From Pandoraea anhela (GTDB lineage: Bacteria; Pseudomonadota; Gammaproteobacteria; Burkholderiales; Burkholderiaceae): a DNA stretch of 64,000 nucleotides. The notes beneath the pieces are model-generated. The model was given only the letters and a program-made list of their open reading frames with translations. It made no database searches and had not been told where the DNA came from. The DNA is taken from the NCBI RefSeq assembly GCF_902459655.1, contig NZ_CABPSB010000022.1, positions 1-64,000 on the forward strand, in the 5' to 3' direction. Positions 1 to 64,000 of the stretch are shown piece by piece; the stretch's first letter is position 1; every line of letters starts with the position of its first letter. Made by a program: the position numbers and the translations under genes.

Positions 1-381
1 CGTAGCGGTCGTGCCAGCACGCCCTCAAGCGCCTTGGAACATGCGCTGATCGCACGTTTTGGCACCTTGGGGCGAGTCGCCGAGCCATTTCTGCTCAGAA
101 GCGACAATGGCCGGGTCTTCACGAGCCGTCGTTACACGGCGCTGGTACGTAGCTACGGATTGCGCCAGGAGTTCATCACCCCGCATTGCCAGCAGCAAAA
201 CGGCATGGTCGAGCGAGTGATTCGTACGTTGAGGGAGCAATGCGTGCACCGGCATCGCTTCGAGACATTGCAACACGCCAGCCGTGCAATCGCGGACTGG
301 ATTCAGTTCTACACCTATCGACGGCCTCATCAGGCGCCGAAGATGAAGACCCCGGCTGAGGCATTCGCTTTAGCCGCTTAA
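1..381 (+). CDS. IS3-family transposase OrfB, C-terminal part
   Basis: This is the C-terminal half of a DDE transposase (integrase core, rve superfamily). The reading frame is open from base 1 and stops at 379-381, so the start lies upstream of the window; the internal TTG at 34 is not the real start. Visible landmarks are LRSDNGRVFTS, which carries the second catalytic aspartate, and the HCQQQNGMVERVIRTLRE segment, where the E of MVERV is the catalytic glutamate. The tail (YRRPHQAPKMKTPAEAF) is typical of IS3-family OrfB. The reading frame shows no damage in the visible part. The protein would move the surrounding element by a copy-out mechanism. Confidence 0.85.
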   Translation, partial: RSGRASTPSSALEHALIARFGTLGRVAEPFLLRSDNGRVFTSRRYTALVRSYGLRQEFITPHCQQQNGMVERVIRTLREQCVHRHRFETLQHASRAIADWIQFYTYRRPHQAPKMKTPAEAFALAA

Positions 382-409
382 CCTGTGCAGGTTTTGCTAG
401 GTCAATACA
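1..409 (+). mobile_element. Right end of an IS3-family insertion sequence (left end outside window)
   Basis: The window opens inside the transposase gene of an IS. The probable right terminus is at 409: IS3-family elements end in 5'-TG...CA-3', and the DNA from about 382 to 409 ends in CA, so the reverse complement starts TGTATTGACC. Directly after it an alanine-codon repeat gene begins without a start codon, as expected if the IS inserted into that gene. The terminal inverted repeat cannot be confirmed because the left end is not in the window, so the exact boundary is an inference. Confidence 0.6.
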
Positions 410-622
410 GGGGGCGCTGCGGGGGCCGCTGCGATGGACGCTTCGGGGGCCGCTGCGCGGGCCGCTTCGGGGGCCGCTGCGATGGCCGCTGCGTGGGACT
501 CTGTGAGGGCCGCTTCGGGGGCAGCTGCGGGGGACGCCGCATGGGCCGCCATTGAACCCACCGTTAAAACCTTGCAGATCAGCGCGCACGAGTTGTTCGC
601 ACGCATGATCGCCGCGGAGTGA
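410..622 (+). pseudogene. Alanine-rich repeat phage protein, 5' end removed by IS insertion
   Basis: The frame is open from the IS boundary to the stop at 620-622. It encodes a degenerate five-residue-type repeat of the form GAAA / RAAS / GDAAW, built from GCC-GCT-GCG codons, followed by a non-repetitive tail ending in ELFARMIAAE. The first ATG inside (434) lies within the repeats and has no ribosome binding site, so the true start was probably lost when the IS landed. Ala-rich repeat proteins of this kind are common as small unknown genes in early regions of Burkholderiales prophages; their function is unknown. The tail overlaps nothing, and the next gene starts eight bases later. Confidence 0.55.
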
Positions 623-629
623 GGTTGAC

Positions 630-1190
630 ATGAACGCACCCCTACCGCACCCCGCGGCACGACGCCCAGCGAGCTTCAAGCCGGTCATCCCAAGCCCGCA
701 GTCTCCCGAATTCGCCGCGCTGGTCGATGAGCGTGTGTCGCTGATCGAGCGCGCGTGCCTCGTCGCTGACGTTGTCGAAGTGCTTGGCGCCCTTCCCGAT
801 CCGGCCGACATGACGGTGATCTGCTCGGCTTACCGCGCGGGTTGTCCTGACATCGCGCTTGGCCCGGTTTTGCCTCGCATTCTCGACCGCGAATGGAGGC
901 AGCTTGCGGACAGCGAGATCACGGCCGAGCTGAACAAGCGCGCATCCGGCCTTGTCGCCGACGACTGGATTCCTGGGTATGTGACGGCCCGCGAGATCGC
1001 TATCGCGCAGATGGAGGTGAAGCATGAAGGTATGTCGCGCCGCGACTACTTTGCAGCTCAAGCACTCATCGGCTGGATGGCTTCGTCGGAGCCGCATCGA
1101 GACCTCACACGCAAAGCCGACGAAATGGCGAGGGCTTGCTTTCTGATAGCTGACGCGATGCTTGAGGCCAGCGAGGAGGCTGACGCATGA
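630..1190 (+). CDS. Unknown prophage protein (186 aa)
   Basis: The ATG at 630 follows GAGGTTGAC, a good ribosome binding site, eight bases after the preceding stop. The product is mostly helical and soluble, with no signal peptide or membrane segment. I do not recognise a domain. The N-terminus (about 25 residues) is Pro/Arg-rich and probably disordered. It sits first in a run of plus-strand early genes and its stop overlaps the start of the next gene (ATGA type), so it is almost certainly co-transcribed with the recombination genes downstream. Confidence 0.7.
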   Translation: MNAPLPHPAARRPASFKPVIPSPQSPEFAALVDERVSLIERACLVADVVEVLGALPDPADMTVICSAYRAGCPDIALGPVLPRILDREWRQLADSEITAELNKRASGLVADDWIPGYVTAREIAIAQMEVKHEGMSRRDYFAAQALIGWMASSEPHRDLTRKADEMARACFLIADAMLEASEEADA

Positions 1191-1348
1191 ACTTCTTCCG
1201 CTACCTCGACCGATTCGCGGACCGTCGCCCGAAGACTGCGGGCACGCTCGCCGCAATCCTGCTCATCGTGCTGTATGGCGTGGTCGGCACCAATGACCTC
1301 GAAGACGCCATGCGCGCCGCGCAGCCCGTAGTTTTTCGGAGCGTCTGA
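1187..1348 (+). CDS. Small single-pass membrane protein, prophage
   Basis: A 53-residue frame starts at the ATG at 1187, overlapping the previous stop by four bases, and ends at 1346-1348, two bases before the next start. Residues 1-17 are basic and aromatic (NFFRYLDRFADRRPK), residues about 20-34 are a hydrophobic stretch (LAAILLIVLYGVVG), and the C-terminus is short and charged. This fits a small inner-membrane protein with an N-in orientation. The tight packing between two real genes and the ATGA overlap are the main support. The function is unknown. Confidence 0.6.
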   Translation: MNFFRYLDRFADRRPKTAGTLAAILLIVLYGVVGTNDLEDAMRAAQPVVFRSV

Positions 1349-1350
1349 CC

Positions 1351-2244
1351 ATGAATGCACCCCTGATCGCGGTCCCGGACCGTACGAAGTTCATCGGCGG
1401 TAGCGATGTCGCAGCCATTCTCGGCGTCAGCCCGTGGCGCAATGTCGTCGATCTCTGGATGGACAAGATCACGCCCCGCCGCGAGGACGGTCACAACGCG
1501 GCTGCCAAGCGTCGCGGTTCGCGCTTGGAACCGTACATCCTCGACATGATCCGCGAGGAGCACGGCCTGAATATCGTGGCTGCCAACGAACGCTACATCG
1601 ATGCCGAATTGCCGTTCCTCGCGGCGGAGATCGATGCGGAATACGCTGACGGTGAAGCACGCGAAAACATCGAGATCAAGACCGTTCACCCGTTCAAGTC
1701 GAAGGAATGGGGCGAGCACGAGACTGATGAATTGCCGCTGCACTACGTTGCCCAGGTGCAGCACGGCCTCGGCGTGACAGGCCGCAATACCTGCCGCGTC
1801 TTCGCACTGATCGGTGACGACCTGAAGCCGTATGTCGTGCAGCGCGACGACGAACTGATCCGCGTGATGCGCGAACGGTCCGCTGAGTTCTGGACGAAGT
1901 ACGTCGTCCCCAAGGTTCAGCCGCCCATCGATTACGAGGCGAAGAACGTCCTCGACACCATCAAACGCCTCTATCCGGGTAGCGACGGCACCGTGATCGA
2001 CGCCACGGCCATGCATGAGCACTGGCGCGCTGTATTCGAGACGGCCAAGCGCATGCAGGCCCATTACGAGGCGTTGCAGGACGGCGCACGCGCACACCTG
2101 CTCGCAGAGATGGGCAAAGCCGCAGCCATTCGATTCGACGACGGTCAGGCGTTCATCCGCAAGGAGATCAGCAAGAAGGCCTACAGCGTCGAATATCCCG
2201 CCTCGAAGTACATCGATTTCCGTCTCGGCAAATTCAAGGAGTAA
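1351..2244 (+). CDS. YqaJ/lambda-exonuclease-like viral recombinase nuclease
   Basis: This is a 297-residue PD-(D/E)XK nuclease of the YqaJ viral recombinase family. Such enzymes resect double-stranded DNA ends from 5' to 3' to leave single strands for an annealase. The N-terminal family motif GGSDVAAILGVSPW is at residues 16-29 and RRGSRLEP at 54-61. The catalytic centre is readable as D95, E108 and K110 (the EID and IEIK motifs), matching the D-E-K triad of lambda exonuclease. The gene directly precedes recT (six bases between them), so the two form a Red-type pair. Length is normal for the family, and the ATG start follows the previous stop by two bases. Confidence 0.93.
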   Translation: MNAPLIAVPDRTKFIGGSDVAAILGVSPWRNVVDLWMDKITPRREDGHNAAAKRRGSRLEPYILDMIREEHGLNIVAANERYIDAELPFLAAEIDAEYADGEARENIEIKTVHPFKSKEWGEHETDELPLHYVAQVQHGLGVTGRNTCRVFALIGDDLKPYVVQRDDELIRVMRERSAEFWTKYVVPKVQPPIDYEAKNVLDTIKRLYPGSDGTVIDATAMHEHWRAVFETAKRMQAHYEALQDGARAHLLAEMGKAAAIRFDDGQAFIRKEISKKAYSVEYPASKYIDFRLGKFKE

Positions 2245-2250
2245 GCCAGT

Positions 2251-3267
2251 ATGAGTACCAACGCACTCAAGGCAAAGGTCACCGGCACCGCCGTGGCCGA
2301 AGAGAAGAAAAATCCGGTCGACAAGGTTGCGACGATGCTCGCCAGCCCTAGCATGCAGGCGCAGATCAAGGCCGCGCTGCCGCGCCACATGACCCCTGAA
2401 CGCCTCGCACGCATCGTCACCACTGAGATTCGCAAGGTGCCGAAGCTGGCCGAGTGCACGCCGGTGTCGTTTTTCGGCGCCGTGATCCAGTGTGCACAGT
2501 TGGGGCTCGAGCCGGGTAACGCGCTTGGCCACGCCTACATCCTGCCGTACGACCGCAACGTCAAGGATGGCAACGGATGGACAAAGGTCAAGGAGGCGCA
2601 GCTGATCATCGGATACCGCGGCATGATCGACCTCGCCCGCCGGTCGGGGCAAATCGTCAGCATCGACGCGCGTGCCGTGTACGAGGGTGACAAATTCGAC
2701 TGTCGACTCGGGCTGGATGCTCACATCGAACACGTCCCGGACTGGAACAACCCGAACCGCGCCAACGCCGCGAAGCTGACGTTCGTCTACGCCGTGGCGA
2801 AGCTCAAGGATGGTGGCATCCAGTTCGACGTGATGAGCCGCGCCGAGGTCGAAGGCATCCGCGCGCGCAGCAAGGCTAAGGACAAAGGCCCGTGGGTCGA
2901 CGACTTCGCTGCGATGGCGCTCAAGACTGTCGTGCGGCGCCTGTTCAAGTTCCTGCCTGTGAGCATCGAATTGCAGACGGCAGTGTCGCTCGACGAGCGC
3001 GCCGAGATCGGTCTGCCGCAAGACAACGGGGCGGTGATCGATGGCCAATTCTCCGTGGTCGACGAGGAATACACCGATGAACAGGGCACGCAGGACGCGC
3101 CGCAACTCGAAGGCCCGAGCATCGCGAATCTCATGAGCCAAGTGCAGGCAGCCAACACCGGCGACGAGCTAGACATGATCCTCGACAGCGGCCGCGATCT
3201 CAACGCGGAAGATAACCAAGCGCTGCGTGAAGCCATCGGCGAACGTCGCGACGCCATCAGCCAGTAA
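2251..3267 (+). CDS. recT: RecT-family single-strand annealing protein
   Basis: This 338-residue protein belongs to the RecT family, which binds single-stranded DNA and anneals complementary strands in phage recombination. Family landmarks are visible: CAQLGLEPGNALGHAYILPY at residues 81-100 and KEAQLIIGYRGMIDLARRSG at about 114-133, followed by the conserved basic/aromatic stretch ending near VVRRLFKFLPVS. The last 70 residues are acidic and probably disordered, a tail that often recruits partners. It follows the YqaJ-type nuclease gene, its usual partner, in the same transcript. The start ATG at 2251 is preceded by AAGGAGTAAGCC, a strong ribosome binding site overlapping the nuclease stop. 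Confidence 0.94.
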   Translation: MSTNALKAKVTGTAVAEEKKNPVDKVATMLASPSMQAQIKAALPRHMTPERLARIVTTEIRKVPKLAECTPVSFFGAVIQCAQLGLEPGNALGHAYILPYDRNVKDGNGWTKVKEAQLIIGYRGMIDLARRSGQIVSIDARAVYEGDKFDCRLGLDAHIEHVPDWNNPNRANAAKLTFVYAVAKLKDGGIQFDVMSRAEVEGIRARSKAKDKGPWVDDFAAMALKTVVRRLFKFLPVSIELQTAVSLDERAEIGLPQDNGAVIDGQFSVVDEEYTDEQGTQDAPQLEGPSIANLMSQVQAANTGDELDMILDSGRDLNAEDNQALREAIGERRDAISQ

Positions 3268-3293
3268 CCCGCCACCTCCCGGAGATACCCACC

Positions 3294-3800
3294 ATGTTCG
3301 AACTCGAAGCCCAACAAGCCAAGCTCACCAGCGTCAACCCGCGCGCCGAACTCCACGGCGAAGACAAGAAGCCGGCCGTCGATCTGAAGTTCGAAGTCGC
3401 GGCCGATAACGGCGTGCTGGCGAACTTCGGCGCGGATCTGCGAAGCATGCTCTACACGCTGCCGGACGCGCAGGACGATCTGATCGACAAGGACCGCCTG
3501 TCGAAGCTCAAATATCCGAAGATGTCGCCCTTCAAGTGGGAATTGGAAGGCGTCGGCTACACAGCCGAGATCGACTATGGCCTCGGCGGCGACAGCAACA
3601 TCCTGCTCGACGATCTCAAGGTCGACGGCTTCCGCATTCAGCCAATGGAGGGAGGCACGGTGATCGTGTCCTTCCGCTGCATCGCGCATCCGGAAAAAGA
3701 CGATATGGGCAAGCTGTGCGGCCTGATTCAGCGCGATGTCGAACTGACGCTGACCGCTCCGCCGCCGACCAGCGTCCACGACTTGCTCAAGGATGCCTGA
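3294..3800 (+). CDS. Conserved-looking unknown protein downstream of recT (168 aa)
   Basis: The ATG at 3294 follows CCGGAGATACCCACC. The product has no signal peptide or transmembrane segment and looks like a compact beta-rich protein of alternating hydrophobic strands, with a low-complexity end (TAPPPTSVHDLLKDA). No catalytic motif is evident. Its place right after the exonuclease/RecT pair, where many phages keep an ssDNA-binding protein or nuclease modulator, suggests a recombination accessory role, but that is inference from position only. Confidence 0.65.
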   Translation: MFELEAQQAKLTSVNPRAELHGEDKKPAVDLKFEVAADNGVLANFGADLRSMLYTLPDAQDDLIDKDRLSKLKYPKMSPFKWELEGVGYTAEIDYGLGGDSNILLDDLKVDGFRIQPMEGGTVIVSFRCIAHPEKDDMGKLCGLIQRDVELTLTAPPPTSVHDLLKDA

Positions 3801-3801
3801 C

Positions 3802-3999
3802 ATGCGCACCCCATCCACCACTGAAATGGTGAAGGCGCTGGAGGCGATCTCCGGCGACCTGACCGACGACGAGCGCGCGACCCTCGCGCCGATGGCCGAA
3901 GCCATGCACTCCGGCGTCGTCACCCAACTCACCGGCGAGCAAGTTGAAGCGCTCGACGACATGTATGCCGCGTACTTCGGGAGCATCGCAAATGTCTGA
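3802..3999 (+). CDS. Small acidic unknown protein (65 aa)
   Basis: I chose the ATG at 3802 because AAGGA lies eight bases upstream, whereas the in-frame ATG at 3793 overlaps that site. The product is short, acidic and helical (TEMVKALEAISGDLTDDERATL), with no known motif. The gene begins one base after the stop of its predecessor and its stop lies inside the start region of the next gene (start at 3992). Confidence 0.55.
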   Translation: MRTPSTTEMVKALEAISGDLTDDERATLAPMAEAMHSGVVTQLTGEQVEALDDMYAAYFGSIANV

Positions 4000-5431
4000 A
4001 CTCAAGACCGTGACGTTTGATGCGAGCCAGTGGCAGATCGTGCCGAAGACCATCACCAAAGCGATGATCGAGAACGTCGCCGCTTTCGGGAAAAGCGACG
4101 GCATCGACGGTTACAACCTTCAGCGCGGCGCTGAATTCGCGAATAGCTGGAAAGACGCTCTCGCCGCTGCCCCCACGCCAGCCGCACAGGATAAAGGGCA
4201 CTGCATGTGTCCTGCTTGTCGTGATGGCGTCATTCATGCCAGCGATTGCGCGGTACACAACGCCCCGGCGCTGCCGACTGGCACGTGTGACTGCGGAGCG
4301 GCGCCAGCCGCACAGAGCGCAGGGCAAGAGGCGGTGGCGTGGCAAGTCAAGTGGCCGAACGACAACTATGAAGTTTTCGTAGACGAGGACGAAGCACTTA
4401 ACGCCGCCACGATACACCGCGCCGTACCAATCCCGCTCTACCGGAACGCCGCGCCCGTGAATGTCTCTGAGCAGAGCGCAGGGCAAGAGGCTGTAGGCGT
4501 GGCAGGCACGATGCCGGGTACGGAAGGTTTCACTATGGTCTGCTTCGAAGCGGCCAAGTTTCCAGTTGGCACGCGGCTCTACGCCGCGCCCGTGAATGGC
4601 GGCGAGCGCCCGAAGTCTGCACCGCTGTTCATGACTGGCTGGCAGCTTCTGGAAGCGCTGGATCTCGTCGCACCTGACCGCGACACCGACCGAGACCAGC
4701 TTGACTGCGAAATCGCATTACAGATGGGCGACGCGACAGGCCACAGCGGCGCCGGGCTGTACGCATGGGAAGCCAGCGAACCGGAAGAAGGTTCGTCATT
4801 CCTCGCGGGCGAGCGCACCGTAGGAAAGCCATCCGATTGCAGCGGCGAGCCAGAATGCTGCCCTCAGAACGAGGGTTACGGATGCCACTGTGGCACGCGC
4901 AATAGCGATGTGCAGCGCGGCGCAGATGCCTCGCCTACAGACTACGCCGCGCTTGAGCGCGAGCACTTCGGCGATCCTGACAAGCGCACTGGCATCTACG
5001 CCGAGCGCGCCGCAGATGCGCATCAGGTGGGCGGGGATATGCTTGAAGCGCTTGAATCGGTCTTGCGTGATGAAGGATTCAATGATGACACGATCGGTGA
5101 AGCTGATAAGGCTGCAATTTGCCGCGTGATACTTGAACAAGCCGCCCTCTCGTCTCCCCCGAAGGTGGGCGGGGATGAGAGGGAGGCGTTCAAGCGCGAG
5201 GAACGCTACATCGTAATCAAGCGCAAAAACCTGTCCGGCACGAAGGAGAAAATTTTGCGCGACCTTCTGCACGACAACCGCATCCCGACAGTGGAGTGCG
5301 TTGTCGTCGAAAGCGACTGGCCTGAATACGGATCCGTTTGGGCAATGATCGAAGCCCGCATGACCGGCCGCGCCGCGCTGTCGGCGGATGGCGGGGATCG
5401 CAAGGATGCGGGAGATAAAAATGCCAACTAA
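3992..5431 (+). CDS. Mosaic-repeat phage protein of unknown function (479 aa)
   Basis: The ATG at 3992 overlaps the previous stop by eight bases; an upstream ATG at 3944 would overlap far more and is less likely. The first 55 residues form an ordinary domain (MSELKTVTFDASQWQIVPKT...). After it come repeated modules starting SAGQEAV and ending AAPVN (roughly residues 105-155 and 165-200), then a cysteine-rich part with CDCG, CMCP, CCPQ and CHCG pairs that could bind zinc, then a C-terminal part with two PPKVGGDER/GGDRKD-like linkers. Such cut-and-paste modules are typical of variable accessory proteins in Burkholderiales phages. The function is unknown. The frame is intact for its whole length. 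Confidence 0.6.
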   Translation: MSELKTVTFDASQWQIVPKTITKAMIENVAAFGKSDGIDGYNLQRGAEFANSWKDALAAAPTPAAQDKGHCMCPACRDGVIHASDCAVHNAPALPTGTCDCGAAPAAQSAGQEAVAWQVKWPNDNYEVFVDEDEALNAATIHRAVPIPLYRNAAPVNVSEQSAGQEAVGVAGTMPGTEGFTMVCFEAAKFPVGTRLYAAPVNGGERPKSAPLFMTGWQLLEALDLVAPDRDTDRDQLDCEIALQMGDATGHSGAGLYAWEASEPEEGSSFLAGERTVGKPSDCSGEPECCPQNEGYGCHCGTRNSDVQRGADASPTDYAALEREHFGDPDKRTGIYAERAADAHQVGGDMLEALESVLRDEGFNDDTIGEADKAAICRVILEQAALSSPPKVGGDEREAFKREERYIVIKRKNLSGTKEKILRDLLHDNRIPTVECVVVESDWPEYGSVWAMIEARMTGRAALSADGGDRKDAGDKNAN

Positions 5432-5795
5432 GCCAATGGACCAGAAAGTGAGAATTACCCGAAAGGTCCAAATTGATCAGATCTCAGGTTGTTGGAACTG
5501 GATCGGAACAAAAGACCGTGTGGGTTATGGGCGAATCAAAATATCTCTCGGATCGCGCGCCTTCTTTCGCTTCTCTTCGGCACATCGATATGCCTACGAA
5601 TTGTGGATCGGCAGAATTCCCGAAGGCATGAACGTACTGCATCGTTGTGATAACAGGGCATGTTGTAACCCGGCCCATCTATTCATTGGAACACAACGGG
5701 ACAACATGCTGGATATGCATGCAAAAGGACGAGGCCCACGAGGATACTCCCGGAATATCCGAGCCTCGCAGGCAGCGGAGGAGCGGAAATCGTGA
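5421..5795 (+). CDS. HNH endonuclease (HNH_3 type)
   Basis: This 124-residue protein opens with the GCWNWIGTKDRVGYGRI strand motif (residues 23-39) common in phage HNH nucleases. The metal and catalytic core is at 74-90, LHRCDNRACCNPAHLFIGT, with H74, C76, C81-C82, N83 and H86. Such enzymes nick or cut DNA; they occur as free-standing homing nucleases or as phage replication and packaging accessories. The ATG at 5421 has GGGAGAT upstream and overlaps the preceding stop by 11 bases; an earlier in-frame ATG at 5388 lacks such a site. Its base composition looks lower in G+C than its neighbours, which would fit recent gain as a mobile nuclease gene. Confidence 0.85.
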   Translation: MPTKPMDQKVRITRKVQIDQISGCWNWIGTKDRVGYGRIKISLGSRAFFRFSSAHRYAYELWIGRIPEGMNVLHRCDNRACCNPAHLFIGTQRDNMLDMHAKGRGPRGYSRNIRASQAAEERKS

Positions 5796-6205
5796 GAACG
5801 CTCACCATTCCCGTGAAGGGCATTTACTTCGACCAGATCAAGGCCGGGACGAAGTCCTTCGAGTATCGCTTGCGCACGGGCTATTGGGTGAAGCGTCTCG
5901 TCGGGCAACAGTACGACCGTGTGGTCCTAACGCGCGGCTATCCGAAGGCCAATGACTTGGCGCGACGTATCGAACTGCCGTGGCGTGGCTACATCGAGAA
6001 GACCATCAAGCACCCTCATTTTGGGTCTGAGCCTGTGCCCGTCTTCGCCATTCGTGTGTCAGTCGTGAACAAGGGCTACTGCGTCGTCTGTGGGCATCCC
6101 CGCGAGCGGGCCGTCCATCTGCCGCCGCTAGGTTCCCCAGAAGGATCACCGGCCTGGGGCCATGAGTTCGTCGACCAAGACACCCTGAACGAGATCCAAT
6201 CATGA
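5792..6205 (+). CDS. ASCH-domain protein
   Basis: A 137-residue protein begins at a GTG whose last bases overlap the HNH stop (GTGA). The N-terminal 90 residues match the ASCH/PUA-like fold: TIPVKGIYFDQIKAGTKSFEYRL is the typical opening strand-helix with GxK and E-x-R, followed by the ARRIELPWRGY region. ASCH domains bind RNA or modified nucleobases, and small phage versions are common but mostly uncharacterised. The last 45 residues contain CVVCGHPRERAVH, a possible half zinc site. The gene is translationally coupled to its neighbours on both sides. Confidence 0.7.
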   Translation: MRTLTIPVKGIYFDQIKAGTKSFEYRLRTGYWVKRLVGQQYDRVVLTRGYPKANDLARRIELPWRGYIEKTIKHPHFGSEPVPVFAIRVSVVNKGYCVVCGHPRERAVHLPPLGSPEGSPAWGHEFVDQDTLNEIQS

Positions 6206-6450
6206 AACTCATCATGACAGAAGCCGAGGCAATCGCTGCCGGGTTCACGCACGCGGGCACGCTCTACAGCGTCCCGGTATGGGTGGATATGCGTTGCGAG
6301 TCGTGCCCGAACATACATCCGAAATACCGCATCTCTGAGCCGTGGATATGGCTATGTGAACTCATGGCGATTCCCGTGAGCATGTGCATGTCGGAATCGT
6401 ATTTCCGCATCACGCTCAAGCGCCGTATCGGCATCGAGGACCGCTCATGA
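6202..6450 (+). CDS. Small unknown prophage protein (82 aa)
   Basis: The ATG at 6202 overlaps the preceding TGA (ATGA). The product has five cysteines, including a CESC pair, and an aromatic middle section (SEPWIWLCELM). There is no recognised domain. Overlapping starts and stops on both sides and the absence of frame damage support it as a real gene. Confidence 0.5.
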   Translation: MKLIMTEAEAIAAGFTHAGTLYSVPVWVDMRCESCPNIHPKYRISEPWIWLCELMAIPVSMCMSESYFRITLKRRIGIEDRS

Positions 6451-6767
6451 GACAGAACGAGATCATTCTGGGCGACTGCCGAGTAGTGTGCGCGGCCTGC
6501 CGCTTTAGCAGTAACCCGCCCATGATTATTCTGGGCGCACGCCATTGGGATCCACGTATGCATGAGACGTTCGAGGCGCTTCAGCAACTCGTGTCGGCAT
6601 CGATTATCGATCATGGGCGTTGGGAACAAGGCTTCATCGACCAGTTTGGCAAGTTCCTAAGCCGCACCGAAGCCTGGAAGGTTGCCGAGGCCGCAGGCCA
6701 GATCATCCGACGCTGCGGTGGCGACGAAGCCGACGGCGGCACGCTCTACAGCGAGAACCTTTACTGA
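6447..6767 (+). CDS. Small unknown prophage protein (106 aa)
   Basis: I place the start at the ATG at 6447, which overlaps the preceding stop (ATGA); an upstream ATG at 6384 would overlap 67 bases. The N-terminus includes a CRVVCAACRFSS cysteine cluster; the C-terminal half is an amphipathic helix region (EAWKVAEAAGQIIRRCGGDEADGG) and ends in TLYSENLY. The ending resembles small phage proteins that act on hyper-variable early functions, but I do not recognise the family. Confidence 0.5.
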   Translation: MRQNEIILGDCRVVCAACRFSSNPPMIILGARHWDPRMHETFEALQQLVSASIIDHGRWEQGFIDQFGKFLSRTEAWKVAEAAGQIIRRCGGDEADGGTLYSENLY

Positions 6768-6777
6768 CGTGAGCAGC

Positions 6778-6855
6778 ATGACCACCCACCCGGCCACGGC
6801 CGAAGCACTGAAAGAGATTCTGCGGGTCACCGCGAAGAAATGGAGGTTGATATGA
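6778..6855 (+). CDS. Very short possible ORF (25 aa)
   Basis: The frame ATG 6778 to TGA 6853-6855 fills the gap between two genes and its stop overlaps the next start (ATGA at 6852). An in-frame GTG at 6769 would add three residues. The peptide is basic and helical (EALKEILRVTAKKW). It may simply be a leader that couples translation of the following gene. Support is only the packing, so confidence is low. Confidence 0.3.
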   Translation: MTTHPATAEALKEILRVTAKKWRLI

Positions 6856-7082
6856 GCCTTAGCGAATACGACAAGAAGATATTGGGAATTCTTGATGCGC
6901 GCGGAGCATATACCACAGCAGATGTGGCGAAGCGCGTCGAGCCACAATTCGGACACAATCGACGCACCCATTCAGGAGCGGTGCGTTCATGGCTGCTCAA
7001 TCTTGAGCGCCAAGGTCTTGTCAGAAGGCTTGACGATCAGAAACCTGTTTGCTGGCTGAAAGTCGATCAAGCGGCGCAATAG
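6852..7082 (+). CDS. Small winged-helix DNA-binding protein
   Basis: Start at 6852 is preceded by GGAGG at 6842-6846; a second ATG at 6840 lies ahead of that site and is rejected. The 76-residue product reads as a compact winged helix: helix 1 (SEYDKKILGILDAR), helix 2 (TTADVAKRVEP), a recognition helix (HSGAVRSWLLNLERQGLV) and a wing (RRLDDQKPVCWLKV). Proteins of this shape next to integrase genes are usually transcriptional regulators or excision control factors. The target is unknown. Confidence 0.65.
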   Translation: MSLSEYDKKILGILDARGAYTTADVAKRVEPQFGHNRRTHSGAVRSWLLNLERQGLVRRLDDQKPVCWLKVDQAAQ

Positions 7083-7100
7083 AGATTTGGGAGTTGAACG

Positions 7101-7430
7101 ATGGGAGCGATAAGCCTGCGTGAAGCCGCCGCACTGCTCGGCGTTTCCTACGGCACCGCATACGCGCACCGAATTGAACTCGGCTTTTTCCGAGTCGGCG
7201 CCGCGTGGCGGATATGGCCCGAGCAACTGAAAAACATCCCGGCGTACAATGGCAACCGACCGGCGCCGGCGGAGAAGGAGAAACTATGCCCATCCGTAAG
7301 CGCGGAGACGTCTATTGGATTGACATCCGCTTACCAGGCGGAGAAAGACTTAGACGTTCTGCTGGCACGAGCGACCGAAAGGAAGCTCAGGAATACCACG
7401 ACAAGGTCAAAGCCGAAGCGTGGCGAGTAA
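7101..7430 (+). CDS. Excisionase-like helix-turn-helix protein overlapping int
   Basis: The N-terminal 50 residues carry a MerR/AlpA-type helix-turn-helix, SLREAAALLGVSYGTAYAHR, followed by a wing-like AAWRIWPEQL, as in directionality factors and pyocin-type activators. The ATG follows TTGGGAGTTGAACG. The rest, about 60 residues, is Lys/Arg- and Ala-rich and is read from DNA that also encodes the first 48 residues of the integrase in another frame (7286-7430). The conserved HTH supports the start; the C-terminal end could be an artefact of the overlap. A role in excision is inferred from the position just before int. Confidence 0.65.
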   Translation: MGAISLREAAALLGVSYGTAYAHRIELGFFRVGAAWRIWPEQLKNIPAYNGNRPAPAEKEKLCPSVSAETSIGLTSAYQAEKDLDVLLARATERKLRNTTTRSKPKRGE

Positions 7431-8338
7431 CAAGGCTCGGGGAAAAGCCGTCCCGGACGTTCGCAGAAGCCGCCGTAAGGTATCTGACAGAACAGTCCGG
7501 GTCGAAGGACTACGAGAGTAAGGAACGGCACATTTTGCATTTTCGTGAGTCGTTCCGTGGCGAGACTCTGGACAAGCTCACCCGTGACCGCATTATAGCT
7601 GCACTGCCTCGGACGTACATGCGCGGCAAGACGGAAACGCAAACGAGCAACGCAACGAAGAACCGCTATTTGGCGACGATTCGGGCGATGCTCAACGATG
7701 CCGCAGGCCCGTGGGAATGGATCAATCGAGCGCCTACGTTGGAGGATCTTGTTGAACCTTCGAAACGCATTCGGTGGATCACGCCGGACGAAGCCCGGAA
7801 GTTGCTCGATTCCATTAACACGCCATGGCTTCGAGATGTTGCGACGATGGCCCTTTCCACTGGCTTGCGGCGCGGCAATATCTTCGGTCTGGAATGGTCG
7901 CAGGTTGACCTAGTCAGGCGACGCGCTTGGATACACCCTGACCAGGCAAAGGCGGGTAAGCCGATTGGGGTGCCGTTGAACGACGAGGCCGTCGAAGTGA
8001 TTCGCCGCCAGATCGGGAAGCACCAAACTCGTGTCTTTGTGAGGAATGGCGAACCGCTGGCGTATCTGGATAACGTCCAATGGAAAGGGGCATGCAAGCG
8101 TGCGGGGATCAGCGATTTCCGATTCCACGACCTGCGCCATACATGGGCAAGCTGGCACGTCCAGAACGGAACGCCATTGCAAACTCTGATGGAGATGGGG
8201 GGATGGGCGAGCTACGAGATGGTTCTGCGTTATGCCCACCTTGCGCCCGACCATCTGGCCGAGCATGCAAACTCGGTCACAATTTGGGCACAAGTGCCTC
8301 GGAGTTTTGAGGCACAGCAAAACAAAAAGGCCGGATAA
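7286..8338 (+). CDS. int: Site-specific tyrosine integrase of the element
   Basis: A 350-residue phage-type tyrosine recombinase. The start is ATG 7286, six bases after GGAGAAGGAG; longer in-frame starts lie inside the HTH gene. Residues 1-50 are an arm-binding N-terminus (DIRLPGGERLRRSAGT), 55-145 the core-binding domain and 160-325 the catalytic domain. Catalytic residues are visible: R195 (TGLRRGNIF), K222 (QAKAGKPIGVPL), H281 and R284 (HDLRHTWASW), W307 in place of the second histidine (MGGWASYE) and nucleophile Y316 (LRYAHLAPDH). It lies 31 bases from the 3' end of the tRNA-Ser gene, the expected attachment site, and points towards it. Confidence 0.95.
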   Translation: MPIRKRGDVYWIDIRLPGGERLRRSAGTSDRKEAQEYHDKVKAEAWRVTRLGEKPSRTFAEAAVRYLTEQSGSKDYESKERHILHFRESFRGETLDKLTRDRIIAALPRTYMRGKTETQTSNATKNRYLATIRAMLNDAAGPWEWINRAPTLEDLVEPSKRIRWITPDEARKLLDSINTPWLRDVATMALSTGLRRGNIFGLEWSQVDLVRRRAWIHPDQAKAGKPIGVPLNDEAVEVIRRQIGKHQTRVFVRNGEPLAYLDNVQWKGACKRAGISDFRFHDLRHTWASWHVQNGTPLQTLMEMGGWASYEMVLRYAHLAPDHLAEHANSVTIWAQVPRSFEAQQNKKAG

Positions 8339-8347
8339 CCGGCCTTT
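8326..8347. terminator. Terminator hairpin between int and tRNA-Ser
   Basis: Perfect 9-bp stem AAAGGCCGG / CCGGCCTTT with loop ATAA. The int stop codon TAA lies in the loop. Read on the minus strand the stem is followed by TTTTTGTTTTG, so it is a good Rho-independent terminator for the tRNA-Ser transcript. On the plus strand it is weaker and could also stop int transcription. Confidence 0.75.
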
Positions 8348-8369
8348 GAGTCAAGCAGTATAAGGGTCT

Positions 8370-8460
8370 TGGCGGAGAGGGTGGGATTCGAACCCACGAT
8401 ACGGTATAACCGTATACCGGATTTCGAGTCCGGCGCATTCGACCACTCTGCCACCTCTCC
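8370..8460 (-). tRNA. tRNA-Ser (anticodon CGA)
   Basis: The minus strand reads GGAGAGG for the 5' acceptor arm and CCTCTCC plus discriminator G and an encoded CCA at the 3' end. The D arm has GTGGCAGAGTGGTCGAATG. The anticodon loop is CTCGAAA (anticodon CGA, reading UCG). A long variable arm (TATACGGTTATACCGTA) is typical of serine tRNAs, and the T arm contains GGTTCGAATCC. The mature length including CCA is 91 nt. The 3' end faces the integrase gene, so this tRNA is the likely integration site of the element to its left. Confidence 0.96.
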
Positions 8461-8516
8461 AAGCGTTCTTTCTGCCTTGGTTCGCTGCCTGAGTGGCCTC
8501 AAGCAGCGAGAAAGAG

Positions 8517-8544
8517 ATTATAGCCGAATTTCTTTTTCGAGCAA
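8517..8544 (-). promoter_or_regulatory. Promoter of tRNA-Ser
   Basis: On the minus strand TTGCTC (8544-8539), a 16-bp A-rich spacer and a perfect TATAAT (8522-8517) lie about 57 bases upstream of the tRNA 5' end at 8460. The -10 is excellent; the -35 is moderate. Confidence 0.65.
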
Positions 8545-8607
8545 CTCTTTTTTCGAAGTTTTTTACCTTGAATCGATGCCCTTAACCGGCGCCACTCCCG
8601 TCGCCAC

Positions 8608-10217
<1,610 letters not shown>

Positions 10218-11657
10218 TCACGCAGACGCGTCGTCGCCGGTCTCGTCTGGCGATGCCTTTGCGGAGGAAGATGAGGAAGAGGAAGATGGGGACGAAGCTG
10301 CACCGCCGACGGCAGGCGCTTTTGCCTCGGCATCGGACGATTTGCGCCCCTTCGCATTGGCGCGCCGCCACTCGGCATCGAGCGTCTTCAGCCAGTTGAG
10401 CTTCTCGCCGATTTTCCCCTCAAGCCCTCGCGGCACCGGTCGATACCAGTTTTGTGCCCGCAGGTCGTCGGGGAAGTACGTCTCGCCGGCGGCATAGGCA
10501 TCCGGCTCGTCGTGCGCGTACCGATACTCGTGGCCGTAGCCGAGTTCCTTCATCAGCTTCGTCGGCGCGTTGCGCAGATGGATCGGCACGGCGCGCGATT
10601 TGTCCTTGCCGACGAACGCACGCGCCTGGTTATAGGCGTTGTACCCCGCGTTGGACTTCGGCGCGGATGCCAGATACAACACCGCCTGCGCCAGTGCAAG
10701 CTCGCCCTCGGGCGTGCCGAGACGCTCGTACGTCTCCGCCGCATCCAGCGCGATACGCGCCGCGCGAGGATCGGCCAATCCGATATCCTCCCACGCCATT
10801 CGCACGATCCGGCGCGACAGATACCGCGGATCCGCGCCGCCGTCGAGCATGCGGCAGAACCAATACAGCGCGCCATCGGGCGAACTGCCGCGTACCGACT
10901 TGTGCAGCGCGCTGATCTGGTCGTAAAAGGCGTCGCCGCCCTTGTCGAAGCGACGCAGATTCTCGGCCAGCACGCTCGCGAGCAATGCCTCGTCGATCGT
11001 CTCCAGTCCCTGCGCCACCGCTGCCTGCGCCACGATCTCGACATTGTTCAGCAACTTGCGACCGTCGCCGTCGGCTGAGTCGATCAGGCCCTGACGCGCC
11101 TCATCGGTCAATCCGATATCGCCCAACTCATGCGCGGCGCGCGTGACCATCTCGCCCAGTTCTTCGTCGTTCAGGCTCTTGAGCACATACACCGCCGCAC
11201 GCGAGAGCAATGCGCCGTTGACTTCGAACGACGGGTTCTCCGTCGTTGCACCGACAAAGATAAACAGGCCGGATTCGACGTGCGGCAGAAACGCATCCTG
11301 CTGCGCTTTGTTGAAACGGTGAACTTCGTCGACGAACACAACCGTCTGCTTGCCCTGCGCGCGCTGGATTTGCGCAGCCTCGACCGCGTCGCGAATGTCC
11401 TTCACGCCGGAGAGCACCGCAGAAAGCGCAATGAAGTAGGCCTTGAAGGCGTCCGCCATCAGACGTGCGAGCGTCGTCTTGCCCACACCCGGCGGCCCCC
11501 ACAGGATCATCGAGTGCGGACGACCCGCCTCGAACGCCACGCGCAATGGCTTACCCTTGCCCAGCAGGTGACGCTGGCCAATCACATCGTCGATGGTATG
11601 GGGGCGCAGGCGCTCGGCCAAAGGCACCGAAGCCGACAAAGGGGCGTCGTTTGGCAT
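10218..11657 (-). CDS. rarA: Replication-associated recombination protein A (RarA/MgsA AAA+ ATPase)
   Basis: This AAA+ clamp-loader-like ATPase acts at stalled replication forks. Walker A is [16 protein letters not shown], Walker B is [20 protein letters not shown], and the sensor segment [12 protein letters not shown] follows. The C-terminal MgsA domain is present ([25 protein letters not shown]), with [11 protein letters not shown]-like and YFPDDL endings. I place the start at 11657 ([10 protein letters not shown]), because the 11717 alternative would translate a 23-bp palindrome. The protein is about 479 residues; the excess over the usual 440 is a C-terminal tail with a run of ten serines within about 40 low-complexity residues. 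Confidence 0.93.
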
Positions 11658-11670
11658 GTTCTCAAGCAGC

Positions 11671-11693
11671 GCGGCCGGGGAATCCCCGGCCGC
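11671..11693. repeat. 23-bp palindrome at the rarA 5' end
   Basis: GCGGCCGGGGA and its exact reverse complement flank a single A. It lies 14-36 bases upstream of the preferred rarA start, downstream of lolA. It may act as an attenuator or a weak lolA terminator, but there is no T-run. A small 9-bp repeat, ATGGCGCTC twice, lies nearby at 11747-11764. Confidence 0.5.
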
Positions 11694-11880
11694 AGTCAGA
11701 TAATCAGATGCCCCCATTATGCCAGCCTGACGGCCAGCTCGCCCGTATGGCGCTCATGGCGCTCATGGGGCAAGCGCGGATGGAGCGGACAAGAGGAAAC
11801 AGGAGGAGACAGGAGGGGGCGAGAGACGGGGCGAAAGTGGGGGCAGAGACGGGAGGGCACGACCGGGCGTGCCCGCGAGG

Positions 11881-12537
11881 TCAGCCCTTGATGACGTCGG
11901 CCCCCTTGGGCACCGTGAACTTGAAGCGGTCTGCCGGCAGCGCCGGATTCTTCTGCATATTGCCGAACGTGAGCAGGGTCACGTTGCCGAACGCATCGTA
12001 CAACTCCATCGCCGCCAGGTTGCCATCGCGAAAGCCAATACCGACTCGCTGGAACTGCGTGTCCTGCGACTTCGGCTTGAGTTCCACCCAGTCGATGCCG
12101 TTCTTCACGCCGGCATCCTTGAGCGTAAAGCTCTTCTCGATGTCGTTACTACCGAACAGAATCGCGGCCGGACTCGCGCCCAGCGAGTCGCCCAACTTGC
12201 GCTCGGTCACCTGATTCAGGTCCTTGTCGTAGACGTAAAGCGTCGTTCCGTCGGCCTGCAGCAGTTGATCGTACGGCTTGGTGTAATGCCAGACGAAGCG
12301 ACCAGGGCGCGAAAACTCAAACGTGCCGGACGCCGTATTCGTTACCTTCAACGCGCCGTCCTGCTGGCCTTGCTGCTTCACCTGCTTCTGCTCGAAGTCG
12401 CCACGGGCCGTCTTGACCTGTGCCGCGAACGCCTTGAGTTGCGCCGTCCCGCTGGCATAGGCCGGCGCGACCAGCGCCGCCAGCGTGACACCGACGACGC
12501 CTGCCATGAACGGCAAACTGCGCTTGAATCCCAACAT
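11881..12537 (-). CDS. lolA: Outer-membrane lipoprotein carrier protein LolA
   Basis: A 218-residue periplasmic chaperone that takes lipoproteins from LolCDE at the inner membrane to LolB in the outer membrane. A Sec signal peptide is clear (basic FKRS, hydrophobic [14 protein letters not shown], cleavage near AYA-SG, residues 1-28). The mature part shows the family pattern: [41 protein letters not shown] and [11 protein letters not shown]. It starts five bases after the ftsK stop, so the two are one transcript. Confidence 0.95.
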
Positions 12538-12542
12538 ATCCC

Positions 12543-14864
12543 TTATTCTCCCTCGCGATTCGGCACCAGAATTTCCCGGTTGCCGTTGCTCGCCATCGCC
12601 GACACCACGCCGGACTGTTCCATCTGTTCGAGCAGGCGTGCCGCCCGGTTGTAGCCGATGCGCAAATGGCGCTGCACCAGCGAGATCGACGCACGGCGCT
12701 GCTTGAGCACCACCGCCACGGCCTGATCGTATAGAGGATCGGACTCGCCGCCCCCCTCGCCAGTTCCGCCGGCGGCGCCGTCGATACCGCCGTCTTCGCC
12801 CTCCGTCGCGCCTTCGAGAATGCCTTCGATGTAATTCGCCTCGCCCTGCTCCTTGAGTCGCTCGACCACGCGATGCACTTCGTCATCGGCCACGAACGCC
12901 CCATGCACACGCAACGGCAGCCCGGTGCCCGGCGGCATGTAAAGCATGTCGCCCATGCCGAGCAGCGTCTCGGCGCCCTGCTGATCCAGAATCGTGCGCG
13001 AATCGATCTTCGACGACACCTGGAACGCCACCCGCGTCGGCACGTTCGCCTTGATCAGGCCCGTGATCACGTCCACCGACGGACGCTGCGTCGCCAGAAT
13101 CAGGTGAATGCCTGCCGCACGCGCCTTCTGCGCGATCCGGGCGATCAGTTCTTCCACCTTCTTGCCGACGACCATCATGAGGTCGGCCAACTCGTCGATT
13201 ACCACAACGATGTACGGCAGACGCTGCAACGGCTCGGGCTCATCCGGCGTTAGCGAGAACGGATTCGGAATATGCTCTTCGCGCTTGGCGGCATCGTCGA
13301 TCTTGTTGTTGTAGCCAGCCAGATTGCGTACACCCAGCTTGCTCATCAGCTTGTAACGACGCTCCATCTCGGCGACCACCCAGTTCAGGGCATGGCCCGC
13401 CTGACGCATGTCCGTCACCACCGGGCACAGCAGGTGCTGGATGCCTTCGTACATGCTCATTTCGAGCATCTTCGGATCGATGAGGATCAGCCGGACCTGC
13501 TCCGCCGTCGCCTTGTAAAGCAGCGACAGAATCATGGCGTTGATGCCCACGGACTTGCCCGAACCGGTGGTGCCGGCAACCAGCAGGTGGGGCATCTTGG
13601 CCAGATCGGCCACGACCGGCTTGCCGCCGATGTCCTTGCCGAGCGCCAGCGTGAGCAGCGACGAAGAACTGTTGTAGACCTCCGAGCCCAGAATCTCCGT
13701 CATGCGCACCGTCTGGCGGCGCGGATTCGGCAACTCCAGCCCCATGTAATTCTTGCCCGGGATGGTTTCGACCACGCGGATCGACACGAGCGAGAGCGAG
13801 CGCGCCAGATCCTTCGCCAGATTCACGATCTGGCTGCCCTTCACACCGGTGGCCGGCTCGATCTCGTAACGCGTGATGACGGGGCCGGGATATGCGGCCA
13901 CCACACTCACTTCGACACCGAAATCCTTGAGCTTCTTCTCAATCAGGCGCGACGTGAATTCCAGCGTTTCGGCCGACACCGTTTCCTGCGCTACCGGCGC
14001 CGGGTCGAGCAACGCCAGCGGCGGGAGGATGGAATCGGGCAGATCGGCGAACAACGGCGCCTGCTTCTCCTTTTCGACCCGCTCGCTCTTGGGCACAACC
14101 TTGACCGGCGGCACGATCTGCACCGGTTCGTGGACCTCTGCGCGCACACGGTTCTGCACCACGGCGCCTTCGCGGGCAATGGCCGCCTCCTCGCCCAGAC
14201 GCCGGTCCTGACGCGCCTCACGGCGGCGGCGAATGACGGTGCCGGTATCGAGAATCAGCGCGCCCAGCTTTTCGGCCACGGACAGCCACGAGAAATGGAA
14301 CAGCAGCGACAGGCCGAACGCGAAGATCAGCAACAGCGCCAGCGTGCCGCCCGTAAAGCCGAGCGCATGCTGGAAGAAGCCCCCGACGGTTTCGCCGACG
14401 ACCCCGCCCGACGCACGTGGCAACTGGGCCTTGAGACGGTACAGACGCAGGGATTCGATGCCCGCGCTCGAGAGCAGGACCATCAGGGAGGAGACGATCT
14501 CGACCCAGCCGCCGCTGGCGAGACGCTCCCGCAGCGGGGGGGCTTCTCGCCGGGCGGAGATCCGGCGGTAGCCCGAGACCACGCGGCGGGCGATGAACAC
14601 CACCAGCCAGTAGGCGGACAGGCCGAGCATGAGCAGCAACATGTCGGCGACCCACGCGCCGACGCGTCCCGCCCAGTTGGCGATACGCTCCACGTGCGCC
14701 GCATGCGTCCAGCTGGGGTCCAGACGGCTGTAGGAGAACAACGCCATCAACAGGAACACCATCAGCGCGACCTGCGCCATCCAGCGGATTTCATGGAAGA
14801 GGTGCGTCACCCGATTGGGCAACGACGATCCGGCACCAGCAGAGTAGGAAGATTTCGTCGTCAT
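12543..14864 (-). CDS. ftsK: DNA translocase FtsK
   Basis: A 773-residue septum-located DNA pump that clears chromosome ends during division and activates XerCD at dif. The start [10 protein letters not shown] (14864) is used; upstream codons in frame cover the promoter region. Four hydrophobic segments lie in the first 200 residues, followed by a short linker and the RecA-like motor. Walker A is [12 protein letters not shown] near residues 428-439, Walker B the [13 protein letters not shown] segment, and [25 protein letters not shown] is present. The C-terminal gamma winged helix ([31 protein letters not shown]) recognises KOPS sites. The linker is shorter than in E. coli, as is usual in this order. 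Confidence 0.97.
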
Positions 14865-16289
<1,425 letters not shown>

Positions 16290-16318
16290 GCGCGCAAGCG
16301 GCATCGGCTGCCCGGCGG

Positions 16319-16360
16319 CGGCGCCCTCGCTGTGTGATCGTTCATGCAGCGAGGGCGCCG
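16319..16360 (+). terminator. Hairpin downstream of trxB
   Basis: A perfect 14-bp inverted repeat CGGCGCCCTCGCTG / CAGCGAGGGCGCCG with a 14-base loop starts 30 bases after the trxB stop. It is followed by TCTTCGCTTTGCT, a weak T-rich stretch. Confidence 0.65.
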
Positions 16361-16423
16361 TCTTCGCTTTGCTGCCCCCTCGTGGATGTCGCGACTTGCC
16401 CAGCGCAATCGTGCATCGACCGA

Positions 16424-16459
16424 ATCGATGTCATTGACGTCATCGATGTCATTGACGTC
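16424..16459. repeat. Two tandem copies of an 18-bp unit
   Basis: ATCGATGTCATTGACGTC is repeated twice without a gap, with a degenerate third copy after it. Each unit is itself made of related 9-bp halves (ATCGATGTC, ATTGACGTC). It lies 84 bases before the Smr gene, in its promoter region. Confidence 0.8.
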
Positions 16460-16542
16460 ATGCGCGTCATCGGCTCGACCGGCTTGCGTCGCCGTTCAGT
16501 CCCGTTATCATCGGCTCTGCCCTCCACCTTGTTCGCACGACC

Positions 16543-17226
16543 ATGAGCAAGAAGCCTCCGAAACTCAGTCTCAGCGATCTCAACGGCCTGCGCGACGCGC
16601 TCGCCAGAGAGACTGCCGCCCGCGAGGCCGAACGCCTCGCCGCCGCAAAGCGCGCCGCACAGGCCGAACGCGACGCCAATGTGTTCCGTGACAGTATCGG
16701 CGATATCGCGCCGCTGACCGGTAAGGGATCGACCAATCGCGTCGAGCACCCGCGCCTGCCGCCCGAACCGGTGGCCCGACAGACACAGGAAGACGAAGCC
16801 GCCGTCCTGCATGAATCGCTGTCGGACGAATTCGATCCCGAAGCGTTGCTCGATACGGACGATCGGCTGTCATACCGTCGCCCCGGCATCAGTCACGACG
16901 CGGTACTCAAGCTTCAGCGCGGCGACTGGGTGGTGCAGGCGCAGATCGATCTGCACGGGATGCGCCGGGACGAAGCGCGTGAAGCGCTCTCGGCCTTCCT
17001 GCACGACGCCGTCAAGCGAGGCCTGCGCTGTGTGCGCGTGATTCACGGCAAGGGGCTCGGCTCGGTGAATCGCGAGCCGGTGCTCAAGGACAAGGTACGC
17101 GGCTGGCTCGCGCAGAAGAATGAAGTGCTGGCGTGGGCGCAGGCGCAAGGACGCGACGGCGGGGGCGGTGCGCTGGTAGTATTGCTCCAGGCTTCGCAGT
17201 CCAGAACGTCGCGTGCAGGCGACTGA
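16543..17226 (+). CDS. Smr-domain endonuclease-like protein
   Basis: A 227-residue protein. The first 100 residues are charged and helical (RDALARETAAREAERLAAAKRAAQAERDA resembles a coiled coil) and the C-terminal part is an Smr domain: QIDLHGM at 135-141, the VIHGKGLGS loop at 166-174 and the closing GGGGALVVLL. Smr domains of this stand-alone bacterial type (as in SmrA/SmrB, YdaL) are structure- or ribosome-directed nucleases; DLHG and HGKG are the catalytic signatures. The substrate here is not known. Confidence 0.88.
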   Translation: MSKKPPKLSLSDLNGLRDALARETAAREAERLAAAKRAAQAERDANVFRDSIGDIAPLTGKGSTNRVEHPRLPPEPVARQTQEDEAAVLHESLSDEFDPEALLDTDDRLSYRRPGISHDAVLKLQRGDWVVQAQIDLHGMRRDEAREALSAFLHDAVKRGLRCVRVIHGKGLGSVNREPVLKDKVRGWLAQKNEVLAWAQAQGRDGGGGALVVLLQASQSRTSRAGD

Positions 17227-17330
17227 CGCTTTGCTTTGCTCGCTTTGCTGTCATTTGCCGTTCGCGGTGCTTCCGCTCCACCGGCTTCGCTGATTTCTAC
17301 CGCCTCACCTGCTTCACACGCTTCACCTTC

Positions 17331-17375
17331 GTTTTTCCCGTTTTTCCCGTTTTTCCCGTTTTTCCCGTTTTTCCC
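17331..17375. repeat. Five tandem copies of a 9-bp unit (GTTTTTCCC)
   Basis: Five perfect copies of GTTTTTCCC lie 36 bases upstream of the TRIC channel gene. A clean repeat of this kind in a 5' region can change copy number by slippage and so move promoter elements. Whether it does so here cannot be seen from one sequence. Confidence 0.9.
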
Positions 17376-17411
17376 GTTTGCCACCCTGATCGCCGCTGAC
17401 AGGATTCGCCG

Positions 17412-18044
17412 ATGATTAACGAGATGAGCGCACAACTGCATACGATCCTGGCCATCATGGAGGCCATCGCCGTATTGTCGTGCGCGATCTCGGGTTTCGC
17501 CGAAGCCCGCAAGCAACACCTCGATCCCGTGGGCGCCTTCGTGCTGGCTTTCGCGACCGCCTTCGGCGGCGGCACGTTGCGCGACGTCCTGCTCGACCAC
17601 CGGCCCTTCTACTGGGTCCAGCACCAGTGGTACTCGGTCATCATTCTCGTGCTCTCGCTGTCCACGTCCGTCGTGCTCAAGCTCGTCTCGCGCGTGGCGA
17701 CAGAGCGCGTGTTGCTCATCACGGATGCGATCGGACTCGGGTTCTTCAGCGCCTCCGGCACGTCGCTGGCGTTACAGACGGACATGTCGGCGTTCATGTC
17801 CGTGATGATGGGCGTGATCACCGGCGTGGGCGGCGGCGTGATCCGCGACATTCTCTGCAACGAGGTGCCGCTGGTGCTGCGTGACACACGTCCTTACGCC
17901 GTGTGCGCCTTTATCGGCGGATGGATCTATATCGCGCTCACTTACGCGGATCTGGACCCGGTCTACACGCTGTCGATCAGCGCGTTTTCCGTGATTTTCG
18001 TGCGCCTGATCACTGTCGCGTTCGACGTACGGCTTAAGTCCTGA
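17412..18044 (+). CDS. TRIC / UPF0126 family membrane channel protein
   Basis: A 210-residue inner-membrane protein with seven hydrophobic segments in two three-helix halves plus one. The family signature GGGxxRD appears twice, GGGTLRD at residues 52-58 and GGGVIRD at 140-146. Prokaryotic TRIC proteins form trimeric cation (potassium) channels; the E. coli homologue is YicG. AGGATTCGCCG precedes the ATG at 17412, and a second ATG at 17424 is possible. A 9-bp repeat tract lies directly upstream. A hairpin terminator follows. Confidence 0.88.
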   Translation: MINEMSAQLHTILAIMEAIAVLSCAISGFAEARKQHLDPVGAFVLAFATAFGGGTLRDVLLDHRPFYWVQHQWYSVIILVLSLSTSVVLKLVSRVATERVLLITDAIGLGFFSASGTSLALQTDMSAFMSVMMGVITGVGGGVIRDILCNEVPLVLRDTRPYAVCAFIGGWIYIALTYADLDPVYTLSISAFSVIFVRLITVAFDVRLKS

Positions 18045-18119
18045 CGTCGGTCGCCGCCAACGCTACAGAGCAGCCACCGCCAGCCACCACCGACCGCCGC
18101 AAGGCGGCCTGAAACGCCA

Positions 18120-18152
18120 AAGGGCGACGCCGCTCGCGCAGCCGTCGCCCTT
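18120..18152. terminator. Terminator between convergent TRIC gene and glnB
   Basis: Stem AAGGGCGACG / CGTCGCCCTT, 10 bp, with a 13-base loop, in the gap between two genes that face each other. It can serve both. Confidence 0.7.
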
Positions 18153-18190
18153 CGTCGTCGTGTGCCCCGGGAATGCGCCCCGGGCGGCCA

Positions 18191-18574
<384 letters not shown>

Positions 18575-18632
18575 CTATTGTACCGGTCCGGGGACGGCAC
18601 GCCGATGACAGCGCGCCCGCCCCCACGAAGGC

Positions 18633-20732
18633 TCAGGCATGCGGATCGTCCGGCACGGTGTCCAGGTCCGCGAGCCACACCACGGACTCCGAGTCGCTCG
18701 GCGCACGCCAGTCGCCGCGCGGCGAGAGCGAGCCGCCCGTGCCGACCTTCGGTGCGTTCGGAATGCAGGAACGCTTGAACTGGCTGGTGCGGAAGAACCG
18801 GTCCAGGAAGATACGCAGATTGCGTTTGATGACGACCAGATCATACGCATTTCGGGCCTGATGCTCCTCGTCCGGCCAACGTCCCCGGGACGCGTCGTGC
18901 CAGGCGCTCCACGACAGGAACGCCACCTTGCGCGGTGCGTAACCGAAGCGCAGCGTGTAGTAGAGGTTGAAGTCCTGCAATTCGTACGGCCCGATGAAAT
19001 GCTCGGTGCGCTGCTCGGGCGCGCCGTTCGCCTTGCCCGGCACGAGTTCCGGGCTGATTTCCGTCTCGAGAATATCGATGAGGACGTTGCGCCGCTGCCC
19101 CGCGTCCTTGCCGCCCCTGGCGGGTTTGGCCGACGCGGCACCGCCCAGTTGCCCGGTCTCGGCCACCCAGCGTACGAGGTGCATGATGAGTGTCTTGGGC
19201 ACGCTGGCGTTCACGTTGTAGTGCGACATGTGGTCGCCCACGCCGTAGGTGCACCAGCCCAATGCCAGTTCGCTCAGATCGCCCGTCCCGATCACGATCG
19301 CGCCCATATGATTTGCGAGACGGAACAGGTGATTGGTGCGCTCGCCGGCCTGCACGTTCTCGAAGGTAACGTCGTAGACGGCCTCGCCCCTGGCGAACGG
19401 ATGATCGAGGTCATTGAGCATCTGCATGCAACTCGGACGAATATCGATCTCGCGCGCGGTGCAACCGACCGCCTCCATCAGTTCGCGCGCCTGACGCAGC
19501 GTGCGCTCGCTCGTGGCGAAACCCGGCATCGTGTACGCCAGAATATTCGTACGCGGCAGCCCGAGCCGATCCATGACCTTTGCGCAGACGAGCAGCGCAT
19601 GCGTCGAGTCCAGCCCGCCGGACACGCCGATCACGACCTTCTGAATCTTCGATGACGCCAGGCGTTGCATCAGCGCCTGCACCTGAATGTTGTAGACCTC
19701 GTGGCAGCGTTCGTCGCGACGCTGCGCGTCGGACGGCACATACGGGAAGCGGCCGATGGCGCGCGCGAGCGGCAGCTCGGCATCGCGTGGCAGCGTGACA
19801 TCCACCTTGATCGTGCGAAAGCGCGCAACCTCGTCGGCATGGCGCCGCACCGACACGCCGAACGTCGTCTGATGCATGCGCTCGCGGGCGAGCCGCTCCA
19901 GATCGACGTCCGCGAAAATCAGGTGCGACTCGCTGGCGAAGCGCTCGGACTCGGCCAGCATGTCGCCGTTCTCGTAAATGAGTGCCTGCCCGTCCCAGGC
20001 GAGATCGGTGGTCGACTCGCCCTGCCCGGCCGAGGTGTAGAGATACGCCGCAAGGCAGCGCGCCGACTGCTGACCGACCAGTTGGTGTCGATAGGCCGAC
20101 TTGCCGACGACCACGTTCGAGGCCGAGAGATTGACGAGCACCGTCGCGCCGGCCAGCGCCGCGAACGACGACGGCGGCACCGGCACCCAAACGTCCTCGC
20201 AAATCTCGCAATGAAAGCGCAGCAGCGGTTGGTCGGCGGCCTCGAAGATCAACGCGCCGAACGGCACGTCCTCTCCGAGCAGCGTGACCGTTCCGACGCC
20301 CGCATCGTCCGCCGCATTGAACTGACGCGCTTCGTAGAACTCGCTGTAGTTCGGCAGATACGTCTTGGGCACGACACCATGAATGCGTCCGCGCGCGACG
20401 ACGACGGCGCAATTGAACAATCGCTGCTGCACGCGTACCGGCATGCCGACGATGAGCGCCGCCCCCAGGTCGTGGCTCGCGGCCACGATCTCGGCCAGCG
20501 CAGTGTCGCAAGCGTCTTGCAGTGCGCGCTGCTGGAACAGGTCTTCGCAGCTATAGGCGGGGATCCCCAGTTCAGGGAAGGCAACGAGCACGGCACCTTC
20601 GGCATCGGCCTGTCGGGCCAGCGCAATCGTCTGCGCGGCATTGAACGCCGGGTCGGCGACGCGGCACTGCGGCACACCGACGGCCACTCGCGCGAAATCG
20701 TGATTGTAGAGATTTAGGAATCGGTTGGTCAT
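18633..20732 (-). CDS. nadE: Glutamine-dependent NAD+ synthetase
   Basis: A 699-residue two-domain enzyme that amidates nicotinic acid adenine dinucleotide to NAD+ using glutamine. The N-terminal nitrilase-type amidase has its Glu-Lys-Cys triad at E54 ([10 protein letters not shown]), K123 ([15 protein letters not shown]) and C178 (HCEICEDVW). The synthetase domain has the PP-loop [16 protein letters not shown] and the [25 protein letters not shown] segment. The start [10 protein letters not shown] (20732) is chosen because the amidase fold begins there; the longer frame has no support. A minus-strand TAATAT (20841-20836) is a possible -10. Confidence 0.95.
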
Positions 20733-20957
20733 GTCGACGGCTATCGGGCTTCGTCCATGTGCCGTGCCGTCGATGCCCGACGCGCGCGGCGGGCCAGAAC
20801 GACGGGCAGGACGTGGGGACGGGAGAATCGCCAGTATATTACGCGCGCCCCTGCCGTGCCGGGGCGCGTGCGGGTTCGGTCGACGAACCGAAGGCTCGAC
20901 GGTGTCCGCGTCATGTCGGTCGGCGACCGGCACCGTCACCGGCTGGTGTCGTTCTCC

Positions 20958-22430
20958 TCAGAACGGATTCAACGGCGAGATGGCCGAATCGTCACTGCCG
21001 TCGTGCTTTGGTCTGCGCGTTGGTCCGCGCTTTTGTCCGCACTTTGTCACGTCTTCGGGCCGTCCGCCGCCGGCCATCCGCGCGCACCGCCCGAACGCCT
21101 CGGCCAGCGGCTTGCCGTCCCATGCGCCCTCGCCGAACCGCTTTGCCGTTTCGCCGAACAGCCGGCGCTCCAGCGAGACGACGCTGTCCCCGAGCGCGAC
21201 GTCGCCCGTTGCACGCGCCCATGCAGGCAGCCCCATCCCGACGACGTACCGGCTCCACCGGTCGGCAGCACGGTAGGCAGTGTCCGGATCCGACGCCAGA
21301 CAGGCGCGCACGACCATGGCGTGAAGCGCCCGTGCCTGCACAGCGGGCCGTGTCCGCCACGCGACATAGCGTTGGCGCACTGCCGGCCATAACCCGCGAG
21401 CGCGCCACAGGGCGTACGCCACGACGCTCAGCATGGCCAGCATCGCAATCCCCTCTAGAACCGCGCCGACCCGCCCGTCATCGCCTCGCGAAAACCACGC
21501 GGTCCCGCCAGGCGCCATACCGCCCGTCGGTGCGCCTGGCGCGACGACGACCCGAAGCGCGGGAGCTTCCGAGCGTTCGCGCTGTCCGGACGCCGGATCG
21601 ATCCAGTCGAGCGTGATGGCCGGCAGCGTGTAGGTGCCCCGACGCTCGAAGACGTATGAAAACGTATCGACGCGCAAGCCGCCCGCGACCGGGTCCGCGA
21701 CGTTCGGCGACACGCCGTCCGAGAGCTTCGGATCGGCGGCGAACACCCGAACGCCGCGCGGCGCCTGCGCTTTCGGTGGCTGAATCCGCATGGCCTGCGT
21801 GTCAGGTGCGAACGTCGTCACCGTCCGGACCAGGGTATCGCCCGCGCGAAGCTGCACGCCGTCCTGGCCGGCAGCCGGGGTAAGCGACTGCGTAACGGTC
21901 AGCTTCGCGACCGGCAGCGTCGCCCTCTGCCCGCCCTCCCCTGCCTTGCGTGCCGGCGATGTGAGCGCCGGCGTGCCCCCGGCCCCGACCCGGATGCGCG
22001 TCGTGGGGAGCGTGACTTTCGCGTGTTGCGCCGCGCCGTCGTCACCGGCGTACGTCACGTCGATAGCAACGGGAGGCAACACGTAGTCGCCATCCTGATC
22101 GGCGGCGAACGCGTAGGTCCGGGTGATGGCGGCGAAGGTGGCGCCGTCGAGGGTCTCCGTGGCATTGAGCGCGCGGGCATCCGGCATCGTCACGACCGCA
22201 CCCGGCACCTGAAACAGCGGAAAATCGGGCGCCGCCATGAAGAAGTTCGGCACGAGCACGGTAACGTCCACCGTCACCTGCTGTCCGGGACGAATGGGCG
22301 ACGACGTGCCCAACACCACGCGCGCCATCGGCTCGGCCGCCATTGCCGCCCCCGTCGCGACGAGGCACAGCAGTACGACAACCCCCACGGTAACGCTGAC
22401 TAGCCACCGGCGGCAGCGGTTGTCCGACAT
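20958..22430 (-). CDS. batD: BatD-like protein (oxygen/stress tolerance operon)
   Basis: A membrane-anchored BatD-family protein. From MSDNRCRRWL (22430) a signal peptide (VTVGVVVLLCLVATGAAMA, cleaved near AMA-AE) leads into beta-sandwich modules with the BatD-style phrases SSPIRPGQQVTVDVTVLVPNF, FAADQDGDYVLPPVAIDVTY and FSYVFERRGTYTLPAITLDW. A transmembrane helix (GIAMLAMLSVVAYALW) and a cytoplasmic tail of about 120 residues follow. An ATG at 22577 overlaps the batB stop (ATGA) and would add 49 residues ahead of the signal peptide; translational coupling could use it, so the start is uncertain. It closes the MoxR-Bat operon. Confidence 0.85.
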   Translation of the reverse strand: MSDNRCRRWLVSVTVGVVVLLCLVATGAAMAAEPMARVVLGTSSPIRPGQQVTVDVTVLVPNFFMAAPDFPLFQVPGAVVTMPDARALNATETLDGATFAAITRTYAFAADQDGDYVLPPVAIDVTYAGDDGAAQHAKVTLPTTRIRVGAGGTPALTSPARKAGEGGQRATLPVAKLTVTQSLTPAAGQDGVQLRAGDTLVRTVTTFAPDTQAMRIQPPKAQAPRGVRVFAADPKLSDGVSPNVADPVAGGLRVDTFSYVFERRGTYTLPAITLDWIDPASGQRERSEAPALRVVVAPGAPTGGMAPGGTAWFSRGDDGRVGAVLEGIAMLAMLSVVAYALWRARGLWPAVRQRYVAWRTRPAVQARALHAMVVRACLASDPDTAYRAADRWSRYVVGMGLPAWARATGDVALGDSVVSLERRLFGETAKRFGEGAWDGKPLAEAFGRCARMAGGGRPEDVTKCGQKRGPTRRPKHDGSDDSAISPLNPF

Positions 22431-22573
22431 GCTGGCGTCCCTGGCCTTCCCGGTGCCCCTCCCGTCGTTCTTCCCGTCGCCCATTGCCTTCCTTCGGCGC
22501 AAGGATCGCGCGTCGCCACCGCCAGCGATCGGACAGACGTGAGATCGACGGGAAGCCAACGTCATGCCGGGGG

Positions 22574-24250
22574 TCATGGCGCACGCCCTCCCGGACGCCC
22601 TTGCTGAAGCGCGAATTCGCGCTGTAGCAAGGCCGTCGGCGTCGTCTGAATCGTGCGCATCCACATCTGCGTGTCCTGCGACGGTCCGGGCTTCGTCGCC
22701 GTCTCGCCCGGGCCTTGGGGCTTTGGCGCGTCATAGCGAATCTCGTCGGGCGCAATGTCCGGCGCGATCTCGTCGTCGTCGGCAGACGGCTTGCGGGGCT
22801 TCGGCAATGCCGCGATCAGACGCCCCATCAATGCAAGATTGGCCTGTGCGGCGGGCCAGTCCGGCTTGCGCCTGAGCGCCGCGCGGTAGCGCGCCTGCGC
22901 CCCCTTGTAATCGCCAAGACGCGCCAGTGCGTTGCCCTGATCGAAGTCGCTCTCGGGCGAATCGATCAGCGCGAAACTCTGCGCCGCCTGCGCGTATTGC
23001 CCCGCACGATACTGCGCCACGCCGCGCCACATCGGGTCGTCGAATCGCTCGGCCGCTTCGGCGAAATCACCGCGCTCGAACGCGCGACGGCCCTGCTGAT
23101 CGCGCGTGAGCCACAGGTCGACGAATCGCCAGCGACGCGGCGTTTGCCCCGCGTCGGCGGACGCCGCCGCCACCCCCTCGCCGCTCGCCCGAACGGAGGT
23201 CTGCGCGAACGCGGGCGGGGCAGGCATGGGCAACGACAGCGCCAGCAGCACGCCGACGATCCAGCGCACCGTCCAGCCCTTGCGGAACCAGAACGCGCCG
23301 AGCACGACGAGCGCAATCGTGCCCCACCAGCCTTCGTCGCGCCAGCGCGCCGCTGCGCCCGTTTGCGTCTGCTCCAGATGAGACTGCACGTGACGCAGCA
23401 CCCAGTCGATGTCGTCGTCGCCATCGGCCTTAAAGGTCGCCACGGGCACGCCGCTGTCGTCGGCGAAGCGCTTGAGCGCGCGTTCGTCCAGACGTGCGAA
23501 TACGCGTGCACCGTCGCGTTCCACATAGCTGCCGTCGGGCATGCCCGGGGGATGTAACGGCCCGCCTTGCGTCGTGCCGATGGCCAGCACGACCGCCTGA
23601 CTGCCCGTGTGTGCGCGCAGTGCCTGCGCGGCGGCCACGTCGACGGCGTCGGTCATGAACAGGATCGTGCCCGGCGTCGGTTCGCGCCGCAGATCGTCGT
23701 CGACCACGCGCAGCACCTGCCGCATGTCTCGCCCGGGCACCGGCATGATGCTCGTCTGCAATGCATCGACATAGGTGCCGAGCAACGCGCTGTCGTCGGT
23801 GAGCGGCAGCACGCGATGCGCCGAACCCGAGTAGGCGTAAAGCGCCGTGCGCGCGCCTTCGCGACGGGCCAGCAACGCCTTGACCTTGAGTTTCGCGCGC
23901 TCGAGCCGCGTCGGCGTCACGTCGACCGCATCCATCGTGGGCGACAGGTCGATGGCGATCGCCAGCGGCGCCTTCTCGTCGAGAAACGGCGGCAGTTCCC
24001 GTTTCCACGACGGCCCCGCCATGCCGATCCCGCCGAGCACCAGCACGAGCGCGATCAGATGCACCGGACGCAGCCGTCCCCGCGGCTGCGCCTGAATGAC
24101 CAGCGCATCGAGCAGATGCGGCGCAATGACGCCGCGCCAGCGCCGCCGTACATCGGTCTGACGCTGGACAGCCCATACGATGGCGAAGGCGACCGGCACA
24201 AGACACAGCCAGAACGGCCGGAGGAAATGAAAGTGGGCGAGATCGGTCAT
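22574..24250 (-). CDS. batB: BatB-like VWA protein with C-terminal TPR region
   Basis: A 558-residue inner-membrane protein. Two hydrophobic segments at the N-terminus are followed by a von Willebrand A domain (about residues 85-285) with a modified metal site DLSPT near residue 100, where the usual DxSxS has Thr at the end, and a second loop FMTDAVD. A membrane helix pair follows (TIALVVLGAFWF, WIVGVLLALSLPMPA), then tetratricopeptide repeats (EAAERFDDPMWRGVAQYRAGQYAQAAQSFAL...), then a disordered Pro-rich tail. It combines the functions that are split into BatB and BatC in Bacteroides. Start 24250 overlaps the batA stop (ATGA); a longer frame upstream is a shadow of batA. Confidence 0.88.
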   Translation of the reverse strand: MTDLAHFHFLRPFWLCLVPVAFAIVWAVQRQTDVRRRWRGVIAPHLLDALVIQAQPRGRLRPVHLIALVLVLGGIGMAGPSWKRELPPFLDEKAPLAIAIDLSPTMDAVDVTPTRLERAKLKVKALLARREGARTALYAYSGSAHRVLPLTDDSALLGTYVDALQTSIMPVPGRDMRQVLRVVDDDLRREPTPGTILFMTDAVDVAAAQALRAHTGSQAVVLAIGTTQGGPLHPPGMPDGSYVERDGARVFARLDERALKRFADDSGVPVATFKADGDDDIDWVLRHVQSHLEQTQTGAAARWRDEGWWGTIALVVLGAFWFRKGWTVRWIVGVLLALSLPMPAPPAFAQTSVRASGEGVAAASADAGQTPRRWRFVDLWLTRDQQGRRAFERGDFAEAAERFDDPMWRGVAQYRAGQYAQAAQSFALIDSPESDFDQGNALARLGDYKGAQARYRAALRRKPDWPAAQANLALMGRLIAALPKPRKPSADDDEIAPDIAPDEIRYDAPKPQGPGETATKPGPSQDTQMWMRTIQTTPTALLQREFALQQGRPGGRAP

Positions 24251-25371
24251 CGCGCGCCCCTCGCCTCGGAAAGCGGCGTCGCTGGCGCTACCGCCGAAGC
24301 GGGCGTGCCGGCGCTTCGGGCGGGTGCCGCCGACGGCTCGCCGGACACCCCGTCGACGTGATGGGCATCGTCGGCGCCCGCCATCGCCGCTTTGCGATTG
24401 ACATACGCCGCGTAGCCCGCCAGCGCGATCTCGTACAGCAGCACGATCAGCAGCGCGGCACCAAGCGGCCACAGAAACAACTCGCGGCGCGGACGCCACG
24501 ACAGCGTCTTGTGATCGTGCGGCGTAATGCGGTCGAGCGTGTCGTAAATCGAAGCGAGCGCCGTTTGATCCTCGCCAAAGAAGTAACGCCCGCCGGTGCG
24601 CGTCGCGATGCTTTGCAACACGTCGAGATCGACGCGCACCTCGCCTTGCGCCGCCGGGTCGCCGATACCGACGGTGTGCACGGTCACGCCGCTGTCGTGC
24701 GCCACCCCCGCCGCCAGCACCGGTGGCATGCGGCTGGCCGTGTCGTTGCCGTCGGTGAGCACGATCATCACCTTCTGGGGCGCCTCGCTGTGCTCGAACA
24801 TCTTCGCCCCGAGGCCGATGGCGTCTCCCAGCGCGGTGCTGTTGCCGGCCATGCCGGGCAGCATGTCGTCGAGCAACGTGTGAATCAGCGCGTGGTCGAG
24901 CGTGAACGGGGCGAGCGGATAGGCTGCGTCGCCGAAAATGACGAGCCCGATGCGATCGTCCGGGCGATGCGTCACGAAATCGCCGACAACGGTCTTGACC
25001 GCCTGCACGCGCGCAATGCGCGTGCCGGTGTGATCGGGGAAATCGGGCGTGTCCATCGATTGCGACAGATCCAGTGCCAGCAGAATGTCGCGCGTGGGCT
25101 GCACTTTCTCGATGGGCGCTTCGAGTATCTGCGGACGGGCGAGCGCTGCGACCAGCAACGTCCAGGCGACAGGCGCGAGCACGTGCTGCACCCAGTTGCG
25201 TCGCGGCACGACAGCGCCCGCCGCCGGCTGCAATCCCGCCGCGCTCGCCACATCGCCGAAGAACGGCAGACGCACGGACGGACTCTCCTCTCGATAAGGC
25301 GGCAGCAGCCACCACAGCAGAAGGGGCAGCGGCAACAGCGCGAAACACCACGGATAGTCAAACTGGAACAT
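24247..25371 (-). CDS. batA: BatA-like VWA-domain membrane protein
   Basis: A 374-residue protein. The N-terminal membrane anchor (WCFALLPLPLLLWWLLPPYREE) is followed by a second hydrophobic segment (LAPVAWTLLVAALARPQ) and a VWA domain with an intact MIDAS: D101 L S Q S, the threonine region and MIVLTDGNDTASRM. A C-terminal transmembrane helix (LGAALLIVLLYEIALAGYAAYV) and a disordered Ala/Pro tail complete it. BatA and BatB are thought to form a periplasm-facing complex acted on by MoxR. The start lies 14 bases inside the DUF4381 gene, so the two are coupled. Confidence 0.92.
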   Translation of the reverse strand: MFQFDYPWCFALLPLPLLLWWLLPPYREESPSVRLPFFGDVASAAGLQPAAGAVVPRRNWVQHVLAPVAWTLLVAALARPQILEAPIEKVQPTRDILLALDLSQSMDTPDFPDHTGTRIARVQAVKTVVGDFVTHRPDDRIGLVIFGDAAYPLAPFTLDHALIHTLLDDMLPGMAGNSTALGDAIGLGAKMFEHSEAPQKVMIVLTDGNDTASRMPPVLAAGVAHDSGVTVHTVGIGDPAAQGEVRVDLDVLQSIATRTGGRYFFGEDQTALASIYDTLDRITPHDHKTLSWRPRRELFLWPLGAALLIVLLYEIALAGYAAYVNRKAAMAGADDAHHVDGVSGEPSAAPARSAGTPASAVAPATPLSEARGAR

Positions 25372-26011
25372 GATGGCGCTCGATCCAGACCCGACAGGCG
25401 CTCACGAGCACCTCGACGCGATGATGCCTTGGGTCATGCCCCTCCCAGCAGCGGCTCAGCGAGGCGTCAGGCTGATACTCCGCATACGCGACCAGCGCCG
25501 AGAGCGCATCGGGCACCTCCGGCGATGTCCCTGTGCCATCGAGACTGCGACGCAGCAACGCCGCCCAGCCGTCACCGCTCAGCCGCGCCACGCTGTCCCT
25601 CGGCCACGCCGTCAGCGCGACGCGCTTGAGCAATTCCGCCATCTGACGCAACGCGTGGGCGCGGTCCGCGTCGCCGGCGTCCGGCCGACGAAGCACCGCC
25701 GCCCACTCGCGCAATCGCGCCACCGCTTCGCGACGATACCGATTGGCCCGATACCGCCGCCAGGCGCGCCAGCCGAACCCGATCACCCCTAACGCCAGCA
25801 GCGCCGCGAGGATGGGCCAACCGATGGTCTGCGGCGTCCACGGCGGCGGGGCAGGCACGGCGATATCCGCGAGCGAACGAAGTGTCGGCATGTCGGCGAC
25901 GGGTGCCGAAGCGGCGGAGGTGGCGGAGGTGGCGGAGGTGGCGGAGGTGGCGGAGGCGCCAGATGATGCTGCCGATGCGGCAACCGGCGCGGCGCTGGCG
26001 GAGAGCGTCAT
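25358..26011 (-). CDS. DUF4381 membrane protein of the Bat operon
   Basis: A 217-residue single-pass protein found between DUF58 and batA in MoxR-Bat operons. It has an Ala/Ser/Thr N-terminus that includes a TSA triplet repeated from a 9-bp DNA tandem, then a Pro-rich stretch, a transmembrane helix (IGWPILAALLALGVIGFGW), a basic stop (RAWRRYRANRYRRE), and a helical cytoplasmic domain (PRDSVARLSGDGWAALLRRSLDG) typical of DUF4381. The start overlaps the DUF58 stop (ATGA) and its end overlaps batA by 14 bases. Its biochemical role is unknown. Confidence 0.88.
   Translation of the reverse strand: MTLSASAAPVAASAASSGASATSATSATSATSAASAPVADMPTLRSLADIAVPAPPPWTPQTIGWPILAALLALGVIGFGWRAWRRYRANRYRREAVARLREWAAVLRRPDAGDADRAHALRQMAELLKRVALTAWPRDSVARLSGDGWAALLRRSLDGTGTSPEVPDALSALVAYAEYQPDASLSRCWEGHDPRHHRVEVLVSACRVWIERHHVPV
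25913..25957. repeat. Five tandem copies of GGCGGAGGT inside the DUF4381 gene
   Basis: Four exact copies and one with a final C. On the coding strand the unit specifies Thr-Ser-Ala, so copy-number change keeps the frame and only changes the length of a disordered extracytoplasmic segment. Confidence 0.9.
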
Positions 26012-27093
26012 CGTGCCGCCCCCCCTTTCGCGCGACGGTAGCCGTTCCCGTACGCAGGAGCGCCGCCGAGAAAGCGACGGATCTGCCCCGCAGTCTCTTC
26101 GGCGGCGGACAGCGGAAACATCGGCACGCCGATCGCCCGGTGCCAGTCCACGAGATGCTTGCCGTGCCCGCTGAAGAATTCGCGAATGCTGTGCCGCATC
26201 GACGTGTCGCCAAAGCTGAGTTCGACTTGCAGTTCACCGTCGCTCACAACGAGGCTGCCCGACTGCGGCAGTGCACTGAGAAACGGGTCGTGCACCAGCA
26301 CGGTCAGCACGTCGTTACGCGCCGCAATGCTCAGCAGCCGCTGCCGCGTGGTCGCGTCGTGTCCGTCGAAATCGCTGATGACGACGACCAGACAGTCGTG
26401 CGTTGCCATGCGGGCGCATCGCTCCAGCGCCAGGTTCAGTTGCCCGGGCACACGTCGGGCGCTCACATCGGCCCGCAATCCCGCGTTGCACTTCACGACC
26501 CCGCCGAGAAACTGCTCGACCGCCGCCCGGCTGCGCTTCGGCGCGAAGGTCGCCATCGACGTGTCGTCGAACACGATGCCGCCCACACGATCGCCGTCGG
26601 CCAGCACGCGCCACGCGGCCAGCGCCGCCGCCTCTGCGGCCGTCACCGACTTCATCGCGCGGCGGCTGCCGAAGAACATGTTGATGCGCTGATCGACGAC
26701 CAGCAGCACCGGTCTGTCCTTCTCCTCGGTGTACACGCGCACATACGGATGACCGGTGCGCGCGGTCACGCGCCAGTCCATGCTGCGGATGTCGTCGCCC
26801 GCCACATACTGACGAAGCTCCTCGAAGGCCAGTCCCCGCCCGCGTACCCGAGATCCGTGTCGGCCCGCCAGCACGCTATGCACCGGTTGTCCCGGCGTGA
26901 AATGGAAATCCCGCGCCGCACTCTCGAGGGCGTTCAGTTGGGCGATATCCACGCTGACGCCCGGCACGGCGGGCCGGTCGGGCGCACCGATATCGAGCGT
27001 GGGCGCCGATGCAGGGCGCGGCGTGGCGGGCGACATCGGTGTCCCCGCACGACGTCCCCACTGACGTAAGCGTTGCCTCAAGGACAGGGCCAT
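26008..27093 (-). CDS. DUF58-family protein of the Bat operon
   Basis: A 361-residue cytoplasmic or membrane-peripheral protein with the DUF58 core: GSRVRGRGLAFEELRQYVAGDDIRSMDWRVTARTG, then a VWA-like fold (RPVLLVVDQRINMFFGSRRAMKSVTAAEAAALAAWRVL and VVISDFDGHD). The start MALSLRQRLRQ (27093) is preferred over the longer frame, which shadows the moxR end. It follows moxR by 14 bases and overlaps the DUF4381 start by four. DUF58 proteins are constant MoxR partners; a chaperone-adaptor role is assumed in the family. Confidence 0.92.
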   Translation of the reverse strand: MALSLRQRLRQWGRRAGTPMSPATPRPASAPTLDIGAPDRPAVPGVSVDIAQLNALESAARDFHFTPGQPVHSVLAGRHGSRVRGRGLAFEELRQYVAGDDIRSMDWRVTARTGHPYVRVYTEEKDRPVLLVVDQRINMFFGSRRAMKSVTAAEAAALAAWRVLADGDRVGGIVFDDTSMATFAPKRSRAAVEQFLGGVVKCNAGLRADVSARRVPGQLNLALERCARMATHDCLVVVISDFDGHDATTRQRLLSIAARNDVLTVLVHDPFLSALPQSGSLVVSDGELQVELSFGDTSMRHSIREFFSGHGKHLVDWHRAIGVPMFPLSAAEETAGQIRRFLGGAPAYGNGYRRAKGGAAR

Positions 27094-27107
27094 GTCCGCG
27101 CACCGCC

Positions 27108-28076
27108 TCAGGCAAGCGCTACGCGCTCGACGAGCCTGTCGATGGCGGCGTCCGCGCGCACGCCAGCGGCATGCGCCTCGTAGGAGAGGATCAGCCGATG
27201 CCGGAAGACGTCGTGCACCACGGCCTGCACATCCTCGGGCGTGACGAAATCGCGTCCGCGCAGCCACGCTTGCGCCCGCGCCACTTTGTCCAGCCCGATC
27301 GAACCGCGAGGGCTCACGCCGACCTGAATCCAGCGGGCGAGATCGTCGTCCACCTTTCCGGGAGTGCGCGTCGCCTGCACGAGCGCCACCAGATATTGCT
27401 CGACGGGGTCGCTCACATGCACGGCATGCACTTCGGTGCGCGCGCCGAGGATGACGTCTTGCGAAAGCCGCAACACCGTGCCGGACGTCGATGCCTGCGC
27501 CTCCTCCGCTCGTGCGAGCCGCACGATTTCCCGCTCGGCGTCCGCCTGCGGATAGTCGACGCTCACGTGCATCAGGAAGCGGTCCATCTGCGCCTCCGGC
27601 AACGCATAGGTGCCCTCCTGCTCGATAGGGTTCTGTGTCGCCATGACGAGAAAGAGCGGGTCGAGCCTGTGTGTCGCACCGCCCACGGTCACTTGCCGCT
27701 CCTCCATCGCCTCCAGCAACGCGGCCTGCACCTTCGCAGGCGAGCGGTTAACTTCGTCGGCCAGCACGAGATTGGCGAAGATGGGGCCCGGCTGAAAGCG
27801 GAATTCGCCCTTGCCGCCGTCCGAGAAATAGATCTCGGAGCCGGTGATGTCCGATGGCAGCAAGTCCGGCGTGAACTGGATTCTCGAGAGCTTCGCTTCG
27901 AGATGGTGCGCGAGCACCTTGATCGCTCGCGTCTTGGCGAGCCCGGGCAACCCTTCGACCAGCAAATGTCCATTGGCGAGCAGCCCGAGCAACAACCGCT
28001 CGATCATCGCCTCCTGCCCCACGATGGCTTCGCTCATCGCCCGACCGAGCGCCAGCACGTCGTCGTGACGGCTCAT
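27108..28076 (-). CDS. MoxR-family AAA+ ATPase
   Basis: A 322-residue AAA+ ATPase, thought to act as a chaperone that matures or remodels the VWA proteins encoded downstream. Walker A is EGLPGLAKTRAIK (around residues 41-53), Walker B NLVLADEVNRSPAK, sensor 1 MATQNPIEQEGTYALPEAQMDRFLM and sensor 2 SPRGSIGLDKVARAQAWL. The start MSRHDD (28076) has GGGAGGG ahead of it at -12. It is the first gene of the operon moxR-DUF58-DUF4381-batA-batB-batD. No other promoter is obvious inside the operon. Confidence 0.95.
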   Translation of the reverse strand: MSRHDDVLALGRAMSEAIVGQEAMIERLLLGLLANGHLLVEGLPGLAKTRAIKVLAHHLEAKLSRIQFTPDLLPSDITGSEIYFSDGGKGEFRFQPGPIFANLVLADEVNRSPAKVQAALLEAMEERQVTVGGATHRLDPLFLVMATQNPIEQEGTYALPEAQMDRFLMHVSVDYPQADAEREIVRLARAEEAQASTSGTVLRLSQDVILGARTEVHAVHVSDPVEQYLVALVQATRTPGKVDDDLARWIQVGVSPRGSIGLDKVARAQAWLRGRDFVTPEDVQAVVHDVFRHRLILSYEAHAAGVRADAAIDRLVERVALA

Positions 28077-28094
28077 ATTTGCCCTCCCGGCTGA

Positions 28095-28156
28095 GAACAG
28101 GTGGCCGACACCGCCGGCCACCTGTTCGAGACTACGAGGCGCGAATGGCGCGCCTC
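28095..28156 (-). terminator. Two hairpins between the sulfatase and moxR
   Basis: Stem 1, GAACAGGTGGCC / GGCCACCTGTTC (28095-28106 / 28116-28127), is a perfect 12-bp pair with a 9-base loop. Stem 2, GAGGCGCG / CGCGCCTC, is at 28136-28156. Both lie between the sulfatase stop (28182) and the moxR start (28076). Neither has a T-run, so they may be Rho-assisted terminators or leader structures of moxR mRNA. Confidence 0.6.
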
Positions 28157-28181
28157 ATACAACGCTCGCAACGCATGCCAC

Positions 28182-30005
28182 TCACTTCTGCGCCTTCTTG
28201 TTCAACGCCGCTTCGATCTGCTTGTCGACCTGCTCGCGCACCTGATCGACACTGAAGCTCGCCGGACGCTGGCTCGGCGGATACTCGACGAACGTCTGGA
28301 GGAACGCACTGGCCTTGGCGGTGCCGAGGACCATCAGATAGTCGTTCTTCGTCAGCCAGTCGTTGTACTGATTGGAGACGATGTCCGCACGCTCGTAAGG
28401 ATCCATGCGCAGGTTGAACACCTTCGGCACACGCAGGCAGACGAACGGCTCGCGCCAGACGGCGAAACCGCCGGGCTCCTTCATCTCGCAGAACACGATC
28501 TTCCAGTTGCCGAAGCGTGACGCCACCAGTACGCCGTCGTCATTGAAGTAATAGAACTCGTCGCGTGCGCTCTTGTTGGTCTGACCCGTCAGGTACGGCA
28601 ACTGGTTGAACCCGTCCAGGTGCACCTTGAACGTCTGGCTGCCCACCGATGCGCCTTTGAGCAACTTGTCCTTGATGCCGGTGTCGCCCGCCGCCGCAAC
28701 CAGCGTCGGGAACCAGTCCATCCCCGAGAACATCTCGTTGCTCACCGTTCCCGGCTTGATCCTGCCCGGCCACCTCACGATGGCCGGCACACGGAACGCG
28801 CCTTCCCAGTTCGAGTCCTTCTCGCTGCGGAACGGCGTCGTTGCCGCGTCGGGCCAGGAGAACTGGTTCGGACCGTTGTCGGTCGTGTAGACGACGATGG
28901 TGTTATCTGCGATTTTCAGATCGTCGAGCGTTTTGAGCAGTTTGCCGACGTCGCCGTCGTGCTCGATCATGCCGTCGGCATATTCGTTGCCCGGCATGCC
29001 GCTTTGCCCTTTCATCGAATCGCGCACGTGCGTGTACATATGCATGCGCGTGGTGTTCATCCAGACGAAGAACGGCTTGTTCGCCTGCACTTGCTTGGTG
29101 ATGAAGTTCTGTGCCGCCGCCGTGGTCTCGTCGTCGATGGTTTCCATGCGCTTGGTCGTGAGCGGCCCGGTGTCCTCGATCTTGCCGTCGGCGGTCGAGT
29201 GCAGCACGCCGCGCGGCGTCACCTGCTTGACGATCGGGTCGTTCTTGTCCTTCGGCCAATACGGGCGCTGCGGCTCTTCCTCCGCGTTCAGGTGATAAAG
29301 GTTGCCGAAAAACTCGTCGAAGCCGTGTTTGGTCGGCAGATACTCGTCGCGGTCGCCAAGGTGGTTCTTGCCGAACTGGCCAGTCGCGTAGCCCATGGAC
29401 TTGAGCACCTGCGCCATGGTCACGTCGCGCGCCTGCAACCCGACCGTCGCGCCCGGCACGCCGACTTTCGACAGCCCGGTGCGCAGCGGCGATTGTCCGG
29501 TGATGAACGACGAGCGGCCTGCCGTGCAACTGTTCTCTGCGTAGTAATCGGTGAACATCATCCCTTCGCGGGCGATACGGTCGATGTTCGGCGTGCGGTA
29601 GCCGACCAGCCCCATGCTGTACGCACTGATGTTCGTCTGGCCGATGTCGTCGCCGAAGATGACGAGAATGTTCGGCTTCGCGCCATTGTTGCTCGCGGTC
29701 GTCGCCGGTGCGGCGGCAGTGCCGTCCGACGCCCCGCCGGCGGGGGCGGGCAGGTTCGATTGTGCGGGCGGTTGGGCGGGGGCCGTATTCGTCGCCGACG
29801 ACGTACCTGACGAGTCGGCCGGCGTCGCAGGCGCCTGCGACGACGCAGCGGCGCTCGATGACGCCGACGGCGCCGGTTTATCGCCCGACTTATCGCAGCC
29901 GGCGAGCGCCACCGCAGCGAGCACCAATGTCAACGTCGCCAGGGTGCTGCCAGGGAACCTTGCCTTCCCGCCAATGTTTCGCAGTGAACTCCGCAGTGCA
30001 CTCAT
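28182..30005 (-). CDS. Lipoprotein sulfatase (arylsulfatase family)
   Basis: A 607-residue type I sulfatase. A lipoprotein signal peptide ends in the lipobox LAGC (C37), so the mature protein is probably anchored in a membrane, facing the periplasm or cell surface. Residues 38-110 are a Ser/Thr/Pro/Ala-rich linker. The domain starts NILVIFGDD (metal D119, D120) and has the formylglycine motif SCTAGRSS, with C160 in the C-x-A-x-R form, followed by TGQSPLRTG. Conversion of C160 needs a maturation enzyme, which is not seen nearby. The substrate is unknown. It runs in the same direction as moxR, but two hairpins separate them. Confidence 0.88.
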   Translation of the reverse strand: MSALRSSLRNIGGKARFPGSTLATLTLVLAAVALAGCDKSGDKPAPSASSSAAASSQAPATPADSSGTSSATNTAPAQPPAQSNLPAPAGGASDGTAAAPATTASNNGAKPNILVIFGDDIGQTNISAYSMGLVGYRTPNIDRIAREGMMFTDYYAENSCTAGRSSFITGQSPLRTGLSKVGVPGATVGLQARDVTMAQVLKSMGYATGQFGKNHLGDRDEYLPTKHGFDEFFGNLYHLNAEEEPQRPYWPKDKNDPIVKQVTPRGVLHSTADGKIEDTGPLTTKRMETIDDETTAAAQNFITKQVQANKPFFVWMNTTRMHMYTHVRDSMKGQSGMPGNEYADGMIEHDGDVGKLLKTLDDLKIADNTIVVYTTDNGPNQFSWPDAATTPFRSEKDSNWEGAFRVPAIVRWPGRIKPGTVSNEMFSGMDWFPTLVAAAGDTGIKDKLLKGASVGSQTFKVHLDGFNQLPYLTGQTNKSARDEFYYFNDDGVLVASRFGNWKIVFCEMKEPGGFAVWREPFVCLRVPKVFNLRMDPYERADIVSNQYNDWLTKNDYLMVLGTAKASAFLQTFVEYPPSQRPASFSVDQVREQVDKQIEAALNKKAQK

Positions 30006-30094
30006 TACTGCCTCCAGGGAATTTGGGACGAACTGAGACGCCGTACAGACAGAACGATGATGTTTTCACCGCGAATGCGGCGCAATCAGTAGTC

Positions 30095-30113
30095 GGGGCA
30101 ATGCCATTGCCCC
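30095..30113. promoter_or_regulatory. 19-bp palindrome upstream of the sulfatase
   Basis: GGGGCAATG and CATTGCCCC flank one C, a perfect inverted repeat in the 258-base gap between the divergent sulfatase and acyltransferase genes. A degenerate relative (GCAATCGCATTACCCC) follows 8 bases on. It looks like a repressor or activator site; the regulator is not identified. Confidence 0.5.
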
Positions 30114-30263
30114 TTGGAGCAATCGCATTACCCCGAAGGGCAATCCGTGTCGGCGCCGGCGTAGCCTGCCCCGACGGCAGCGCTCGGCCGGGATTTGTAG
30201 CAGAATGCTCGTTCGGGCGATCAAGCCCGGCCCCCTGAAAACTTCTCAAAGGTTCTCCGAAGC

Positions 30264-31400
30264 GTGACTTCGAGCGTCGAAATCCACGTAGTCGACTCCA
30301 TCGCAGACGTACCGGCCGCAGACTGGAACGCCCTCGCCGGCAGCAACCCCTTCGTCGGGCATGCGTATTTCTCGGCCTTGCACACGTCGGAATGCGCCTG
30401 CGCCCGGACCGGTTGGCAGCCCCGCTTTCTGCTGATGCGCCGCGAAGGCGCGCTCGTCGGCGCGATGCCCCTCTATCTCAAGAGCCACTCACGGGGGGAA
30501 TATGTGTTCGATCATGTCTGGGCAGACGCCTTCGAGCGCCACGGCCTGCGCTATTACCCCAAACTGCTGAGCGCGGTGCCCTTCACGCCGGTCACCGGCC
30601 CGCGACTCCTGGCCAGAACGCACGAAGACCGTGTCCTGCTCGCTCGCGGGGCGATTCAGTTCGCGCGTCAGGCAGACGTCTCGTCCCTGCATGTGCTGTT
30701 CTCCGAGCCGGACGATCTGGCCGCCTTGTCCGACGCAGGCTATATGCAGCGCGAAGGCGTTCAGTTCCATTGGAAGAACGAGGGTTACGCCGACTTCGAC
30801 AGCTTTCTGGCGTCGATGAACCAGCAAAAGCGCAAGAAGATCCGGCAGGACCGCCGTCACGTGATTGACGCGGGCGTGACCTTCTCCTGGCTGCGCGGCG
30901 CCGAGATCGACGATGCGGCGCTGGACTTCTTCTACGCCTGTTACGAGAACACGTACCGCGAGCACTGGAATGCGCCGTACCTGACGCGCGAGTTCTTCGC
31001 CCAAGTCCATCGCGACATGCCCGATGCGCTGCTGCTGGTGATCGCGCAAGCCGAAGGCGAACGGCTGGCGTGCGCGCTCAATGTCGTGAGCGACGGCGTG
31101 ATGTACGGGCGCTACTGGGGCACCCGGAAATTCGTGTCAGGCCTGCATTTCGAAACCTGCTACATGCAGGGCATCGAGTACTGCATCGCCCACGGACTCA
31201 AGGCCTTCGAGGGCGGTGCACAGGGCATCCACAAGATGTCGCGCGGGCTGCTGCCCACGCCCACATGGTCTGCGCACTGGATTGCCGACGACCGCTTCGC
31301 GCAGGCCATCGGCGATTTTCTGGACCGCGAGACGGCCGCCATGGACGAGCATATCGTCGAGCTTGAGGCGCATACGCCGTTCAAGCGTCGCAGCGGATAA
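30264..31400 (+). CDS. DUF482/FemAB-like acyltransferase
   Basis: A 378-residue protein of the GNAT/FemAB-like peptidogalycan biosynthesis/recognition family (DUF482). Landmarks are the opening VDSIADVPAADWNALAG, the NPFVGHAYFSALHTSEC segment, PRFLLMRREGALVGAMPLYLKSHS, the basic INKxKRKKIRQDRR-like helix NQQKRKKIRQDRRHV, and a C-terminal acyltransferase end with FETCYMQGIEYCIAHGLKAFEGGAQG. The start is GTG at 30264 with AAAGG ten bases upstream. The substrate is unknown. It lies alone between the sulfatase and ppa. Confidence 0.85.
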   Translation: MTSSVEIHVVDSIADVPAADWNALAGSNPFVGHAYFSALHTSECACARTGWQPRFLLMRREGALVGAMPLYLKSHSRGEYVFDHVWADAFERHGLRYYPKLLSAVPFTPVTGPRLLARTHEDRVLLARGAIQFARQADVSSLHVLFSEPDDLAALSDAGYMQREGVQFHWKNEGYADFDSFLASMNQQKRKKIRQDRRHVIDAGVTFSWLRGAEIDDAALDFFYACYENTYREHWNAPYLTREFFAQVHRDMPDALLLVIAQAEGERLACALNVVSDGVMYGRYWGTRKFVSGLHFETCYMQGIEYCIAHGLKAFEGGAQGIHKMSRGLLPTPTWSAHWIADDRFAQAIGDFLDRETAAMDEHIVELEAHTPFKRRSG

Positions 31401-31445
31401 CAGCCTCAACAAACGGATCGCGGCCGCGCCACGGCGGGCACGGAC

Positions 31446-31477
31446 AACAAAAAACCCGGCACGGAGCCGGGTCTTTC
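31446..31477. terminator. Terminator between acyltransferase gene and ppa
   Basis: Stem ACCCGGC / GCCGGGT with a 5-base loop, preceded by an A-run (T-run on the minus strand) and followed by CTTTCT. It is a good Rho-independent terminator for ppa and possibly a weak one for the plus strand. Confidence 0.8.
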
Positions 31478-31515
31478 TGGCGTCGACGTCCGACGCCCCT
31501 GCCGCGGGGCAATGC

Positions 31516-32043
31516 TTACTTCTTGGCGTTGGCCACGCCGTCGAGGATTTCCTTGTGGGCGGCGTCGATACCTTCCCAGCCCTCGACCTTGACCCACTTG
31601 CCCTTCTCGAGCGCCTTGTACTGTTCGAAGAAGTGCTTGATCTGGTCCTTGAGATAGCCCGGCACGTCGTCGATCGACTTCAGGTGCGCCGTCATCGGGC
31701 AGATCTTGTCGACCGGCACGACGACCAGCTTGGCGTCCACGCCCGACTCGTCGGTCATGTTGAGCATACCCAGCGCACGGCAGCGAACCACCGAGCCGGC
31801 CAGCAGCGGGAACGGGGTGACGACCAGCGCGTCGACGGGGTCGCCGTCGCCCGCCAGCGTTTGCGGAATGAAACCGTAGTTGGCGGGGTAGCGCATGCCC
31901 GTACCGATGAAGCGGTCAACGACCAGCAGGCCCAGATCCTTGTCGGCCTCGTACTTCACCGGATCGCTTTGCGCCGGGATCTCGATGATGACGTTGAAGT
32001 CGTTGGGGAGGTCCTTACCGGCAGGCACGTTGTTGAAGCTCAT
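31516..32043 (-). CDS. ppa: Inorganic pyrophosphatase
   Basis: A 175-residue family I soluble pyrophosphatase that hydrolyses pyrophosphate to phosphate. The start [13 protein letters not shown] (32043) matches family length; the longer frame has ten extra residues. The signature DGDPVDALV is visible with D66, D68 and D71. Other metal contacts such as [12 protein letters not shown] (E21, K30) and VPVDKICP are present. The strand is opposite to the acyltransferase gene and the same as the FMN dehydrogenase downstream. Confidence 0.97.
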
Positions 32044-32177
32044 GATGGCATTCCTGTATATAAAAAAAGGCATGCCGTCGTGTGGCGCGGACCGGCATCG
32101 TCCGGGCGTCGTCCGTCTGTCGTCAGGCGATCGACCCGCCGCTGTGCGCGCCGCCCGACGGCAATCGGGCGCGGAAC

Positions 32178-32183
32178 ATTATA
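32178..32183 (-). promoter_or_regulatory. Probable -10 element of ppa
   Basis: A perfect TATAAT on the minus strand, about 135 bases before the ppa start. No clear -35 is visible at the expected spacing. Confidence 0.4.
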
Positions 32184-32219
32184 GCGGGTTTGGACGCTTC
32201 GACCGTCTCGACCGACCTG

Positions 32220-33380
32220 TCAAAGCGAAGGCAGCTTCGCCAGCCGCTGCGGCGTGAGATCGTCCACACTCGCGCACCCAAGCAGTTGCAGCGTCGTGCG
32301 CAACTCGCCCAGCAGCAGATCGAGCACGCCGCTCGCGCCCCGCCCGCCGCGCGCCGCCACGCCATACAGCGGTGCGCGCCCGAGCAATACCCCCTTCGCC
32401 CCCAGGGCGACGGCCTTGGCGACGTCGGCGCCGCGCCGCACACCGCCGTCGAGAAAGACCGACATGGGCGGCCCGCTCGCATTGACCGCTTCCACGATCA
32501 TCGGCAACGCCTCGACGGGGGCGAGCGTGCTGCCCAACTGACGCCCGCCGTGATTGGAGACGACGATGCCGTGCGCCCCATGGGCTTGCGCCTGACGGGC
32601 ATCGTCGACCGTCAGGATCCCCTTGACGAGCACCTCACCGGGCCAGTGACGCCGCACCCAGTCAAGGTCGTGCCAACCGAGCGACACGTCCATCTGACGG
32701 CTCAGCATCGCCGCGTGACGCGCCAGATCGGCCCGCTCGCCCACGCTTTTCGCAATGTTGCGCAGTTGCGGCGCGCCGCCCACGAGCATCTGCCAGCTCC
32801 AGTGCGGATGCCGCACGCAGTCCGCCAACAGGCGCGGCGTAACGCGCAACGGCAGCTTGAAGCCGTTGCGCGTGTCGTGATCGCGCTTGCCGTGCATCGG
32901 CGTATCCACCGTCAGCATCAACGTGCGGAACCCCGCCTCGCGCGCCCGGCGCATCATGCTCTCGGCAATCCGCCGATCCTGCTGCACGTACAACTGAAGC
33001 CACAACTCGCCGTCGGGCACGGCGGCGCGAACGTCTTCGAGCAGGGACGTGGATGCCGTCGAGAGGACGAAAGGCAGACCGGCGTCGGCGGCCGCACGGG
33101 CGAGGAGTTCGTCGGCACGGGGCCAGAACAGGCCATTGAGCCCCGTGGGACCGACGGCCATCGGGGCGGCGGCATCTCGCCCCCAGAAGGTCGTCCTGCT
33201 GGTCGTTTGCGACGTGTCCTGCATCACACGCGGCGCGAACCCCCACTGCCCGAACGCTGCGCGATTGCGGCGCAACGCCTCGCCGTCTTCCGCCCCGCCT
33301 TCCAGATAATCGAACGCCAGTTTCGTCAGACGGCGGCGCGCCGCCAGACGGTAATCCTCCACGCAGGAAAACGCGTGCAT
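32220..33380 (-). CDS. FMN-dependent alpha-hydroxyacid dehydrogenase
   Basis: A 386-residue member of the lactate/glycolate/mandelate oxidoreductase family, oxidising an L-2-hydroxyacid to a 2-oxoacid. The start MHAFSCVEDY (33380) has AGGGGGAGC just upstream. Key parts: FDYLEGGAEDG, APMAVGPTGLNGLFWPRADELLARAAADAGLPFVLST, the catalytic histidine in IVVSNHGGRQLG and the FMN-phosphate binding FLDGGVRRGADVAKAVALGA. It lacks a membrane-binding insert, so it is probably cytoplasmic. It is divergent from the IclR regulator, whose operator region it shares. Confidence 0.9.
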   Translation of the reverse strand: MHAFSCVEDYRLAARRRLTKLAFDYLEGGAEDGEALRRNRAAFGQWGFAPRVMQDTSQTTSRTTFWGRDAAAPMAVGPTGLNGLFWPRADELLARAAADAGLPFVLSTASTSLLEDVRAAVPDGELWLQLYVQQDRRIAESMMRRAREAGFRTLMLTVDTPMHGKRDHDTRNGFKLPLRVTPRLLADCVRHPHWSWQMLVGGAPQLRNIAKSVGERADLARHAAMLSRQMDVSLGWHDLDWVRRHWPGEVLVKGILTVDDARQAQAHGAHGIVVSNHGGRQLGSTLAPVEALPMIVEAVNASGPPMSVFLDGGVRRGADVAKAVALGAKGVLLGRAPLYGVAARGGRGASGVLDLLLGELRTTLQLLGCASVDDLTPQRLAKLPSL

Positions 33381-33470
33381 TGCTCCCCCTGTCCTCATGT
33401 CCCGATCATGTTTGTGGTCTTTCGCCAGCAACGTTGCCATTAGGGAAAGTTTGCTACTTGGGCACAAACA

Positions 33471-33498
33471 ATTGCATTACAATCAGAATCATTACAAT
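33471..33498. promoter_or_regulatory. Paired 8-bp boxes upstream of iclR / FMN dehydrogenase
   Basis: ATTGCATT (33471-33478) and ATTACAAT (33491-33498) are 20 bp apart, start to start. The same arrangement, ATTGCAAT twice at 20-bp spacing, lies at 41263-41290. Two TACAAT hexamers (33478 and 33493) overlap the boxes, so a protein bound here would compete with or help RNA polymerase. The likely binder is the adjacent IclR-family protein. Confidence 0.55.
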
Positions 33499-33519
33499 CC
33501 GAACACACTCGCACACCCC

Positions 33520-34371
33520 ATGCCGCGCTCACCCGCCGGGTCGTCGCGCTCCACCGCCGACACGCCTGCAAGCTCTGCCAAGTCCGCTACGGCGCCGCGT
33601 TCCTCGCTCTTCGTCGGCTCGACGGAGAAGACGTTTCAAGTGCTGCACGCGTTCGATGGTCCTGCGCGCTACATGACGCTCGGCGACATCGCCAAGGCGG
33701 CCGGGCTCGATCGCAGCGCCACCCAGCGGCTCGTACACACGCTCGAAGCGCTCGGCTATCTCTACCGCGTACCGGAGACGCGCACCTACGGGCTGACGAC
33801 CAAGGTGTTGCAGTTCTCGTACAACTACATCCGGGCCAACGAACTGGTCGACAAGGCGTCGCCGTATCTGCTCGACATCAGCCGCCGCGTGGGCGAGACG
33901 ACCAACCTTCAGGAGCTCGACGGCCACGAGATCGTGTTCGTGGCGCGCTTTCCCGGCCAGCATCTCGTGAACATCGATATCGTGGTCGGCGCACGCCTGC
34001 CCGCGATGTTCACGGCGTCGGGCATTGCGATCCTGTCGCGCCTGCCGGACACGCGAGTGCGCGAAATCCTGTCGGGCACGGCGCTCGAACCGATGACGCC
34101 GTACACGCTGATCGACGAAAAGAAGCTGATCGAGCGGATTGCGCTCACCACGCGTCGCGGCTACGCCATCGTCGAGAACGAGACCGTGATGGGCGACATC
34201 TCGGTCGCCGCGCCGATCACCGATCACGACGGTCACGCCGTGGCCGCCATCAACATCTCGGTGCCGACCTCCCGCTGGACGCGCGAGCGCGCGGAAGCCG
34301 AACTCGCCCCGCACATTCAGGTCGCCGCAACCTCGATCTCGAAGTCGCGGCTGTCGACCTTCCGGCGCTAA
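33520..34371 (+). CDS. IclR-family transcriptional regulator
   Basis: A 283-residue regulator. Residues 1-30 are a Ser/Ala-rich tail. The winged helix (YMTLGDIAKAAGLDRSATQRLVHTLEALGYLYR) is in the first third, and the effector domain follows with VGETTNLQELDGHEIVFVARF, VVGARLPAMFTASGIAILS and GYAIVENETVMGDISVAAPITDHDGHAVAAINIS. It probably controls the cluster at 32.2-45.3 kb in response to a small acid. The ATG at 33520 has no clear Shine-Dalgarno; a TTG at 33451 has AGGGA ahead of it, but translation from there would run through the operator boxes, so I prefer the ATG. Confidence 0.93.
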   Translation: MPRSPAGSSRSTADTPASSAKSATAPRSSLFVGSTEKTFQVLHAFDGPARYMTLGDIAKAAGLDRSATQRLVHTLEALGYLYRVPETRTYGLTTKVLQFSYNYIRANELVDKASPYLLDISRRVGETTNLQELDGHEIVFVARFPGQHLVNIDIVVGARLPAMFTASGIAILSRLPDTRVREILSGTALEPMTPYTLIDEKKLIERIALTTRRGYAIVENETVMGDISVAAPITDHDGHAVAAINISVPTSRWTRERAEAELAPHIQVAATSISKSRLSTFRR

Positions 34372-34397
34372 GCGCAAGCGTCGCGTCCGTGCGGTGC

Positions 34398-34424
34398 CGG
34401 GCGGGGGCGAAGCGCCACCGCCCG
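34398..34424. terminator. Hairpin between convergent iclR and the DapA-family gene
   Basis: An 11-position stem with one G-A mismatch (CGGGCGGGGGC / GCGCCACCGCCCG region) and a 5-base loop in the 60-base gap between two facing genes. There is no T-run. Confidence 0.45.
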
Positions 34425-34431
34425 AGCCGGA

Positions 34432-35343
34432 TCAACGTCCCTCGAAAATCGCCAACTGACGCTTCACTTCCTCGCGCAACTCGGACGACAGGGCGGGCGC
34501 GGGCGGCACCAGCGGGGCGAGCATCGCCGGCGCGTTCACGCCGATCAGATCCATCACCGACTTCATCGGGCCGGGGTTCGTCTCGGCGAACGCGAGATTC
34601 ATCAGCGGAATGAGCGAACGGTGCAGTTCCAGCGCTTCGGCCGTCTTGCCTTCCGAGGCCAGAGCGAAAATGCGTTGCCATGCCGTGGGCAGCAGCGACG
34701 CCGTTACCACGATCCCCCCGCGCGCACCGGCCGCGACATGCAGCGGGAACAGCGTGTCTTCACCGCTGAGCACCGCGAACGACGCGTCGACGCCGGCCAC
34801 CGTGCGCAGGAAATGCCACATGTCGGTGTTGCACGCCTTCATGCCGATGATGTTCTCGTGGCGCGACAGTTCGTGCAGCACTTCCGGGGCAATCGCGATA
34901 CGCGTGCGATACGGAATTTCATAAACCAGGATCGGCAGCGGCGACTCGTCGGCATAACGCAGGAAGTAGTCGCGGATGCCGGCTTGCGTCGGGTTCGTGT
35001 AGTAAGGCGTGAGCACCAGCAGCCCGTCGGCGCCGGCGGCAGCGAAGTCGCGGCCGGCGCCAATGGCGTCGTGATACCCCGGGTCGAGCACGCCGGCGAT
35101 GACCGGCACGTCGCGACCGTGCGCCTTCACTTCCTGCGCCGTGAGTTCGGCCATGCGCACGCGCTCGGCGCGTGAGAGCGCGCCGTATTCCCCGGTGCCG
35201 CCCAGCGGCACCACACCGTCGATGCCCTGCGCCAGCAAGTAGCGCATGAGCGCGCGGGCGGCGTCGGTATGAATCGTGTCGTCGGCGTTCACCGGCGTGG
35301 GGATCGCCGGGAAAATGCCCTTGAGTTGTTCGGAGCGAAGCAT
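34432..35343 (-). CDS. Dihydrodipicolinate synthase/N-acetylneuraminate lyase family protein
   Basis: A 303-residue TIM-barrel Schiff-base enzyme. Visible are GVVPLGGTGEYGALSRAERVRM, in place of the usual GTTGE, the tyrosine segment LVYEIPYRT and the Schiff-base lysine in IIGMKACNTD. A dedicated lysine-pathway DapA is normally encoded elsewhere, and the setting (ABC transporter, dehydrogenases, IclR) suggests a 2-oxo-acid aldolase or dehydratase in sugar-acid or hydroxy-acid breakdown. The exact reaction cannot be read from sequence. It is the last gene of the minus-strand unit starting with the binding protein (binding protein-ATPase-permease-aldolase). Confidence 0.85.
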   Translation of the reverse strand: MLRSEQLKGIFPAIPTPVNADDTIHTDAARALMRYLLAQGIDGVVPLGGTGEYGALSRAERVRMAELTAQEVKAHGRDVPVIAGVLDPGYHDAIGAGRDFAAAGADGLLVLTPYYTNPTQAGIRDYFLRYADESPLPILVYEIPYRTRIAIAPEVLHELSRHENIIGMKACNTDMWHFLRTVAGVDASFAVLSGEDTLFPLHVAAGARGGIVVTASLLPTAWQRIFALASEGKTAEALELHRSLIPLMNLAFAETNPGPMKSVMDLIGVNAPAMLAPLVPPAPALSSELREEVKRQLAIFEGR

Positions 35344-35395
35344 GAATTAAACGTCCGTGAATCGTAGGTTCGTGGAAATCGGATACCGCATCCGG

Positions 35396-37207
35396 TCAGG
35401 CCGTCAGACTGCGACGGCGCAGACGCTCGGCCACCCAGATGAGCGCGGCGATGAAAAGGAACAGGCACGTGGAGACCGCGGCGATCACCGGCGAGATCTG
35501 CATCGTGATTTCGTCCCAGAATTGCTTGGGCAATGTGGTCGACAAGCCGCCCGACGTGAACAGGGCAATCGTCAGTTCGTCGAACGACGTTGCGAACGCG
35601 AAAAGGAACGACGAGAGCAGCCCCGCACCGAGAATCGGGAACGTCACGCGGCGCAGCGTCGCCCACGGACGTGCCCCAAGGCTGTATGCCGCCAGATCGA
35701 GACGCGTGTCGTAGTTGCGCAGCACCGCCATCATCGTGATGACGACATAAGGCACGGCAACCACGGTGTGGGCGAGCGTGAGCCCCACGCTGGAGCCGAC
35801 CAGCCCGACCTTGGCGAAGAAATAGAACACGCCGACGGCCAGAATCATGCGCGGCACGACGATCGGGGCGAGCACGAAGGCGAGCATCGCCGACTTGCCG
35901 CGCATACCGCCGCGCACCAGCAGGAATGCCGCAGGCGTGCCGATCAGCATCGACAGCAGCCCCGCGCCGATCCCCACGAGCATCGAACGCGTGACGGCCT
36001 GCATCCACAGCGGCGAATCCCAGATCTGCTGATACCACTGAAGCGAGAAGCCCTTCGGCGGCCATGCCAGCCCGGATGCCGAATCGAACGACATCGGAAT
36101 CATCAGCAGCGCGGGGGCCGCGAGGAACACGACCAGCAGGAAAACGATCACGCGCAGCAGCGGCCCGTCGCCCTGCTCGCCCTTGTGACGCGGCAACACG
36201 CGCAACAGCAGATCGGTGGCGCTGCCGAGCGTGGCGAGGACCTTCTCGCCCAGCGAGCGGCTCCAGCCGCCACGGCGCTTGCCCGTCTTCGTGTCGCCCG
36301 CGCCGCCGGCCATCGTCGAGAGACCGACCATGCGGTCGTAGACGAAGAACACGGCCAGCACCACGGCGAGCAGCAGCACGGAAATCGCCCCGGCGAAACC
36401 CCAGTTCAGCGCCTGCATCACCTGATCGATGATCAGTTGCGTGATCATGGTCTCGTGACGGCCGCCGAGCAGCGTCGGCGTAATGAAGAAGCCGATCGCG
36501 GTGACGAACACCATCAGCGCGCCGGCGGCCACGCCCGGCAACGACAGCGGGAAGTACACGCGCCAGAAGACCGTGCCGGGACGCGCCCCCAGGGTCGACG
36601 CCGCACTCGGCAGGCGACGGTCGATGTTTTCCATGACGGAGAGCATCGTGAGCACGGCCAGCGGCATGAGCGCGTGCACCATCCCCAGCACCACCGCCGG
36701 GAAGCTATAGAGCAGCGAGAGCGGCTGATCGATCAGACCGAGATCGAGCAGCGTACGGTTGACGACACCGTTGCGCCCGAGCAGCACCACCCATGCGAAC
36801 GTACGCACGAGAAAGCTCGTCCAGAACGAGAGCAACAGCCAGAACAGCAGCCGCTGCTTGCGCGCGCCGGTGAGCGTGGAGAGCCGGTAGGCGATCGGAT
36901 AGCCCGTGAGTACCGCGAAGAAGGTCGTGTAGAGCGAGACCTTCAATGTGATGAGCAGCACCTCGACGTACACCGACGAGGCGAACAGACGCTGGTACTC
37001 GGCGAAAGTAAAGCCACTCTCGCCGCGAATGCTCAGCAGCAGCAACTGGCCGACCGGATAGATCAGCATCACCGCCAGCAAAATGACGATGGGCGCGGCC
37101 ATGAGCAGCGGGCGCAGACGCGCGCGCCACGGCGAGCGGCGCGGCGTCGGCTGCGCGGGCTGAGAGGGTTGGGAGGACGAAGGACGAACCACGGCAGATG
37201 CACTCAT
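35396..37207 (-). CDS. ABC transporter permease, two permease units fused (polyamine/iron type)
   Basis: A 603-residue inner-membrane protein with two complete permease domains in one chain. The first (residues about 30-300) and the second (about 340-595) each have six hydrophobic segments and an EAA loop (AASTLGARPGTVFWRVYFPLSLPG and AAYSLGARPWATLRRVTFPILGAG). In most polyamine and sulfate-type transporters these are separate proteins (PotB and PotC). A charged linker (TKTGKRRGGWSRSLGEK) joins the halves. It ends three bases before the ATPase stop and starts downstream of it in the same transcript. Substrate unknown. Confidence 0.9.
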   Translation of the reverse strand: MSASAVVRPSSSQPSQPAQPTPRRSPWRARLRPLLMAAPIVILLAVMLIYPVGQLLLLSIRGESGFTFAEYQRLFASSVYVEVLLITLKVSLYTTFFAVLTGYPIAYRLSTLTGARKQRLLFWLLLSFWTSFLVRTFAWVVLLGRNGVVNRTLLDLGLIDQPLSLLYSFPAVVLGMVHALMPLAVLTMLSVMENIDRRLPSAASTLGARPGTVFWRVYFPLSLPGVAAGALMVFVTAIGFFITPTLLGGRHETMITQLIIDQVMQALNWGFAGAISVLLLAVVLAVFFVYDRMVGLSTMAGGAGDTKTGKRRGGWSRSLGEKVLATLGSATDLLLRVLPRHKGEQGDGPLLRVIVFLLVVFLAAPALLMIPMSFDSASGLAWPPKGFSLQWYQQIWDSPLWMQAVTRSMLVGIGAGLLSMLIGTPAAFLLVRGGMRGKSAMLAFVLAPIVVPRMILAVGVFYFFAKVGLVGSSVGLTLAHTVVAVPYVVITMMAVLRNYDTRLDLAAYSLGARPWATLRRVTFPILGAGLLSSFLFAFATSFDELTIALFTSGGLSTTLPKQFWDEITMQISPVIAAVSTCLFLFIAALIWVAERLRRRSLTA

Positions 37208-37210
37208 GGC

Positions 37211-38332
37211 TTACCCCGCGATCGCCACGGCGTCGTCGGCATGCCAGGCGAGGCCCAGCGTCTGACCGATTTCGTAGCGGTTGCCCTGACGATGCGTCGG
37301 GAACGCCGCCACGAGCGACTTGCTCGCGTCCGCGCCGGTCACCGCCGATTGCAGATACAGCTTCGTCATGCCGCCGGTGACCATGATGTCGGTGAGCTTG
37401 GCGGAGATCGTTGCCACACCATTCGCGGCCGAGGGTCCGGCATCGACGTGCTGAACGTGCAGGTTCTGCGGACGCAGCATGAGCTTGACGGGTCGGCCGC
37501 GTTCGATCTGCGCGTCGTAGACCATCGCGCCTGCGCCGCCGGCCGCGTCCACGCCCGGCATGGCCACGCGCACCTGATCGCCCGCGCGTTCGAGCACGGT
37601 GGCGTCGAGCAGGTTGGACTCACCGAGGAAATCGGCGACGAACACGCTCTTCGGACGGAAATACAGGTCGTCCGGCGTACCCAGTTGCGCGATTTCCCCG
37701 GCGTTCATCAGGCAAATGCGATCGGACATCGTCATCGCTTCTTCCTGATCGTGCGTCACGTACACGATGGTGGTGCCGAGCTCACGGTGGATGCGCTTGA
37801 TTTCGAGCTGCATGTGATCGCGCAGCTTCTTGTCCAGCGCGCCCAGCGGCTCGTCCATCAGAATGATCGACGGCCGGTAGACCATGCAGCGGGCGAGCGC
37901 GATGCGCTGCTGCTGCCCGCCCGAGAGTTCGCGCGGATAGCGCTCGGCCACGTGAGGCAGATGCACCATCTCCAGCGCATTCATGACCATCTTGCGAGCC
38001 TCGGCGGCATCGGTGCGACGCATCTGCAACGGGAACGCGATGTTCTCCGCCACCGTCATGTGGGGGAATAGCGCGTAGTTCTGGAACACCATGCCGATGT
38101 CGCGCTCGTACGGCGCACCGTACGTGACATCGGCCCCATTGATGCGGATAGCGCCCGCATCGGGCTGCGACAAACCGGCGATGAGCGAGAGCAAAGTGGT
38201 CTTGCCCGAGCCGCTGGGGCCGAGCAAGGTCAGGAATTCGCCCTGTGCGACATCGAGATCGGTCGGCGCCAGCGCGACGAAATCGCCGTAACGCTTGGAC
38301 AGGCCCGAGACTTGAAGATTGGCAACGGTCAT
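37211..38332 (-). CDS. ABC transporter ATP-binding protein (PotA-like)
   Basis: A 373-residue ATPase of the spermidine/putrescine-type class. Walker A is LLGPSGSGKTTLLSLIAG, the signature LSGGQQQRIALARC, Walker B SIILMDEPLGALD, and the switch histidine in YVTHDQEEAMTM. A C-terminal TOBE domain of about 120 residues (VRVAMPGVDAAGG...) follows. It follows the binding-protein gene and precedes the fused permease. Confidence 0.95.
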   Translation of the reverse strand: MTVANLQVSGLSKRYGDFVALAPTDLDVAQGEFLTLLGPSGSGKTTLLSLIAGLSQPDAGAIRINGADVTYGAPYERDIGMVFQNYALFPHMTVAENIAFPLQMRRTDAAEARKMVMNALEMVHLPHVAERYPRELSGGQQQRIALARCMVYRPSIILMDEPLGALDKKLRDHMQLEIKRIHRELGTTIVYVTHDQEEAMTMSDRICLMNAGEIAQLGTPDDLYFRPKSVFVADFLGESNLLDATVLERAGDQVRVAMPGVDAAGGAGAMVYDAQIERGRPVKLMLRPQNLHVQHVDAGPSAANGVATISAKLTDIMVTGGMTKLYLQSAVTGADASKSLVAAFPTHRQGNRYEIGQTLGLAWHADDAVAIAG

Positions 38333-38377
38333 GAGATCAGCACCCCAAGAAACATGAAACGGAACAGCAGGTGAGGA

Positions 38378-39508
38378 TCAGGTCAGGATCCAGCGGTTGA
38401 AACGTTCGAGCGCAACGCTCTGGTTCTGCTGCCAGAACTGGGCGTCGATGTGCACGCCGCTCTTCATGTTGTCCGGGAACGTCGGGCAATGCTTGGCGAC
38501 TTCCGGTTTCACGAAGTTGAACGCTTCGGGCTGCGTCAAGCCGGCGGGGAAGTACTTGACCAGTTCCGCCTGACGCTTCGGATCGCTCGCGAACTTGATG
38601 AACTCGCGGCAAGCGGCAGCGTTCGGCGTGCCCTTGAGGATCGACCAGTTGTCGACGCCCCAGATGTTCTGATTCCAGACGATCTCGACCGGCACGCCGT
38701 TGGCTTGCGCCGCCTGCGCACGCGAAGCCCACGTGGCGACCAGATCGACTTCGCCCGAGCCGAGCATCTGCTCGACCTGCGCACCGGTCGTCCACCACAC
38801 GGCGACTTGCTTGGCGATCTTGTCCAGGCTCTTGAACGCGCGGTCGAAGTCGCACGGATACACCGACCCCGGCGCAACGCCGTCGGCCAGCAGCGCCTGC
38901 TCGATGGTGTCGAACGGATACTTGCGGATCGAGCGACGGCCCGGGAAATCCTTCACGTTCCACAGGTCGGCCCACGATGTCGGCGCCTTGCGGCCCTTGA
39001 ACGCGTCGGTGCGATAAGCGAGCACTGTCGAGTAGACGTTGGTGCCCACGCCGAACGGCGACATGTACTGCTTCGGAATCTTCGCGATGGTCGGGTCCGA
39101 TTCGAGCCCGTGACGCTCCAGATACTCCTTGCCGCCCGAGGTCAGCAGGAGGATGGCCGGCTGGCTGATCTTCGCCATGTCCCACGTGTAGCTACCGGCT
39201 TCGACCATGCTCTTGATCTGCGCGGTCGGTTCGGCGTTGGCCTGCACACCGACGACCTCGATGCCCGTCGCCTTGGCGAACGGCTTGTAGTACACGGCGT
39301 CGTACGCCTTCGTGTAAATACCGCCGTCGTCGCGCACCACGATGCGCTTGGTCGCGGCGCGCGAGGGCGTCCACACGAACGGGAAGGCAACGGCGGCCGC
39401 GCCGACGATGGCTGTCTTCATGGCCGTGCGGCGGCCCGGTTGTGCGAGCGTCGCTGCGTGGTTATCGGCGGAATCGAGCGGGCTTGCGGAGGTCTTGCGT
39501 TTCATCAT
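38378..39508 (-). CDS. ABC transporter periplasmic substrate-binding protein (PotD-like)
   Basis: A 376-residue periplasmic binding protein (SBP_bac_8/PotD group). The ATG at 39508 has GGAGA four bases upstream, and a second ATG follows directly (39505). Residues 30-60 carry an export signal with an arginine pair and a hydrophobic core (GRRTAMKTAIVGAAAVAFPFVWTP), close to a Tat signal. The mature part starts KRIVVRDDGGIYTKAYDAVYYKPFAKATGIEV, typical of the family, and contains YLERHGL, KDFPGRRSIRKYPFDTIEQALLADG and NFVKPEVAKHCP. It is the first gene of the transporter unit and sets the specificity; the ligand is unknown. Confidence 0.93.
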   Translation of the reverse strand: MMKRKTSASPLDSADNHAATLAQPGRRTAMKTAIVGAAAVAFPFVWTPSRAATKRIVVRDDGGIYTKAYDAVYYKPFAKATGIEVVGVQANAEPTAQIKSMVEAGSYTWDMAKISQPAILLLTSGGKEYLERHGLESDPTIAKIPKQYMSPFGVGTNVYSTVLAYRTDAFKGRKAPTSWADLWNVKDFPGRRSIRKYPFDTIEQALLADGVAPGSVYPCDFDRAFKSLDKIAKQVAVWWTTGAQVEQMLGSGEVDLVATWASRAQAAQANGVPVEIVWNQNIWGVDNWSILKGTPNAAACREFIKFASDPKRQAELVKYFPAGLTQPEAFNFVKPEVAKHCPTFPDNMKSGVHIDAQFWQQNQSVALERFNRWILT

Positions 39509-39647
39509 GGTCTCCGGTCTTGACTGGGAGGGTGGGCGCGGCGACGGAAGCGATTTCGGCACAGCCGCCGCGCGCGCAGTTATGGCAAAACAAACAGCAA
39601 AACGTGAAAAACGAAAATCTCGGGAATGGACGGGTGATGCGTGATTC

Positions 39648-39683
39648 GTGCGATATGTTCGATTTGTTCGATATGTCCGCTAC
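39648..39683. repeat. Degenerate 9-bp tandem repeat between two genes
   Basis: Consecutive units GTGCGATAT, GTTCGATTT, GTTCGATAT and GTCCGCTAC fill the gap before the stop of the FAD oxidoreductase gene. The repeat is imperfect but shows the same period as repeats elsewhere in the window. Confidence 0.6.
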
Positions 39684-41120
39684 TCAGGGAACGAGACGTC
39701 CCGGATTGAACAACTGGTTCGGATCGAGCGCCGCCTTCACAGTGCGCATCAACGCGAGTTCCGCCGAGGCCTTGTAGCGCTGCATCAGCGGCAAGCCCGT
39801 CTGGCCTACGCCGTGCTCCGCGCTGAACGTGCCCGACAGACGCGCGGCCACGTCGTTCACGCACGCACGCATCGCGTCGCCCATGGCTGCGCTGTCGGTG
39901 AGCGCCGCCCACGCGGCGAACGAGAACATCGGAATGAAGTGCACGTTGCCGTCGCCCATGTGGCCGACGATGGCGATGTCCAGACCCGGCACGATGGCGT
40001 GCACCGCGCGCGTCGACGCTTCGATGAATTCGGACACGCTCGACACCGGCACGGCACAGTCGGTCGTCAGCCCGATGGCGGCCTTCTTGTTCGCCTCGCT
40101 CACGCTGTGGCGCACTTCCCACAAATCGGCGCGCTGCGTTTCGTTGGCGGCAATCACGGCGTCTTCCACCAGCCCCTGTTCGATGGCTTCGCCCAACGTT
40201 TCTGTCAGTACGGCCTCGAGTCCCCCGGCATCGCGCGTGTCGCCCAGTTCGACAAGCACGTGCCACGCGTGAGCGCCCGTGAGCGGATTACGGCGGTTCG
40301 GCACGTTGGCCAACACCAGATCGAGCTGGTGGCGATTCATGATTTCGAACGCGGAAAGACGCGAGCCGCACGCGTTCTGGAACATGCCGAGAATCTGCTG
40401 CGCGGCGGCCGGATCGCGCGGGGCGAACCAGGCCAGCGCGTGATGCGTGGGCAGCGGATGCAACTTGAGCGCCGCCGCCGTGATGATGCCCAGCGTGCCT
40501 TCGGCACCGATGAACAGATGCTTGAGATCGATGCCCGTGTTGTCCTTGCGCAGCGCCCGCAGTCCATCCCAGACCGTGCCGTCGGCCAGCACGACTTCGA
40601 GGCCGAGCACGTTCTCGCGGGTGTTGCCGTAGCGCAGCACGCTGGTGCCGCCCGCATTGGTCGAGAGCGTGCCACCGATCTGACACGAGCCTTCTGCGCC
40701 CAGACTGACCGGATAGAGACGCCCGACGTCGGCCGCCGCATCCTGCACGGTTTTCAGAATGCACCCCGCTTCGACGACCATCGAGCCGTTCGCAGCGTCG
40801 ATCTGACGGATGTGACGCATGCGCGCCAGATTCAGAATCACCGGCGCCGGGCCGTGCGTTGGCGGCACCGCGCCGCCGCACAGGCTCGTATTACCGCCCT
40901 GTGGGAGGATCGGCACCCTGGCAGCCGCGCACAGCTTCACAATGTCGCTGACCTGAGCAGTGGACGACGGCAACACCACGCACAGGGCGTCGCCCCGATA
41001 GCGCCCGCGCCAGTCTTCCGTGTAACCGGCGGTGTCGGGCTCGCTCGTGAGCACGGCGTCCGCACCCAGCGCCTCCTGCAACCGGTTCAACAGCGTCTCT
41101 TGCGTGACTGCGTCGTTCAT
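39684..41120 (-). CDS. FAD-linked oxidoreductase (GlcD / D-2-hydroxyacid dehydrogenase type)
   Basis: A 478-residue flavoprotein with an N-terminal PCMH FAD-binding domain and a C-terminal FAD-oxidase domain. Visible are VLPSSTAQVSDIVKLCAAARVPILPQGGNTSLCGGAVP, LNLARMRHIRQID, the FAD phosphate loop CQIGGTLSTNAGGTSVLRYGNTREN and the closing HGVGQTGLPLMQRYKASAELALMRTVKAALDPNQLFNPGRLVP. Such enzymes oxidise D-2-hydroxyacids such as glycolate, D-lactate or 2-hydroxyglutarate. The start MNDAVTQETL (41120) is chosen as the family start. It is divergent from the aldehyde dehydrogenase gene, with the paired operator boxes between them. Confidence 0.92.
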   Translation of the reverse strand: MNDAVTQETLLNRLQEALGADAVLTSEPDTAGYTEDWRGRYRGDALCVVLPSSTAQVSDIVKLCAAARVPILPQGGNTSLCGGAVPPTHGPAPVILNLARMRHIRQIDAANGSMVVEAGCILKTVQDAAADVGRLYPVSLGAEGSCQIGGTLSTNAGGTSVLRYGNTRENVLGLEVVLADGTVWDGLRALRKDNTGIDLKHLFIGAEGTLGIITAAALKLHPLPTHHALAWFAPRDPAAAQQILGMFQNACGSRLSAFEIMNRHQLDLVLANVPNRRNPLTGAHAWHVLVELGDTRDAGGLEAVLTETLGEAIEQGLVEDAVIAANETQRADLWEVRHSVSEANKKAAIGLTTDCAVPVSSVSEFIEASTRAVHAIVPGLDIAIVGHMGDGNVHFIPMFSFAAWAALTDSAAMGDAMRACVNDVAARLSGTFSAEHGVGQTGLPLMQRYKASAELALMRTVKAALDPNQLFNPGRLVP

Positions 41121-41262
41121 TGCCTGCCTGCTCCTGAATGCCTGCGTTTGACCGCTGCGCTGCGTTTGCGGCGTCTCCCACTGAGACTGTACGCAACAAG
41201 CGGTATTGCCATACCAGACGCCCGTCTGGCGATTTCTTGTGATCAAGGATAGGCGATAAAAA

Positions 41263-41290
41263 ATTGCAATAAAATATCTTTAATTGCAAT
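41263..41290. promoter_or_regulatory. Two palindromic ATTGCAAT boxes 20 bp apart
   Basis: ATTGCAAT occurs at 41263-41270 and 41283-41290, each box being its own reverse complement. It lies in an AT-rich segment between the FAD oxidoreductase gene and the aldehyde dehydrogenase gene. The similar pair at 33471-33498 suggests the same regulator acts at both sites, most simply the IclR-family protein encoded at 33.5 kb. Confidence 0.65.
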
Positions 41291-41392
41291 GCGCTCATTT
41301 TAGGTGTTTATGCGGATGTCACCGATACGACGGTCAACGCGCCCGTGAGTTAAGTGATAATGGCCCCACCCTTCATACGAGGTGCCGTCGAC

Positions 41393-42871
41393 ATGCCCGA
41401 AGCTGCACACTTCATCGGCAATCAGTGGCTCGCCCCCGCCCGGCGCGCCGGGGTCTCAGCCGCCGCATCCGCCAGCGCGGCGAACACCGTCATCGCCGTC
41501 ATCGATCCCTCCGACGGACAACCGTTCACCGAAATCGCCCGGGGCGACGCCGAAGACATCGACCGCGCGGTGCGCGCGGCGCGCGCCGCCTTCGACGGCG
41601 AGTGGGGACGCACCGCCGCTGCCGAGCGCGGGCGCACGCTATACGCCTTCGCAACGCTGCTCGCAAAGCATCAGGAAGCCCTCGCGCAACTCGAAGCCCG
41701 CGACACCGGCAAGCCGCTCAGGCAGGCACGCGCCGACGCTGCGGCCATCGTCCGTTACTTCGAGTTCTACGCCGGCGCCGCCGACAAGCTGCATGGCGAG
41801 ACGATTCCCTATCAGCAAGGCTTTACCGTCTTGACGATGCGCGAGCCGCACGGCGTGACCGGACACATCATTCCGTGGAACTACCCGCTGCAAATCTTCG
41901 GACGCAGCGTGGCCGCCGCGCTCGCCACCGGCAACGCCTGCGTGGTCAAGCCGGCCGAGGACGCCTGTCTGTCGTTGCTGCGGGTAGCCGAACTGTCGAA
42001 GGAAGCCGGTCTGCCGCCCGGTGCACTCAATATCGTGACGGGCTTCGGTGCGGAGGCCGGTGCGGCGCTCGCGCGGCATCCGGGCATCGATCACATCTCG
42101 TTTACCGGGTCGCCGGCGACCGGCACGCTGATCTCGCAGATGGCCGCCGAGCACCACACACCGGTCACGCTGGAACTCGGGGGCAAGTCGCCGCAGATCG
42201 TCTTCGCCGATGCCGACATGGATGCCGTGCTGCCGGTGGTGGTCAACGCCATCGTGCAGAACGCGGGGCAGACGTGCTCGGCGGGGAGCCGCCTGCTCGT
42301 GCAGCGCGATGCCTACGAGACCGTGCTCGCGCATCTGGCCGATGCATTCGCGCGATTGCGCGTAGGGCCGTCACAAGACGATCTCGACCTCGGCCCGCTC
42401 ATCAATGCGCGCCAGCAGCAGCGCGTGTGGGACTTCCTGTCCGAGGCGCAGCACGACGGCATTACCGTCATGTCGCAGGGCGAAGTCGTCGGCAGCGCGC
42501 CGGAAGCCGGGTTTTATCAGGCGCCGACGCTGCTGCGCGACGTGCCGCACATGCACCGTCTCGCCCGTGAAGAGGTGTTCGGGCCGGTGCTGGCCGCCAT
42601 GCCGTTCACCGACGAGGCCGACGCGGTGCGTCTGGCCAACGACACGCCATATGGGCTGGCCGCCGGGGTGTGGACGCGCGACGGCGGGCGGCAGATGCGC
42701 CTCGCGCGCAACATCCGCGCAGGACAGGTCTTCATCAACAACTACGGCGCAGGCGGCGGCGTGGAGTTGCCGTTCGGCGGCATGAAACACTCCGGCCACG
42801 GCCGCGAGAAAGGCTTCGAAGCGCTCTACGGGTTCACGACACTCAAGACGGTCGCCATCCGGCACGGTTGA
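41393..42871 (+). CDS. Aldehyde dehydrogenase (NAD(P)+-dependent)
   Basis: A 492-residue ALDH-superfamily enzyme that oxidises an aldehyde to the acid. Residues: N163 (IIPWNYPLQ), E261 (VTLELGGKSPQ), nucleophile C295 (NAGQTCSAGSR), and the nucleotide-binding FTGSPATGTLISQM. The start MPEAAHFIG (41393) has GAGG upstream; GTG at 41354 and ATG at 41360 are in frame and possible. The set of neighbours (aldolase, hydroxyacid dehydrogenases, SDR) suggests it takes part in the same breakdown route. The natural substrate cannot be inferred. Confidence 0.94.
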   Translation: MPEAAHFIGNQWLAPARRAGVSAAASASAANTVIAVIDPSDGQPFTEIARGDAEDIDRAVRAARAAFDGEWGRTAAAERGRTLYAFATLLAKHQEALAQLEARDTGKPLRQARADAAAIVRYFEFYAGAADKLHGETIPYQQGFTVLTMREPHGVTGHIIPWNYPLQIFGRSVAAALATGNACVVKPAEDACLSLLRVAELSKEAGLPPGALNIVTGFGAEAGAALARHPGIDHISFTGSPATGTLISQMAAEHHTPVTLELGGKSPQIVFADADMDAVLPVVVNAIVQNAGQTCSAGSRLLVQRDAYETVLAHLADAFARLRVGPSQDDLDLGPLINARQQQRVWDFLSEAQHDGITVMSQGEVVGSAPEAGFYQAPTLLRDVPHMHRLAREEVFGPVLAAMPFTDEADAVRLANDTPYGLAAGVWTRDGGRQMRLARNIRAGQVFINNYGAGGGVELPFGGMKHSGHGREKGFEALYGFTTLKTVAIRHG

Positions 42872-42971
42872 TTCGTACCCTCCAGCACTTTCCGGCACTT
42901 TCCGGCAACCTCCGGCCGCCGTTGGAGATACCGCGCAGTACCTGGCATCGCACCACCTGAAACCGATCGCA

Positions 42972-43010
42972 GCGAAGCGCCGAAGGCCCCCTGAGCGCAG
43001 GGCGCTTCGC
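42972..43010 (+). terminator. Hairpin between aldehyde dehydrogenase and SDR genes
   Basis: Stem GCGAAGCGCC / GGCGCTTCGC, 10 bp, followed by GTAGAAAAATG. Without a T-run it may lower, rather than stop, read-through into the SDR gene. Confidence 0.45.
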
Positions 43011-43048
43011 GTAGAAAAATGCACATCAGGGACCTTTGGAGACAAGGC

Positions 43049-43807
43049 ATGCGTTTGCAAGAGAAAGTGGCCATCGTCACAGGCGCCGGGTCGGGATTCG
43101 GCGAAGGCATCGCAAAGACGTTCGCGCGCGAAGGCGCCGCCGTCGTCGTCAACGACCTGAATCGCGAAGCCGGCGAGCGAGTGGCCGGCGAAATCGTCGA
43201 CGCCGGTGGGCGCGCGGCGTTCGTGTATGGCGACGTCTCGCGCGAGGACGATCACGTCACGCTGCTCGACGAAGCCGTCACGCGTTTCGGCCATCTCGAT
43301 ATCGTGGTCAACAATGCGGGCACCACGCACCGCAACAAGCCGCTGCTCGAAGTCACGGAAGCCGAGTTCGACCGGGTCTATGCGGTCAACGTCAAAAGCC
43401 TCTTCTGGAGCGCGCGCGCCGTCATCCCTTATTTTCAGCGGCGTGGCGGCGGCGTGATGATCAACATCGCCTCGACGGCCGGCGTGCGCCCGCGCCCGGG
43501 CCTCGTCTGGTACAACGGCAGCAAAGGGGCCGTGATCACCGCGAGCAAAGCGATGGCCGCCGAATTCGGCCCGCAGAACATTCGCGTGAACTGCGTCAAT
43601 CCGGTCATCGGCGACACGGGCCTGACCGCAGAATTCATGGGCGTACCCAACACGCCCGAGAACCGCGCCAAGTTCCTCGCCGGCATTCCGCTCGGACGCT
43701 TCTCCACCCCACAGGACATCGCCAACGCTTGCCTGTATCTCGCAAGTGACGACGCCGCGTTCATCACCGGCGTGTGCCTCGAAGTCGACGGCGGACGTTG
43801 CATCTGA
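43049..43807 (+). CDS. Short-chain dehydrogenase/reductase
   Basis: A 252-residue classical SDR. Cofactor-binding TGAGSGFGEGIA at 11-22, NNAG at 88-91, N114, and the catalytic S142-Y155-K159 (NIASTAG, WYNGSKG). D36 after VVVND favours NAD+ over NADP+. The start ATG at 43049 has GGAGA at about -12; an earlier in-frame ATG at 43019 lacks it. It is read in the same direction as the aldehyde dehydrogenase gene and just before the MFS porter gene, so the three may act on one substrate. Confidence 0.95.
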   Translation: MRLQEKVAIVTGAGSGFGEGIAKTFAREGAAVVVNDLNREAGERVAGEIVDAGGRAAFVYGDVSREDDHVTLLDEAVTRFGHLDIVVNNAGTTHRNKPLLEVTEAEFDRVYAVNVKSLFWSARAVIPYFQRRGGGVMINIASTAGVRPRPGLVWYNGSKGAVITASKAMAAEFGPQNIRVNCVNPVIGDTGLTAEFMGVPNTPENRAKFLAGIPLGRFSTPQDIANACLYLASDDAAFITGVCLEVDGGRCI

Positions 43808-43940
43808 CGGGATCTGCCAATCCCGCGCCGACGCCCGCGCCCACACCCGCGTACATTCCGTTTTCAGCAGTCCGTAGCACCCGTAGTTGTTACACACACC
43901 ATAACTAGACAATACCTCGTCAAACCGGAGGAGATTCCGC

Positions 43941-45257
43941 ATGAACAGCGTTCCGACGCCCCCCTCGCCAATGGCCGGCACACCGCCGGCGGACTTCGAA
44001 GCGGCCACCTACCGCAAGGTCGGCTGGCGGCTGATTCCGTTTCTGCTGCTGTGCTACGTCGTCGCATATCTCGACCGCGTAAACGTGGGATTCGCCAAGT
44101 TGCAGATGGTTGGCGACCTGCAATTCTCCGAGACGGTGTTCGGCCTCGGCGCCGGCATCTTCTTCATCGGCTACTTCATCTTCGAAGTGCCCAGCAACGT
44201 GATCCTGCATCGCGTCGGCGCGCGCGTCTGGATCGCGCGCATCATGATCTCGTGGGGCATCATCTCGGGCGCGACGATGTTCGTCACCACGCCGTCGATG
44301 TTCTATGTGATGCGATTCCTGCTCGGCGTGGCCGAAGCGGGATTCTTCCCCGGCATCATCCTGTACATCACCTACTGGTACCCGGCCTCGCGGCGCGGGC
44401 GCATGACGGCGTGGTTCATGACGGCCGTGGCGCTCTCGGGCCTGATCGGCGGGCCGATCTCGGGCTGGATTCTGAAGGACATGAGCGGCGTGAGCGGGCT
44501 GGCCGGCTGGCAGTGGATGTTCCTGCTCGAAGCGATTCCGTCGGTGGTGATCGGCATCGCGGTGCTGTTCGTGCTCAACGACCGCATTCGCGACGCAAAG
44601 TGGCTCAGCGACGACGAGAAGTCGCTGCTCGAACGCAATATCGCGAGCGACGTGCTCACCAAGGAAGACTTGCCGCTGCGTCGGGTGTTCTCCAGCGCAC
44701 GCGTGTGGATGATGAGCCTCATCTACTTCTCGTTCGTGATCGGCCTGTACGGCGTCGGCTTCTGGCTGCCGACGATCATCAAGAGCACGGGTGTGACCGA
44801 TCCGTTGCAGATCGGGCTGCTCACCGCCATTCCGTACTTCTTCGCGGTGATCGCGATGGTGCTCGTCGGACGCCGATCGGATCTGCGCGGCGAGCGTCGC
44901 TGGCACATTGCGATTCCGGCATTCATCGGCGCGATCGGTCTGTTCCTGTCCACGGTGTGGAGCCACAACACGCAACTCGCCATGGTCGCGCTCACGCTCG
45001 CCACGATGGGCATCATGATCGTGTTGCCGCTGTTCTGGAGCCTGCCCACCGCATTTCTGGGGGGCACGGCCGCAGCGGCGGGCATCGCGATGATCAACTC
45101 GCTAGGCAATCTGGCTGGGTTCGTCGGCCCCTATTTGATCGGTTTTCTCAAGGACACGACCCAAAGCACCAACAGTGGCATGTTCCTGCTCACCGTCTTC
45201 ATGATTCTCGGCGGATTGCTGACGCTGGCGGTCCCGGCGCGGCTGGTGAACCAGTAA
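43941..45257 (+). CDS. MFS transporter, anion:cation symporter (ACS) family
   Basis: A 438-residue 12-helix importer. The N-terminal YRKVGWRLIPFLLLCYVVAYLDRVNVGFAKLQM and the RVGARVWIARIMISWGIISGATMF segment are typical of ACS porters of organic acids (phthalate, tartrate, galactonate). The start at 43941 has GGAGGAG upstream. A possible promoter (TTGTTA at 43887, GACAAT at 43908) lies in the gap, so it can be expressed on its own. The likely role is uptake of the acid consumed by the neighbouring enzymes. Confidence 0.93.
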   Translation: MNSVPTPPSPMAGTPPADFEAATYRKVGWRLIPFLLLCYVVAYLDRVNVGFAKLQMVGDLQFSETVFGLGAGIFFIGYFIFEVPSNVILHRVGARVWIARIMISWGIISGATMFVTTPSMFYVMRFLLGVAEAGFFPGIILYITYWYPASRRGRMTAWFMTAVALSGLIGGPISGWILKDMSGVSGLAGWQWMFLLEAIPSVVIGIAVLFVLNDRIRDAKWLSDDEKSLLERNIASDVLTKEDLPLRRVFSSARVWMMSLIYFSFVIGLYGVGFWLPTIIKSTGVTDPLQIGLLTAIPYFFAVIAMVLVGRRSDLRGERRWHIAIPAFIGAIGLFLSTVWSHNTQLAMVALTLATMGIMIVLPLFWSLPTAFLGGTAAAAGIAMINSLGNLAGFVGPYLIGFLKDTTQSTNSGMFLLTVFMILGGLLTLAVPARLVNQ

Positions 45258-45368
45258 CCTGCCGCATCGGTTTGTCTGACGAAACACCGTCTTGATCACC
45301 GGGACCGAGACGCCACGGGGCGACTGGCCGGGTCGCCACGGTGGGAGTACCATGACTTGACGAATCAG

Positions 45369-45399
45369 GCCGTCCCCACCCCGGGACGGCTTGTTTTTT
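45369..45399 (+). terminator. Rho-independent terminator after the ACS porter gene
   Basis: Stem GCCGTCCC / GGGACGGC with a 6-base loop, followed by TTGTTTTTT. A textbook terminator, separating this porter gene from the exporter gene downstream. Confidence 0.88.
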
Positions 45400-45437
45400 C
45401 CCCCCTGGCTGTTGCCCCCTGAGCTTCACGGATTCGC

Positions 45438-46949
45438 ATGCCCGCCAACGACTCACAGACGACGCCGGCCGGCGTCTCGCTCTCCCCCGCCGAGATCAAG
45501 TCGATCCTCACCGGCTTGCTCCTCATCATGTTTCTCGGCTCGCTCGACCAGACCATCGTCGCGCCCGCCTTGCCGACCATCGCGCGAGATCTCGGCAGCT
45601 TCGACGCCGTCTCCTGGGTCGTCACCGCTTACCTGCTGTCGTCCACGGCCATCACGCCCATCGTGGGCAAGCTCTCCGATCTGTTGGGGCGACGTGTCGT
45701 GATCGCCGTGAGCGTCACCGTCTTCCTCGTGGGATCCGTGCTGTGTGCACTCGCACCGACAATGCTCGCGCTGATTCTCGCGCGCGGCGTGCAGGGGCTG
45801 GGCGGCGGCGGGTTGATCGCGCTGTCGAATACGGTGATTGCGGACATCGTGTCGCCGCGCGAGCGCGGCCGCTATCAGGGATACATCTCCGGGATGTTCG
45901 CGGTCTCCGGCGTGGCCGGCCCTGTCACGGGCGGTGTGTTCGCGCAGTACCTCAACTGGACGCTCATCTTCTGGATCAACATTCCGCTCGGCCTGCTCGC
46001 GATCTATCTGAGCGACCGCGCGCTGCGACGTCTGCCGCGTCGCGCCGGCAAGCCGAGCATCGATTATCTCGGTTCGCTGCTGCTGATCGTCTCCACCGTC
46101 TGTCTGCTGCTCGCGCTCACGTGGGGCGGGCATCGTTACGCATGGGTGTCGCCGGAAATCGGCGGGCTCATGGCGGTCACCCTGGTGATCGGCGCGGTGT
46201 TCCTGCGTCACCAACGCACGGTGCGCGAACCGTTGTTGCCTGTCGCGTTGCTCGCCAATCCGGTGTTTCGCATGACGTCGACGATGGCCGTGCTCGTGAT
46301 GATGGTCAATATCAGTATCGGCATTTATGTGCCGCTCTATCTGCAACTGCAACGCGGCGAGTCGGCGAGCCGCTCAGGCCTGATGCTGATTCTGCCGCTG
46401 CTGGGCATCGTGGTCGGTGCGCTGAGTTCAGGGCACTACATGCGCAAGACGGGGCACTACAAGCGGCCGCCACAGATCGGCCTGCCGGTCGCGCTGGCCG
46501 GGCTGGCGATCATCGCCGCCGGTGTGCAGTCGCTGCCGCTCGGGGTAATCGGGCTGTGTCTCGGGCTCGTGGGCATCGGTTTCGGCTCCGCCATGCCGGT
46601 CATGACGGTTGCCACGCAGAACGCCGTCGCGCCGCGCGACATCGGTATCGCCACGGCGGCGCACGCATTCTTCCGCGCGCTGGGCGGCATGATCGGCGTC
46701 GCGATGTTCGGAGCGCTGATCGTCGGCTTGCTGGTCTCGGGCGACGACGGCAGCACAACGCGTGAACTCACGGACTTCCTGCGCCCCGGCGGCGCGCCGG
46801 CAGGGATGACGGAACATCTGCGTATCGCCTTCGGGGCGTTCTTCGGCGGCAGTGCGCTGATTACCGCACTGGCCGTCGCGGCGCTCAGCCGTCTGCCGGA
46901 AATTCCCTTGCGCCAAAGCTCCGGGAACGAGGCGACCGCCGTCGAGTAA
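45438..46949 (+). CDS. MFS drug/proton antiporter, DHA2 (EmrB/QacA) family
   Basis: A 503-residue protein with about 14 hydrophobic segments. Motifs: LDQTIVAPALPTIARDLG near the N-terminus (motif D1), GKLSDLLGRRVVIAVSV (motif A) and RGVQGLGGGGLIALSNTVIADIVSPRERGRYQG (motif C region). Such proteins expel toxic cations, drugs or metabolites. No membrane-fusion partner or local regulator is seen. The start ATG is preceded by an intergenic terminator only. Confidence 0.93.
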   Translation: MPANDSQTTPAGVSLSPAEIKSILTGLLLIMFLGSLDQTIVAPALPTIARDLGSFDAVSWVVTAYLLSSTAITPIVGKLSDLLGRRVVIAVSVTVFLVGSVLCALAPTMLALILARGVQGLGGGGLIALSNTVIADIVSPRERGRYQGYISGMFAVSGVAGPVTGGVFAQYLNWTLIFWINIPLGLLAIYLSDRALRRLPRRAGKPSIDYLGSLLLIVSTVCLLLALTWGGHRYAWVSPEIGGLMAVTLVIGAVFLRHQRTVREPLLPVALLANPVFRMTSTMAVLVMMVNISIGIYVPLYLQLQRGESASRSGLMLILPLLGIVVGALSSGHYMRKTGHYKRPPQIGLPVALAGLAIIAAGVQSLPLGVIGLCLGLVGIGFGSAMPVMTVATQNAVAPRDIGIATAAHAFFRALGGMIGVAMFGALIVGLLVSGDDGSTTRELTDFLRPGGAPAGMTEHLRIAFGAFFGGSALITALAVAALSRLPEIPLRQSSGNEATAVE

Positions 46950-47040
46950 GGCGAAACCCGGCGCCTCGGATCGTTGCTGGCGGTCCATCCGGGCGGCATT
47001 CCAGGCGGACAATCGAGGTGACCCACCGCGTTCCGACCGT

Positions 47041-47073
47041 CACGGGGATTTGCAGCTTTCGCTCATCCCCGTG
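47041..47073 (+). terminator. Hairpin after the DHA2 exporter gene
   Basis: Stem CACGGGGAT / ATCCCCGTG, 9 bp, in the 216-base gap before the next gene, with only weak T-richness after it. Confidence 0.45.
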
Positions 47074-47134
47074 CCGTTCCCCGCAATTGACTGACGTTCC
47101 CCAAAGTGCACAACCGATAGTGGCCCCACTGTAG

Positions 47135-47162
47135 GAACTCCTTCCAACGCCATAAGGAGTTC
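47135..47162 (+). promoter_or_regulatory. Inverted repeat that can hide the ribosome binding site of the 411-aa gene
   Basis: GAACTCCTT (47135-47143) pairs perfectly with AAGGAGTTC (47154-47162) around a 10-base loop. The right arm contains the Shine-Dalgarno AAGGAG (47154-47159), six bases before the ATG at 47166. In mRNA the hairpin would block ribosome entry until opened. A near copy precedes the next gene. Confidence 0.7.
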
Positions 47163-47165
47163 GTC

Positions 47166-48401
47166 ATGGGCGGCACTGAACCACTGTCGAAAGCCCTACC
47201 GCCGAATCAAACGCAGTATTCGACGTTCGCATCGCAGTCACCGACGTCGTCAACGGCCTCGTCGCCGCACGCGTCCGACGCGACGCAACGCCTTCCGCAA
47301 GACCTCACCACGGTGCGAAGCACGACGCAACGCCCATCGGAGACGAGTAACTTCATCGCGACTTTCGCCAACCGCCTCTTCCCCCCGAGAGTCGCGCCGA
47401 TCTGCACGCCGACCTCGCCGCCGAGCGCCATACAGGCGGCTCGGGCGCGGGGCGCAGCGGCATTGGCGAAGCTGCCCCCCGTCGCCTGTCAGTCGGTCCA
47501 CACGGCGTTGGCGCCCGCCGTCGCGCCGCCGGTCTCGCGCCTTGCCGACTTGCCCAATGTGGCAAATGCGGATGAGCGCTACAGCGCGTGGATCAAGCTG
47601 CTCTATGACGAAGCAAGCACAACCGCGCGGATGACACCCCGTCAGCTCTCCCCTTTCGCCGATGCGCTCGACGACTTGCACGAAAGGCATCGACCGTTCG
47701 CGGCCGAATTCTTGATCGTGTTCCTGAGGGACTTCTATGTCAGCAACAAGCCAGGCGAACTGGCAACGTATGTCGGTGAGGTTTTCGATGCCATGAAACG
47801 GCCGGCATGCGCCACGGCATTGGTGCGCGGCTTTTTCGATTGCACCGCGACCGTATTCGGCGACAAGCAGCACCTCGTTGCGACAGGGATCCTGACCCAT
47901 CTCGATCGCCGCATGCAAAGCGATGCCGATCGGCTCTGGCGCGCTACGGCCATCTGGTCGCTCGGGTTCATGCGCCCCGAGCAACGCTACGATGCCTGGG
48001 AGAGCGCCTTCACCCGGCTGCGCCACCGCTTGTCGACGGCGTGCGTTGCCGACATCGGACTCCATGCCAGCGCAATCGGGCTGATCCCGGCGGGCGACCA
48101 GCAGCAGCGAGCGGCCGGTCAGTTGGTCAGGTTCATCGTCATGTCGCTAAAACGACTCGACGCTCGCGACGCCAGAATGACGTTTGTTTGCGATGCGCTG
48201 TCGGCCATCAGCGACAAGGCGGTCCGGGCGGACATTGCCGAAAGACTGATGGAGCGCGCCAGTGCGGATAACAGTGCATCACGGGACGAAGTGACTCGCG
48301 TTATCTCCGAACGGCTCGACATGTTCGATCCGGGTACCGGCTTCCATTTCCTGAGCCTGCTGAGTCGCACGGGCAAGTCGGCCCAATCAGAAAAGTCCTG
48401 A
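47166..48401 (+). CDS. Unknown protein with disordered S/T/P-rich N-terminus and helical body (411 aa)
   Basis: I do not recognise this protein. Residues 1-75 are rich in Ser, Thr, Pro and Gln with few acidic residues (TQYSTFASQSPTSSTASSPH is typical); no Sec signal or membrane helix is present. From about residue 115 to the end it reads as an alpha-helical repeat body with two related turns, ERYSAWIKLLYDEA and QRYDAWESAFTRLRHRL. Such a layout, a disordered secretion-prone N-terminus and a helical body, is seen in type III effectors and in some toxins; that is only a suggestion. The start is fixed by AAGGAG at -12. The gene pairs with the next one, which has the same leader. Confidence 0.7.
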   Translation: MGGTEPLSKALPPNQTQYSTFASQSPTSSTASSPHASDATQRLPQDLTTVRSTTQRPSETSNFIATFANRLFPPRVAPICTPTSPPSAIQAARARGAAALAKLPPVACQSVHTALAPAVAPPVSRLADLPNVANADERYSAWIKLLYDEASTTARMTPRQLSPFADALDDLHERHRPFAAEFLIVFLRDFYVSNKPGELATYVGEVFDAMKRPACATALVRGFFDCTATVFGDKQHLVATGILTHLDRRMQSDADRLWRATAIWSLGFMRPEQRYDAWESAFTRLRHRLSTACVADIGLHASAIGLIPAGDQQQRAAGQLVRFIVMSLKRLDARDARMTFVCDALSAISDKAVRADIAERLMERASADNSASRDEVTRVISERLDMFDPGTGFHFLSLLSRTGKSAQSEKS

Positions 48402-48440
48402 CGCGAGCGACAAAGTGGACTGCCGGACAACCCGGCAAAG

Positions 48441-48482
48441 TGCGGACTCCTTTATCGATGTATCTCCTGCAAGGAGTCCGCA
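48441..48482 (+). promoter_or_regulatory. Perfect 12-bp inverted repeat over the ribosome binding site of the 502-aa gene
   Basis: TGCGGACTCCTT (48441-48452) pairs with AAGGAGTCCGCA (48471-48482) around an 18-base loop. AAGGAG (48471-48476) is exactly six bases before the TTG start at 48483, the same distance as in the previous gene. The loop contains CTCC, which could also compete. Together the two leaders look like one control device used twice. Confidence 0.72.
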
Positions 48483-49991
48483 TTGTTCCCTTCTTCACGC
48501 TACACGCACATCGTCCCGGCAACCGGGACGACCGCTGCCGACAACCCGGCGACGACTTCCCCGCCGCTTTCCCCCCCGACTTGCGGCCCAAGTTCCAGCG
48601 CTTGCGCGACGACGGCGACAACATCGGCGCTGTCAGCCCAGTCGACCCCATCGACCGTATTGCGCACCACCTTTCTCAACGATTTCTGGCAGACGTCCCA
48701 AGCCCCGCTAAGCCCGTCGATGGCGATGGCGATGCCCGGCTTCGGCCCGGGCGCCGCCGAGGAGACGCTCCCCTCCTTGCCGTCGCCACCGTCGCCACCG
48801 TCGCTGCCGTCATCGCTCATGACCGCCACCGAGTTTTGCATCGACTTCTCGGGCTTATTCGAACACCCCTTACCGTGCGGGGCCACCGCACGGGTGCCGC
48901 CCGCACCGACAGGCAAGCGCAGCGTCTCGACGGCATTCGATGAGGACGCCACCGCGAACGCCGCACGATGGAAGCGCCTGGCCGCTCTGCGCGAGATTCC
49001 GACGCTCGAACCGAAGCCGTCGACCTCGGGCATGGTCGCTCGCACCCGCCCGCCGATTCCGGATCACGTGTTGCGCAAAGCGCTGCTCATCCTGGGCGAG
49101 CCCGCAACGCAGGCGTCTGACGGGTTCGCCACGCTCGAATCGCGGGCCATCGACGTGGTGCTGGAAAAAGGGCGCTACGCCGATGCGCATCATCTGCTAG
49201 AAGGGTTGCTGCGACGGCTTGAGACCCATCAACATCACCCGAACTGGACGACGGCATTCGAGCGCGTCGTGGCTCTCGCCCTGCGGTTCGAGGCCCGCAC
49301 GGAGCAAGCCGCGCGGGCAATGCTGCTCACCTGCGACAACACTTCCGGCGACGCTGCGCAAGCGCTGGCGCACGCATCGACGCATGCCAGCATCGAGCAT
49401 CTGGTGGCGCACCGGCTGCATGCGATCGCCGATATGCCCGCCGAAACACGCGCCGGCGAATGGCGCAACCTGCTCGCCGGCATGCAACGATCGAAGGCGT
49501 GTACGACGGCGCAACGTCTGGTGCCGCTCGCGCGATTCATCGGTTTGCTCGCCGAAGCGGAGCAAACCCCCGCAGCGTGCGCCGTCGTCGAGGCGGCGTG
49601 CACGTTCACCGGCCACGGCGGTTGGCGCGAATTGGCGTCGCAACTGCTTGGTGCCGTGCCCCGCGGTGACACCCCAACGATTGCGCAAAGCCTCACGAGC
49701 AGCAACCGGCGCATGTATGGCGACGACATGAAGGCCATCGTCGAAGCGGTCTCGGATCGCATCGATCGCATGCCTGACGCAGCCGCACGAGCGCTGGTCG
49801 GCCATCTCGAGACGATCGTCATGATGCGGGGTGACTTCGACTATCTGGTCTTCGGGCCGGACGAGTGCGCGCAAATGCTCGACGATCTGCGCTCGACCTG
49901 TCGCCGCAGCGGCTTCGACGATCTGGCCGCCGGACTGGACGCAACGCTGGAGGAAGTCTGCGACGAATACAAGCGGACGATGATGGACTGA
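48483..49991 (+). CDS. Unknown protein, partner of the 411-aa gene (502 aa)
   Basis: Unrecognised. The start codon is TTG at 48483; it is supported because the AAGGAG spacing equals that of the preceding gene. Residues 1-115 are again low complexity (Ser, Thr, Pro, Ala), and include LPSPPSPPSLPSS from a 9-bp DNA repeat (about 48780-48815). The body, residues about 180-500, is alpha-helical with repeat-like turns (AIDVVLEKGRYADAHHLLEGLLRRL, CAVVEAACTFTGHGGWRELASQLLG). No catalytic motif is seen. It starts 82 bases after the previous stop and ends before a strong hairpin, so the two form a unit. Exported effector or helical scaffold are both possible. Confidence 0.68.
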   Translation: MFPSSRYTHIVPATGTTAADNPATTSPPLSPPTCGPSSSACATTATTSALSAQSTPSTVLRTTFLNDFWQTSQAPLSPSMAMAMPGFGPGAAEETLPSLPSPPSPPSLPSSLMTATEFCIDFSGLFEHPLPCGATARVPPAPTGKRSVSTAFDEDATANAARWKRLAALREIPTLEPKPSTSGMVARTRPPIPDHVLRKALLILGEPATQASDGFATLESRAIDVVLEKGRYADAHHLLEGLLRRLETHQHHPNWTTAFERVVALALRFEARTEQAARAMLLTCDNTSGDAAQALAHASTHASIEHLVAHRLHAIADMPAETRAGEWRNLLAGMQRSKACTTAQRLVPLARFIGLLAEAEQTPAACAVVEAACTFTGHGGWRELASQLLGAVPRGDTPTIAQSLTSSNRRMYGDDMKAIVEAVSDRIDRMPDAAARALVGHLETIVMMRGDFDYLVFGPDECAQMLDDLRSTCRRSGFDDLAAGLDATLEEVCDEYKRTMMD

Positions 49992-50021
49992 CGATTCGAC
50001 AGCGCAGAAACGCCCCCCAAC

Positions 50022-50052
50022 GACAACACCCGCATCGAGCGGGTGTTGTCGG
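50022..50052. terminator. Terminator between the 502-aa gene and hemY
   Basis: Stem CGACAACACCCGC / GCGGGTGTTGTCG, 13 bp with a 5-base loop, between convergent genes. No T-run, but the stem is very stable. Confidence 0.7.
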
Positions 50053-50086
50053 TCGAACGGCTGCTTCCGGCGCCAAGCGCCTCGGG

Positions 50087-51259
50087 TCAGGCCGTCGCGC
50101 AGGCCCGGTAGTGACGATTGGCCTGATCCATCTGACCAAGACCTTCGAAGAGTTGCGCGAGCGACAGATGCAGTCGCTGCTGGAGATGCCGGTCGTCGGT
50201 GTGACGCAGCGCGCCTTCGAGGAACGTTTGCGCCTTGCCCCACAACCGCTGGTGCTGGCATAGCTTGCCCAGCGCGTAGAGCAGATCGGGATCGTTCGGA
50301 TGGCGTTGCTGCCACGCTTCGGCTTTCTGGATGAGCGGCAAGGCGTCACCGCCCGCACACTCGGCGTAACGGCGCAGCAGACGCGCATCCCAATGCTCCG
50401 CCAACGCGGCTTCCACAATATCGCGGGCTTCACGCGGACGGTCCAGCGCGATCAGCAATTCGGCGGCGACATCGGCGATTCGCGCCGACGTGCGTGCGTC
50501 CGCCGGCAATTCATGCCAGCACTTGAGCAGCGCATCCGCATCGTGACGATGGTCGCGCAGAATGCCTTCGCTGGCCGTCTGCTTGAGCTTGGCCGCCAGC
50601 GCCGGGTGCAAGGCTTCCCGCTTTTCCAGCACCTTGAGCAGCGTCAGCACTTCAGGCCAGTGTTTGAGATGCTGATGCGCACGCAGCGCCACGAGCTGCG
50701 CCTGCATACGACGCGCGCCCTGCGCGCGCATCTCGGTCAGCGCTTCGAGCGCGCCTTCCGCATCGCGATTGTCGACGCGAAGTTCCGCCGTCTGCAGCAG
50801 ACGCGCTTCTTCGAGATTCGCCCCCTGCGCTTCGGCCAGCCACGCGTCGCGACGCGCAAACTCGCGCATGCGATGCGCCGCACGCGCGCCGATGATCGCG
50901 GCCACACCGCGGTTATCGTCCTGCTCCGCGGCTTCGCGGGCGGCCTTCTCCGCACGCGTGTAGCGCCCCGCGAAAAGGTTCGCCACGGCGTCGCGCAGGG
51001 CGATGTTTGCGCGGCGACTGCGTTGGCGATTGCGATAAGCCGCCACGCGTTCCGGCATCTTGTAGATGTTGCGCAGAATCCGAATGATGACGTACAGCGC
51101 AACGAACAACGCCAGCAGCGCCAGCACGAACAGGTTCAGCGATACGTCCACGCGGTATGGCGGCACCAGCATCACCACCTGCCCGTGATTGAACGTGGCC
51201 AGCACGGCGAAGCCGGCCGCCACCGCAAACAGGAGCGTCAACCAGATCAATCCTCGCAT
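50087..51259 (-). CDS. hemY: HemY: membrane TPR protein of the heme operon
   Basis: A 390-residue inner-membrane protein. Two N-terminal transmembrane helices (LIWLTLLFAVAAGFAVLATF, NLFVLALLALFVALYVIIRIL) are followed by a long cytoplasmic or periplasmic TPR region (EALTEMRAQGARRMQAQLVALRAHQHLKHWPEVL). HemY in Proteobacteria (not the protoporphyrinogen oxidase of Gram-positives) accompanies HemX and may coordinate late heme steps. The start at 51259 is ten bases after the hemX stop. It ends the transcript hemC-hemD-hemX-hemY. Confidence 0.92.
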   Translation of the reverse strand: MRGLIWLTLLFAVAAGFAVLATFNHGQVVMLVPPYRVDVSLNLFVLALLALFVALYVIIRILRNIYKMPERVAAYRNRQRSRRANIALRDAVANLFAGRYTRAEKAAREAAEQDDNRGVAAIIGARAAHRMREFARRDAWLAEAQGANLEEARLLQTAELRVDNRDAEGALEALTEMRAQGARRMQAQLVALRAHQHLKHWPEVLTLLKVLEKREALHPALAAKLKQTASEGILRDHRHDADALLKCWHELPADARTSARIADVAAELLIALDRPREARDIVEAALAEHWDARLLRRYAECAGGDALPLIQKAEAWQQRHPNDPDLLYALGKLCQHQRLWGKAQTFLEGALRHTDDRHLQQRLHLSLAQLFEGLGQMDQANRHYRACATA

Positions 51260-51269
51260 GCCCGGCTCC

Positions 51270-52418
51270 TTACGGCTTTTCCTTGACGTCCTTGACCTGA
51301 CCGATGGCGGTCAGGCTGGCGTCAAGGGTCGGCAGTTCGATGGTGCGCGAGCCCGAATCGACCTGATCGAGCAACGTTTTGACCGCGGCGATACGGCGCG
51401 ACTTGGCATCGAAGTACTTGTCGAGCGCGGCCTGAGCGACCAGCACGTCGCTATGCACGGCGGACGCGTTGCGGGCGAGCAGCGCCAGACGCGCGTTGAG
51501 CAACCGCAGCTTCAGGTTCGCCCGCAGGAATGCACCCTGCTCGGGCGCAACGAGCATCACGTCCGGATCGTCGAGACGTCTGACCTGCACCAGTTGTTTG
51601 AGACTGCCGAGCATCTCACCGGACAGCCGGTGCCACGTGGCAGCCCAGCCCGCCTCGCCGGCGCCGCTCGGGCCGCTGGCGTCCGTCTTCGGAGCAACGC
51701 GCTGCTCCTCGGCCTGAAGCGGCAGCGTGTCGATCATGGCGATGGCCTGATCGAGCTTGCCCGTGAGTTGCGGCAGGTCGGCGGCCGGCACGGCCTTGAG
51801 GCGGTCGATGTCCTTCTTCAGTGCGTCGCGCACACCGGCGAGTTGCGGCGCGCCGGTGCGGGCCAGCCGCGCGTCGGCGCCTTCGAGCGCAATCAGCGCG
51901 CCACGTACGTTGCCCGTCAACTGCAATTGTTGATTCGCGCTCGTGACGATCTGTTCAGTTTCGGCGAGCACCCACTCGTCGCGGTTGTGCGCGAGCTCCT
52001 GATAGAGCTGTTCGAGCGCGGCCTGCTGACTGCGCGAGTCGGACACACGGCCTTCCAGCGCCGTGAGCCGGTTCTGAAGATCGCGTTGATTGTCGAGCGC
52101 CTGCGCGGTGCGCACCTGCGCCTGCATGACCTGCGAGTCGCCCGCTTGCTGACGGCGCGCCATTTCCTGCTGCACGCGGTCGAGCTTCTGGTTGAGCGAC
52201 CAGCCGCCGATGCCGGCGCCCGCCGTCACGAGCACGAAGAGCAGCCAGGGCAGCGCCGCCCCCGAGCCGCGACGCTTCTGCGGTGGCTCGGGCGGTTGCC
52301 ATGCGGGTGGGACGCCTGCGGTGCCGTAGGCGGCGCCGGTTGCGGTTGAATGCGCCGTCGGGCCGGTCGACGCCGACGGGTTCTGGGAAGACTCTGGAAC
52401 GCGATTATCTGTCGTCAT
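51270..52418 (-). CDS. hemX: HemX: membrane-anchored protein of the heme operon
   Basis: A 382-residue protein annotated in this family as uroporphyrinogen-III C-methyltransferase-like, though the family lacks methyltransferase catalysis. A Pro/Thr-rich N-terminus (about 50 residues) is followed by one transmembrane helix (ALPWLLFVLVTAGAGIGGWSL) and a coiled-coil periplasmic part (NQKLDRVQQEMARRQQ, ALDNQRDLQNRLTALEGRV). The start MTTDNRVPES (52418) overlaps the end of hemD by 14 bases, which fits coupled translation. Confidence 0.92.
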   Translation of the reverse strand: MTTDNRVPESSQNPSASTGPTAHSTATGAAYGTAGVPPAWQPPEPPQKRRGSGAALPWLLFVLVTAGAGIGGWSLNQKLDRVQQEMARRQQAGDSQVMQAQVRTAQALDNQRDLQNRLTALEGRVSDSRSQQAALEQLYQELAHNRDEWVLAETEQIVTSANQQLQLTGNVRGALIALEGADARLARTGAPQLAGVRDALKKDIDRLKAVPAADLPQLTGKLDQAIAMIDTLPLQAEEQRVAPKTDASGPSGAGEAGWAATWHRLSGEMLGSLKQLVQVRRLDDPDVMLVAPEQGAFLRANLKLRLLNARLALLARNASAVHSDVLVAQAALDKYFDAKSRRIAAVKTLLDQVDSGSRTIELPTLDASLTAIGQVKDVKEKP

Positions 52419-53385
52419 GCTTGACTTGAATGGGATCCGCCCATGTTTTGAGTGCCGCCAGCAAGTTCTCGTCACCGGGCGCGCACTGCGTAATCCTATC
52501 AAACCCCGCCGATCGCGCGGCATCCGCGATGCGGGTATGCGAAGTAAAGCACGTTGCGGCAAGGATCTGCGCGAGCACTTGCGGGGTGCCCGGCGTGTGA
52601 ACGCCATCGCGCGTACCGTAACGCGCCGCGAGCAACGTGGCGAGATGCCGGACAGCCTCGGAGCTGGTCAGCACCCAGGCGCAACGCGCCGGCGAGACCA
52701 GCCGGGCTTCGAGCGCGGCCCATGCCGCCGTGTCCGGCTCAGGCGCGCGACGCGTGTACGCGCTCACGACATCGAGCTGCGCCCCGCTGGTCCGTAGTGT
52801 GTCGGCCAGCAACTCGCGGCCACCGTCGCCGCGCACCAGCAGCACGCGCTGCCCGGCGAGCGCTGGCAGATCGAGTTGCGCGAGCAGCGCCTCGGAGTCG
52901 AAACGCGCCTCGGGGCCGCCGGGCGGCACGATGACGCGATGGTCGGGCGGCGCGATGCCTGCGTCGGCCAGCGCCTGTGCACTGCCCGGCCCGACCACGG
53001 CGACGGGCAAAGCGGCGGGCCACAGCGCCCCTGCGCCGCTCAGCCCGCCGCCATCGCTTCCATCGCTTCCATCGCTTCCATCGCTCCCCTCTTCAGAGGA
53101 TTGCGAGCGTGGCTGACGCGACAGGTGCAAAAGCCGGGCGAGCGCATGGGTCACGGCATTGGGCGAGATGAACACGGCCAGCGCGTACGACGTCAGCGAG
53201 CGCAAGGCGTCGTCGAGCGCCGTCAGCGCCACCGGGTCGGCCTGCGCAGCGATATGCAACAGAGGGAATTCGAGCGTATCGATACCTTGGGCGTTCAGCG
53301 ACCGGGCAAGCGCTTCGGCCTGTCCGTCGGGACGCGTCAGGATCGCGCACGGCGCAACGGCAGCGGCCACGACGCGTTTGGGCAT
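52405..53385 (-). CDS. hemD: Uroporphyrinogen-III synthase
   Basis: A 326-residue enzyme that cyclises hydroxymethylbilane with inversion of ring D. The family is weakly conserved; features are the opening PCAILTRPDGQAEALARSL, YALAVFISPNAVTHALARLL, LPVAVVGPGSAQALADAGI, LVRGDGGRELLADTL, WVLTSSEAVRHLATLL and CFTSHTRIADAARSAGF. Between the halves there is an insertion of four Ser-Asp-Gly triplets (SDG) encoded by a 9-bp DNA repeat. The start MPKRVV (53385) has GAGG at -9; an upstream ATG at 53424 is less well placed. It is longer than usual (about 250) because of the insertion and a longer N-terminus. Confidence 0.9.
   Translation of the reverse strand: MPKRVVAAAVAPCAILTRPDGQAEALARSLNAQGIDTLEFPLLHIAAQADPVALTALDDALRSLTSYALAVFISPNAVTHALARLLHLSRQPRSQSSEEGSDGSDGSDGSDGGGLSGAGALWPAALPVAVVGPGSAQALADAGIAPPDHRVIVPPGGPEARFDSEALLAQLDLPALAGQRVLLVRGDGGRELLADTLRTSGAQLDVVSAYTRRAPEPDTAAWAALEARLVSPARCAWVLTSSEAVRHLATLLAARYGTRDGVHTPGTPQVLAQILAATCFTSHTRIADAARSAGFDRITQCAPGDENLLAALKTWADPIQVKHDDR
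53051..53086. repeat. Four tandem copies of CCATCGCTT in hemD
   Basis: Three exact copies plus one with a final C. On the coding strand each unit reads Ser-Asp-Gly in frame. Further related 9-bp copies (GCTCCGGTC, three times) lie upstream of hemD at 53435-53461, in the hemC-hemD gap. Confidence 0.9.
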
Positions 53386-53510
53386 GCCGTCCTCACGCCG
53401 GCCACCGCCAGCGCCGTCGGCCATGGGGGTGGCCGCTCCGGTCACTCCGGTCGCTCCGGTCGTTGTGACCGTCACGCCCGTCGGTGTCGGCGGCGTCGGC
53501 GTGCGCGGCG

Positions 53511-54479
53511 TCAAACGGCAGCGTCCTTCGGCTCGGACGGTGGCACCAACGCCAGCCCGCCCGCGTCGATCAGTTCCTGCGCCACGCGCCGGCCCAGCGC
53601 CTCGGCGCCGGCCACGTCGCCCACCGCCACCTTGGCGGCGCCTTGCGCACGAAGCACCGTCGCACCGTCCGTCGAGGCGATAAAGGCACGCAGCGCCAGA
53701 TCGCCGTGCGACGACCGTTCGGCATACGCGCCAAGAGGCACCTGACACGAGCCGCCGAGCGCTCTCGATACCGCACGCTCGGCGCTCACCGCCAGCGTAG
53801 TGTTGGCATCGTGCAACGGTGCGAGCCATTGCAAGATTTCGGGACGTCCGGCGCGCACTTCGATGCCGAGCGCCCCCTGACCGGCTGCCGGCAGGCTCGC
53901 ATCCGTCGGAATGATCGCCCGGATACGCGCCGCCAGCCCAAGGCGCTTCAGGCCGGCTGCGGCCAGAATGATGGCCGCGAAGTCGCCCCGGTCGAGCTTG
54001 GCCAGACGCGTGTCGAGATTGCCGCGCAACGGCGCGACCTTGAGATGCGGATAACGTGTGCGCAGACTCACTTCGCGTCGCAGGCTCGACGTGCCGACGA
54101 CCGCCCCGGCCGGCAAGGCGTCCAGGCTGTCGTAGTCGTTGCTCACGAAAGCGTCGCACGGGTCTTCGCGTTCGAGCACGGCAGCCAGCGCAAAACCGTC
54201 CGGCAACTGCATCGGTACGTCTTTGAGCGAGTGCACGGCGAGATCGGCGCGGCCGTCGGCCAGCGCCAGTTCGAGTTCCTTGACGAACAGCCCCTTGCCG
54301 CCGACCTTCGCGAGCGAACGGTCGAGAATTTGGTCACCGCGAGTGGTCATTCCGAGAATACTGACGTGACACTGCGGATATAATTTGTGCAGCGCGTCAC
54401 GAACGTGTTCGGCTTGCCACATGGCGAGGCGGCTCTCGCGTGAAGCGATCACCAGGGTTTCAGGAGAAGCGAAGTTCAT
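53511..54479 (-). CDS. hemC: Porphobilinogen deaminase (hydroxymethylbilane synthase)
   Basis: A 322-residue enzyme that polymerises four porphobilinogens into hydroxymethylbilane. The dipyrromethane cofactor cysteine is C245 in [14 protein letters not shown], and the catalytic aspartate is D87 in VHSLKDVP. The N-terminus carries [20 protein letters not shown], and [10 protein letters not shown] and [11 protein letters not shown] follow. It is the first gene of the heme operon, read away from ppc across a 79-base divergent gap. The start ATG is at 54479. Confidence 0.97.
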
Positions 54480-54558
54480 TCAGCAACCGCGTGAAGACCA
54501 AAAGAAAAAATGGTAACACGCTTGACCGGCCCGAACGGCTGGTCTCGAGAGGAGCGAC

Positions 54559-57500
54559 ATGAAGAGCAGCGCAAAGGCAAAAGCCCCGAAAGAGGGCCTG
54601 GCCAAGTCGGTCGGCAAGACGTCCCCCGCGAAGGCAGCAGCCGCGGTTTCATCCACCCCAGCCGCCTCAGCCACGCCGCCGCGCCCATCGCGGTCGCCCC
54701 GCTCGGGCCCGGCCGCCAACGGGACGGGCAAGGTCCTGCCCTCCGCAGCAACGCCCAAAGCCCGCCGCTCGCGCGAGGACAAGGACGCCCCGCTGCGTGA
54801 GGACATCCGCTTCCTCGGCCGCCTGCTCGGCGACGTGCTGCGCGAGCAACAGGGCAGCGCCGCCTTCGATCTGGTCGAGACCATTCGCCAGAACGCCGTG
54901 CGCTTTCACCGCGAAGGCGACCGCAGCGCCGCCAAAGCGCTCGACTCCCTGCTCAACGGGCTGACCAACGAGCAAGCCATTCAGGTTGTGCGGGCGTTCA
55001 GTTACTTCTCGCATCTGGCCAACATTGCCGAAGATCGCCATCACAACCGCCGTCGTCGCGTGCATGCACTGGCCGGCAGCCGCCCCCAGCCGGGCAGCCT
55101 GAGCGCCGCGCTGCAAAGCCTGAAGGACGCCGGGCGCGACGATCCCGCCACATTGCAAGCCTTCTTCGCCAGCGCGCTCATCGTGCCGGTGCTCACCGCC
55201 CACCCGACCGAAGTCCAGCGCAAGAGCATTCTCGACGCCGAACGCGAAATCGCCCGACTGCTGGAACATCGTGACGACGCGCTGACGGAGCGCGAGTCGT
55301 CGCGCAACACGGAATCGATGCGCGCCTACGTCACGACCCTCTGGCAGACGCGCATGCTGCGCAGCTCGCGCCTGACGGTGGCCGACGAAATCGAAAACGC
55401 GCTGTCGTACTACCGCAGTACGTTCCTGTCCGAGATTCCTGCGCTGTACGACGATGTGGCCGCCGAGTTGCACGACGCCGTGCCCAGCGTACGCTCCGAA
55501 GGCCTCGGACGCTTCCTGCAAATGGGCAGTTGGATCGGCGGCGATCGCGACGGCAACCCGAACGTCACTGCGCAGACGCTGCAACTGGCAATCACCCGGC
55601 AGGCCACGGAAATCTTCGCTCACTACCTCGAAGAGGTGCACTTGCTGGGCGCGGAGCTGTCCGTCTCGCAACTGCTCGCCGGCGCCAGCGACGCGCTGCT
55701 CACGCTCGCCCGCCGCTCGCCGGACGACTCCCCGCATCGCACCGACGAACCCTACCGACGCGCGCTGATCGGCGTGTACGCGCGACTGGCCGCGACCGCG
55801 CGCGAGTGGGTCGGTCACGTGCCGCATCGCGGTGCTGTCGGCAACGCCAGCCCTTATCTCGACGCCAGCGAGTTCATCTCCGATCTGAACACGGTCGTCG
55901 CGTCGCTCATGGCGCATCACGGCAGCGCACTCGTCTCGCAACGCCTCGGACCGCTCGTGCGCGCCGCCGAGGTGTTCGGCTTCCATCTCGCGAGCATCGA
56001 CCTGCGTCAAAGCTCGGACATCCACGAAGCGGTCATCGCGGAGTTGTTCGCAAAAGCCGGCGTGGAAACGAATTACGCAAAGCTCGACGAGGACCAGAAG
56101 CTCGCGCTGTTGCTGCGCGAACTACGCGAAGCGCGTCCGCTCTTCTCGCCGTATCTCGAATACTCGCAACGCACACGCGACGAGTTGGCCGTGTTTGCCG
56201 CCGCACGCGACATCCGCGCCCGCTTCGGCGCGCGAGCCGTACGCAACTACATCATCTCCCACACGGAAACCGTGAGCGATCTGGTGGAGGTGATGCTGCT
56301 GCAAAAGGAGACGGGACTCTTTCAGGGCGCACTCGGCGGCGAAGGGACGAAAGCGCTCGAGCCCAGGGTCGGCGCGATGGTCATCCCGCTGTTCGAGACG
56401 ATTGCCGACTTGCGCAACGCGCCGGTCATCATGCGCGAGTTCTTCGACATCCCGGGTATGTCGGGTGTCGTGACGCAGCAAGGCGGTGAGCAGGAAGTCA
56501 TGCTCGGCTATTCGGACAGCAACAAGGACGGCGGCTTCCTCACCTCCAACTGGGAACTCTACAAGGCCGAACTGGCGCTGGTGCGTCTGTTCGAGGAGAA
56601 AGGGATCCGCCTGCGCCTGTTCCACGGCCGGGGCGGCACGGTCGGTCGCGGCGGCGGCCCGACCTATCAGGCCATTCTGTCGCAGCCGCCGGGCACCGTG
56701 AACGGGCAGATCCGCCTGACGGAGCAAGGCGAGATCATTGCCAGCAAGTTCGCCAACCCGGAGATCGGACGCCGCAATCTGGAGACCATCGTCGCCGCCA
56801 CGCTCGAAGCCACCCTGCTGCCGAGCCGCAATCAGCCGCCACGTCTGGCGGCGTTCGAGGCCGTCATGCAGACGCTCTCCGACACCGCGTTCGACGCCTA
56901 TCGCGATCTCGTGTACGAGACGCCCGGCTTTACCGACTACTTCTTCTCGGCCACGCCAATCGCGGAGATCGCCGAACTGAACATCGGTTCGCGTCCCGCG
57001 TCGCGCAAGTTCTCCGATCCGAAGCATCGCCGCATCGAAGACCTGCGCGCCATTCCGTGGGGCTTCTCGTGGGGGCAGTGCCGCCTGCTGCTCACCGGCT
57101 GGTACGGCTTCGGCAGCGCGGTAAGCGCCTATCTCGACAGCGACAAGGCGGGGCGCGACAAGCGCCTGGACACGCTGCGTCAGATGGTCAAGCGCTGGCC
57201 GTTCTTTGCGAACCTGCTCTCGAACATGGACATGGTGCTCGCCAAGACGGATCTTGCCGTGGCCTCGCGTTACGCCGAACTCGTGCCGGACGAAAAACTG
57301 CGCAAGCGTGTGTTCCACCGTATCGTCGCCGAGTGGCAAAGCACGTCGCAGGCGCTGGCGCTGATCACCGGGCACGAAGAGCGTCTGGCGGACAATCCGA
57401 TGCTCGCGCGCTCGATCAAGAACCGCTTTCCGTATCTCGATCCGCTCAATCACTTGCAGGTCGAGTTGCTGCGCCGGCATCGCGCGGGGGAATCGGACGA

Positions 57501-57567
57501 GCGGGCGCGGCGCGGCATCCATCTGTCCATCAACGGGATTGCGGCCGGACTGCGCAATACCGGCTGA
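54559..57567 (+). CDS. ppc: Phosphoenolpyruvate carboxylase
   Basis: A 1002-residue enzyme that makes oxaloacetate from phosphoenolpyruvate and bicarbonate to fill the citric acid cycle. Catalytic histidine H215 is in [13 protein letters not shown], the [14 protein letters not shown] segment is intact, and [17 protein letters not shown] and the C-terminal [14 protein letters not shown]-type ending (here [14 protein letters not shown]) are complete. Residues 1-75 are an extra Ala/Ser/Pro/Lys tail not in the E. coli enzyme. GGAG lies nine bases before the ATG. It is divergent from hemC. Confidence 0.97.
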
Positions 57568-57590
57568 CGTCGAAAAGCGATCGATATCAA

Positions 57591-57618
57591 CCGGGGCAGG
57601 CGCGGCGTAGCGCCCCGG
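57591..57618 (+). terminator. Hairpin after ppc
   Basis: CCGGGGC / GCCCCGG with a 14-base loop, 24 bases after the ppc stop. No T-run; modest evidence for a terminator. Confidence 0.4.
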
Positions 57619-57773
57619 CCCCCACCGCCGGGCAGGGGCCGCTCTCCCCTATTCGATGAGACCTCCCGAGGGCGAGTCCATCCGCTCTTGGGAATCTCCC
57701 CAACGACAGTCGACGCATAGGGCGGTATATTTCGACGCATTCGACCCGATGGCTGCCGGGGGGCCAATCCATC

Positions 57774-58601
57774 ATGCATTCCGATCACTCTCATCCTTCG
57801 CATCGCGTCCGATCGAACGGGCCGTTCGCCCGCCAGCCCTTCAAACGATGGGCCGCCTTGCTCGTGACATGTGCGTCGTTCGCCGTCGGAGCGTTCAGTG
57901 CGGGCGCTCACGCCGCCACGCCGACGGAAACGGCGGCGCCGGGTGCGGACGCCGAGACGTCTGCGTCCACCGCTCGAGCACTGGCGGCTGCACCGCACGG
58001 GATACGCGGGTTCGCCGTGCGGCTCGTCTCGCAGGCGCTGGCCGCGTCGCCGGCGCACGCGTCCGGGCCACGTCCCATCGTCGATCCCGTACTCGATCCG
58101 TTGATGAACGGCATTCTGGCGCGACTGTCGATTAGCGAGGCCGTGGCCCGCAACAAGTACGCGTCGGGCAAACCGGTGCAGGATACGCCCCGCGAACAGG
58201 CCTTGCTCGACAACGTGGGCGAACGCGCCCCCCAGTTCGGCCTGACGCCCGCACAGGCGCGCACCTTCTTCCGTCTGCAAATCGAAGCGGGCAAACTCGT
58301 GCAAACGGCGTTGCTGGCGCGCTGGGCGCGCGACGGCGCCGCCCCGGGGGAACCCGTCGACCTGAGCACACGGTTGCGTCCGGCGCTCGATAAGCTCGGC
58401 ACGTCCCTGATGCACGACCTCGGACGCCTTTGTGCGCTGCCCGACGACCCGTCGCGGCTGGCGCGCATCCATCAGGCGCGCGAGCGCATTGCACGGACGG
58501 CGAAGCTCGAAGCGCTGCAACGGGCGGCGTTCGACGAAGCGACGTCCGGACTGTGTCTGTCCGCGCCGCCGCGTGTCTGGACGCTGTCGCTGGTGAACTG
58601 A
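57774..58601 (+). CDS. Secreted chorismate mutase (AroQ gamma class)
   Basis: A 275-residue periplasmic chorismate mutase. A long signal peptide (N-terminal 45 residues, hydrophobic core AALLVTCASFAVGAFSAG, cleaved near AHA-AT) is followed by a linker and the AroQ helix bundle: ILARLSISEAVARNKYASGKPVQDTPREQALLDNV and the second helix FFRLQIEAGKLVQTALLARW. The AroQ catalytic pattern of R, K and E/Q residues is present in SEAVARNK and QIEAGKL. Secreted chorismate mutases of this class occur in Burkholderiales and pathogens, where they act outside the cytoplasm; their benefit is unsettled. A weak -10 (TATATT at 57726) lies upstream. Confidence 0.88.
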   Translation: MHSDHSHPSHRVRSNGPFARQPFKRWAALLVTCASFAVGAFSAGAHAATPTETAAPGADAETSASTARALAAAPHGIRGFAVRLVSQALAASPAHASGPRPIVDPVLDPLMNGILARLSISEAVARNKYASGKPVQDTPREQALLDNVGERAPQFGLTPAQARTFFRLQIEAGKLVQTALLARWARDGAAPGEPVDLSTRLRPALDKLGTSLMHDLGRLCALPDDPSRLARIHQARERIARTAKLEALQRAAFDEATSGLCLSAPPRVWTLSLVN

Positions 58602-58678
58602 CGGCAGCCACGCCCGCCGGACTGGCCCTGGCGGCAGCATGCGCGCCGGCGCTTGTCGTAGCGTGACCGCCGGGGTTG

Positions 58679-58684
58679 TATAAT
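58679..58684 (+). promoter_or_regulatory. Probable -10 element of argH
   Basis: A perfect TATAAT preceded directly by TG, 74 bases before the argH ATG. A clear -35 is missing. Confidence 0.45.
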
Positions 58685-58757
58685 CGCGGTTTGCCGTGCT
58701 TTGCCACGGTTTGCGCCCACGGGCCTGAACGGGCCCACGATTAGCCACGCTACGACA

Positions 58758-60155
58758 ATGACCTCCCAACTCCACAAGAAAGGCGAAGCCTGGTCGGCCC
58801 GCTTTTCCGAACCCGTTTCCGATCTCGTCAAGCGCTATACCGCGTCGGTGTTCTTCGACAAGCGACTCGCGCTGTTCGACATCGAAGGTTCGCTCGCTCA
58901 CGCCGACATGCTCGCTGCGCAAGGCATCATCACCGCGCAGGATCTGGCCGACATCCAGCGAGGCATGGCACAAGTTCGCGCGGAGATCGAAGGCGGTCAG
59001 TTCGAGTGGCAACTGGATCTCGAAGACGTTCACCTCAACATCGAAGCCCGCCTGACGGCCCTGATCGGCGACGCCGGCAAGCGTCTGCACACCGGCCGCT
59101 CGCGTAACGATCAGGTCGCAACCGACATCCGTCTGTGGCTGCGCAGCGAAATCGACACCATCGGCAAACACCTCGGCGACCTGCGCCTTGCGCTGCTGGA
59201 TCTGGCGGAACAACACAGCGCCACGATCCTGCCGGGCTTCACGCATCTGCAAGTGGCCCAGCCGGTGACGTTCGGTCACCATCTCATGGCTTACTTCGAG
59301 ATGTTCAGCCGCGATGCCGAGCGCATGCTGGACGTGCGCCGTCGCGTGAACCGTCTGCCGCTGGGCGCGGCTGCGCTGGCCGGCACGAGTTACCCGATCG
59401 ATCGCGAGCGCGTTGCCGCGACGCTCGGCTTCGAAGAGGTCTGCACGAACTCGCTCGACGCCGTGTCGGATCGCGACTTCGCCATCGAATTCACGGCCGC
59501 CGCCGCGCTCGTGATGACCCACGTCTCGCGCTTCTCGGAAGAACTGGTGCTGTGGATGAGCCCGCGCGTGGGCTTCATCGATCTGGCCGACCGTTTCTGC
59601 ACCGGCAGCTCGATCATGCCGCAGAAGAAGAACCCGGATGTGCCCGAACTCGCACGCGGCAAGACCGGTCGTGTGAACGGCCATCTGATCGCGCTGCTCA
59701 CGCTGATGAAGGGCCAGCCGCTCGCCTACAACAAGGACAATCAGGAAGACAAGGAACCGCTGTTCGATACGGTCGACACCGTCATCGACACGCTGCGGAT
59801 CTTTGCCGACATGGTGCCGGGCATCAAGGTGCGCGAAGCCAATATGCGCAACGCGGCGCTGCAAGGCTTCTCGACGGCGACCGATCTGGCCGACTACCTC
59901 GTGAAGCAGGGTCTGCCGTTCCGCGACGCGCATGAAATCGTCGCGCACGCCGTGAAGATCTGCTCGGATCGCGATATCGATCTGGCGGATCTGTCGCTTG
60001 CCGAGTTGCAGAAGTTCTCGCCGCTCGTCGGTGAAGACGTCTTCGCATCTCTCACGCTCGAAGGCTCGGTCGCCAGCCGCAACCACATCGGCGGCACGGC
60101 CCCGGCGCAAGTTCAGCGCGCCATCGCCGCAGCACGCGCGAAGCTGGCGAAGTAA
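58758..60155 (+). CDS. argH: Argininosuccinate lyase
   Basis: A 465-residue homotetramer that splits argininosuccinate into arginine and fumarate. The superfamily signature [16 protein letters not shown] begins at residue 283 and carries the active loop (S284, K290). Other parts: [36 protein letters not shown] and the catalytic H/E region near [13 protein letters not shown]. The start [12 protein letters not shown] (58758) is preferred; an upstream in-frame ATG adds 19 residues without support. The gene stands alone in this orientation. Confidence 0.97.
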
Positions 60156-60190
60156 GCGACGCACCAGCCGTTCTCGCGTCGCCGACGCAA

Positions 60191-60222
60191 AAAAAATGCC
60201 ACCCTTCGGGTGGCATTTTTTA
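60191..60222. terminator. Bidirectional terminator between argH and gltS
   Basis: Stem with an AT-flanked GC core, GCCACCC / GGGTGGC (plus AAAAATGCC / GGCATTTTT), a 3-base loop, A-run before and T-run after. A strong terminator for both genes, which face each other. Confidence 0.92.
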
Positions 60223-60233
60223 CGTCGGCATGT

Positions 60234-61460
60234 TCAGAATATCGGCAACGACAAGAACCCCTTGATCACCAGCGCGTTAAGAATATCGATGAAAAACGCC
60301 CCGACCATGGGCACGATCAGGAAGGCGATGTGCGACGGACCGAAGCGCTCCGTCACCGCCTGCATGTTGGCGATGGCCGTGGGCGTCGCCCCCAGACCGA
60401 AGCCGCAGTGCCCGGCAGCGAGCACCGCCGCATCGTAGTTGCGTCCCATGGCGCGGAACGTCACGAAGATCGCGAATGCCGCCATCGCCACTGCCTGCAC
60501 CACGAGAATCACAATCATCGGCAACGCCAGCGTCGAAAGGTCCCACAGTCGCAAGGACATCAGCGCCATCGCGAGAAACAGCGACAAACTCACGTTGCCC
60601 AGCACCGATAGCGAGCGCTCGAAGACTTCGTAGCCCACCATCGACAACACGTTGCGCACGACAACGCCGGTGAAGAGCACGCACACGAAGGTCGGCAATT
60701 CGAGCGGCGTCTCCGACAACCAGCGCGCAAGCATTTCGCCGCCCAGCAAGCAGATGGCGATCATCGCCACGGTCTCGATCAACGCCTGCGCCGTAATCAG
60801 ACGCACCGTGTGCGGTTGCTCGAAGCCTTCGGGCGCAGCGTCCTTCGCGGCATCGGCGCCGGGCACGCTCGCCCCCGTGCGCCCCAGACGCCCCACCAAA
60901 TAGCGCGCCACCGGACCGCCCAGCAGCCCGCCGAGCACCAGCCCGAAGGTCGCACAGGCCATTGCGATTTCAAGCGCCGACTGCACGCCGTAGCGCGAGG
61001 TGAGCGTCTCGCCCCATGCAGCGCCCGTCCCATGCCCGCCCGCCAGCGTGATCGACCCGCCCAGCAACCCCACGCCCGGCGGCAAGCCCATCGACATGGC
61101 CAACCCGACCCCGATCGCGTTCTGCATCACGAGCATCGCCGCCACAACGCCAAGAAACAGCACCAGCCGCTTACCGCCGGCACGCAGACTGGCCAGATTC
61201 GCCGACAGACCGATGGTCGCGAAAAACGCCAGCATCAGCGGACCTTGCAGCGTCGTATCGAACTTCAGTTCGACGTCGCCCACCTCACGCAACGACAGCG
61301 TGCCAAGCGCAACGAGTAGCCCCGCCGCCACCGGCTCCGGAATGCTGTACGTGCGCAATGGCCCAAACCACTCGACCAGCTTGCGCCCGAGCAATAGCAC
61401 CAGCGTGGCGCAAACGAGTGTGCCGTACGTGCCGAACGCCAATTCCCTGGTGATTTCCAT
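60234..61460 (-). CDS. gltS: Sodium/glutamate symporter
   Basis: A 408-residue inner-membrane carrier that takes up glutamate with sodium. Ten or more hydrophobic segments with two inverted halves are visible; GGHGTGAAWGETLTSRYG and the AGHCGFGLGATPTAIANMQ re-entrant segment are family marks. The start MEITRELAFG (61460) has GGGGACAGG upstream and matches the usual length; a longer frame runs into the promoter area. The C-terminus ends close to the terminator shared with argH. Confidence 0.94.
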   Translation of the reverse strand: MEITRELAFGTYGTLVCATLVLLLGRKLVEWFGPLRTYSIPEPVAAGLLVALGTLSLREVGDVELKFDTTLQGPLMLAFFATIGLSANLASLRAGGKRLVLFLGVVAAMLVMQNAIGVGLAMSMGLPPGVGLLGGSITLAGGHGTGAAWGETLTSRYGVQSALEIAMACATFGLVLGGLLGGPVARYLVGRLGRTGASVPGADAAKDAAPEGFEQPHTVRLITAQALIETVAMIAICLLGGEMLARWLSETPLELPTFVCVLFTGVVVRNVLSMVGYEVFERSLSVLGNVSLSLFLAMALMSLRLWDLSTLALPMIVILVVQAVAMAAFAIFVTFRAMGRNYDAAVLAAGHCGFGLGATPTAIANMQAVTERFGPSHIAFLIVPMVGAFFIDILNALVIKGFLSLPIF

Positions 61461-61873
61461 GCCTGTCCCCGCAACAAAAAGTGCGACGAGTGTAGCAATC
61501 GACATGTCGCCGGCTAATAGGAAAATTCTTAAAACATATGAAGTCGAGTCTCCACACAAAACTTTTGTTTTACGTCACCTCACATCGATTTGCGAAAATC
61601 TGACGTCATTTCATCGACAGTTGCAACGGTTTCGCAGATGTCATGCTTCAACGCAAATAGCGTATGAGCATCCGTTGATATTCGTTGCCCCGAAATCCGA
61701 GTATGCGCTCACGCAAATCCGGCGAGACCGTCGCGCCCAATCTTCACGTCTGATGTGACCGAATACCGCCTGGTGCAGCCTGGTGCCGCAGGAAAACACA
61801 AACGGCCCCGTGTTCTCACACGGGGCCGTCCTGTCAGGCCGTGACACAGGGGCGCGACCTCCCCTGTCTGCGC
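61461..61873. other. Gap between the decarboxylase end and gltS
   Basis: 413 bases without a supported gene. It contains the decarboxylase terminator (below), an AT-rich segment at about 61510-61620 with an ACGTCA motif at 61572-61577 and another at 61603-61608 (31 bp apart), each followed by CATCGA. These could be regulator sites for gltS; the AT-rich part is its likely promoter. Confidence 0.45.
61792..61829 (-). terminator. Terminator of the decarboxylase gene
   Basis: Stem ACGGCCCCGTG / CACGGGGCCGT, 11 bp, 45 bases after the stop on the minus strand, followed on that strand by TTTGTGTTTT. Confidence 0.8.
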
Positions 61874-64000
61874 TTACTGGCGCACGCAATCCACGAAATA
61901 CTCGGGACGACCGTCCACCTCCTCGACCACCAGACCGTGAATATCGGTGTGGAAGCCCGGGAAGCGCTCGTTGAAGTCGCGCGCGAAGCGCAGGTACTCG
62001 ATGATCGCCGCGTTGAAGCGCTCGCCCGGGATCAACAGCGGAATGCCCGGCGGGTACGGCGTGAGCAGCACGCTCGTCACGCGGCCCTCCAGCTCGTCGA
62101 TGGGCACCCGGTCGATCTGACGGTGCGCCAGCTTCGAGAAGGCGTCCGTCGGCTTCATGGCCGGCTGCATGTCCGAGAGATACATTTCGGTCGTCACGCG
62201 CGCCACGTCGTTCGCCTTGTAGACACTGTGGATCTGATCGCACAGATCGCGCAGGCCGATGCGCTCATAGCGCGGGAACTGCGCCACGAACTCCGGCAGC
62301 ACACGCCACAACGGACGGTTGTGATCGTAATCGTCCTTGAACTGCTGCAACTCCGTGAGCATCGAGTTCCAGCGGCCCTTGGTGATGCCGATGGTGAACA
62401 TGATGAAGAACGAGTACAGGCCGGTCTTCTCGACGATGATGCCGTGCTCGGCCAGATACTTGGTGACGATAGCGGCCGGAATGCCGCTTTCGCCGAACTC
62501 GCCGTCCACGTCCAGCCCCGGCGTGATGATCGTCGCCTTGATCGGATCCAGCATGTTGAAGCCGTCGGCCAGATCGCCGAAGCCGTGCCAGCGATCGTTC
62601 GCGCGCAGCACCCAGTCTTCCCGCTGAATCGTGCCCTCGTCGCCCAGATTCTCCGGGCCCCAGACCGAGAACCACCAGGAATCGCCGTACTCCTGATCCA
62701 CCTTGCGCATCGCGCGGCGGAAGTCGAGCGCTTCGACGATCGACTCCTCGACCAGCGCAGTGCCGCCCGGCGGCTCCATCATCGCAGCCGCTACGTCGCA
62801 CGACGCGATGATCGCGTACTGCGGCGAGGTCGACGTGTGCATCAGATACGCCTCGTTGAAACGGTACGTATCGAACGTACGCGCATCCGAGTCCTGCACC
62901 ACGATCTGCGACGCCTGCGAAATCCCGGCGAGCAGCTTGTGCGTGGAGTGCGTAGCGTAAATCGTCGCTTCCGACGAGCGCGGACGGCCTTCGCCGATCG
63001 CGTGCATGTCGCGATAGAACTCGTGGAACGCCGCGTGCGGCAGCCAGGCTTCGTCGAAGTGCAGCGTGTCGATGTTGTTGCCGAGCACGTCCTTGATCAT
63101 TTCGACGTTGTAGATCACGCCGTCATACGTGCTCTGCGTAATCGTCAGGATACGCGGCTTGGCGTTCGGGTCGCGCTCCAGCACCTCACGGGCGAACGGG
63201 TTCGCTTCGATCTTGGCGCGAATCACTTCCGGCTCGAATTCCGACTTCGGAATCGGGCCGATGATGCCGAGGTGGTTGCGCGTCGGTGTCAGGAACACCG
63301 GCACCGCCCCCGTCATGGTGATCGCGTGCAGAATCGACTTGTGACAGTTACGGTCGACGACCACGATATCGCCCGGCGCCACGGTCGCATGCCACACGAT
63401 CTTGTTCGACGTCGACGTACCGTTCGTCACGAAGAAGAGGTGATCGGCGTTGAAGATGCGCGCCGCATTGCGCTCCGACGCGCCCACCGGGCCGTTGTGA
63501 TCGAGCAACTGGCCGAGTTCCTCCACGGCGTTGCACACGTCTGCGCGCAGCATGTTCTCGCCGAAGAACTGGTGGAACATCTGACCCACCGGGCTCTTGA
63601 GGAACGCCACGCCGCCCGAGTGGCCCGGGCAGTGCCACGAGTAGGAACCGTCGGCCGCGTAGTGCGTGAGCGAGCGGAAGAACGGCGGCGGCAGCGAATC
63701 GAGGTACGACTTCGCTTCACGAATGATGTGACGCGCCACGAACTCCGGCGTGTCTTCGAACATGTGGATGAAGCCGTGCAACTCGCGCAGGATGTCGTTC
63801 GGGATGTGGCGTGAGGTGCGCGTCTCCCCGTACAGGAAAATCGGAATATCCGGATTGCGGCGGCGCACTTCCTGCACGAAGGCACGCAGGTTGATGATGG
63901 CCAGCGCCAGTTCACCCTCGCCCTCGCCGCCCGCTTCGCTCGAGAACGTGCCGAACTCGTCGTCGTCGATGGACAGGATGAAGCTCGACGCGCGGCTGGC
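61874..64000 (-). CDS. Orn/Lys/Arg decarboxylase, N-terminus outside window
   Basis: The visible part is at least 708 residues; the frame stays open to base 64000, so the start is beyond it. It is a fold-type I PLP decarboxylase of the inducible lysine/arginine/ornithine group. Domains: end of the N-terminal wing (INLRAFVQEVRRRNPDIPIFLYGETRTSRHIPNDIL), PLP domain with WHCPGHSGGVAFLKSP, FFVTNGTSTSNKIVWHA, and the PLP lysine in ATHSTHKLLAGISQ, and the C-terminal domain with LTPYPPGIPLLIPGERFN. Whether the substrate is lysine, ornithine or arginine cannot be decided here. Its role is acid resistance or polyamine supply. It has its own terminator. Confidence 0.94.
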   Translation of the reverse strand, partial: ASRASSFILSIDDDEFGTFSSEAGGEGEGELALAIINLRAFVQEVRRRNPDIPIFLYGETRTSRHIPNDILRELHGFIHMFEDTPEFVARHIIREAKSYLDSLPPPFFRSLTHYAADGSYSWHCPGHSGGVAFLKSPVGQMFHQFFGENMLRADVCNAVEELGQLLDHNGPVGASERNAARIFNADHLFFVTNGTSTSNKIVWHATVAPGDIVVVDRNCHKSILHAITMTGAVPVFLTPTRNHLGIIGPIPKSEFEPEVIRAKIEANPFAREVLERDPNAKPRILTITQSTYDGVIYNVEMIKDVLGNNIDTLHFDEAWLPHAAFHEFYRDMHAIGEGRPRSSEATIYATHSTHKLLAGISQASQIVVQDSDARTFDTYRFNEAYLMHTSTSPQYAIIASCDVAAAMMEPPGGTALVEESIVEALDFRRAMRKVDQEYGDSWWFSVWGPENLGDEGTIQREDWVLRANDRWHGFGDLADGFNMLDPIKATIITPGLDVDGEFGESGIPAAIVTKYLAEHGIIVEKTGLYSFFIMFTIGITKGRWNSMLTELQQFKDDYDHNRPLWRVLPEFVAQFPRYERIGLRDLCDQIHSVYKANDVARVTTEMYLSDMQPAMKPTDAFSKLAHRQIDRVPIDELEGRVTSVLLTPYPPGIPLLIPGERFNAAIIEYLRFARDFNERFPGFHTDIHGLVVEEVDGRPEYFVDCVRQ

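Follow-up and report, generated by a model that had tools for sequence, protein, structure and literature searches.

Two adjacent genes of Pandoraea anhela, here called A and B, each carry their Shine-Dalgarno sequence (SD) in the 3' arm of a leader hairpin, and comparison with related leaders indicates that this hairpin closes off the SD and extends to the start codon in a gene family that appears restricted to Pandoraea. A possible, and in our judgement somewhat doubtful, reading is that the gate of this chromosomal family reads the origin of the transcript: RNA from the gene's own regulated promoter would begin in the anti-SD arm and be translated, whereas RNA from the neighbour would be sealed at the SD and start codon, and promoter and gate would form one inherited unit moving with the gene. 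Both genes lie in the window, by which we mean the whole stretch of 64,000 nucleotides analysed (contig NZ_CABPSB010000022.1, positions 1 to 64,000), and comprise the following features:

47049..47065, plus strand: TTTGCAGCTTTCGCTCA, an element conserved before A-family genes, its columns being kept in the A leaders
47103..47132, plus strand: boxes of gene A, AAAGT (47103-47107), 19 bases, CACTGT (47127-47132)
47135..47162, plus strand: hairpin of gene A, a 9-bp stem with a 10-nt loop and the SD AAGGAG (47154-47159) in the 3' arm
47166..48401, plus strand: gene A, 411 aa, ATG start at 47166
48390..48441, plus strand: boxes of gene B, GAAAAG (48390-48395), CAAAGT (48411-48416) and CAAAGT (48436-48441)
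48439..48484, plus strand: hairpin of gene B, a perfect 12-bp stem (14 bp with one G-U pair) with an 18-nt loop and the SD at 48471-48476
48483..49991, plus strand: gene B, 502 aa, TTG start

The arms of the gene A hairpin are GAACTCCTT (47135-47143) and AAGGAGTTC (47154-47162), those of gene B TGCGGACTCCTT (48441-48452) and AAGGAGTCCGCA (48471-48482). AAGGAG is separated by 6 bases from ATG 47166 in gene A and from TTG 48483 in gene B, where the stem extends into the TTG codon besides hiding the SD. A first-pass annotation of this DNA had pointed out both hairpins, and all that it described of them (stem lengths of 9 and 12 bp, loop lengths of 10 and 18 bases, the same SD, the same 6-base distance) was found in place; the reach of the stem to the start codon, the conserved upstream boxes and the paralogy of A and B are absent from it. 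The two-hairpin arrangement exceeds chance. ACTCCTT-N4-25-AAGGAGT occurs only at these two sites in the 6,046,012 bases of the genome (reversed-pattern control: 0), and the shorter form CTCCTT-N3-30-AAGGAG, present twice in the window, did not appear in any of 100 shuffles. The 91- and 121-nt leaders had fold z-scores of -2.47 and -3.21, the bare hairpins of -2.71 and -5.66. For comparison within the window, 37 genes were chosen by GC3, 22 of which have a recognisable SD. Ranked among these 22 by the predicted cost of opening the SD, B comes first (11.8 kcal/mol) and A third (9.4 kcal/mol), the median of the other 20 being 3.8 kcal/mol; with the tetramer GGAG taken as SD, the costs are 15.0 kcal/mol for B and 9.3 kcal/mol for A. 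Opening is also costly for the gene at 20961-22664 on the minus strand (11.5 kcal/mol, z 1.9 over shuffles), which may have a structured start or a wrongly assigned start codon.

The named species closest to this DNA are Pandoraea capi and P. captiosa, in keeping with its assignment to Pandoraea. Judged by profile comparison, A and B are distant paralogs (probability 84%, E 7.2e-6, 81 columns). A search of 61 genomes found gene A in 6, all of the same genus, while gene B gave 28 matches spread over 23 of 32 same-genus genomes and was recovered by profile in 23 of 299 genomes of the taxonomic family, each again of the same genus. This distribution suggests a paralogous gene family confined to Pandoraea. 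No Pfam or NCBIfam family above cut-off and no transposase family matched A or B; among the weak Pfam matches below cut-off, DUF7739 came out best (E 0.0029), with 3 of the 17 B members matching it. A search of PDB sequences with B returned no match at E < 0.8, and a fold search with the model of A none at E ≤ 0.001, its top rows being helical repeats. The structure predictions were built on 3-sequence alignments and reached a mean pLDDT of 51.7 (B) and 67.7 (A). Both products have an N-terminus rich in Ser/Thr/Pro, modelled with low confidence in A, and a C-terminal part predicted to be helical.

Of the 23 closely related A/B genes, 21 follow gene A or an MFS gene that runs in the same direction, with the match ending 77-260 nt away; this includes 16 of 17 close B genes. 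Downstream of 13 of the 17 close B genes, within the stretch examined, lies a gene that we take to be hemY-like. In one genome (G014, leader L008), the A-family gene is relocated relative to the other five genomes and sits behind a co-directional ORF, which from its motif is presumably ParA-like; the upstream element, the box pair (with an 18-base gap) and a similar hairpin are all kept despite the relocation. This relocated gene suggests that the putative promoter and gate travel with the gene.

The 28 B matches consist of 17 close leaders, 10 distant ones and one 104-aa fragment, which was left out; together with the 6 A leaders, the close ones form a set of 23 that includes the window's two. 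In 22 of these 23, opening the SD is predicted to cost 8.0-15.0 kcal/mol at 30 °C, and the same 22 exceed leaders whose upstream part was shuffled by at least 2.4 standard deviations. Only L025 does not sequester its SD (5.4 kcal/mol, z 0.0). In a scan for unbroken stems of at least 6 bp, 21 of 23 leaders show the SD hairpin, the stem being bulged in L005 and missing in L025. The consensus fold of the 17 B leaders (130 nt) consists of the SD hairpin and 3 weak pairs, with no second upstream structure other than these, and that of the 6 A leaders (130 nt) shows the same hairpin with the ATG included. Loop length varies among the close leaders (9-18 nt), and the distance from SD to start is nearly constant (6-8 bases in 23 of 23). 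The TTG start that the first-pass annotation had assigned to gene B is supported by all 17 close B leaders, in which TTG (15) or GTG (2) is followed by Phe-Pro directly after the hairpin, this TTG/GTG plus Phe-Pro pattern being the one by which the B starts were located. The annotation had regarded orthologues lacking the inverted repeat as evidence against such a device: they exist among the 10 distant copies, which mostly have no such stem (SD-opening cost 1.6-9.0 kcal/mol), whereas the SD is still sequestered in 22 of the 23 near copies.

Covariance models built from the B and the A leaders were run on the 32 genomes, with 150 candidates per genome scored. The B model gave 17 strong matches (E ≤ 1.7e-9) and the A model 6 (E ≤ 1.6e-8), which is expected by construction, because the models were built from these same leaders; among the candidates scored, no further gene with the hairpin was found. 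One weaker match (L061 in G020, E 9.4e-4) appears by eye to belong to transporter genes. Two individual cases were also noted. G013 holds two B-family copies (leaders L025 and L032), one leader being strongly sequestered (10.7 kcal/mol) and the other not (5.4 kcal/mol) on the standard measure. In the B-family gene of G016 (L024), 91 bases instead of 22-32 separate the CTCC of the 5' arm from the start, and the short hairpin is gone, yet the CAAAGTGCGGGCTCC sequence is kept.

Within B, 95.1% of stem cells are paired, compared with 28-52% for slid partners. Pair 14-45 is A-U in 12 leaders, G-C in 3 and G-U in 2, and 4 cells are changed on both sides. On three measures, 4-5 of 500 shuffles equalled the B data; on the counts of pairs and of types, 151 and 132 of 500 did so. 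In A, 86.4% of cells are paired, with no excess covariation in this family. Covariation inside each family is therefore weak on these counts, and the compensatory stem changes that the annotation had suggested looking for across relatives turned out to be few within each family. A spacer test compared the 5 bases before CTCC with the bases after the SD and set the result against re-pairings. For A, B and L030, the last added by hand (18 types), 3 of 10,000 re-pairings were as good with one bulge and 261 without; omitting L030 (17 types), the numbers were 18 and 228 of 10,000. No excess was seen inside B (2267 and 3085 of 10,000) or inside A (1025 and 936); like the covariation and shuffle figures, these are not probabilities, because the sequences are related. 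With no excess in either family, the spacer signal is a contrast between families, namely the same stem in different letters. Pairing is maintained although loops vary and the A and B stems differ, and the consensus folds, the kept pairing and the variable loops together indicate that the hairpin probably acts as RNA. The duplicated control device that the first-pass annotation had seen here stands as a shared element; since A and B are distant paralogs, it probably came down with the gene and was not copied between unrelated ones.

Conservation differs between the two arms. At pairs 8-51, 9-50 and 10-49, departures from the majority number 0, 0 and 1 of 17 on the 5' side and 4, 7 and 6 of 17 on the 3' side, part of the 3' variation being one-base alignment shifts (L014-L017, L025, L032); the opposite holds at pair 14-45, where the 5' side departs in 5 leaders and the 3' side in 3. 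The stronger conservation of the 5' side at three outer pairs and the retention of the arm sequence in G016 suggest a function of this arm at the DNA level, which would most simply be that of a promoter with the start inside the arm.

Upstream of the hairpins, the leaders share promoter-like boxes. In gene A, 5 bases separate CACTGT from the CTCC of the 5' arm, and in gene B the last CAAAGT (48436-48441) lies at the same distance of 5 bases. The joint pattern AAAST-N19-CANNGT-N5-CTCC has 17 matches in the 32 genomes, 15 at A/B leaders and 2 elsewhere, with none for the reversed control; it misses 8 of the 23 leaders, each a base or two off. Most B leaders show GCAAAG, CAAAGT and CA(A/C)AGT at constant spacing between the upstream gene and the hairpin, and a longer B pattern, with 1 mismatch allowed, was matched at 15 B leaders and at 3 sites elsewhere, its reversed control giving 5 matches. 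A related box pair is present in 5 of 6 A leaders with spacings of 19 and 5, and in L008 with 18 and 5. From this arrangement, we infer that the A and B boxes may act as promoters. A promoter scan found no sigma-70 consensus here, so that such promoters would depend on an activator or sigma factor of their own. The element at 47049..47065 is a possible activator site: allowing at most 1 mismatch, it has 5 matches in the 32 Pandoraea genomes, 4 of them directly before A-family genes, and only this placement is telling, because the reversed control gave 6 matches. The A family also has a GATAGT-like stretch further upstream of the hairpin.

The explanation that we prefer, tentatively and short of calling it probable, is that the gene's own promoter starts the RNA within the 5' arm and that only read-through RNA is silenced. 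The box pair ending 5 bases before CTCC would be this promoter. RNA made from it would begin within the 5' arm, without the outer stem, and would be translatable, while RNA running in from the upstream gene would hold the whole 5' arm, fold and remain untranslated; the gene would then be expressed only upon firing of its own promoter. Moving the RNA start from 30 nt upstream to CTCC itself is predicted to reduce the median cost of opening the SD in the 23 leaders from 12.3 to 4.9 kcal/mol, near the 3.8 kcal/mol of the 20 other window genes. This drop and the co-directional MFS gene or gene A upstream speak for this explanation, together with the consensus folds, the spacer signal, the fixed spacing of the boxes, the conservation of the outer 5' arm, its retention in G016 and the relocated gene of G014, which again follows a co-directional ORF. 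Several points count against it, namely the missing sigma-70 promoter, the uneven conservation of the 5' arm, the weak covariation, the unsequestered L025 and the gene B of the window, where the cost falls from 15.1 to only 6.4 kcal/mol with the short RNA. Furthermore, the GATAGT-like stretch of the A family could be a -10 element, which would place the full hairpin in every RNA, and CANNGT may be conserved merely through pairing near the start codon.

Nearly as likely, with silencing of read-through RNA only slightly ahead, is a gate activated in trans, in which all transcripts carry the full hairpin and a small RNA, an RNA-binding protein or a helicase opens the stem on demand for the product. 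With 22 of the 23 full leaders costing 8-15 kcal/mol to open at 30 °C, near-complete silence would be expected without such help, the weak TTG/GTG starts in B suit tight control, and the position of the GATAGT-like stretch upstream of the A-family hairpin fits as well. However, the loops and flanks of A and B share little sequence by eye, so that a recognition site common to both is not apparent. Apart from the 3 weak pairs, the upstream region holds no second conserved structure, and such a gate would leave the stronger conservation of the outer 5' arm unexplained.

We consider it unlikely that the inverted repeat is instead a DNA operator that binds a dimeric repressor at the promoter, the RNA pairing being incidental. 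The boxes alongside at fixed distance do suggest a constraint at the DNA level, and the weak covariation in each family would agree with it, but the distance between half-sites varies with the loops (9-18 nt), pairs kept as G-U break the DNA symmetry, and the 3' arm coincides with the SD, with the start codon in nearly the same place (6-8 bases) in 23 of 23 leaders. Very unlikely is a stem that mainly shields the RNA against decay at its 5' end: the hairpin could be near the mRNA 5' end under either promoter model, but such protection needs no SD pairing, and the SD sequestration predicted in 22 of 23 leaders would have to be a side effect.

Least probable of all, and rejected here on predicted stability, is the RNA thermometer, which the first-pass annotation had named as one candidate beside an sRNA target and a switch released by another factor, and in which the stem would melt at host or environmental temperature. 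Pandoraea species are found in patients and in soil, and as in fourU and ROSE thermometers the SD is predicted to be paired in a leader stem; unlike those, however, the A/B stem is long, almost fully paired and predicted to stay closed up to 50 °C, its anti-SD is CTCC and not UUUU, and there is no match to an Rfam thermometer. At 50 °C, the predicted probability of an unpaired SD does not exceed 0.4% in 20 of 23 leaders (L005 1.7%, L008 5.1%, L025 11.6%). Opening at 42 °C costs 6.2-13.1 kcal/mol in 22 of 23 leaders and 4.5 kcal/mol in L025, against 2.5 kcal/mol for Escherichia coli ibpA and 4.7-4.9 kcal/mol for ibpB by the same method, a rough yardstick because ibpA is only loosely shut at 25 °C too (4.1 kcal/mol). 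Scanning 46950-48600 against Rfam up to E 5 returned one weak unrelated match inside gene A on the minus strand, and no riboswitch or other Rfam leader family matched. Across the window, the sole Rfam match over the gathering score is an ordinary tRNA gene at 8373-8460 on the minus strand.

Leader hairpins that hide the SD are well known. Transposase genes of the IS10 type are protected from read-through transcription by fold-back, and the A/B hairpin is predicted to hide the ribosome site in the same way in RNA entering from upstream: read-through RNA with the full 5' arm would be closed, while the gene's own RNA, starting inside the arm, would escape. In contrast to the IS10 type, A and B are genus-specific chromosomal genes in which no insertion-sequence feature was seen, the stem extends to the start codon, and the RNA start is here a proposed one. 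In mRNAs of type I toxins such as tisB, the SD is sequestered in the leader as well, the full-length RNA being inert and activity being set by the 5' end. Our proposal likewise has a translationally inert full-length RNA and lets the 5' end decide; unlike tisB-type toxins, which are small, the A/B products are proteins of 392-502 aa. In searches of the open-licence literature, including passages of PMC5006887, we found no description of the A/B family or its leader, of the genus-wide conservation or of the coupling to a fixed promoter-like architecture; those passages do not describe fold-back protection of the IS10 type either. If the preferred reading is true, non-transposon genes use the position of a promoter within a hairpin as insulation against read-through, which would be a cheap way of silencing a gene behind an active neighbour. 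The leaders also mark a Pandoraea gene family without known family match, and the tight control suggests that its products are made only in a special condition.

Regarding the products, some type III secretion effectors have a disordered N-terminus and helical repeats. Similar to such effectors, the A and B proteins are rich in Ser/Thr/Pro at the start (31-54% of the first 80 residues in both families, compared with 14-20% of the last 250) and predicted to be helical in the C-terminal part; unlike them, they have no family match. The secretin model TIGR02516, which may score other secretins too, is matched over cut-off in 29 of the 32 genomes; G001 has both A and B and no secretin over this cut-off. 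In the genome of the window itself, the best secretin match (G000:C23:11675-13143, minus strand) is split over two overlapping stretches in different frames, which could be due to a frameshift or a sequencing error.
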